This document shows, piece after piece, positions 1 through 34,662 of a DNA stretch of 34,662 nt. A model generated the notes under the pieces. That model had not been told where the DNA came from. It worked only from the letters and a program-made list of their open reading frames with translations, and made no database searches. The number at the start of each line of letters is the position of its first letter. The first letter of the stretch is position 1. The position numbers were made by a program, and so were the translations under genes. The stretch is from Clostridia bacterium (GTDB taxonomy: Bacteria; Bacillota; Clostridia; Christensenellales; CAG-1252), in the NCBI GenBank assembly GCA_017463565.1, contig JAFTOZ010000062.1:1-34662 (forward strand), in the 5' to 3' direction.

Positions 1-546
1 ACCGCTGCCGTCGGGGTTGGGGGCTTGACCGTTCATCAAGAAACAACGCAGCCCAACTTGGTCGCATAAGTACTTGAATGCACGGGAAATTCCACTACAT
101 TGTCCTACGCCGTCCACCAGTACGGCGGCTGCGTTTTGGTTATAGATAGGGTCTATATCGTAGCGTGTAGAGGCCAAAATAAGGTCGCAAATTTCCTTTT
201 CGATCTGCTCGGGAGAGGCGCCCGTCGTGCGCTCCTTGAGGTCGTCTGCAATACGTTGCATTTGCCCTTTCAGCGAGGCAACGGTCGAGGGAGAATAGAT
301 GGGCTTTTGCTCCAATACGCTGACCGTGCCCATCATAGAGATGCGTTGTCCAACAGAAAAGGCAGGGGACAGCCAAAACATCTCGGCATGGTCGTGCAGA
401 ATGGCTTGGTAGACCTCGGAAAGCTCCTCGGGAGAAAGAAAACGCGCGCTCACAGAGGACGCCCCCTCGGCAAGGGAGGGCAGAATGTCCTCGTAGGTGT
501 GTTGACCTACCTCTCGTAGTTGTGTTTTCCAATGTTCAAAGACCAT
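1..546 (-). CDS. Transglutaminase-like domain protein (C-terminus beyond window)
   Basis: The minus strand is open from an ATG at 546 to the window edge, giving 182 residues with no stop. The last visible stretch reads DGVGQCSGISRAFKYLCD, which resembles the nucleophile-Cys helix of transglutaminase-like (papain-fold) domains, where a Cys follows a short glycine-rich turn and starts a helix. The downstream His and Asp of the usual triad would lie outside the window. The N-terminal ~120 residues look helical and unassigned, and no signal peptide is visible. The start is supported by a promoter just upstream (567-595); the ribosome binding site is weak (GGATAGA). Such proteins often act as cysteine proteases or peptide-processing enzymes, but substrate and location cannot be told here. 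Confidence 0.7.
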   Translation of the reverse strand, partial: MVFEHWKTQLREVGQHTYEDILPSLAEGASSVSARFLSPEELSEVYQAILHDHAEMFWLSPAFSVGQRISMMGTVSVLEQKPIYSPSTVASLKGQMQRIADDLKERTTGASPEQIEKEICDLILASTRYDIDPIYNQNAAAVLVDGVGQCSGISRAFKYLCDQVGLRCFLMNGQAPNPDGSG

Positions 547-566
547 ATTTCTATCCGTATGAAGAT

Positions 567-595
567 ATTATAGCAACTTTTGCTCCTCTTGGCAA
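567..595 (-). promoter_or_regulatory. Sigma-A-type promoter for the transglutaminase-like gene
   Basis: On the minus strand, TTGCCA (590-595) is followed by a 17-base spacer and TATAAT (567-572). Transcription would start near 560, about 15 bases before the ATG at 546. It is back-to-back with the MFS promoter. Confidence 0.7.
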
Positions 596-618
596 CGGCA
601 AATTGAAAATGTAGTTGC

Positions 619-648
619 TTGACAGCAAAAATGCACCCTCGGTATAAT
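619..648 (+). promoter_or_regulatory. Consensus sigma-A promoter for the MFS gene
   Basis: TTGACA (619-624), an 18-base spacer and TATAAT (643-648). The expected start of transcription (near 655) is only about 3 bases before the ATG at 658, so the transcript would be essentially leaderless. The reading frame can be extended upstream to a TTG at 619, but that would put the promoter inside the coding region. Confidence 0.65.
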
Positions 649-657
649 AAAACCGTT

Positions 658-1851
658 ATGGCTACGTTACTATTGGCAATCATCTATTTGGCCTTTGTGT
701 CGCTGGGGCTGCCCGATTCCCTGTTGGGTGCAGGCTGGGCGGTGATGCAGGTGGAACTGCAAGTGCCAATCTCGGCAATGGGATTGGTAACCATTTTGAT
801 ATCGGGCGGCACGGTGGTTTCCAGTTTGTTTACCGAGCGACTTCTGCGGCGGTTGGGCACGGGTCTTTTGGTGGCCATATCGGTGGCGCTGACGGCGGTT
901 GGCCTGCTGGGATTTAGCCTGAGCAACCGATTTTGGATGCTGTGTTTGTTCACCCTGCCCTACGGCTTGGGCGCAGGTGCTATCGACGCCGCGCTCAACA
1001 ATTACGTGGCGCTCCACTACAAAGGGCGGCACATGAGTTGGTTGCATTGCTTTTGGGGTGTGGGCGCACTGATCAGCCCCTTTATCATGGGATATGCCCT
1101 GACCACCCCCTCCTCGTGGGAGGGTGGCTACCGCCTGGTGTTTTATATCCAAATTGCCATAGTGGCGGTATTGTTTGCCTCCCTCACTTTGTGGAAAAAG
1201 GTGGGCAAAAAGTGGAGCGCGCGAGAGGGCGAAAGTGAGCAAAAGACCAAGCCGTTGGGCTTGGTTGGCGCCTTCCGTATCAAGGGCGCGCCGTTGCTTT
1301 TTCTGGCGTTTGCTTGCTACTGCGCCTGTGAGGCAACCGCCATGATTTGGGCGGCAGAGTATATGCATTTGCACCACGCCGTCTCAGCAGAAACGGCGGC
1401 TCGCTACGCAAGCCTTTTCTATATCGGTATGACGGTTGGGCGCGCGGTGTGTGGCTTTGCAGACAGGCTTGGAGATAAACTGCTGATGCGTATTGGGTGC
1501 GGTGTGATGGCGGTGGGGTTGTTGCTGCTTGGGATTCCTTTTGACTCACACGTGCCTGCGGTAGTGGGCTTGGTGGTACTGGGCTTGGGCTGTGCACCCA
1601 TCTATCCTTGCATTATCCACGCCACACCCACCAACTTTGGCAGGGAGCATTCGCAGGGGATTATTGGCGTGCAGATGTCCTCCGCCTATATCGGCACCAC
1701 GGCAATGCCACCTGTGTTTGGACTGATTGCCGACCACGTGGATATTGCCTGGTTTCCCCTGTTTCTGGCATTCTTCTTCCTAATGTTGGTGCTATCTCTC
1801 GAGGGGGTTAACCGTATTGTCAAACGCAGAAAACAAACGCTCTTGGAATAG
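658..1851 (+). CDS. Major facilitator superfamily transporter
   Basis: A 397-residue integral membrane protein with about 12 hydrophobic helices, the usual MFS length. The first helix carries SLGLPDSLLGAGW, typical of the FucP-like/sugar-type branch of the family. A charged cytoplasmic loop (GKKWSAREGESEQKTK) separates the two six-helix halves, and the second half has a typical YIGMTVGRAVCGFADR motif-A-like loop. Substrate is not determinable; sugar or drug efflux are both possible. No Shine-Dalgarno sequence precedes any candidate start (ATG 658, ATG 631, TTG 619). I prefer ATG 658 because a consensus promoter occupies 619-648. The gene is monocistronic and ends at a strong bidirectional terminator. 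Confidence 0.85.
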   Translation: MATLLLAIIYLAFVSLGLPDSLLGAGWAVMQVELQVPISAMGLVTILISGGTVVSSLFTERLLRRLGTGLLVAISVALTAVGLLGFSLSNRFWMLCLFTLPYGLGAGAIDAALNNYVALHYKGRHMSWLHCFWGVGALISPFIMGYALTTPSSWEGGYRLVFYIQIAIVAVLFASLTLWKKVGKKWSAREGESEQKTKPLGLVGAFRIKGAPLLFLAFACYCACEATAMIWAAEYMHLHHAVSAETAARYASLFYIGMTVGRAVCGFADRLGDKLLMRIGCGVMAVGLLLLGIPFDSHVPAVVGLVVLGLGCAPIYPCIIHATPTNFGREHSQGIIGVQMSSAYIGTTAMPPVFGLIADHVDIAWFPLFLAFFFLMLVLSLEGVNRIVKRRKQTLLE

Positions 1852-1860
1852 AGACGGCAA

Positions 1861-1892
1861 AAAAGGCACTCAAAACGAGTGCCTTTTTTTTT
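1861..1892. terminator. Bidirectional intrinsic terminator between MFS gene and guaD
   Basis: Stem GGCACTC / GAGTGCC with loop AAAAC, followed by nine T on the plus strand and preceded by an A run that gives the T tract on the minus strand. It serves both converging genes. Confidence 0.9.
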
Positions 1893-1903
1893 GGTAGCGC
1901 AGA

Positions 1904-3184
1904 TTAGAAAAGTCGGGTACCCTCTACGTATTTGGCTACGATACCGCCCGAGGTGTCGCCGCCCAGATAGGCAAAGCGCTCCAGCCTCTCCACCGCAGAC
2001 AAAGGCTCGGGGGTGGGCAGATGGCTATCGTCCAACACGAGCGCGTCAAAGGCAAACCCCTCGTCAAATGCGCCTACCTTGCCAAAGAACGCACCGCCGG
2101 AGCGTGTTGCCAAGCGGAATGCGTCGGCAAAGGTGAGGGGCGTGGCGGTAGAATCTACCAACCGCCAGTATAGCTTGGACATTTGCACGCATTGTACCAC
2201 GGCGCGGAACATAGATTCACTCTCGCCTGCGGCCACGTCGGTGCCAAGACCCACCGACACACCTTGGTTGAGGTAGTGGCGAATGGGTGCAATGCCCGAG
2301 GATAGGTTTGCGTTAGAGGCAGGACAGTGTGCTACGGTCACTCCGTTTTCCACCATAAGCGCCACCTCTTGGGGGTTAGAATGGATACAGTGCGCCATCA
2401 CGGTGGAGAAGGTACCACCCTCGCTATCCTTACCGAATAGATGGTGCTTGTGATATGCCTGACCGTAGAATGCGACGTCGGGGCGCAGACTGCGTACCCA
2501 TTCAATCTCTCCCATATTCTCCGAAAGGTGAGATTGCACGGGCAGACGGTAGTCCTGCCGCACGGTATCGAGGGCGCACATGAGGGCGTCGGTACAACTG
2601 GGCACGAAACGGGGCGTGAGAATGGGGTGGGTGCGCTCAAAATGGCAGGCAGACAGCCAACGCAGGGTTTCGCTGATACTTTGTTGGGTCTCCTCTACCA
2701 GGGGAGCAGGGGCAAATCTGTCCATATTCACCCTACCGACCAGGGTAACCAACCCCGATTGCTCCAGGGCGTGCATCAGCAAAAGGGTAGAATCGGTGTG
2801 GCAGGTACCCTATACACAGGCACGCGTGGTGGCGCTTTTGCGCAGGGTAGAGACGAACTGACCGTATGCCTTTTGGGCGTAGATAGTGTCGGCAAAGCGT
2901 GCCTCTTGGGGAAAGGTGGTGGTATTCAACCAATCGATCAATTCCAGATCCATACGCGTGCCACGCAGAGCAAACTGGGGCGCGTGGATATGCAGGTCTA
3001 CCAACCCCGGCACGATCAAACGCTCGCCGTGGTCCACCACGGGAAGATGACTATATTCGGTGGGCAGGGTGGCAAAAACACCGCGACTTGTGCCGCAGGT
3101 GCAGACCACGTAGCCTTTGGTCGCAGACAGCCTGCCGTCAGCAAGACTGTGGACGACGTTTCCTTTGAGGACAAAACTTTCCAT
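1904..3184 (-). pseudogene. guaD: Guanine deaminase interrupted by one in-frame TAG
   Basis: Guanine deaminase converts guanine to xanthine and ammonia in purine salvage or breakdown. The reading frame from ATG 3184 (AAAGGAG 5 bases upstream) to the stop at 1904 would give about 426 residues, the normal family length. Amidohydrolase metal sites are present: PGLVDLHIHAPQF near residue 60, HLSEN, AHCIHSN and GLGTDVAAG. At 2810-2812 the frame contains TAG right after TTRACV, and homology continues in the same frame with GTCHTDSTLLLM, so nothing is shifted or missing. TAG ends other intact genes here (MFS, oppB, oppC), so recoding as a sense codon is unlikely. A recent nonsense mutation or an assembly error fits best. 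Re-initiation at TTG 2782 would make a protein lacking the HxH site. Confidence 0.85.
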
Positions 3185-3292
3185 ACCCACTCCTTTGCTC
3201 CTTTGGGGAACTTCGATCCAAGAAAGTCTAACCTTATCAATTGCGTTAAGATTTAAAAAGAAGATAGACCAATAATTCTTAAAAGTTAGATG

Positions 3293-4327
3293 TTAGGCAC
3301 CTTTTGCTGTATATTCTTGTTTTCGTAAATTAAAAGCAAAAATATTTTTATGTACAGCTATATGAATTCTTGAACTTATTGATTCAATATTAATTGGCTC
3401 TTTTGCATAATTTGCCAAAAGGTCAAGTATTGAGTCCTGTTTATTTATCCAATCAAATTGTGAAGATTCCGTATAATTTTCATCGTAATCAAAAATTATT
3501 AGTTGCCTGTTCCCATCGTTTGCTATCCATTTTAACAATAGTTGCCACCATTTTTTATCTGTTTCACCTAAGGACATTCCATATATGCAGATAATTTGGC
3601 TATTATTAATCAATTGTGTCGCCCGAGTGTCATTGTTTGTACGATTTACAGCATTTAATAATGGTTTAATTATTCTTTTTCTAAATTTTATATCATTAGC
3701 GAGCTCCTTATTTTTTATTTGAGATTCGTCATTAAGCCCCATTAAAGGTAAAGCGCCAATAAATCCGTGTACATTTTCAACCTTTCCAATTTTATCTACA
3801 TATAAGGTAGTCCCTATACGTCTCTCTGCTACCTTGCCGTCAGTAATACACCAAATGCAGCGATCCAGCACATTAGTATAATTAAAGTTTATAAAATTAT
3901 ATATATGTTCACTTTTGTCATATATAGCATATAAAGCCTTTATCCTTCTTACTGATTCGTCAGCCAAATTACTTATACCATAATATGTTCTTAACGCTTT
4001 AGTAAATTCTTCTTTAATATTTGTTTCATTATACTCCAATTTTCCTTGTTCTAATGTTAGATAATAAATAAAGCCCAATTCAAAATCACGTAATTGCGCA
4101 AAAAAATCGTTTTGATTTTTAGGCGTAAACTTCTCAGTATATTCACCAAGTTTTTTCTCAAAATATGACCATTCAGCTCGATTAGTATCAATATCATCTG
4201 CAAGAGCTTTAATACTAATATCCTTTTTTTCCGATTCTTTGATATAAATTGGAAAGTAATCGCTAAATTTTGACTTTAATCCCATTCCAACATCAAAACC
4301 ATTTCCAATTAAAAACGTTATATTCAT
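3293..4327 (-). CDS. AbiH family abortive-infection protein
   Basis: A protein of 344 residues. Its N-terminus NITFLIGNGFDVGMGLKSKF is the hallmark of the AbiH family (GNGFD followed by a G-L-x-[ST]-x-[FY] segment), first described as a lactococcal phage-resistance protein. A second typical element, INFNYTNVLDR, lies mid-protein, and ICIYGMSLGETDKKWW is the conserved segment towards the C-terminal end. Family mechanism is unknown to me; a role in phage defence is inferred from family and neighbours. The start is ATG 4327 with GAGGAA just upstream; an in-frame start 18 bases further up lacks support. The gene is AT-rich, unlike its flanks, and sits beside a restriction-modification cluster. 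Confidence 0.85.
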   Translation of the reverse strand: MNITFLIGNGFDVGMGLKSKFSDYFPIYIKESEKKDISIKALADDIDTNRAEWSYFEKKLGEYTEKFTPKNQNDFFAQLRDFELGFIYYLTLEQGKLEYNETNIKEEFTKALRTYYGISNLADESVRRIKALYAIYDKSEHIYNFINFNYTNVLDRCIWCITDGKVAERRIGTTLYVDKIGKVENVHGFIGALPLMGLNDESQIKNKELANDIKFRKRIIKPLLNAVNRTNNDTRATQLINNSQIICIYGMSLGETDKKWWQLLLKWIANDGNRQLIIFDYDENYTESSQFDWINKQDSILDLLANYAKEPINIESISSRIHIAVHKNIFAFNLRKQEYTAKGA

Positions 4328-4367
4328 ATATTCCTCAAAAAACAACCTTTGGCTGATTTTTACTATT

Positions 4368-4397
4368 ATTATAATTTCAATCCAATTCTATCATAAA
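4368..4397 (-). promoter_or_regulatory. Possible promoter for the AbiH gene
   Basis: Minus strand: TTTATG (4392-4397), 18-base spacer, TATAAT (4368-4373). The region is AT-rich, so chance matches are easy. Confidence 0.4.
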
Positions 4398-4446
4398 CCA
4401 CCAAATTAATCAACATAATAACAAAATATACCACATGAAATAATAG

Positions 4447-4475
4447 TTGATTTAATATTCTTTTTATGCTAAAAT
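4447..4475 (+). promoter_or_regulatory. Promoter for the Dam-like methyltransferase
   Basis: TTGATT (4447-4452), 17-base spacer, TAAAAT (4470-4475). The predicted transcription start is near 4482, only about 4 bases before ATG 4486, implying a leaderless transcript. Confidence 0.5.
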
Positions 4476-4485
4476 ATGCTTACTT

Positions 4486-5598
4486 ATGCAAACGTTAATT
4501 AAATGGCCGGGTGGCAAGACCTCTGAATATAAAATTATAAAAAAGTTCATTCCTGAATATAACAGGTATATTGAACCTTTTTTTGGTGGAGGAGCAGTGT
4601 TTTTTAATTTACCGCCTCAACCAGCCATTATAAACGATATTTCAGCTAACTTAATGCAGTTCTATTCTCTGATTAAAACGCAGGACTCTAAATTCAAAAA
4701 GTGTCTATATAGCATAAATGAAGAATGGGATTTATTAAAAAAGTTAGCAAGCAACCAAGCTATAGAAATTAGCCACTTATTTGTAAAATATCGTGAAAAC
4801 GAATCCATAAAACCCGAATTAGAAAACAAGCTAATCGAAAGCTGTAAAACCATTTCTCAATCCATTTGCGACTGTTCCAAAGTTGTAATAAACAAAGACT
4901 TGTTACAAAAAGAAATCAGCAGAATGGTCAAAGATAAAGTCTTTCGTACAAGGAAGAACGAAATTAAAAACGGCATAGATTTGAACGATGACGATTTAAA
5001 AAACAACATAATAACAGGCTTTACAAGCGGTTATTATATGTATCTTCGTGACGTACTCAATCGCATTGAAACACAAAACGAGCTTTTTATTGCAGAAGAA
5101 TATAAAATCGCAATCTTCTATTTTGTCAGAGAGTTTTGCTACGGCTCAATGTTCCGCTACAATAAGGCAGGTGAATTTAATATCCCTTACGGCGGTATGG
5201 GTTACAACAACAAGGACTTTGAGAAAAAAATAGACTTGCTTTTCACGGAAGAAACGCAAACCTATTTTAAGCAAACTGAAATATTCAGTTGTGATTTTGA
5301 AGAAGTTCTAAATAATGCACAAGAAGGCGACTTCATTTTCCTTGACCCCCCTTATGATACCGACTTTTCAGACTATGAAAATAGGAGTTTTGGAGAACAG
5401 GAGCAAAGAAGATTAGCCAAGAGCTTGCACGATACAAAAGCAAAATTCCTATTGATTATTAAGAATACACCTTTAATTAGTGAGTTATATCAAAACAATG
5501 GATACAGGGTGTATGCCTTTGATAACAAATATTCTTACTGTGTTAAAGGCAGAAACGATAGAAATGCAGTTCATTTAATCGTTACTAACTACGATTAA
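4486..5598 (+). CDS. Dam-like (D12 class, alpha group) DNA adenine-N6 methyltransferase
   Basis: A 370-residue methyltransferase that should transfer a methyl group from SAM to adenine in a specific site. It begins with IKWPGGK (residues 5-11), then the SAM-binding motif PFFGGGAVFF (31-40), and carries the catalytic DPPY at 287-290. This motif order (X-I-target domain-IV) defines the alpha group to which Dam and DpnM belong. It is about 90 residues longer than Dam; the extra length lies in the helical target-recognition region (about 60-200). The N-terminal motif starts almost at residue 1, so ATG 4486 is secure even though no ribosome binding site is visible. Its 3' end overlaps the convergent beta-group methyltransferase by 14 bases. 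It is part of a two-methyltransferase restriction system. Confidence 0.9.
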   Translation: MQTLIKWPGGKTSEYKIIKKFIPEYNRYIEPFFGGGAVFFNLPPQPAIINDISANLMQFYSLIKTQDSKFKKCLYSINEEWDLLKKLASNQAIEISHLFVKYRENESIKPELENKLIESCKTISQSICDCSKVVINKDLLQKEISRMVKDKVFRTRKNEIKNGIDLNDDDLKNNIITGFTSGYYMYLRDVLNRIETQNELFIAEEYKIAIFYFVREFCYGSMFRYNKAGEFNIPYGGMGYNNKDFEKKIDLLFTEETQTYFKQTEIFSCDFEEVLNNAQEGDFIFLDPPYDTDFSDYENRSFGEQEQRRLAKSLHDTKAKFLLIIKNTPLISELYQNNGYRVYAFDNKYSYCVKGRNDRNAVHLIVTNYD

Positions 5599-6322
5599 TA
5601 TAAAACTTTTTAACCCTATCTACACCTGCATTATAGTAATCCCTATTTATTTCGCAACCATAGAAAATTCGGTCTAACTCTAACGATGCGATAGCCGAAG
5701 AAGCTACCCCCATAAAGGGGTCAAATACCACATCATTCGAATTGGAAGCAATTTGAATGATGTGTTTTAATATTTTTACTGGTTTTTGTGCGGGGTGTTT
5801 GGGATTTTTCAATCTTTCAGCCCCCATACAAATAGGCGACTCAATAAAATTGTGCATATTTTTTTGGTCGGTAAAATTCCAAGTATGCCCTTTATTCCAA
5901 AAACATATTATCATTTCACAACTATTTAAAAATCCTTTCTTATATATGTTTGGCGTAGGGTTAGTCTTATGCCAAATCATGAATTGAGTTGTGTCAAAAT
6001 GCTTATCAAAAGCGGAATGCCACTTGCCAATACTGTTATAAGTAGTAAAGACAAATATATTTCCCGTAGGTTTCAAAATCCTTTTAAAACTTTCAACATA
6101 TTCTTCGGGATTGATCTCTACTTCGTCCCAACTTGCAATATCGTTATTTAAAGGGGTTCTATTCGGTAAGTCAATATTACCCGTAGAATACTTTGCAATA
6201 TTATAAGGTGGATCAGTCAAAATTAAATCTATACAGTTGTCAGGAATAGTCTTAATGACTTCACGATTATCTTGTAAATACAGACGTGATTTTCCTATTT
6301 GAGTGTATTCAACAGTATCCAT
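5585..6322 (-). CDS. Beta-group DNA adenine (N6/N4) methyltransferase
   Basis: A 245-residue amino-methyltransferase. TDPPYN (residues 36-41) comes first and the SAM-binding DPFMG motif comes near the C-terminus, after the conserved HPAQKP, the order of the beta group (DpnA-like; also N4-cytosine enzymes). The DPF motif reads DPFMGVASS instead of the usual DPFxGSGTT. The segment WHKTNPTPNIYKKGFLNSCE resembles the corresponding part of DpnA. It lies 3 bases downstream of the putative endonuclease gene on the same strand and probably shares its transcript. Two different methyltransferases usually mean that each DNA strand is modified by its own enzyme, as with asymmetric sites, or that one also acts on single strands as in DpnII systems. 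Confidence 0.88.
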   Translation of the reverse strand: MDTVEYTQIGKSRLYLQDNREVIKTIPDNCIDLILTDPPYNIAKYSTGNIDLPNRTPLNNDIASWDEVEINPEEYVESFKRILKPTGNIFVFTTYNSIGKWHSAFDKHFDTTQFMIWHKTNPTPNIYKKGFLNSCEMIICFWNKGHTWNFTDQKNMHNFIESPICMGAERLKNPKHPAQKPVKILKHIIQIASNSNDVVFDPFMGVASSAIASLELDRIFYGCEINRDYYNAGVDRVKKFYINRS

Positions 6323-6325
6323 ATA

Positions 6326-7132
6326 TCAGCTTAAATAAGTTTGCTTTATTCTATCAAGAGCTTCTTTAATATAGTGTGCGTTTTCCCTGTAACTTTCAAT
6401 AACGTATTTATAGCCATTTTCGGACTTGCATATAAAATTCCAAAAATCTCTACCTATTAAAAGTTCGTCATTTCCAAAGAATTGCTTAACACGTTCCTGT
6501 CGCCAAGCCTTATCTTCACCATATCTATTGTAAGCTGTTGCAAAGTAAATTGTAATTTTAGATGTATCACCTATTAAGTTGCTTAAAATTGCGTACTGCT
6601 CTAAAATAGCTTCCTTTTCAGCACGAGCCTTTTTATTATCCAAATCACCGCCTATTTTAAGTTCAATCAAGTAGTGATGGTCGGTTTCTTCGTCATATAA
6701 GTAGTAGTCAGAATCGTGTCGAACGTGGCTTTCGGTTTCCGTTGCATTTTCAAGCATATTCGAATAATCAGATATTTCGGGACGCTTATTATGGCGTTTA
6801 TATTCTTCAAGTACGTTTGCAATTAGTTGAGTTTGAGATTTATACAGCGGTCCCGCAACTTCACGTTTAACTACATAATTTTGTTCAGCAAGTGCAATAG
6901 CCATTTTTTCAAGCATATTACCTAATGAACTATCTAACGAACGTGAAAGTGCAGTATAGTACTGTATTTCTTTTCCTAACGCCTCAATGAAAACATTATG
7001 TATTTTCATATTGATAACACCTTCGGGATTATCAACTTCGCTAACGTGCCTACACTCAAAACCTTCTGCGTAAGCCATTACGGACGATTTTACTATTGAA
7101 GATATAAATTCTTTTTCATTAGGGATTTTCAT
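6326..7132 (-). CDS. Putative type II restriction endonuclease (PD-(D/E)XK)
   Basis: A protein of 268 residues that I do not match to a named family with certainty. Features seen: a helix SRSLDSSLGNMLEKMA (about 64-79), a pattern found ahead of the catalytic core in several type II enzymes, then acidic residues HDSDYYLYDEE (about 140) and IELKIGGDLDNKKA (about 156-169). The last supplies a D...ExK metal-binding nuclease signature with E157 and K159. Directly upstream of one methyltransferase (3-base gap) and near another, an endonuclease role is a strong contextual inference. Start: ATG 7132 with AAGGAG 10 bases upstream, behind a promoter at 7161-7189. The frame extends to 7189 but that would overlap the promoter. 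Not DpnII-like in sequence; recognition site unknown. Confidence 0.65.
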   Translation of the reverse strand: MKIPNEKEFISSIVKSSVMAYAEGFECRHVSEVDNPEGVINMKIHNVFIEALGKEIQYYTALSRSLDSSLGNMLEKMAIALAEQNYVVKREVAGPLYKSQTQLIANVLEEYKRHNKRPEISDYSNMLENATETESHVRHDSDYYLYDEETDHHYLIELKIGGDLDNKKARAEKEAILEQYAILSNLIGDTSKITIYFATAYNRYGEDKAWRQERVKQFFGNDELLIGRDFWNFICKSENGYKYVIESYRENAHYIKEALDRIKQTYLS

Positions 7133-7160
7133 TCGTGTTAAGCTCCTTAAAATTACATAT

Positions 7161-7189
7161 ATTCTATCACACGCAACATATTTTAGCAA
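7161..7189 (-). promoter_or_regulatory. Promoter for the endonuclease/beta-methyltransferase operon
   Basis: Minus strand: TTGCTA (7184-7189), 17-base spacer, TAGAAT (7161-7166). It puts the transcript start about 20 bases before ATG 7132. No controller-protein gene is seen. Confidence 0.55.
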
Positions 7190-7233
7190 TAACTAAAATA
7201 AAAATCTACACAAGCCCATTAAAATCTAAGGAT

Positions 7234-7265
7234 AGTCCTGACGAAAGTCAGGGCTTTTCTTTTTT
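7234..7265 (+). terminator. Intrinsic terminator without an upstream plus-strand gene
   Basis: Nine-pair stem (core CCTGAC / GTCAGG, GAAA loop, one G-T pair) followed by CTTTTCTTTTTT. No plus-strand gene precedes it, so it is probably left over from a lost gene of the acquired island. Confidence 0.7.
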
Positions 7266-7396
7266 ACTCTAAAACGGTTAGAATTAAAAATAAATACTAT
7301 ATACTAACGCTGTATATCAAGTGATATACGTCAATTTATTCCACATTGCGGCACAAAGTGCCGTAAATAGCAAGCCAAATATAAGCGTTTTAAGGC

Positions 7397-7534
7397 TTGA
7401 TTTTTCAGGTTGAAGAAATACTTGCAGAGCATAAAGAAAAGCCGTATAGGGCTAATCTGCACGACTTAAAAGAGCGAAAAACAAAAGCCGAACCTCTCTT
7501 TTGTGAAAAGTTCGACTTTGTTATGTGTTGGTGA
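7397..7534 (+). other. Possible gene remnant in a 449-base gap
   Basis: The gap 7133-7581 holds the promoter and terminator listed separately, two small palindromes (GTATATCA/TGATATAC at about 7312-7331 and CGGCAC/GTGCCG at about 7350-7365) and this open frame. The frame runs from TTG 7397 to TGA 7532-7534 and would encode 45 residues including VEEILAEHKEKPYRANLHDL and EPLFCEKFDFVMCW. The composition is protein-like, but there is no good start or ribosome binding site and a TAA lies just upstream. It could be the tail of a decayed gene or a fortuitous reading through intergenic repeats. Confidence 0.25.
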
Positions 7535-7581
7535 GCCGATTTATTATATCATATTGTAGAAAAATTGCAAGAAAAACTTTT

Positions 7582-7833
7582 TTAGCCGTGTGAGCGGCGC
7601 AACCGCATGATAACCGCAGAGGTAATGGGTAGGGGCAGGGTGCAGAGTGCGGCAACGGACAGAGGGAATAGCGAGGGAGAAAGAGTAGCGGTGGCGTGCC
7701 ACTCGGCAAGAAGTACCGCCGCCGTAATGCCGTAGCCAAGCCAAAAGGTCACCGTCAACAAAATGAGGGTCCACAAAAGGACACCGATAGGGTCTTGTAT
7801 GAGCCTCGATAGTAGAGAAGTCTTATTTGCCAT
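7582..7833 (-). CDS. Small two-helix membrane protein, last gene of the helicase cassette
   Basis: An 83-residue protein with two clear hydrophobic segments (PIGVLLWTLILLTVTFWLGY at about 16-35 and a longer one at about 50-74) and a basic C-terminal tail (RLRRSHG). Start ATG 7833 has GGAGGGC 7 bases upstream and overlaps the end of the preceding gene by 11 bases, indicating translational coupling. I do not recognise the family. As the distal gene after a single-pass membrane protein, it may be a membrane partner; that is inference only. Confidence 0.7.
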   Translation of the reverse strand: MANKTSLLSRLIQDPIGVLLWTLILLTVTFWLGYGITAAVLLAEWHATATLSPSLFPLSVAALCTLPLPITSAVIMRLRRSHG

Positions 7834-9685
7834 ACCAATAGCCCTCCATCTCGGTGATTTGTGCGATTGTTGCAGGGGCGGTGCCGTGGATATTGCCGCC
7901 CGGAGATAGGGTGTTGCTCGACTGCACCAGAGCAACTGCGTAGGTACAGACCTCGCTGGGCACGTAGTACAGACCCGAATAGGCGACGAATGCCAAGCCG
8001 TTGCTACGCGCACGATCCAGGGTCATCCACCCCACCAGACCGCCTGCGTAGGGATAGTTGCCCACCACGGTGGCGTTTCCCGTGAAGAAGCAACGGAGCA
8101 CGTTGCCTGCATCTCCGCCGCTGATACCCCCTACGAAACTGTAGAGGTTAAAGGGGTCTCCCTCTTGGAAAGTGCGCCCCGTAGCACGGAGATGGGCAGA
8201 AACGATACAATCTTGCACCTGACCCGTATAGGTGACCTGCACGCCGTCTACCAACTCGCCGTGTTGGTCGTTGATACCGCAAATACCCCCTACGTAGATA
8301 GAGGTGATTTGTCCCTCGGCAAAGAGGTCACCGCCCACGTAAACGTGGGAGACGGTGCCGTAGTTGGCGCCTGCTACACCGCCCAACAAAATTTGTGCGC
8401 TGGTGGCGAGGGGGTTGGGTATATGGTTATGTTGAATGCCCACGTTGCCCGTTACGGTGCAGTTTTCAATATTGCCGTAGTTGGTACCGCAAATACCGCC
8501 CAAGCGAGGACTCCACGTAGCCTCCTCGGTGAGTTGGGTACAATCTCCGCTGACCGTACAGTTGCGAATGATACCGCCGCGGCGGTTTTCTCCTACCAAT
8601 GCGCCACCGTCTACCGTTTCCAACAGTAGGTTGTCCGACAGGGTACAACCCTCGATCAGTCCGTCGTTATCGGCGCATAGCCAACCTGCGTGTCCGTTGA
8701 TGGCGCTCGTGCCCGATACGGTAAGGTTGCCCGACAGGGTACAGCCTACGATACTGCCCTTGTTTTCTACGCACAAAATGCCGGTTGCGGTGTGCGACTC
8801 GGATAGGGTAAGGGATAGATTGTCCACCACGATTTTCACGTTTTCCAACCTACCCGTGAGGGTGTGGCAAAGAAGTGCGCCCACCGTGCCCGGTTGGTTG
8901 GACACAAGTCGCAGAGTCAGGTTGGATAGAGTACCGCCAAAGGTCGTCCACATAGATTCCTCCCCCACGAGGGTGAGGGTATGACCGTTGCCGTCTAACC
9001 GTCCTTGCGGATTTGCCACAGGGGGTGCGGATAGGGTGATGTCCTCCGCCAGTACCAAAGGCTTGTCACTTTGCCACCAAGCGGCAAGGTCTGCCTCGCT
9101 CCGTACGGTAAAGACGCGTTGCAGATGCCCTTTCCGGATACTCGTAGCCAAGCCAACGCCCGTGCCGACGGTTGCCGCCGCCAGTAGCGTGAGCACGCAA
9201 ACGAGCACAACCAGGCGATCCCAACCCTTGGAGATGGGTTTTGGGGGAAGTCGCAACATGCCGTTTTCAAAGGTTGGCACTTTGCCAAAGCGCAGACGGT
9301 AGGCGTCTACTACCTGCCGCTTTTGCCCCTCGGTCAGATCGTAGCGAGGATAAAGGCGCAATAAGTCGCGCCGTCTGCCCAATACCGCCAGCATTGCCAG
9401 GGGGTGCACCGTTTCGGTGTTGCCCACCCATAGCCGCAGGGCCTTGCCTGCAGAGCGAGCAAATTGGGTATAGAGAGAAAGAGGCTCCTCGACTACCTCT
9501 CCCGACAGGGGCATATCGGTGCCGTAGGCACGCAAAATGCGGCGCGCGCCGTATAGAATGCACACGCTTGGCAGGGGAAACCGCCCCCAGCACACCCCCT
9601 TCTTTTTGTTGTATAAGGTGGAGAAAGTGCCGAGATCGTCCTTTTGGACGGCGGTTAGCAGTCGGGTTGCGTCTTGGGGAGTCAT
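7823..9685 (-). CDS. Membrane-anchored beta-repeat (GLUG-like) protein
   Basis: A 620-residue protein with three visible parts. Residues 1-150 are soluble, helical and presumably cytoplasmic (TPQDATRLLTAVQKDDLGTF at the start has an ankyrin-like look). One transmembrane helix lies at about 156-178. The remaining ~440 residues are an external domain of repeats such as GGICGTNYGNIENCTVTGN, GGVAGANYGTVSHVYVGGD and GGISGGDAGNVLRCFFTGN. These match the GLUG-type motif and right-handed beta-helix folds found in surface proteins, preceded by LDGNGHTLTL, also typical of such helices. There is no N-terminal signal peptide, so the orientation would be type II. ATG 9685 follows the previous stop by 2 bases. 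Partner function with the upstream helicase is unknown. Confidence 0.75.
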   Translation of the reverse strand: MTPQDATRLLTAVQKDDLGTFSTLYNKKKGVCWGRFPLPSVCILYGARRILRAYGTDMPLSGEVVEEPLSLYTQFARSAGKALRLWVGNTETVHPLAMLAVLGRRRDLLRLYPRYDLTEGQKRQVVDAYRLRFGKVPTFENGMLRLPPKPISKGWDRLVVLVCVLTLLAAATVGTGVGLATSIRKGHLQRVFTVRSEADLAAWWQSDKPLVLAEDITLSAPPVANPQGRLDGNGHTLTLVGEESMWTTFGGTLSNLTLRLVSNQPGTVGALLCHTLTGRLENVKIVVDNLSLTLSESHTATGILCVENKGSIVGCTLSGNLTVSGTSAINGHAGWLCADNDGLIEGCTLSDNLLLETVDGGALVGENRRGGIIRNCTVSGDCTQLTEEATWSPRLGGICGTNYGNIENCTVTGNVGIQHNHIPNPLATSAQILLGGVAGANYGTVSHVYVGGDLFAEGQITSIYVGGICGINDQHGELVDGVQVTYTGQVQDCIVSAHLRATGRTFQEGDPFNLYSFVGGISGGDAGNVLRCFFTGNATVVGNYPYAGGLVGWMTLDRARSNGLAFVAYSGLYYVPSEVCTYAVALVQSSNTLSPGGNIHGTAPATIAQITEMEGYWYGK

Positions 9686-9687
9686 GG

Positions 9688-10404
9688 TTACTTTTTGATT
9701 TTGACACCGCGGCTTTCTGCCCAGTGGTCCAGCACGTCAAACAGATATGCCTCGTTGACGTCCGCACGCTCTACCAACCCCTTCAACAGGGTGTTGTTGG
9801 TGAGGAATTGGGCGCTAAGGCTCTCCACCGAAGCACGCTCGGCAGTTACCTCTTGCAGGAGCGCATCGCTTTGGGAGCGAATGGCGTCCAGCCTGCTGTT
9901 GTTGTCTGCCAACACACCTGCCACGTCTTTATTGATAAAGTCGCTGACTCGTTGCACCGAATTGTTGTAGTTGTCCAACGAGCGTTGCAGGTCGCGCAGG
10001 TTGTACGAGGCGCGTTTTTCCGCCATCAGCGTATCCAACTTTTTCAGTTGCTCGTCTGCCTTTTGCTCCAACTCGCCCATACCGCTGAGTTTGCGCTCAA
10101 TCTCGTCGATCCGTTGGGTGAGGGAGGCGGCGCTTTGGATATAGGTGGTGCCAAAGGTCAAAAAGCGGTCCATTTGTGCCGACAGGTCCGCGCTGTGGGC
10201 GGCTTGGTCTGCCAACTGGTCGGCAATCCCCTTGAGCTGGGTGCGCACGTCGTCCGAGAATGCAGACTTCAGGGTGTCGATATCCGTGCGCAACTCTTGG
10301 TATGTGCCCACAAACGAGTGCAGGCTGTCCAGTACGGGCGCCAACATATCGCGGTAGCCCAAAAACGCTTCGATCAGTTGTCCAATGTCCTTAGATTGTT
10401 CCAT
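9688..10404 (-). CDS. Coiled-coil protein of the helicase cassette
   Basis: A protein of 238 residues, almost wholly helical with heptad character, for example MDRFLTFGTTYIQSAASLTQ and LRDLQRSLDNYNNSVQRVSD. There is no membrane segment or catalytic motif. Start ATG 10404 has AAGGAG 7 bases upstream and lies inside the end of the helicase gene (14-base overlap); an in-frame ATG further up (10428) is inside the ribosome-binding region and less likely. I do not recognise the family. It may be a structural or regulatory link between the cytoplasmic helicase and the membrane protein encoded next; this is inferred from order alone. Confidence 0.7.
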   Translation of the reverse strand: MEQSKDIGQLIEAFLGYRDMLAPVLDSLHSFVGTYQELRTDIDTLKSAFSDDVRTQLKGIADQLADQAAHSADLSAQMDRFLTFGTTYIQSAASLTQRIDEIERKLSGMGELEQKADEQLKKLDTLMAEKRASYNLRDLQRSLDNYNNSVQRVSDFINKDVAGVLADNNSRLDAIRSQSDALLQEVTAERASVESLSAQFLTNNTLLKGLVERADVNEAYLFDVLDHWAESRGVKIKK

Positions 10405-12778
10405 CTTGTTTCTCCTTTTTGTAGGCAAGCATGCCCTCTTGCACCTGTTGGTGCAGCGCAGTAAGTCTTGTCAGATCTTCTTCAACCATACCCACCAATA
10501 GGTGGACGGCTTGGGGGTTATCCAGTAGCTCGGGCAGGTAGCGGAGCATGGTGGGCGATAGCCGTTCAGCGCCCTCTGCCGCGTCCATTAACGCCGCCAA
10601 CTCCTTTTCGCCACTTGCAATAAAACTTTGTTTGGCATCTGCCAATGCGCCCAACTGCCAAAATGCAAGTCCTGCCGCGTGGTAGTCGGCGGTGCGCATT
10701 TGTTCCTCGTAGACGTCTATGCGAGCTAAGTGGTACGTGCTATCTTCCAGCCTGCGTGCGGCGTGGCGTGCGTTATCGTACTGCCCCAATCGCAGGAATT
10801 GGTCGATACGTGCCACCTGCTCGTCGGGATCCAGTTTGACTCCTGCCACCCGCGCCAGGGTGTCGAGCGCTTGTTCCTCGCTTTGTCGCTCCAGCGTCGA
10901 GAGCAAAGGCAGGAATAGTTTTGGGGGTGTTTTCTCTACCACGAACAAGTGTTGTCTTGCACGCGACAGGCCTACGTAGAACAGATTGAAATAGTAGCGG
11001 TACACCGAGTTTTCGTCCGCCGTTTTGCGGTTTACGTAGCGGCGCTCCAGGGTCTGCCACCTCTCCAGGTAGGTATCGAGCAGGCGGTACAGCACCACGG
11101 TATCTCGCTCCAAGCCCTTGACCTCGCTGACGGTCAACACCTCGTGCTTAGGCAGGGCCTTTTGCAGCCTGTCTTTGGTGTGCAGATCCGCTACCACCAC
11201 CGTCACGTCCTCCGTTTCTCCTTTGGCAAGGGCGTCTGTCCAGCGTTTGTCCTCCACCCATACCGCCGCGGTATTTCCCTCTTCGCCCACCGCTTCGCTA
11301 CCCAACACGAAAGAGTGGGTGCCAAACCATTGGGCGTTCAGGCCCCGTGCCACCTCGATGATTTCCTCGATACGGCGCCCCGAGCGGTAGTTGCGCTTGA
11401 GCTCGGCAACACGTGTATTGGCATCGTCATAGAGCAGTTGTTTGAGGTAGGCAAAGCGAAAATAGGAGGGGTTGATCATCTGCAGGGCATCGCCCACACA
11501 GAACATTTTGCTACTCATTTTGGCAAGCATTGCCAGGGTGACTTGGGTAAAGTCCTGCACCTCGTCTACCACCGTCAGGCTATAGTGGGGCAAGTTGCCC
11601 TCTACCAATAGCGTACGACTCATTTGGTTGTTGTCGGTCAGACCGTTATCCACCAAATGGCGGTGGTAGTCGATAGCAATGCCGTAGATAGTATCGCAGG
11701 AGGCGCTACCAAAGGATGCGCCACGCAGAGCCATATAGTCGGACTTAGAGAGCAACCTCTGGGGAGAGGTGGGGTCGCACCAACCGCGAATCAAACCGTA
11801 GATTTCCTTGTAGATGACTTCCATTCCCAGAGAGCGCACCTTTTCGATCCGCCCGGCGAGGTGGTAGTTTTTCAATCCGCCCACGTAGGAGCGCAGGAAA
11901 TAGCCCTCGTCCGCCACTTGTGGCCGCACCCCCTTGATCTCTCGGTAGAGATCCTCTATCAGGCGGTAGTCCACTTTGGTGTCGAGATAGTCGACGATAC
12001 TCTCCAATCTGTCCACCACGTCCCGGTGGGTTTCAGCATCGAGATAGAGTCCCAACCGCTGGCAAACACCCATAGACTCGCTACCCAACACACGCACACG
12101 TCCCTCACGGTAGGCGTCGATCAACAGTTGTACGTCCTGGCGCCAACCGTGCAGTTTTTGTTGGGTATCGACCAGTAGCCCACGTGAATAGGTGGTGTAG
12201 AGGGTGCGCCCGTGGTAGCCACGGCAGGCAGTATAGATGATTTTGTCAATACACATGTTGGTTTTGCCGCTACCGGCAACACCCTGTACCAATACGTTTT
12301 TGTCCTCGATCACCAATGCAGATTGAGTGGGGTCGAGTCGGGGGAAATACAGCCCGTTCGTACCTGTGAGTCGGTAGAGGGCAGTAAAGTCACGGTCGGC
12401 ATAGGAGGGTGTATCCAATCTCCACCGCACGCGCAAGGTATCCTTGCCCTCCAGGTAGCGCACAAAGCGGTCGTCCACGCGCAGTAGGGCAGCATCGGGG
12501 GAGTCGTAGCCACAGAAAATCAACTCGGTATGCTCTGCCGTGGGGCGCACGCATACCCAAAATACGTGACGGCTATCCTCGGGAGAAAGGCGCAGATACA
12601 CCTCGCCCTCGGGCAACTTGTCCACCAAGCCAAAAAGCCCCATTGCCAGCAGGTCCAATAGGGTATCGGTGTGGCGCATGCGAGCAGTTTGCTTGCTGAG
12701 TCGCTCGGTTTTGAACACACAGCAATGCGCCGAGAGCCAAAGCTCCTTGGTTTGTAGGGTAAAAATGCCTTCCTTCAT
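10391..12778 (-). CDS. UvrD/Rep-like superfamily 1 helicase
   Basis: A 795-residue ATPase. Walker A is GVAGSGKT (about 166-173), Walker B is VVDEVQDF (about 410), followed by MFCVGDALQMI (motif III), LKRNYRSG (motif IV) and FYVGLSRARQHLFVV (motif VI), the full SF1A set. The ~160 residues before Walker A and ~170 after motif VI are not assigned; the C-terminal part is helical and resembles degenerate TPR-type hairpins. The distance between Walker A and B (about 240 residues) is occupied by an unrecognised insertion. No nuclease motif was seen. Start ATG 12778 overlaps the upstream stop as ATGA, a classic coupled junction. Likely acts on DNA or RNA in the cytoplasm; role unknown. A defence role is possible but unproven. 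Confidence 0.85.
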   Translation of the reverse strand: MKEGIFTLQTKELWLSAHCCVFKTERLSKQTARMRHTDTLLDLLAMGLFGLVDKLPEGEVYLRLSPEDSRHVFWVCVRPTAEHTELIFCGYDSPDAALLRVDDRFVRYLEGKDTLRVRWRLDTPSYADRDFTALYRLTGTNGLYFPRLDPTQSALVIEDKNVLVQGVAGSGKTNMCIDKIIYTACRGYHGRTLYTTYSRGLLVDTQQKLHGWRQDVQLLIDAYREGRVRVLGSESMGVCQRLGLYLDAETHRDVVDRLESIVDYLDTKVDYRLIEDLYREIKGVRPQVADEGYFLRSYVGGLKNYHLAGRIEKVRSLGMEVIYKEIYGLIRGWCDPTSPQRLLSKSDYMALRGASFGSASCDTIYGIAIDYHRHLVDNGLTDNNQMSRTLLVEGNLPHYSLTVVDEVQDFTQVTLAMLAKMSSKMFCVGDALQMINPSYFRFAYLKQLLYDDANTRVAELKRNYRSGRRIEEIIEVARGLNAQWFGTHSFVLGSEAVGEEGNTAAVWVEDKRWTDALAKGETEDVTVVVADLHTKDRLQKALPKHEVLTVSEVKGLERDTVVLYRLLDTYLERWQTLERRYVNRKTADENSVYRYYFNLFYVGLSRARQHLFVVEKTPPKLFLPLLSTLERQSEEQALDTLARVAGVKLDPDEQVARIDQFLRLGQYDNARHAARRLEDSTYHLARIDVYEEQMRTADYHAAGLAFWQLGALADAKQSFIASGEKELAALMDAAEGAERLSPTMLRYLPELLDNPQAVHLLVGMVEEDLTRLTALHQQVQEGMLAYKKEKQDGTI

Positions 12779-13746
12779 ACCGTTTGATGTTGCAATAGAG
12801 TCCAACCGTCTACCAGGGCGTCCATTTCTCCCTTTTCCCATTGGCGAAGGGAGTACACACCGCTAAGGCGCACGTCACGCACCTCGGCATTTGCCTCGTC
12901 GTAGTAGCGCACGGTGGTTTGTGCCTGGGTACGCACGGATATAGCGGTTTGCCTTTCGGCATTGTGTTTGGTTTGCTCCCACGCCTCTCGCAGGCGTTGC
13001 TCCAACACCGCCAAAGCGCGCAGTTTGTTGGCTCGCTGTGAGCGCTCGTCCTGGCAGGTAACCACGGTGCCGGTGGGCAGGTGGGTAACGCGTACTGCCG
13101 TTTCTACCTTGTTGACGTTTTGACCGCCCTTGCCGCTGGAGCAGAAAATGTCGATACGCACGTCTCGGTAGTCCAACGCAAAGGCAGCGCTTTCCTCTTT
13201 GGGTACCAGTTGCACACAGACTGCGCCCGAGGTGCTCCACTTGTGGGTGCCCACCTCGCCGGATAGCCGTCCGTGCCCTGCGTTTGCTTGCAACAGGGCG
13301 CCACGTGCGGTAGGGGATAGGGTAGCTTGCACCCCCACTCGTGCCAGATAGCGGCGGTATGCCTCACCCATACGCAGAGCCAAGGCGGTGTCTTGGGCAG
13401 AAAGGGTCATTTCCAGCGCGCGGTCGTCCTTTCGCAAAAGCAGGAGCGCACGTGCCCTTTGCTTCGCGGCGGATAGAGCGTGGGTTGCCACCTCCGTCTC
13501 CTGCCGCACCAACCGTTGCCACTCCTCGTCCCCCTCTTGTGGGGGCAGGGTCTCTACGGCGTGCAGAGCCGATTTTAACTGTTCGTAGGCACGGCACCAC
13601 TCCGCCAGCTGACCTTGCTCTGCCAACAAGCGCGCACACAAAAGCTTGTCGATATTCACCTCGGGTGCCGACAAAAGCCGATTGATTTCGCTATTTCGCT
13701 CGTAGGCTGGGCAGAGATATGCCAGCAATAGGGTGGATTCTTGCAA
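12775..13746 (-). CDS. Divergent peptide release factor-like protein (GGQ domain)
   Basis: A 323-residue protein whose C-terminal half is a class I release factor catalytic domain: SSGKGGQNVNKVETAV (GGQ at about 207-209), then THLPTGTVV and CQDERSQRANK. The GGQ loop triggers hydrolysis of peptidyl-tRNA. The region that should hold the stop-codon-reading PxT (RF1) or SPF (RF2) tripeptide is shortened and replaced by GEVGTHKWSTSGAVCVQ, so codon reading like RF1/RF2 is doubtful. The N-terminal ~150 residues are helical. It differs from PrfH, which is much shorter. Start: TTG 13746 with AGGAG 7 bases upstream; the frame stays open upstream but runs through the preceding terminator. First gene of the cassette; a ribosome-rescue role is plausible. 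Confidence 0.8.
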   Translation of the reverse strand: MQESTLLLAYLCPAYERNSEINRLLSAPEVNIDKLLCARLLAEQGQLAEWCRAYEQLKSALHAVETLPPQEGDEEWQRLVRQETEVATHALSAAKQRARALLLLRKDDRALEMTLSAQDTALALRMGEAYRRYLARVGVQATLSPTARGALLQANAGHGRLSGEVGTHKWSTSGAVCVQLVPKEESAAFALDYRDVRIDIFCSSGKGGQNVNKVETAVRVTHLPTGTVVTCQDERSQRANKLRALAVLEQRLREAWEQTKHNAERQTAISVRTQAQTTVRYYDEANAEVRDVRLSGVYSLRQWEKGEMDALVDGWTLLQHQTV

Positions 13747-13796
13747 AATTCTACTCCTAAAATAGTATTCTACGGTTAGTGTACCACAGATTACCG

Positions 13797-13834
13797 TAAA
13801 AAACAAGTGGCATACCCGATTGGTATGCCACTTG
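13797..13834 (-). terminator. Terminator of the serine dehydratase operon
   Basis: Thirteen-pair stem CAAGTGGCATACC / GGTATGCCACTTG with a 5-base loop, followed on the minus strand by a T run. It lies between sdaA and the release factor-like gene. Confidence 0.9.
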
Positions 13835-13871
13835 ATGAGAATTATCCGCATTTTCGGTGGGATATTCGTTT

Positions 13872-15068
13872 TTAGTGGGGAGAGTGAATGATGATATTGG
13901 CAAGTCCACCCTCTGCGGTTTCGCGATATTTGTGCGAGAGGTCCTTGCCCGTTTCGTACATAGTGCGCACCACCGCGTCAAAGCCAATCTTGGAGGCAAA
14001 GGACAGGAAGGTAGCCAAGCTCATTGCGTTGATAGCACGGATAGCGGCAACTGCGTTGCGCTCGATACAGGGAATTTGCACGATACCCATCAGGGGGTCG
14101 CAGGTAAGACCCAAATGGTGCTCCATCGCAATCTCTGCCGCGCCCTCGATCTGTTCCAAAGACAGCGAGTGCAATTCGCTGACCGCGGCCGCCGCCATAC
14201 TGCAAGCCGAGCCGATCTCCGCTTGGCAACCGCACTCTGCGCCCGAGATACTGGCGTTGGTTTTGATGACGTTGCCCACCACACCTGCGGCGGCAATCGC
14301 GTCGATGATTTGCTCGTCGGTATAGCCGTAGGTGGTTTGCATATAGTACAGCACAGCAGGCAACACGCCGCAAGCACCGCAAGTAGGCGCCGTCACCACC
14401 GTACCGCCGGCGGCATTTTCCTCCGCAACGGCATAGGCGTAGGAACACACCAGACGGTTAAAGCGGATTTCCGATTGCTCGTGAGGGGAGAGGTGGGTAT
14501 ATAGCACGCGTGCTTTGCGCGCCACGTGCAGACCGCCCGGCAATTCCCCGTCTGCCACCAAGCCACGGCAAACCGCCTCTTTCATACGGAGCCAAACCTC
14601 TTCCAAGTAGGGGAAGATGCGTGGCTCGTAGTGGCGCACGTAGTCGGGCAGGCGCACACCGCGGCGAATGCAAAACTCCTTGATCTGGGTAAAACTGCGC
14701 TCGGGATAGATTTCAGGAGGGGTAATGGTTGGCTCTCCCTGGATAGAAAAGGCACCGCCACCAATACTCTCTACCCAAAAGTCCCGTTGGGCGTCACCGT
14801 CGCTCACCTCTACGTGGAAGGTGTTGGGATGCTCGGTGGGGGTGTCGAAGTCAAACGCCACCTCGACCCGCCCCGGCCACAGTCGCTCGATCACGGTGTC
14901 GGTGCCGTGGCCTTTACCTGTCTTGGCAAGGGATCCGTAGAGGGTGACTTTGTAGTGTGCCTCGGGGCCAAAGCGTGCCGAGATTTCCTGGCTAGCCGCA
15001 AGAGGAGCCATGGTGTGCGAGCTGGAAGGACCAGCACCGATTCGATAGAGTTGCGATAGAGATTGCAC
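13872..15068 (-). CDS. sdaA: L-serine dehydratase, iron-sulfur, single chain
   Basis: A 398-residue enzyme deaminating L-serine to pyruvate and ammonia in the cytosol. The N-terminal half is the beta-type domain with GAGPSSSHT (residues 11-19). The C-terminal half is the alpha-type domain with the cysteines that hold the [4Fe-4S] cluster: APTCGACG (227-234), ECGCQAEIGSAC (278-289) and LTCDPLMG (321-328). In many Firmicutes these are two subunits (SdaAB and SdaAA); here they are one chain. It lacks the first few residues usual before the GPSSSHT motif, so it is slightly short. Start: GTG 15068 with AAGGAG 8 bases upstream, 3 bases after the preceding stop. Third gene of an operon with two small unassigned genes. 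Confidence 0.92.
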   Translation of the reverse strand: MQSLSQLYRIGAGPSSSHTMAPLAASQEISARFGPEAHYKVTLYGSLAKTGKGHGTDTVIERLWPGRVEVAFDFDTPTEHPNTFHVEVSDGDAQRDFWVESIGGGAFSIQGEPTITPPEIYPERSFTQIKEFCIRRGVRLPDYVRHYEPRIFPYLEEVWLRMKEAVCRGLVADGELPGGLHVARKARVLYTHLSPHEQSEIRFNRLVCSYAYAVAEENAAGGTVVTAPTCGACGVLPAVLYYMQTTYGYTDEQIIDAIAAAGVVGNVIKTNASISGAECGCQAEIGSACSMAAAAVSELHSLSLEQIEGAAEIAMEHHLGLTCDPLMGIVQIPCIERNAVAAIRAINAMSLATFLSFASKIGFDAVVRTMYETGKDLSHKYRETAEGGLANIIIHSPH

Positions 15069-15071
15069 GAG

Positions 15072-15512
15072 TTATTCTCCTTTTTCGCCGGGTTGCGGCG
15101 CGGACTGACCCATGAGGAAGAGCAGGGTTTGGTAGACCTCCTCCTCCGCAAGGATACACTCAATTTCTTGTAGCATTTGGGTGGGGTCGCCCATACTTTC
15201 GTGGCATAGCGCCACCCCATATTCCCCTCGCTCAACGGTGAGCGGACGGCAGATTTCAGCTAGGGACTCTAGAGCCGATTCCACCCCCACGTCCTCCAAA
15301 AGCGGTGGGATAAACAGGCGAAACCGCGTGAGGTTTCTACTGACAGCAAGCGCCAAATCCACCTCGGACAAAATGCCGTAGTTTGCTACGATATCGTAGA
15401 AATGCAGACCGCGCCTACGGCTGTGCGTCCAACCCACACGGTGGAACGCCCCCGCAAAGCCCTGCTTCCGCAGATAGCGACGGGTCACGCGATTGGCAGA
15501 CGACTCTTTCAC
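15072..15512 (-). CDS. Unassigned protein in the serine dehydratase operon
   Basis: About 146 residues from GTG 15512, which follows the upstream stop almost directly (TAACGTG). A TTG at 15533 is an alternative, also without a ribosome binding site. No recognised family. The N-terminus is strongly basic (NRVTRRYLRKQGFAGAFHRV, then HSRRRG) and the rest is mixed helix with acidic patches; it has no membrane segment and no cysteine cluster. Position just before sdaA and after a membrane gene suggests a role linked to that operon, but nothing in the sequence says which. Confidence 0.6.
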   Translation of the reverse strand: MKESSANRVTRRYLRKQGFAGAFHRVGWTHSRRRGLHFYDIVANYGILSEVDLALAVSRNLTRFRLFIPPLLEDVGVESALESLAEICRPLTVERGEYGVALCHESMGDPTQMLQEIECILAEEEVYQTLLFLMGQSAPQPGEKGE

Positions 15513-15513
15513 G

Positions 15514-15861
15514 TTAGAAGGAAATAAAGCCAAAGGCTTCTGCCATCATTTTGGCTACGGTCACCAGGTGAGCACCGCCAAATGCCAGGGCATAGACGGC
15601 CACGCCGACCATCAACAGGCCAAAAACACAGGTGCACACACCGCCAAGTGCCACGAGGGTGCGAGAACCCTTGCTACGGCCTGCGCCGATCCACCAAATG
15701 CCGACCACGAGCATAAGAATGAGGGAAATGAGCCAAAACCCCATCGTTTGAATGGGATCGGAAAGAATGTGAAGATGGTTATCGTAGACGTTGACAAAGA
15801 GTAGGTTGAGCACAGCCAGCAGTAGCCATACGATCCAAAGACTCCGTACTAATTTTGCCAT
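15514..15861 (-). CDS. Small membrane protein, first gene of the serine dehydratase operon
   Basis: A 115-residue protein with three hydrophobic helices (about 8-25, 40-60 and 72-95). Start ATG 15861 has GGAGGT 4 bases upstream. It is preceded by a consensus promoter and followed, with a 1-base gap at most, by the unassigned gene and then sdaA. Family unknown to me. Confidence 0.7.
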   Translation of the reverse strand: MAKLVRSLWIVWLLLAVLNLLFVNVYDNHLHILSDPIQTMGFWLISLILMLVVGIWWIGAGRSKGSRTLVALGGVCTCVFGLLMVGVAVYALAFGGAHLVTVAKMMAEAFGFISF

Positions 15862-15888
15862 AGCGACCTCCGCTTAGTAGATATTTTC

Positions 15889-15917
15889 ATTATACGAGCA
15901 GCAAAAGCCTTTGTCAA
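15889..15917 (-). promoter_or_regulatory. Consensus sigma-A promoter for the serine dehydratase operon
   Basis: Minus strand: TTGACA (15912-15917), 17-base spacer, TATAAT (15889-15894). The -35 box overlaps the stop codon of queT. Confidence 0.9.
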
Positions 15918-16561
15918 TCACCAATATTTTGCTCTCCGCGAGCCTCGCGGTGCTCCTCTTGGCCATCGCAAGAGGGCGCCACTTCCGTTTGTGCCTCGCA
16001 GATAGGCTCCACCGCTTTTTGTGCGCGCGGCAATTTGCTCACCGGCAAAAAGGCACCCACACCCTTGCGGCAAAGACGGTCGCAAAGAAGAACCAACGGC
16101 ACACCCACCGCATAGACAAAGACGGCCTGGGAGAGGGCAATAGAGCCCACGTTGGGCCAATAGAGCACTTCTGCGCCCAACAGGTGCCACAAAAGGGGCA
16201 GACCAAATGCGTTCAAAAGCACGGGGGGGAGTCCACCAATCACCACACCGAGCGCACGTGGCTTGATACGGTGGCAGAGTCGGGTGAGCAAGGCAGCCAC
16301 CAGGGTGATTGCGCCCCCAATCGTCACGTCCCACGCCCCGGTAGGAGAGCCAACGTTGCCCAACATACACCCAATCCACAAAGCAGGCACCGCCTCGGGA
16401 TACAAAAGGGGCAAAAGGGTCAGCCCCTCGGAGGGGCGGATTTGAAATGCGCCGTACGCAAGGGGCATAAAAGCGTAGGTGAGCGCCACGTACATAGCGC
16501 AAAAGACGGCACCGCGTGCCACCAATAGAGTAGACTGTCGTTTTAGTTTGGATTCTTTCAA
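15914..16561 (-). CDS. queT: QueT family queuosine-precursor transporter
   Basis: A 215-residue membrane protein, the substrate-binding (S) component of an ECF-type importer for a queuosine precursor such as preQ1. Characteristic segments: AMYVALTYAFMPLAYGAFQI, RPSEGLTLLPLLYPEA and GSPTGAWDVTIGG. About five or six helices, then a hydrophilic C-terminal tail of roughly 40 residues that is not typical of the family. Start: TTG 16561, with GAGGTGA upstream. That ribosome binding site abuts the preQ1 riboswitch, which supports both the start and the function. It would use the general ECF energising module encoded elsewhere. Confidence 0.92.
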   Translation of the reverse strand: MKESKLKRQSTLLVARGAVFCAMYVALTYAFMPLAYGAFQIRPSEGLTLLPLLYPEAVPALWIGCMLGNVGSPTGAWDVTIGGAITLVAALLTRLCHRIKPRALGVVIGGLPPVLLNAFGLPLLWHLLGAEVLYWPNVGSIALSQAVFVYAVGVPLVLLCDRLCRKGVGAFLPVSKLPRAQKAVEPICEAQTEVAPSCDGQEEHREARGEQNIGD

Positions 16562-16570
16562 AAAAAGTCA

Positions 16571-16611
16571 CCTCGGTTTTTTTATTGGGAAGTGTTAGCC
16601 GAAAACCTTCC
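16571..16611 (-). promoter_or_regulatory. preQ1-I riboswitch upstream of queT
   Basis: Read on the minus strand: P1 stem GGAAG (16607-16611) with CTTCC (16588-16592), a loop GTTTTCGGCTAACA, then an A-rich tail CAATAAAAAAACCGAGG. UCGG in the loop (16599-16602) pairs with CCGA in the tail (16573-16576), giving the H-type pseudoknot of the preQ1-I class. The pseudoknot strand runs into GAGGTGA, the queT ribosome binding site, so preQ1 binding should block translation. The predicted transcript starts right at P1. Confidence 0.85.
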
Positions 16612-16617
16612 ACAAAC

Positions 16618-16646
16618 AGTATGGCACACCCAACGGGAAAAAGCAA
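16618..16646 (-). promoter_or_regulatory. Promoter for queT
   Basis: Minus strand: TTGCTT (16641-16646), 17-base spacer, CATACT (16618-16623). Transcription would start about at the first base of the riboswitch P1 stem, which supports this assignment although the boxes are imperfect. Confidence 0.55.
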
Positions 16647-16954
16647 GGATTTTTCGAGAGAAACAAAAAGACAACCTTCACGCGTGCGTGCCCACGCGCG
16701 TGCAACTTTATTTGTTCGCGCGCGCAAGAAGTAGGGCGGTGAATAGGGGAGCAAAAGGGGCGGAATTGGCATAATATGGTAATATGCAAAAAATATGCGT
16801 TTATGCAAATATTATGCATACAACCGCACAATGTAAAATATTGAAAATACATATATAGAGCAGATAATTACAATCATTTGGCGTTATTTTGGAAATCAAC
16901 TAAAAATTAACATAAATTTTTTTATGGAAAATTGAATTATAGGCGCTAATTTAT
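16647..16954. other. Divergent intergenic region without a gene
   Basis: Between the queT promoter and the oppA promoter. It holds alternating pyrimidine-purine tracts (16679-16691, 16693-16704 and CGCGCGCGCA at 16717-16726), a 9-base inverted repeat GCATAATAT / ATATTATGC (16769-16777 and 16809-16817) enclosing further ATATGC copies, and then AT-rich DNA. Short open frames here have no codon or start support. Confidence 0.6.
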
Positions 16955-16984
16955 TTGACTTGATTTTTTTATAGTTGGTATAAT
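16955..16984 (+). promoter_or_regulatory. Promoter for the opp operon
   Basis: TTGACT (16955-16960), 18-base spacer, TATAAT (16979-16984). It predicts a start near 16991 and a leader of about 107 bases before oppA. Confidence 0.7.
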
Positions 16985-16990
16985 TGAGTT

Positions 16991-17097
16991 GACCTTGGAT
17001 AAGGTCTTTTGTTATTCATCTGTGCTTATGCAGGTGAGCCACGAGGCAAGCGTGCGGTCTTGCCACTAAATTGTATATTATATATGGAGGTATATAT
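16991..17097 (+). promoter_or_regulatory. Structured 5' leader of oppA
   Basis: Three successive hairpins can be drawn: GACCTT/AAGGTC (16991-17006, followed by TTTT), CATCTG/CAGGTG (about 17018-17037) and GGCAAG/CTTGCC (17045-17064). GGAGG follows at about 17085. No known riboswitch class fits; it may stabilise or regulate the mRNA. Confidence 0.4.
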
Positions 17098-19806
17098 ATG
17101 AAGAAGAGCAAACTGACGATCATGTTGGTAGCAGTGTTGCTGGTCGTATCCATCCTCGGTGCCTGTGCTTTGACGGGCTGCGAAGAGGTTTGCACCGCTC
17201 ACGTTGATGCCAACAAGGATTTAAAATGTGATAATTGTGGGGTGGCTCTGGATTGCGATCATAGCGACGCCAGTGTTATTCCTGCAGTTCCTGCTACTTG
17301 CACCGAGCCCGGCTTGACCGAAGGCAAGAAGTGTAATGTTTGCGGTGAAGTTTTGGTCGCTCAAACCGAAGTTCCTGCTGTTGGCCACATCAACTCTGAT
17401 GCTGACAACAAGTGCGACAACTGCGACAAGACTTTCGTCTACACCCTGCACGACAGCATGGGTGCTGGCCCCACCAACTGGAACCCCCACGTTTGGGAGA
17501 CCAACGCAGACAACTACTTTGCCGGTTACACCGAGATGGGTCTTGTGGACGTGACCATCGCTGACGACGGCGTCAACTACGCTTGGGTTTGGGAAATGGC
17601 TACCGGTATCGAAGACGTTACCGCTGAGTACCAAGCTGACGAAGAGAAGAACGCTAAGTGGGAAGTTGGTGAGTTGACCGAGGGTAAGGTTTATCGTATC
17701 TACCTGAACGAGCTGGCTAAGTGGGCTGATGGCACCCCCATCAATGCTGACACTTATGTCTACTCCATGAAGCAATTGCTGAACCCCAAGATGCAGAACT
17801 ACCGCGCTAACACCTACTATGCTGGTCAAAGCGCTATCAAGAACGCTGCTAAGTACTTCAACTCTGAGAGCCCCATCTACGACTACGTCTATGCTGAGGA
17901 TGCTGAAGGCAACGAGATCCCCTTCGATTTCGAGAACAACGCTGTGTATCTGCACCTGACCAAGCCCTGGATGCTGAACAGCAGCTACGCTATCTACGAC
18001 TTGATGGACATGGGTTACATTGATGCTGCAGAGTACAACGCATTGGCTGAGGAAGCTAACCCCTACGGTTTCGTGGAGCTCACCGCTGACAACGCAGCTA
18101 CCGTGAAGAGCGTTATCGCTCAATTCCTGACTGCATTCGGCATTAATCTCACCGAAGAAAACGCGATTGACAACATCTATGCTCGTACTCATATGTACTA
18201 CAACACCGGCAAGTTCTCTGAACCTTTCGCTTGGGAGAACGTTGGTTTGGTGAAGGTTGATGACTACACCATCGACTACATCCACGAGGGTGCTGAGAGC
18301 GAGTACTACTTCCTGGTGAGCTTGACCTCTAACTGGATCGTCTACGAAGATCTGTACGAGGCTGGTAAGACCCAACTGGGCGACCTGATCACCACCGACT
18401 ACGGTACCGCTGTTGACAAGTATATGTCCTACGGTCCCTACAAGCTCGACTCCTACGAGTTGGATAAGCAAATGCGCATGAGCCGCAACGAGAACTGGTA
18501 CGGTTGGACCGACGGTCTGCACGTAGGTCAATACATGACCACCAACATCGTTTGCGACATCATCAGCGACGAAGCTACCCTGGAAGGTTTGTTCCTCACC
18601 GGTAAGGTAGACGGCCTGGGCCTGAACGCTACTCAGCTGGCTGAGTACCGCAACAGCCAATACCTGTTGAAGACCGACCAAACCTACACCTTCCGTTTCG
18701 TATTCGCTTCCGATCTGTCCAAGCTGACCGCTCTGGAGACCCAATACAACAACGGCGCTAACCTGAAGGTTCTGTCCTACGACGACTTCCGTAAGGCAAT
18801 CTCCTTGGCTATCGACCGTGCTAAGATGTGTGCTCAAGGTACCGGTGGCTACAAGCCCGCTTACGCTCTGTTCAACAGACTGTACTACTATGATGTAGAG
18901 AACGATCCTTCCTCCATCTACCGTGATACCGCTGAGGCTAAGCAAGTTATCCTCGACATCTACGGCGTGAAGTACGGCGAGGACGAGGCTTACAAGACCT
19001 TGGACGAGGCTTACAACTCCATCACCGGTTTCGACTTGGCTCAAGCTAAGGAACTGTTCCAAAGCGTATACGAGACCGCTATTGCTGACGGCAACTACAC
19101 CGAAGGTCAAAAGGTTATCATCCACTGTATGGCTACCGGTGCTGACACCCTCAGCGAGGACGACAGCGCTCAAGAGCGTTTGTTGAACGAATTCGTTGCT
19201 GCTGCTACCGTTGATACCGGATTCGAAGGCCTGATCTCTTTCGAGTTCTCTGCTGGTGCTGCTGACCGTTACGGTGACGTGGCTGCCGGACGTATCGAAA
19301 TGATCCGTGGTGCATGGGGCGGCGCTGCATTCTTCCCCTTCTCCACCATCCGTTGCTACACCGAGCCCGAGTACATGGGTGGCCTGAGCGCTATCCACGA
19401 GTCCTGCGGTTGGGATCCCTCCAAGGAAGAACTGACCCTGGTCTATGACTTCGACTTGGATCCTGCTACTCCCGATGAGGAAATCACTCTGACCCTCGAC
19501 AAGTGGGCTATGAGTATCAACGACGGTTACCTCGATGAGGCTTCTGGCGACCTGTATCTGTACACCGACGGCGACACCAAGATGATGATCTTGGCTGAGT
19601 TGGAGCAGGCTGTCCTCGAGTCCTATCAATGTATCCCCTTCGCTTCCGAGACTGCATGTTCCTTGTTCTCTCAAAAGATCAAGTATGCAACCCTCGAGTA
19701 CAACATCATGTACGGTTACGGCGGTCTGCGTCTGATGACCTACAACTACGATGACGTAGCTTGGGAAGAGTACGTAGCTTCTCAAGGTGGCGAACTGAAG
19801 TACTAA
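17098..19806 (+). CDS. oppA: Oligopeptide ABC transporter substrate-binding lipoprotein
   Basis: A 902-residue family 5 extracellular solute-binding protein that should deliver peptides to the permease encoded downstream. The signal peptide has two possible lipoboxes, LGAC (Cys23) and LTGC (Cys28), so it is probably a lipoprotein. Residues ~30-115 are an added segment with CxxC pairs (LKCDNCG, KKCNVCG, NKCDNCD) and DxDxD-like turns, resembling zinc-ribbon-type repeats of Firmicute surface proteins. The binding domain follows (YVYSMKQLLNP, YMSYGPYKLDSY, FRKAISLAIDR are typical). At about 790 residues after that segment, it is larger than usual OppA (~540). Codon use is strongly biased (GCT, TAC, AAC, CTG), as in highly expressed genes. 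Start ATG 17098 has GGAGG 8 bases upstream. Confidence 0.92.
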   Translation: MKKSKLTIMLVAVLLVVSILGACALTGCEEVCTAHVDANKDLKCDNCGVALDCDHSDASVIPAVPATCTEPGLTEGKKCNVCGEVLVAQTEVPAVGHINSDADNKCDNCDKTFVYTLHDSMGAGPTNWNPHVWETNADNYFAGYTEMGLVDVTIADDGVNYAWVWEMATGIEDVTAEYQADEEKNAKWEVGELTEGKVYRIYLNELAKWADGTPINADTYVYSMKQLLNPKMQNYRANTYYAGQSAIKNAAKYFNSESPIYDYVYAEDAEGNEIPFDFENNAVYLHLTKPWMLNSSYAIYDLMDMGYIDAAEYNALAEEANPYGFVELTADNAATVKSVIAQFLTAFGINLTEENAIDNIYARTHMYYNTGKFSEPFAWENVGLVKVDDYTIDYIHEGAESEYYFLVSLTSNWIVYEDLYEAGKTQLGDLITTDYGTAVDKYMSYGPYKLDSYELDKQMRMSRNENWYGWTDGLHVGQYMTTNIVCDIISDEATLEGLFLTGKVDGLGLNATQLAEYRNSQYLLKTDQTYTFRFVFASDLSKLTALETQYNNGANLKVLSYDDFRKAISLAIDRAKMCAQGTGGYKPAYALFNRLYYYDVENDPSSIYRDTAEAKQVILDIYGVKYGEDEAYKTLDEAYNSITGFDLAQAKELFQSVYETAIADGNYTEGQKVIIHCMATGADTLSEDDSAQERLLNEFVAAATVDTGFEGLISFEFSAGAADRYGDVAAGRIEMIRGAWGGAAFFPFSTIRCYTEPEYMGGLSAIHESCGWDPSKEELTLVYDFDLDPATPDEEITLTLDKWAMSINDGYLDEASGDLYLYTDGDTKMMILAELEQAVLESYQCIPFASETACSLFSQKIKYATLEYNIMYGYGGLRLMTYNYDDVAWEEYVASQGGELKY

Positions 19807-19812
19807 TTTCTA

Positions 19813-19884
19813 GGCCCTCGGGCCAAGACAATTTGAACAATTCCTACGGGTGTGCCTCGCAAGGGGCACACCCCAAAAGGAATT
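19813..19884 (+). promoter_or_regulatory. Stable hairpins after oppA
   Basis: GGCCC/GGGCC (19813-19824), then a long stem GGGTGTGCC/GGCACACCC (19848-19873) inside an outer pair AATTCC/GGAATT (19839-19884). There is no T run, so this more likely protects the 3' end of the oppA mRNA than terminates it. Confidence 0.65.
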
Positions 19885-19893
19885 ATTAGTGGG

Positions 19894-19914
19894 GAGGTTT
19901 TTAACCTCTTTTTG
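19894..19914 (+). terminator. Possible attenuator between oppA and oppB
   Basis: GAGGTT / AACCTC with a 3-base loop, directly followed by five T. The stem is short, so partial read-through is expected, giving more binding protein than permease. The only nearby GGAGG is within the stem. Confidence 0.55.
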
Positions 19915-19929
19915 TATGGTATAAATATC

Positions 19930-21021
19930 ATGAGTACATTCAAGTATGTTTTAAGTCGTATCGCTCTGATGCTGGTCGTGTTCGTGGTCACCATGGTTTT
20001 GTGCTTTTGCTTGATTCGTTTGTTGCCTTTCAAGTCGGAAGCTACCGGTCTGCAGGCCATCACTGAGCAAAGACGACTCCAAATGCTTGGTTGGGCAGAT
20101 ACGGATGCAGACGGCAATAAGATCACCATGATCGAAAAGCTCGGTAAGTGGATCTACAACATCCTGTTCCGTGACGTCCAGAGCATTGATCCCGAAACTG
20201 GCGAAAAGACAAAGATCGAATACGACGAGAAGACCGGTGAAATCATTCCTAATCCCGACGGCAGACCCGACTGGGACTGGGGTGTCTCCTTGAAGATCGA
20301 CTACCTCAAGGACGTTACCGAAGTTGTAGGCGATCGTATGACGCCAACTATTTTGCTGAACGTTTATTCTCTGCTGATTTCGATACCTATCGGTATTGCT
20401 TTCGGTATTTTTGCCGCGCTCAAGAAGAACAAGTGGCAGGACCACTTCATCTCGACCGCCGTTATGCTGTTCATTTCGGTGCCGAGCTTTGTGTACGCTT
20501 TCTTGTTGCAATACTTCTTCGCGTTCAAGTGGGGAATTTTGCCCGCTCAGTCCTCTTCTCTGATGGACGCAGGCGGTTCATACTTTAGCTGGGAAATGAG
20601 CAAATCGCTGATCCTACCCGTGCTCTCCATGAGCTTTGGTACGATTGCCGGTTTGACACGTAGCACGCGTGCCGAGTTGACCGAGGCATTGACGAGCGAA
20701 TATATGCTGTTGGCCCGCACCAAGGGCTTGACCAGATCGCAATCCATTATGCGCCACGCGCTCAAGAACGCTATGGTGCCCATTTTGCCGGGTATCATCT
20801 CCTCCTTCGTGGGTATTCTGAGCGGTTCTTACATCATCGAGCAAATCTTTGGTGTACCCGGCGTTGGTAAGCTGTACATTATGTCGATCAACATGCGCGA
20901 CTACGATTTGTTCATGTTCATCACCGCATTCTACGGCTTTATTGGCTTGCTTTCTAACATTTTGATTGACTTGTCCTACGGATTCCTTGATCCGCGGGTG
21001 AAGATGGGGGCGAAGAAGTAG
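19930..21021 (+). CDS. oppB: Oligopeptide ABC transporter permease, OppB type
   Basis: A 363-residue permease. TM1 (LSRIALMLVVFVVTMVLCFC, about 9-28) is followed by an external loop of about 90 residues with DTDADGNK and IDPETGEKTKIEYDEKTG, longer than usual, then five more helices. The ATPase-contacting EAA-type loop is LARTKGLTRSQSIMRHALKN, and the C-terminus GFLDPRVKMG is typical of OppB/DppB. The start at ATG 19930 is chosen because family members begin just before TM1; no ribosome binding site lies close, so translation may depend on unfolding of the upstream hairpin. A longer frame reaches back to 19852 but through the hairpins. Confidence 0.9.
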   Translation: MSTFKYVLSRIALMLVVFVVTMVLCFCLIRLLPFKSEATGLQAITEQRRLQMLGWADTDADGNKITMIEKLGKWIYNILFRDVQSIDPETGEKTKIEYDEKTGEIIPNPDGRPDWDWGVSLKIDYLKDVTEVVGDRMTPTILLNVYSLLISIPIGIAFGIFAALKKNKWQDHFISTAVMLFISVPSFVYAFLLQYFFAFKWGILPAQSSSLMDAGGSYFSWEMSKSLILPVLSMSFGTIAGLTRSTRAELTEALTSEYMLLARTKGLTRSQSIMRHALKNAMVPILPGIISSFVGILSGSYIIEQIFGVPGVGKLYIMSINMRDYDLFMFITAFYGFIGLLSNILIDLSYGFLDPRVKMGAKK

Positions 21022-21022
21022 T

Positions 21023-23371
21023 ATGGCTAAGAAGAATGATTTGCAAAACCAACATTTGACCCCAGACATGTTTGTCCCGGTCAATGCAGACAAGGTGCTG
21101 TCTGACGTCAAGTTTGACACCAAGCCCGTAGGCTATTTGATGGACGCTTGGCGCCGCTTCAAGCGCAACAAGGCGTCGGTTGTGGCAGCATGCATCATTT
21201 TGATCATTGCATTGTTCGCCATCATCGCGCCCCTCGTGTCTCCCTACGAGATGAGCGAGGTAGACGGCTACTATAAGCACGCCCGCCCCAAGATTGCCGG
21301 CATGAACAATTCGGGCAGCGGTTTCTGGGACGGTACCTACGTCAAGGACCAAAGCACGTTGGACTATATCTATTTCAACGGTATTGCTATGGGTGCTTTG
21401 GACACCGACTTTGACGGCAAGCACGATTGGAACGAAGTGCTCGCCAGCGAATTCAACCCCATCAAGAAGGAGTTGGACGACTACGACTATACCACCCAGG
21501 TAAACGGCGTGGATATCACCAGCCACCGCTACGAGTTGCGCGTGGACTCCTACTACGAGGTAGGTTTCCGCTCGGTAGAGGGTATCACCCCCGAAGAGTA
21601 TCAACGCATTTTGGATTGGGAGCAGGAGACCGGTCTGAAGGTCATCTATCCTGTGATCAACTTCAACGATGCAGACGCATTCGACTCCACCAATATCAAC
21701 ACCGACTCGCAGGATAACTACTGGTATCGCAACAAGCGTGGTACCAACGGCGGTACCGTGCCTATTGATATCAACGGCAACGAGCTGACCCTCGAGCAAG
21801 TGATGAACGGCGAGTTGGTACCCAACTATGCCGTCCGCTACGACGAGACCCCCGACGGCGAGTATATCGTAGACCCCCTCAAGGGCTACGTGTTGGCATC
21901 CTCTTTGAGTCCCGAGGAGTACGCTGCTCTGACCAACAAGCGTTACAGTACCTTCATCGAGGACCGCTTGAACGGTATCTACGCATACTACAACGGCAGT
22001 TACGTATTGGCATCCTCTTTGACCCCCGACCAATTGGAAGGTAACACCAAGCGTTACAGACAAAACGGTGTGGAGGCAGAGGACGGTGCGTACGTATTCG
22101 ACGGCAACGACTACGCGCTGGTTTCCTCTCTTAGCGAGGCTGAACTGGCACGTGCATACGCTCGTTATAGCGCAGTATATACCGAGAATTCCAAGGGTAA
22201 GTTCTACTTGGTAGACGGCGAATATAAGACCGGTACCGAGTTGGGCTGGAAGATCATGGAAATCGAGGAATACAAGGCAGGCGGCGGCAAGACCTATTCG
22301 CAAGCCTTCGTGTTGGACTACAACGGCAACTACGTATTGGACGGCAAGAACTACAAGTTGGAATCGAGCATGAGCGCAGATGCACTGGCGAAAATGGTAG
22401 TGCGCTACAATATCGATTGGCGTCGTGATACCCAAGGTAAGCACACCCTGTTCGAGGGCGAGTACGTGCTGTACGATTCGCTGACCCCCGAGCAACAAGA
22501 CTCTTTGTTGACTCGCTATCATCGCGTAGAAAACGCTACCTTTATCCGTACCGGTGCCGGTGGTAAGAACTACCGTATCCGCGTGCTGTACTACAACTAC
22601 TATCGCTATCTGAACGACAAGGAGCCCGTACACGTGTTCGGTGCTGACTCCCAAGGCTACGACATTTTGGTTCGTTTGGCAATGGGTGCCCGTCTGTCCC
22701 TGGTATTGGCAGTTTGCGTAGCAGCAATCAACCTGATCTTCGGTTCTCTCTACGGTGCTATCTCGGGCTACTACGGTGGCAAGGTAGATATGGTGATGGA
22801 GCGTATTACCGACGTTTTGGCGGGTATCCCCACCATCGTGTTGATGACCCTGGTGCGTATCCACTTGATCGAAGGTTCCGTGCCCGTGATGATTGGCGAC
22901 ACGTTGCTGTTCAACCTGCACCTCACCGATATGGGCGGCATCATCTTCGCTATGTGTGCAACCGGCTGGATTGGTACGGCTTATTCCGTGCGTATGCAGT
23001 TCTACCGCTTCAAACGGCAAGAGTATATTTTGGCGGCGCGTACCCTGGGTGCGCGTGACGGACGGTTGATGTTCCGCCATATCTTCCCCAATGCGTTGGG
23101 TACCCTGATCACCGGTTCGGTGTTGGTTATCCCGGGCGTTATCTTCTCGGAAACTTCGCTGGCGTACTTGGGCGTTATCAGCTTTACCGGCCCCAATATC
23201 ACTTCACTGGGTGCTATGCTATCCAACGGTCAGTCGGCAGGTATCAGTAAGTTCCCGCACATTATCTTCTTCCCGGCGTTGATTCTGTCCTTGCTGATGA
23301 TCAGTTTCAACCTGTTCGGTAACGGATTGCGCGACGCATTCAACCCCTCTTTGAGAGGATCGGAGGAGTAG
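21023..23371 (+). CDS. oppC: Oligopeptide ABC transporter permease, OppC type, with giant extracellular insertion
   Basis: A 782-residue protein; OppC is normally about 300. TM1 is at about 52-72 (VVAACIILIIALFAIIAPLV). Family similarity resumes at VHVFGADSQGYDILVRLAMG (536-555) and continues through the membrane domain with FKRQEYILAARTLGARDGRL as EAA loop. The ~460 residues between them should lie outside the cell. They contain tandem repeats of about 37 residues with the core Y-x-L-x-S-S-L-[ST]-x-[ED] and a closing R-Y. The reading frame is intact, with the same codon bias as its neighbours, so this is a real insertion, not a fusion artefact. ATG 21023 follows the oppB stop by one base (TAGTATG). 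Confidence 0.92.
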   Translation: MAKKNDLQNQHLTPDMFVPVNADKVLSDVKFDTKPVGYLMDAWRRFKRNKASVVAACIILIIALFAIIAPLVSPYEMSEVDGYYKHARPKIAGMNNSGSGFWDGTYVKDQSTLDYIYFNGIAMGALDTDFDGKHDWNEVLASEFNPIKKELDDYDYTTQVNGVDITSHRYELRVDSYYEVGFRSVEGITPEEYQRILDWEQETGLKVIYPVINFNDADAFDSTNINTDSQDNYWYRNKRGTNGGTVPIDINGNELTLEQVMNGELVPNYAVRYDETPDGEYIVDPLKGYVLASSLSPEEYAALTNKRYSTFIEDRLNGIYAYYNGSYVLASSLTPDQLEGNTKRYRQNGVEAEDGAYVFDGNDYALVSSLSEAELARAYARYSAVYTENSKGKFYLVDGEYKTGTELGWKIMEIEEYKAGGGKTYSQAFVLDYNGNYVLDGKNYKLESSMSADALAKMVVRYNIDWRRDTQGKHTLFEGEYVLYDSLTPEQQDSLLTRYHRVENATFIRTGAGGKNYRIRVLYYNYYRYLNDKEPVHVFGADSQGYDILVRLAMGARLSLVLAVCVAAINLIFGSLYGAISGYYGGKVDMVMERITDVLAGIPTIVLMTLVRIHLIEGSVPVMIGDTLLFNLHLTDMGGIIFAMCATGWIGTAYSVRMQFYRFKRQEYILAARTLGARDGRLMFRHIFPNALGTLITGSVLVIPGVIFSETSLAYLGVISFTGPNITSLGAMLSNGQSAGISKFPHIIFFPALILSLLMISFNLFGNGLRDAFNPSLRGSEE
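21887..22528 (+). repeat. Tandem ~37-residue protein repeats within oppC
   Basis: Copies start at residues 289 (YVLASSLSPEEY), 327 (YVLASSLTPDQL), 364 (YALVSSLSEAEL), 444 (YKLESSMSADAL) and 481 (YVLYDSLTPEQQ), each closing with RY about 20 residues on. Spacings are 38, 37, 80 and 37; a degenerate copy near 401 fills the double gap. A possible sixth, NELTLEQVMN, lies near 253. Confidence 0.8.
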
Positions 23372-23372
23372 T

Positions 23373-25562
23373 ATGGAAAAGAAATTAGAAGTAAAAGATT
23401 TACGTATCTCCTTCCGTACGGATGCAGGTAAGGTGCAAGCCGTGCGTGATATCAGCTTTGACCTGTATAAGAACGAGACCCTCGCTATCGTGGGTGAGTC
23501 GGGTTCCGGTAAGTCGGTTACCAACAAGGCTATCATCGGCATCTCTGCCGTGAACGCTATCATCGAGAGCGGTGAGATCATCTACGACGGTATGGACTTG
23601 CTGAAGATCAGCGAGGACGACTTCCACAAGCTGCGCGGTGACAAGATCGCCATGATCTTCCAGGATCCGCTGTCTGCTTTGGATCCCATCTGCCGTATCG
23701 GTAAGCAGTTGACCGAGGCCATGATTTTGAAGAACCGTGCCGCTCGCCGTGACGCGCGCCGCACCTTCAACCGCATGACCAAGCGCTTGCTCAAGGCTAT
23801 GGACGCCGCTATGGGCGTAGAAAAGGGCAGCGATCAAGCCAAGGCTAACCAAAAGCGTATCGACGATTTCGACCGATTCTCCTCCAAGCACCTTTCTATG
23901 GAAAAGGTGTACAACGCTGCTCAACAGGCTGCCGTCGTGGTGGTGGAAGAAATTGATGACTTGCTGTTCCATATCGAAAAGAAAGCGGTCAGTGAGTTCT
24001 CCAAAAAGGTTCGCCACATCGTGCGCCACGCCAAAGACAGCGTGCACGAGCACGTGGTAGACGCAGGTATCGTGGCCTTAGCAGACGAGTTCAAGGCTAC
24101 TGCCAAAGAGGCACGCTCCAAGAAGGACTACTCCTTGGTGGTGGACGTACTGAACCGTATGTTGGTGCTTGCCAAAGAGGGTGTGGAGCGTGTATCTCCC
24201 AACTACTTTGCGCTGGGCTACTATCTGACCTTTGCCGGTCAGCCCCTGCCCGAGATGGAGATTGGCGAGTTGAACGCATTCTTGCGCGCCTATCTGGACG
24301 AGCACTATATGCTCAGCTTCATCGAGGACGAAAAGAAGGCTTTGCAATGGTCCTACGAGCGTTCTCTGGAGGCTAAGCGCGTGGTGATCGACGCCCTTGC
24401 CGAGGCAAGACCTCTGTTTGCAGAGGGCGAGGCAGACAAGCAAGCTTTCCGCGCTGCTGCCAAGGCTCTTTCCGAGAAGGTTGCCGATTCTATCGACCCC
24501 CTGAAACTCGTGAAGGACTCTGCTGCCTACACCTTCAAGACCAGTCTGCGCTCTGCTATCGATACCTATTTCGATGCTATCCCCAACAATGCGCGTGAGC
24601 AACGCCGCTTTGACAAGGAAACCAAGCGCTACGACAGAATCATTGCCCGTGGCAAGACTCCCGACTATAAGGTGACTCCTGCCAAGATCGTGGACTTGGA
24701 ACTTGCACGCGACAACATCGTGCATATCCTGGATAACCTGAGCGCACGTTACCAAAAGGATTTGGAGAATCGCGACAGCTACGACGTAGCAGTCGAGGCA
24801 GTTGCTTTGATCGACTTCCTGAAGGAAAAGGCACAGGCTGTGGCATATCGCGTGACTCCATTGGTGGCCAAGAACAAGGCTATCAAGTTGATGGAGGAGG
24901 TGGGTATTCCCGAGCCCGAGCGCCGCTACCGTCAGTATCCCTTCCAATTCTCGGGCGGTATGCGTCAACGTATCGTTATCGCAATCGCACTTGCCGCTAA
25001 CCCCGACATTTTGATTTGCGACGAGCCTACCACCGCTTTGGACGTGACCATTCAGGCACAAATCCTCGAGCTGATCAACAAGCTCAAGAGAGAACGTAAC
25101 CTGTCCATCATCTTCATTACCCACGACTTGGGCGTTGTGGCAAATATGGCAGACCGTATTGCCGTTATGTACGCAGGCAAGATCGTAGAGATGGGTACGG
25201 CAGAGGATATCTTCTACCGTCCTGCACATCCCTACACCTGGGCATTGCTGTCGAGTATGCCCGACCTGGACACCAACGAAAAGCTGGAGGCTATTCCCGG
25301 TACGCCCCCCAACATGATCTATCCTCCCAAGGGAGATGCATTTGCGGCGCGTAACAAGTATGCCATGAAGATTGACTTTGAACTGCAACCTCCTATGTTC
25401 CAAATCAGTGAGACCCACTGTGCGGCTACGTGGTTGCTGCATCCCGATGCACCCAAGGTAGACCTGCCCCGTCCCGTGGCAGAGCGTATCGAACGTATGC
25501 ATCGCATCAATAGCGAGAATGCTCGCTTGAAGGCCGAGGCCGAGGGGGACGACCATGAGTAA
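23373..25562 (+). CDS. oppD: Oligopeptide ABC transporter ATPase, OppD type, with large helical insertion
   Basis: A 729-residue ATPase; OppD is normally about 330-350. Walker A GESGSGKS (41-48), Q-loop FQDPLSALDP (96-105), signature SGGMRQR (527-533), Walker B ILICDEP (546-552) and H-loop THD (H584) are all intact. Between the Q-loop region and the signature, residues ~121-500 are an extra, almost wholly helical, charged domain with no recognised motif. It is inserted in the helical subdomain that touches the permease. The typical OppD C-terminal substrate-type region (IPGTPPNMIYPPKGDAF) is present, though with only one clear cysteine. ATG 23373 follows the oppC stop by one base and has GGAGGAG. 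Confidence 0.92.
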   Translation: MEKKLEVKDLRISFRTDAGKVQAVRDISFDLYKNETLAIVGESGSGKSVTNKAIIGISAVNAIIESGEIIYDGMDLLKISEDDFHKLRGDKIAMIFQDPLSALDPICRIGKQLTEAMILKNRAARRDARRTFNRMTKRLLKAMDAAMGVEKGSDQAKANQKRIDDFDRFSSKHLSMEKVYNAAQQAAVVVVEEIDDLLFHIEKKAVSEFSKKVRHIVRHAKDSVHEHVVDAGIVALADEFKATAKEARSKKDYSLVVDVLNRMLVLAKEGVERVSPNYFALGYYLTFAGQPLPEMEIGELNAFLRAYLDEHYMLSFIEDEKKALQWSYERSLEAKRVVIDALAEARPLFAEGEADKQAFRAAAKALSEKVADSIDPLKLVKDSAAYTFKTSLRSAIDTYFDAIPNNAREQRRFDKETKRYDRIIARGKTPDYKVTPAKIVDLELARDNIVHILDNLSARYQKDLENRDSYDVAVEAVALIDFLKEKAQAVAYRVTPLVAKNKAIKLMEEVGIPEPERRYRQYPFQFSGGMRQRIVIAIALAANPDILICDEPTTALDVTIQAQILELINKLKRERNLSIIFITHDLGVVANMADRIAVMYAGKIVEMGTAEDIFYRPAHPYTWALLSSMPDLDTNEKLEAIPGTPPNMIYPPKGDAFAARNKYAMKIDFELQPPMFQISETHCAATWLLHPDAPKVDLPRPVAERIERMHRINSENARLKAEAEGDDHE

Positions 25563-26829
25563 TCAACCCGAAACCAACAAAGAACCTTTGCTCCGTGTGG
25601 AGCATCTGTCCCAATACTTCCGTTTGGGTCCCACCACCCTCAAGGCGGTCAACAACGTAAGCTTTGACATTATGCCCGGTGAGGTGTTTGGTTTGGTGGG
25701 TGAGTCCGGTTGCGGTAAGACCACCACCGGTCGTTCTATCATCAAACTGTACAACTGCACCGACGGTAACGTGTATTTCAAGGGTCGCCGCATCTGTGCC
25801 GGTACCTTGAGCTACAAGAACGCCAAGAAGGAGGCCTACAAGGCTCTGTGGGCAGACGTCAAGAAGGCGTGTTCTAAAAAGAAGACTGAGGGCGAAAAGG
25901 TAGACCTCAAAGCGTCCATTGCCAACTGGCACCGCATTTGCCACGAGCAAAACGTGCAAATCCGCAAGGCAAAGCACGACCAAAAGCGTTGCGACAAGGA
26001 CTACGCCAAGGAGAATATTGCCCTCGTCAAGGCCGACTATAAGGCTCGCTTGAAGGCAGTTGAGGGCGGCTTCAAGAACAAGGAATACAAAAAGGTACTG
26101 TGGGAGTACGTCAAGGCATACTTCTTTGCTCGCAAAGAACGCTACGTGACCAAGATCCAAATGATCTTCCAGGATCCTATCGCCAGCCTCGACCCCCGTA
26201 TGACCGTTCGTGAGATCATCGCAGAGGGTTTGACCATTCGCGGTATCCGCAACAAAAAGTTGGTGGACGAATTGGTGTACGAAGTATTGGAGAAGGTTGG
26301 TCTGGTGCGTGAGCACGCTAACCGCTATCCCCACGAGTTCTCGGGCGGTCAACGTCAGCGTATCGGTGTGGCACGTGCTATCATCATGCGCCCCGACATG
26401 ATCATCGCCGACGAGCCCATCTCTGCTCTGGACGTGAGCATTCAGGCTCAGGTTATCAACCTGCTGAACGATCTGCGCCACGAGTTGGGCTTGACCATTA
26501 TGTTCATTGCGCACGACCTGTCCGTTGTGAAGTACTTCTCCGACCGTATCGGCGTTATGTACTACGGCAATATGGTAGAGTTGGCTACCTCGGAAGAGTT
26601 GTTCAAGCACCCCTTCCACCCCTACACCCGCTCCTTGCTGTCGGCTATTCCTCTGCCCGACCCCATCTACGAAAAGCAACGTGAGCGTATCGTCTACAAT
26701 CCGTTGGCAGACCACGACTACAGCGTAGACAAACCCACCCTGCGTGAGGTTTGCCCCGGTCACTTCGTGTCTTGCAACGAGGCCGAGTTCCAAAAACTGC
26801 AGGAGATCCTGGCAGCAGAGGCAAAGTGA
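25555..26829 (+). CDS. oppF: Oligopeptide ABC transporter ATPase, OppF type, with Lys-rich insertion
   Basis: A 424-residue ATPase; OppF is normally about 310-330. Walker A GESGCGKT (49-56), Q-loop FQDPIASLDP (205-214), signature SGGQRQR (263-269), Walker B MIIADEP (282-288) and H-loop (H320) are intact. About 115 extra residues (82-197) lie between the first strands and the Q-loop, a different position from the OppD insertion. They are very rich in Lys, Ala and Cys/His (KKACSKKKTEGEKVDLKAS and RICHEQ, for example) and predicted helical. Start ATG 25555 overlaps the oppD stop by 8 bases, so the two are coupled; GAGGGGG lies upstream. Forms a heterodimeric motor with OppD. Confidence 0.92.
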   Translation: MSNQPETNKEPLLRVEHLSQYFRLGPTTLKAVNNVSFDIMPGEVFGLVGESGCGKTTTGRSIIKLYNCTDGNVYFKGRRICAGTLSYKNAKKEAYKALWADVKKACSKKKTEGEKVDLKASIANWHRICHEQNVQIRKAKHDQKRCDKDYAKENIALVKADYKARLKAVEGGFKNKEYKKVLWEYVKAYFFARKERYVTKIQMIFQDPIASLDPRMTVREIIAEGLTIRGIRNKKLVDELVYEVLEKVGLVREHANRYPHEFSGGQRQRIGVARAIIMRPDMIIADEPISALDVSIQAQVINLLNDLRHELGLTIMFIAHDLSVVKYFSDRIGVMYYGNMVELATSEELFKHPFHPYTRSLLSAIPLPDPIYEKQRERIVYNPLADHDYSVDKPTLREVCPGHFVSCNEAEFQKLQEILAAEAK

Positions 26830-26837
26830 GGTAGGGT

Positions 26838-27251
26838 TTGAAGCGCAAGCTACTGTCTTATCTGATTGCAATCGGCGTAGGCGCCGTACTCATGGTGGCA
26901 ATCCTGGGCATTCTTGGCGTCTATACCGAGGCCATGAATTCCCGCGATACCCTCTCGTGTGTGTCGGACGGCTTTTTCGTGGCAGGCGTTGCCCTGTTTA
27001 CGGTAGGCGTGTTTTTGGTGGGCGGCGACAAGGGTATGTTTGACGCGGCTAGCTACCGATTCTCCCTGTGGACGCAACGCTACACCCAAAACCGTCGCAA
27101 CTGGCGTCCGCAAGAGACCTATATCCAGTACCGCGACCGCAAGGCCGAAAAGCGCAAAGCACGCGGTGGATTTGGATTCCTGCTGTGGGTGGGCCTTGGC
27201 TACATATTGGTGGGCGCCATCATCTTGGTGGCTCGCGTACTGGCCTTCTAA
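26838..27251 (+). CDS. DUF3899-like small membrane protein
   Basis: A 137-residue protein with helices at about 7-29, 40-60 and 112-134, and a basic loop between (WTQRYTQNRRNW, RDRKAEKRKARGG). The segment SDGFFVAGVALFTVGVFLVG followed by GMFDAASY matches what I recall of the DUF3899 family; function unknown. Start: TTG 26838, 8 bases after the oppF stop, with GAGGT 6 bases upstream. It is the last gene of the opp operon, before a terminator. Confidence 0.75.
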   Translation: MKRKLLSYLIAIGVGAVLMVAILGILGVYTEAMNSRDTLSCVSDGFFVAGVALFTVGVFLVGGDKGMFDAASYRFSLWTQRYTQNRRNWRPQETYIQYRDRKAEKRKARGGFGFLLWVGLGYILVGAIILVARVLAF

Positions 27252-27275
27252 GAAAAAGAGTATATTTTTCCTCTA

Positions 27276-27304
27276 AGCCGAGAAATTATATTTCTCGGTT
27301 TTTC
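27276..27304 (+). terminator. Terminator of the opp operon
   Basis: CCGAGAAA / TTTCTCGG (27278-27285 and 27291-27298), loop TTATA, followed by five T. Confidence 0.9.
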
Positions 27305-27312
27305 TTTCTCCC

Positions 27313-27341
27313 TTGAAAAGCATAGGGAGATGTAGTATAAT
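27313..27341 (+). promoter_or_regulatory. Promoter for fhs-folD
   Basis: TTGAAA (27313-27318), 17-base spacer, TATAAT (27336-27341). Transcription would start near 27348, just ahead of the ribosome binding site GAGGTGA, so the leader is only about 12 bases. Confidence 0.8.
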
Positions 27342-27359
27342 GAAATCTGAGGTGATTTT

Positions 27360-29030
27360 ATGAAGTATTTGAGCGATATCGAAATTGCACAAGCCCATAC
27401 ACCGCGTCCCATTGCAGAGATTGCCGCTACTGCCGGTATCCCCGTGGACTGCTACGAGTCTTACGGCCGCTACAAGGCCAAGGTGGACCGCCGCTTGGCG
27501 GAGGGAGAGAGTAAAGCCAAGTTGATTTTGGTGACGGCCATCAACCCCACCTCGGCAGGCGAAGGCAAAACCACCACCACCATTGGGTTGGCGGACGGTT
27601 TGCGCCGTATTGGCAAAAAGAGCATCGTTGCCCTGCGTGAGCCCTCTTTGGGTCCCGTGTTTGGTATCAAGGGTGGTGCCGCAGGCGGTGGCTATGCGCA
27701 AGTGGTGCCTATGGAAGATATCAACCTGCATTTCACGGGGGACTTCCACGCAATCGGTGCCGCCGCCAACCTGTTGGCAGCGATGTTGGACAACCATATT
27801 TTCCAGGGCAACGAGCTGAATATCAACCCCGAATCCATCACGTGGCCACGCTGTGTGGATATGAATGACCGCCAACTGCGCTTTATCTCCGACGGCCAGG
27901 GCGGTTGCAAAAACGGTGTGCCCAGACAGGACAGTTTTTGCATTACCGTCGCCAGCGAGGTGATGGCGGTGCTGTGCCTTGCTTCCTCTCTGACCGACCT
28001 CAAAGCACGTCTTGGTCGCATTATCGTGGGCTATACCCACGAGGGAAAGCCCGTGTGCGCGCACGACCTCAAGGCAGAGGGCGCAATGACCGCTCTGTTG
28101 AAAGAGGCCTTGAATCCCAACCTCGTGCAAACCCTGGAAGGCACGCCTGCTTTGGTACACGGCGGTCCTTTTGCCAACATTGCCCACGGTTGCAACAGTA
28201 TTTTGGCTACCCGCACCGCAATGGCGCTGGGTGAGTATGCCGTGACAGAGGCAGGTTTCGGCGCCGACTTGGGCGCAGAAAAGTTTTTGGATATCAAATG
28301 CCGTATGGCAGGGCTTGCACCCAACGCCGTGGTGGTGGTTGCCACCGTACGTGCCCTCAAGTTGCACGGCGGAGCAAACAAAACCCAACTTGCCGTAGAG
28401 GATCTGGAGGCTTTGCGGAAGGGCTTGCCCAATTTGCTGCGCCACGTGCGCAATATGAAAGAGGTCTATCATCTGCCCTGCGTAGTGGCAATCAACCGTT
28501 TCCCCACCGATACCGAGGCAGAGTTAGATACCCTTGCGCGTGCGCTTGCGGAGATTGGCGTAGAGGCCGTGCTTTCCGAGGTGTGGGCAAAGGGTGGCGA
28601 AGGTGCGCTGGCGCTTGCCGAGGCGGTAGTGGCTCTATGCGAGCAACCCGTCCGCTTCACCCACGCATACCGTCTGGACGAGGGTGGCATTGCCGACAAA
28701 CTGCGCGCTCTGGTACAGCGTGTCTACGGTGGCAAGGATATTGAACTTGCGCCCGGTGTTGCGGAGGATATTGCAAAATTGGAGGCAATGGGCTACGGCA
28801 ACGTACCCGTTTGCGTGGCAAAAACGCAATACAGTTTTTCAGACGACGCCAGCTTGCTGGGTGCGCCCGAGGGCTTTACCGTGCACGTGCGCAAGGTGTG
28901 CGTGAGCGCAGGCGCAGGCTTCGTGGTGGCGTATACCGGCAACATTCTGACAATGCCCGGTCTGCCCAAAGACCCAGCTGCTTGTCATATCGACGTAGAC
29001 GCCACGGGCAAAATCAGCGGATTATTCTAA
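27360..29030 (+). CDS. fhs: Formate-tetrahydrofolate ligase
   Basis: A 556-residue cytosolic enzyme making 10-formyl-THF from formate, THF and ATP. The nucleotide loop is [12 protein letters not shown] (near 63-74), then the invariant [20 protein letters not shown] and [18 protein letters not shown]. Length matches the family (about 555). ATG 27360 has GAGGTGA 4 bases upstream. It is followed after 9 bases by folD, giving a two-enzyme module for one-carbon units in purine synthesis or in a Wood-Ljungdahl-type methyl branch; nothing here decides between the two. Confidence 0.97.
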
Positions 29031-29039
29031 GGAGGAAAT

Positions 29040-29882
29040 ATGATTATCGACGGAAAACAAACGGCGGCGCAAGTGCGTGCCGAGGTAAAACAAGGAGTAG
29101 AGCAGGCCGTAGCGCAATACGGCACCCCCATTTCTCTGGCGGTATTGGTGGTGGGCGAAAACCCTGCAAGCGCCGTATACGTGCGCAACAAAATCAAGGC
29201 TTGTGCCGAGGTGGGCATTCGCTCAATCGAGGTGCGCCTGCCCGAGAGCGCAACCGACGAGGATATTTTGGTGGAGATAGAACGTTGCAACGCCGACGAT
29301 TCTATCCACGGCATTCTGTTGCAACTGCCCCTGCCTCCGCACTGTCACGAGCAGGATCTGTTGGCTGCCATTGATCCCGACAAGGACGTGGACGGTCTGC
29401 ATATCGTGCAGCGTGGCCGCCTCTTCTGCGGACTTCCTGCGCTTTTGCCCTGCACCCCCTACGGTGTGATGACCCTGCTTTCTGCATACGGCATCGACCC
29501 CAAGGGCAAACACGCGGTGGTGGTAGGCCGTAGCAATTTGGTGGGCAAGCCTTTAGCAATGATGTTGCTCAACGCCAACGCAACCGTGACGGTTTGCCAC
29601 AGTCGCACCGTAGATTTGCCTGCGGTTTGCCGTACGGCAGACATTTTGTGCGTGGCGGTGGGTCGTGCAGGCTTCATCACCGAGGATATGGTCAAACCCG
29701 GCGCCGTGGTGATTGACGTGGGTATCAACCGTGTGGACGGCAAACTGTGCGGAGACGTGGACTACGATGCCGTTTGTGCCAAGTGCAGTTTCATCACCCC
29801 CGTACCCGGTGGGGTAGGGCCCATGACGGTGGCTATGTTGATGAAAAACACCCTGACCGCCTATCTCAACCGTCATCAATAG
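29040..29882 (+). CDS. folD: Bifunctional methylene-THF dehydrogenase / methenyl-THF cyclohydrolase
   Basis: A 280-residue enzyme interconverting 5,10-methylene-, methenyl- and 10-formyl-THF with a nicotinamide cofactor. Seen: VGENPASAVYVRNKIKAC with the Tyr and Lys of the active site (Y50, K54), LLQLPLPPH, DVDGLH, PCTPYGVM, the dinucleotide-binding VVGRSNLVGKP and the C-terminal TPVPGGVGPMTVAML. ATG 29040 has GGAGGAAAT directly upstream. It works on the product of fhs and shares its promoter. Confidence 0.97.
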   Translation: MIIDGKQTAAQVRAEVKQGVEQAVAQYGTPISLAVLVVGENPASAVYVRNKIKACAEVGIRSIEVRLPESATDEDILVEIERCNADDSIHGILLQLPLPPHCHEQDLLAAIDPDKDVDGLHIVQRGRLFCGLPALLPCTPYGVMTLLSAYGIDPKGKHAVVVGRSNLVGKPLAMMLLNANATVTVCHSRTVDLPAVCRTADILCVAVGRAGFITEDMVKPGAVVIDVGINRVDGKLCGDVDYDAVCAKCSFITPVPGGVGPMTVAMLMKNTLTAYLNRHQ

Positions 29883-29896
29883 GTGCGCCCAATGCT

Positions 29897-29920
29897 CACG
29901 CGTGTATATGCGTGCGCGCA
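29897..29920. other. 24-base alternating pyrimidine-purine tract
   Basis: Every base from 29897 to 29920 alternates pyrimidine and purine (CACGCGTG, TATATG, CGTGCGCGCA). It starts 15 bases after the folD stop and could adopt the Z form. Confidence 0.6.
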
Positions 29921-29972
29921 AATAAGGATAGGGCACAAAACAAATTAGGAAAACACCAAGAGGATAAGACGT

Positions 29973-30013
29973 AAAAAAGAACGGATTCTGCAATTGCAAA
30001 ATCCGCTCTTTTC
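29973..30013. terminator. Bidirectional terminator between folD and the GtrA-like gene
   Basis: CGGATT / AATCCG around the palindrome TGCAATTGCA, with flanking AAAAAAGA and TCTTTTCTT giving T tracts on both strands. It serves the two convergent genes. Confidence 0.8.
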
Positions 30014-30025
30014 TTATGGAACAAG

Positions 30026-30727
30026 TTATTCTTGCGGATCTTCTTCCGCCTCTTTGCTCTTCTTTTTCTTGCCCCAGTCACGCATGATGAGGTATTTGTT
30101 GCACACAAAGCTCAGAATCCAAGCCGCAAATCCGCCCACCATCATACCTGCCACGGTGGCAAGGAAGTCGAGGAATGCGTTTTCGTTGCCGGCGACAACC
30201 AAGGCCTTGTTGCAAGCGGCCGTCACCACACCGCCCAGATAGGTTTGCAGCAGAATAATCGCAACCGCCATCACGGCATACAGAGAGCCGGCAATCACCA
30301 CGTTGTTGGTCGCGCGGAAGGTGGTCTTGCGGTTGAGCACGAAGGTCATCACCTGTCCTACCACCGAACCCACCAAAAAGCCGACGAATTCCGCCATGCC
30401 CTTCTCTTGGGGATAGCTGAACAAAAACCATACGAAGCCTTGTTTATGGAAAGCGCCGATCGCGTATTTTAAGGCAAACTGCGTGACGGTTTGCGCCACC
30501 GCACAGCACAGACTGAACAGGGTAAACAGCACCATTTGGCGCAGGTTTTCGTGCGTTTTGATATAGTTGATGAGCCAGCGAAGATTCTTCTTTTCCTTTT
30601 TGGGAGCGGTTTCTTCCACCTCTGCGGAAGTGGGCGCAACCACTTCTTCTTTCTCCTCGCCGGGTAGGATTTCTGCCGGTGTTTCTTGGGGAATCAAGGA
30701 TTCCTCTACGGGTACGCTTTCCTTCAT
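30026..30727 (-). CDS. GtrA-like membrane protein
   Basis: A 233-residue protein. The first ~60 residues are acidic and Pro/Glu-rich (EESLIPQETPAEILPGEEKE), then four hydrophobic helices with VGQVMTFVLNRKTTFRATNN, the typical GtrA-family signature, and a charged tail (KKKKSKEAEEDPQE). GtrA-like proteins are thought to help move lipid-linked sugars across the membrane for wall or surface glycosylation; no glycosyltransferase lies beside this one. The N-terminal extension is not part of the usual ~130-residue family. Start ATG 30727 has AAGGAGG 7 bases upstream, behind a consensus promoter. Confidence 0.8.
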   Translation of the reverse strand: MKESVPVEESLIPQETPAEILPGEEKEEVVAPTSAEVEETAPKKEKKNLRWLINYIKTHENLRQMVLFTLFSLCCAVAQTVTQFALKYAIGAFHKQGFVWFLFSYPQEKGMAEFVGFLVGSVVGQVMTFVLNRKTTFRATNNVVIAGSLYAVMAVAIILLQTYLGGVVTAACNKALVVAGNENAFLDFLATVAGMMVGGFAAWILSFVCNKYLIMRDWGKKKKSKEAEEDPQE

Positions 30728-30753
30728 AATCACCCTCCTTGCGTGCTTTTTTC

Positions 30754-30782
30754 ATTATACGCTACGCCCTACGATTTGTCAA
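30754..30782 (-). promoter_or_regulatory. Consensus sigma-A promoter for the GtrA-like gene
   Basis: Minus strand: TTGACA (30777-30782), exactly 17 bases, TATAAT (30754-30759). Confidence 0.92.
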
Positions 30783-30883
30783 TATCCCACTTTACACAGA
30801 GTGTTCGTTGCGTGCGCAAGGCTTCCGTTGGGGTGGGCAAAGGTGCTCCTGCCACCCCTTGAAAAACTATACAAAACGGGCAG

Positions 30884-30924
30884 TTTTCCACAAAAAATGG
30901 GAGTTTTCCACCGACTTATCCACA
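30884..30924 (+). promoter_or_regulatory. Cluster of three DnaA-box-like sites
   Basis: TTTTCCACA (30884-30892), TTTTCCACC (30904-30912) and the perfect consensus TTATCCACA (30916-30924), all in one orientation, followed by AT-rich DNA (30925-30945). The 310-base gap 30728-31037 otherwise holds two promoters and an imperfect hairpin, GGGGTGG/CCACCCC, at about 30830-30860; no gene is seen in it. Confidence 0.6.
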
Positions 30925-30959
30925 TTAAGAAAAATTAATAATTCCTTTTGCGCAAGAAT

Positions 30960-30988
30960 TTGACTATCGCGCGCGAGAATGATACAAT
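30960..30988 (+). promoter_or_regulatory. Promoter of the str operon
   Basis: TTGACT (30960-30965), 17-base spacer, TACAAT (30983-30988). The spacer contains CGCGCGCG (30968-30975). The leader to GTG 31038 is about 43 bases. Confidence 0.85.
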
Positions 30989-31037
30989 CATTTTGCTTGT
31001 ACGTTTACGAGTGTATTTTCTTCATGGAGGTGTGCTT

Positions 31038-31301
31038 GTGTCTACGAGCGTTAGTGACCTTATTGCAAGCAATCCCGATCGACTTGTAGGGCTGAAACAG
31101 GTAGTTCGGGGAATATCCGACGGCATCGTATGGTGTGTCATTGTGTCGTTGGACAGTGATGAATTTGTCAAGCAAAGGGTGTTGGAGGCGATTGGTAGCC
31201 GCAAAATCGCTGTCAAGTACTTTGACAATAAGTCAAAACTTGGCTCGATGGTGGGCATCGACGTTGCCGCAGCCGTCGTTGGGCTAGTTCATCATGCTTA
31301 A
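31038..31301 (+). CDS. L7Ae-family RNA-binding protein (YbxF-like)
   Basis: An 87-residue protein of the L7Ae/L30e fold that binds kink-turn RNA. Typical segments: LVGLKQVVRGISDG, then VSLDSDEF and KSKLGSMVGIDVAAAVVGL. In Firmicutes this small protein (YbxF or L7Ae-like) is encoded just upstream of rpsL, as here. Start GTG 31038 with GGAGGTG 5-7 bases upstream; the frame extends further but through the promoter. Confidence 0.92.
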   Translation: MSTSVSDLIASNPDRLVGLKQVVRGISDGIVWCVIVSLDSDEFVKQRVLEAIGSRKIAVKYFDNKSKLGSMVGIDVAAAVVGLVHHA

Positions 31302-31364
31302 ATTTATGAGCATCCTCAGGGTTGGTGGAGGCTCATCCGATTATACTAAAAAGGAGGTAAAGAG

Positions 31365-31736
31365 ATGCCAACAATCAATCAGTTAATTAGGCACGGTAGA
31401 GAGAAGCAAACCAAGAAGACTATGTCTCCTATTTTGCAAAAGTGTCCCCAAAGACGTGGCGTATGCCTGTCTGTGACCACTACCACACCCAAAAAGCCTA
31501 ACTCTGCTATGAGAAAGATTGCCCGTGTTCGTTTGAGCAACGGTATGGAAGGTACTGTGTATATCCCCGGTATCGGCCACAACCTGCAAGAGCACAGTGT
31601 TGTTTTGATTCGTGGCGGCAGGGTTAAAGACTTGCCCGGTGTGCGTTATCATATCGTTCGCGGCACCTTGGATACTGCAGGCGTTGCAAAGCGTATGCAA
31701 TCTCGTTCCAAGTACGGCGCTAAGCGGCCTAAATAA
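31365..31736 (+). CDS. rpsL: 30S ribosomal protein S12
   Basis: A 123-residue decoding-centre protein. Conserved [20 protein letters not shown] and [13 protein letters not shown] are present. The Lys of PKKPNS, where streptomycin-resistance changes occur in other bacteria, is unchanged. AAGGAGG precedes ATG 31365. The 63-base gap before it contains an imperfect hairpin (ATGAGC...GCTCAT, about 31305-31337). Confidence 0.98.
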
Positions 31737-31772
31737 GTCATCAAATCGGATGATTCAATCAACTTAAAATAA

Positions 31773-32258
<486 letters not shown>

Positions 32259-32274
32259 TCTTGCAGGGTGAGTC

Positions 32275-34332
32275 ATGGCACAATCACTTGAGAACATTCG
32301 CAATATTGGCATCATGGCTCACATTGATGCAGGCAAGACGACCACAACCGAGCGTATTTTGTACTTTACCGGCAAGATACGCAACACGGGCGAGGTGCAC
32401 GACGGTGCCGCCACCATGGACTGGATGGTGCAGGAGCAGGAGCGTGGTATTACCATCACGTCTGCCGCTACCACCACCCAATGGAAGGGGGCAACCATCA
32501 ACATTATCGACACCCCGGGACACGTAGACTTTACCATCGAGGTGGAGCGGAGTCTGCGCGTGCTGGACGGAGCCGTAGCGGTCTTTTGTGCCAAGGGCGG
32601 TGTGGAGCCACAGTCAGAGACGGTGTGGCGCCAAGCGGAGCACTACAAGGTGCCTCGTATCGCTTTTGTCAACAAGATGGACATCGAGGGTGCCAACTTT
32701 GAGCGTGTGCTCAGTATGATGCGCTCCCACCTGCACGCCAACGCAGTGGCGATTGCCCTGCCTGTTGGTCAGGCGGCGGAGTTTCGCGGTATCATCGATT
32801 TGGTGACGATGCGCTATCAACCCTTTGGGGAAGAGGGCGACCACGCACTCTGTCCTATGGAGGATATTCCCGAGGAGATGAAGGTGATAGCCGAAAGCTA
32901 TCGCGAAAAGCTCATCGAGGCCGCTGCCGACCTGGACGACGATGTGATGGAGTGCTATCTTTGCGAAAGTCCCGTGGAGGAGAGTCTACGTCGTCGCGCT
33001 ATCCGCAAGGGTGCGCTCTCGGGCAGGATGATCCCGGTGCTTTGTGGTACTGCATTCCGCAATCGCGGTGTGACCCGACTGTTGGATGCGGTGGTAGACT
33101 ATCTGCCATCTCCCCTGGACATTCCCCCTACCGAGGGTTTCAATCCCAAGGACAGAGAGGAGAGACTGTTCCGCCGTCCCAGTGATGACGAACCATTCTC
33201 CGCATTGGCGTTCAAAATCATGAGCGAACAATACGGCAAGTTGGTCTTCACCAGGGTATATAGCGGATCGGTCAAGATTGGCGACATGGTCTACAATCCC
33301 GGTAAAGGTACGCGAGACAGAGTGATGCGTATCTTGCGTATGCACGCCAACGAACGCCAGGATATTACCGAACTGCACACAGGTGATATCGGTGTGATCG
33401 TAGGCTTGAAGAACGTCGTGACGGGCGATACCCTTTGCGACCAAAAGCATCCGATCGTATTTGGACAGATTGAGTGTCCGGAGCCGGTCGTTAAGCAGGC
33501 TATTGAACCGCGCACCAAGGCCAGCAAAGACAAAATGGCCTATGCATTCGAGCGTTTGATTGAGGAGGACCCCACTTTCCGTGCCTACGTGGACAGAGAG
33601 ACGGGTCAGACCATCATCGCAGGAATGGGCGAGCTGCACCTCGAGATCATCGTGGACAGGCTCCGTCGCGAGTTCAAGGTCGAGGCTGCCATCGGTAGCC
33701 CCCAAGTCAGTTACCGTGAGCGTTTGGCTGCGCCTTGCACCGTTGTGGGCAAGCAGGTCAAGCAGACGGGTGGCAAAGGGCAATTTGGCGAGGTGAAGGT
33801 GAAGTTTACGCCCATCGAGCCCGGCAAAGGTGTGGAATATACCTCTCACGTAGTGGGCGGTGTGATCACGCGCGAATACGTCGAGGCCGCCAAAAAGGGT
33901 ATATCCGATGCTCGTATGAGCGGATACTACGGCTACGAAGTGGTGGATTTTTGTGCCGACGTCATCGACGGCGCAATGCACGAGGTGGATTCCAGCGAAA
34001 TGGCGTTCAATATGGCAGGTAGCGACGCTTTCCGACAAGCAGTTGCCGCCGTAGGAACGGTTCCCCTCGAGCCCATCATGGCAGTAGACGTCACGGTGCC
34101 CGAGCAGAGCATTGGTGACGCCCTCTCGACGATTAGCGTGCGCCACGGACATATCCGCGGACAGGACAGCGAAATGGGCGTGTTTACCATTCACGCAGAC
34201 GTCCCCTTGCGCGAGATGTTCGGCTATGCGCAGGCCCTGCGTACCGCAACGTCGGGAAGAGGTAGCTTTATGATGCGCTTCAAGTGCTTTGACGAGCTGC
34301 CGGAAGAGGTCAAAAACAAATTATTTTTCTAA
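32275..34332 (+). CDS. fusA: Elongation factor G
   Basis: A 685-residue translocase GTPase. G1 is AHIDAGKTT, switch I ends [12 protein letters not shown]3 is DTPGHVDF and G4 is NKMD. Domain IV carries [12 protein letters not shown] and the C-terminal [12 protein letters not shown], all typical of EF-G. It is about 10 residues shorter than the common ~690-700 form. ATG 32275 has GGGTGAG 2 bases upstream and follows rpsG by 16 bases. Position in the str operon supports the main EF-G rather than a paralogue such as TetM or RF3, although some residues differ from the most common EF-G (for example [14 protein letters not shown]). Confidence 0.95.
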
Positions 34333-34399
34333 AAACTATGATTAAAATAGTTGAAAAAAGCCACAATTGTTGTTAATATATAGATATTGTAACAATATT

Positions 34400-34428
34400 T
34401 TGTGACAACAACCCAAAACCGTTATAAA
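34400..34428 (+). promoter_or_regulatory. Separate promoter for tuf
   Basis: TTGTGA (34400-34405), 17-base spacer, TATAAA (34423-34428), predicting a start near 34435. Upstream lies the palindrome ATATTGT-A-ACAATAT (34385-34399). Confidence 0.55.
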
Positions 34429-34447
34429 ATTCTAGGAGGAATGAACA

Positions 34448-34662
34448 ATGGCAAAACAAAAATTTGATAAGAGCAAAGTACACGTTAACGTTGGTACCAT
34501 CGGCCACGTTGACCATGGTAAGACCACGCTGACCGCTGCAATCACCATGTACTGTGCTAATAAGGGTCACGCCGCTGTCATGAAATATGACGAAATCGAT
34601 AAGGCTCCCGAAGAGAAAGCACGTGGTATCACAATTAACACTGCCCACGTCGAATACACCAC
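34448..34662 (+). CDS. tuf: Elongation factor Tu (3' end beyond window)
   Basis: The first 71 residues are visible. [20 protein letters not shown] is the EF-Tu G1 region with the Walker loop GHVDHGKT, and [16 protein letters not shown] is the switch I segment. AGGAGG lies before ATG 34448. The 115-base gap after fusA contains its own promoter, so tuf may be expressed beyond the operon level. Confidence 0.98.

Follow-up and report, generated by a model that had tools for sequence, protein, structure and literature searches.

Why should the permease of a peptide importer carry some 460 extra residues outside the cell, and what are these residues made of? Permeases of binding-protein-dependent importers are usually viewed as conserved machines, with the binding protein as their sole variable partner. 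In the clostridial DNA analysed here (34,662 nucleotides in total, hereafter the window), the gene at 21023-23371 (+) encodes a permease of 782 aa in a single open frame with no internal stop, as originally predicted. The protein bears the two domains expected of an OppC, namely OppC_N (residues 38-88, 57.3 bits against a curated cut-off of 23.9) and BPD_transp_1 (residues 574-778, 83.3 bits against 26.4), it is encoded in an operon with OppA, OppB, OppD and OppF, and its best NCBIfam model is Opp3C (251.8 bits, under the curated cut-off of 450). By hydropathy, TM1 spans approximately residues 53-71 (21179-21235 (+), inside OppC_N), the following hydrophobic segment lies at 558-576, and the permease core (TM2-TM6 with the coupling helix region, within BPD_transp_1) occupies 22658-23368 (+). 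Between TM1 and this core there are approximately 461 residues (78-538), in agreement with the figure first proposed. The TM1-TM2 loop is on the periplasmic side in the solved structure of DppC (PMC12136057) and, by analogy of position, the insert of the window OppC can be placed outside the membrane too, which is where the original prediction had put it.

OppC proteins typically have about 300 aa and a short loop between TM1 and TM2, although this is not strictly defining, and such a length was taken as the norm at the outset. It does apply to the solved OppC/DppC members (E. coli OppC, 8z21, and DppC, 8z1v; M. tuberculosis, 8j5q), which share with the window protein the TM1 domain, the permease core and the OppA-B-D-F operon, but are only 287-302 aa long and have no counterpart of either part of the insert described below. 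In the bacterial order to which the window belongs, however, 60 of the 150 OppC_N open reading frames (ORFs) listed have at least 460 aa, so length does not define the OppC family. This is also apparent from a second clade of long OppC paralogues (approximately 690-730 aa), with its own conserved TM1-TM2 insert of about 400 aa; its members are L018, L021, L147, L152, L155, L156, L157 and L159, the first of them apparently with internal repeats. A long OppC loop is thus ordinary in this order, and the insert of the window protein consists of two separate layers, an extracytoplasmic domain and a repeat array.

The first layer was delimited by an alignment of 84 OppC sequences, mostly from Clostridia and Bacilli (about 520 aa) and many of them from gut metagenomes. 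Their TM1-TM2 stretch has a median of 212 residues and ranges from 185 to 290, except for the window protein (461) and its relative in RUG14300 (696). Around 210 residues of the window insert correspond to a non-repetitive α/β domain common to all 84, so that the original description of the insert as made of tandem repeats stands for approximately half of it (some 230-245 residues) and fails for the rest. The first part of the domain comprises residues ~78-262 (21254-21808 (+), AlphaFold2 pLDDT mostly above 90) and the closing part, which runs on into TM2, residues ~509-545 (22547-22657 (+), RVLYYNYY..EP..FG, delimited by the alignment and the AlphaFold2 model), and the window protein has the domain motifs of the ~520-aa enlarged-Opp clade (DSY..G.., LT..Y, IYP, WY and RV..Y.Y..GFEP..FG). 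For the domain of a short relative, AlphaFold gives an α/β fold with a pLDDT of 94.8 and a pTM of 0.90; in the model of the window insert, made as the check first proposed, most of the domain is likewise predicted with confidence, and the repeats fall mostly below pLDDT 50-65.

In spite of this confident model, no Pfam or NCBIfam entry covers the domain, and a fold search of the PDB with the domain alone gave a best Foldseek E-value of about 0.9 and no VIA-align match with Z≥2; the full insert matched no PDB fold either. At the sequence level, the domain profile met UHRF1 in the PDB (E 0.027), a match judged not credible, and there was a single weak match in PHROGs, to a phage family of no known function (E 6.4e-5). 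The claim that no OppC domain of such a kind had been described is borne out in Pfam, NCBIfam, the PDB and the open-licence literature searched. What emerges is an undescribed domain that is widely shared, is modelled with high confidence and resembles no PDB entry.

As for its role, docking or orienting OppA over the pore appears the most likely one, since the domain is a constant feature of the clade and is attached to the helices that form the pore. The nearest analogy is the P2 domain of MalF, which touches MalE (PMC3150292) and is likewise an extracytoplasmic folded domain, carried by one of the permease subunits in a type I importer; nevertheless, MalF belongs to another permease family and the OppC domain shows no fold match to any PDB chain, P2 included (Foldseek, VIA). 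Another TM1-TM2 region that meets the binding protein is the scoop motif of the peptide-importer permease DppB (PMC12136057), but it belongs to B-type subunits and consists of two short helices with a loop, some 30 residues in all, whereas the window protein, with its OppC_N domain, is a C subunit with 210-460 residues in that place.

The second layer is the array, inserted in one variable loop of the conserved domain, close to its C-terminal end according to the alignment. At least five copies of a motif of about 37 residues had been anticipated, and the array comprises six units of about 38 aa, with a period of 37-41 residues, a two-unit super-period near 80 and the consensus G-x-Y-x-L-D-x-G-x-Y-V-L-x-S-S-L-S-P-E-E-L-A-x4-R-Y. 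The units start at residues 270 (21830-21943), 308 (21944-22054), 345 (22055-22171), 384 (22172-22294), 425 (22295-22408) and 463 (22409-22525, to residue 501), all on the (+) strand. The fourth is degenerate, with a small internal insertion. Compared with shuffled sequences, the insert has a diagonal score of 110 (at most 59 over 200 shuffles) and its best gapped self-alignment scores 156 (at most 39 over 6 shuffles). The form of the units, as read from the sequence, is β-hairpin-like, the model of the repeats being unreliable. Searches of repeats and insert against Pfam at E≤10 gave nothing usable, and those of repeat profiles against PDB sequences only chance matches.

At the DNA level, the units are 35-54% identical, TRF finds no tandem array in the region, and the GC3 of the repeats (0.68, against 0.70-0.75 elsewhere in the gene) and their GC content match the remainder of the gene. 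A recently collapsed or expanded DNA repeat is consequently very unlikely on sequence grounds.

Where does this type of repeat come from? Outside OppC, the six-unit profile weakly matches very large ORFs in the family to which this bacterium belongs; of two of these examined with Pfam, one has LRR_5 repeats and the other a weak MBG match. Profiles free of OppC were then built by iteration from single seeds inside six giant ORFs only, and they converged on 30-33 copies of a module spread through all six. Searched with these profiles, the window OppC is matched with full-sequence E-values of 8.5e-10 and 3.5e-12, whereas the best value among all other ORFs and reversed decoys is about 0.1. A 16-row OppC-free profile, A7, recognizes the whole window OppC with E 2.3e-8 and meets repeats 2, 3 and 6. 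In the window's own genome (six frames, E≤10), this profile finds just three sequences: an ORF of 4256 aa on contig C23, one of 1580 aa on contig C54, and the window OppC, three repeats of which are matched with single-unit E-values of 0.01-0.05. Across 20 genomes of the family (E≤0.1), nearly every match besides the window OppC falls in an ORF of 1580-10286 aa, and at E≤0.001 the module is present in 15 of 151 sampled genomes of the order, mostly in very large ORFs. It also appears in a 614-aa protein of G111 and, as two to three copies within a variable region, in an OppA-type solute-binding lipoprotein of G119 (L162:307-2967 (-)).

The giant proteins in question are surface proteins of the BspA-like LRR_5 and MBG types from this family, the BspA-type LRR open frames reaching 10286 aa (L120, G003:C26) and 4256 aa (L119, G000:C23). 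They have a hairpin module, xxNGAYVxxDGEYVxYxx..RY, like the OppC repeats, but there it is scattered among other domains, and in the window OppC it forms six tandem copies in a membrane permease. Two points limit how the E-values should be read: the seeds in the giant proteins were first spotted through their resemblance to the OppC repeats (and are to that extent selected), and single-repeat E-values are at best about 0.003-0.05, which leaves room for convergent hairpins. On the whole, the OppC repeats are probably copies of a module met chiefly, OppC aside, in the giant surface proteins that these bacteria make.

A comparison with relatives, mostly metagenome assemblies, indicates that this layer changes between species. 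Relative to RUG14300, the closest relative, identity is 57% for OppA, 73% for OppB, 80% for the OppC core, 67% for OppD and 69% for OppF, and it falls to 37% in the OppC domain, where the repeat arrays are unrelated. The OppC of RUG14300 (L031, on the contig G002:C88) is an orthologue that carries in the equivalent loop about 470 aa of repeats of another type, YFDAEGNPL, which match RHS_repeat weakly (E 0.0027, under the cut-off) and resemble other proteins of the family only weakly, with no E-value better than 0.01. The OppC of G004, from the same genus, is intact at 541 aa and has no repeats, and none of the other aligned OppCs carries the repeats of the window protein. The giant proteins are similarly changeable: when four members of the genus are compared, their orthologous LRR proteins vary in the copy number of the module at one site, and at a second site only one of them has the module.

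OppA has undergone a comparable change. In the window, where the operon order is oppA-B-C-D-F, the OppA solute-binding lipoprotein (SBP_bac_5) is encoded at 17071-19806 (+), with a likely start at 17098, and its N-terminal region includes a Cys-rich segment with CxxC pairs (17182-17445 (+)), placed between the lipobox and the core. This segment is a module that recurs about 35 times in an ORF of 3505 aa on contig C8 of this genome, and further large ORFs in the genus have it as well; in the same interval, the OppA of RUG14300 has a Big_3 domain instead. In the sequences compared, the core subunits stay conserved while the modules of the OppC loop and the OppA N-terminus differ between sister species. 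This suggests that surface modules may be added to a transporter with its core unchanged. The permease itself is an ordinary one of the enlarged-Opp kind, decorated with an array of surface modules specific to the lineage.

The reading we favour, with somewhat better than even confidence, is that of an enlarged Opp importer whose conserved OppA-docking domain has been decorated with six surface-protein modules. The window OppC would serve an enlarged type of Opp peptide importer that is widespread among Clostridia and Bacilli of the gut; its conserved domain would dock or orient the lipoprotein OppA above the pore, in the manner of MalF-P2 and MalE, and one loop of the domain would have been extended by six β-hairpin-like modules of the giant-surface-protein kind. 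These would face outward, vary between close species and probably take no part in the transport cycle, acting as a surface spacer or as an adhesive or shielding layer on the importer. Such a surface function is inferred, and it is favoured because the repeats are of the surface-protein type and OppA has gained a module of that sort too. The null expectation would be the neutral lengthening of a tolerant loop.

That null is also the main rival, although we regard it as considerably less probable: the loop would simply tolerate insertions, and the arrays would have accumulated by a ratchet without any selected function. It accounts for the variation of the arrays in presence, type and length between close species, for their location in the least conserved part of the protein and for the several unrelated kinds of long OppC loop in the order. 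Nonetheless, frame, motif and GC3 have been retained in spite of the divergence among units, and the parallel gain of a surface module in OppA suggests selection for such modules.

The original prediction had envisaged an external collar or receptor that grips peptide, OppA or the cell wall. Less probable still than the neutral reading is a docking collar of this sort, adapted to hold the OppA of this species or its peptide and needed for transport. The repeats are certainly well placed for it, in an extracytoplasmic loop beside OppA, and loops of DppB and MalF touch the binding protein in other importers (PMC12136057, PMC3150292). However, RUG14300 keeps its OppA and OppB, and above all the OppC core, at the identities given above despite an unrelated array, and G004 has an intact OppC without any, as do the other aligned sequences. 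Since the kind and presence of the array vary against a background of little change in OppA and the core, the repeats are unlikely to be obligatory for transport; gripping, weakened for them, is plausible for the ~210-aa domain.

A broader proposal, about as doubtful as the collar, would make the hairpin module a nomadic unit, repeatedly inserted in frame and amplified in exposed loops of extracytoplasmic proteins of the order, with the importer as a membrane-anchored platform that displays changeable surface modules. It draws on the giant LRR/MBG proteins, the one OppA-type lipoprotein and the window OppC. Rickettsia palindromic elements are known precedents of short peptide-coding units in frame within unrelated proteins (PMC10969869), but the hairpin module has neither a consistent palindrome nor near-identical copies at unrelated places. 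A mobile coding element like those of Rickettsia was rejected: the palindrome z-scores are -2.0 to +0.6 in nine modules, and module matches between unrelated places are 70-92% over 23-78 nt.

Could the array instead be an internal duplication of the domain's own hairpin segment, its likeness to surface modules being superficial? A D-x-x-G-N hairpin does lie at the insertion point, and the LT-x-x-x-Y helix start is similar in style to the repeats, but a profile-profile comparison of repeats and domain gave a probability of 5%, against the surface-protein profile with its E-values of about 1e-9 to 1e-12, and this origin is highly improbable. Finally, an assembly error or chimaera, which the original prediction had named, together with absence from close relatives, as what would overturn it, might be feared in an assembly of 126 contigs, but is scarcely credible given the open frame, the uniform composition, the expected operon order of the flanks, the presence of the module elsewhere in the genome and the diverged units, which misassembly would have left near-identical; the absence is real in G004, and RUG14300 has its array of another kind.

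The remaining Opp subunits are also of interest. OppB (19852-21021 (+), BPD_transp_1, best NCBIfam Opp3B) is listed from its first GTG, and its true start may be downstream. OppD (23373-25562 (+), 729 aa) has its ABC domain divided by an insertion of about 370 aa, so that ABC_tran is matched in two stretches, and it also has oligo_HPY; OppF (25555-26829 (+), 424 aa), identified from Pfam, NCBIfam and the sizes in relatives, has a shorter insertion. Both are enlarged likewise in relatives (medians of about 718 and 407 aa), and their best NCBIfam matches are the OppD and OppF models of the minimal Mycoplasma (MMSYN1_0167 for OppD).

Antisense to OppC there is an open frame of 708 codons (20954-23080 (-)); neighbouring genes show the same, and codon usage is its most likely cause. 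Elsewhere in the window, a 620-aa protein with GLUG motifs is encoded at 7823-9685 (-), and an AbiH-like abortive-infection protein (3293-4345 (-)) adjoins a D12-class adenine methyltransferase (4486-5598 (+)), the two possibly forming a small defence neighbourhood.
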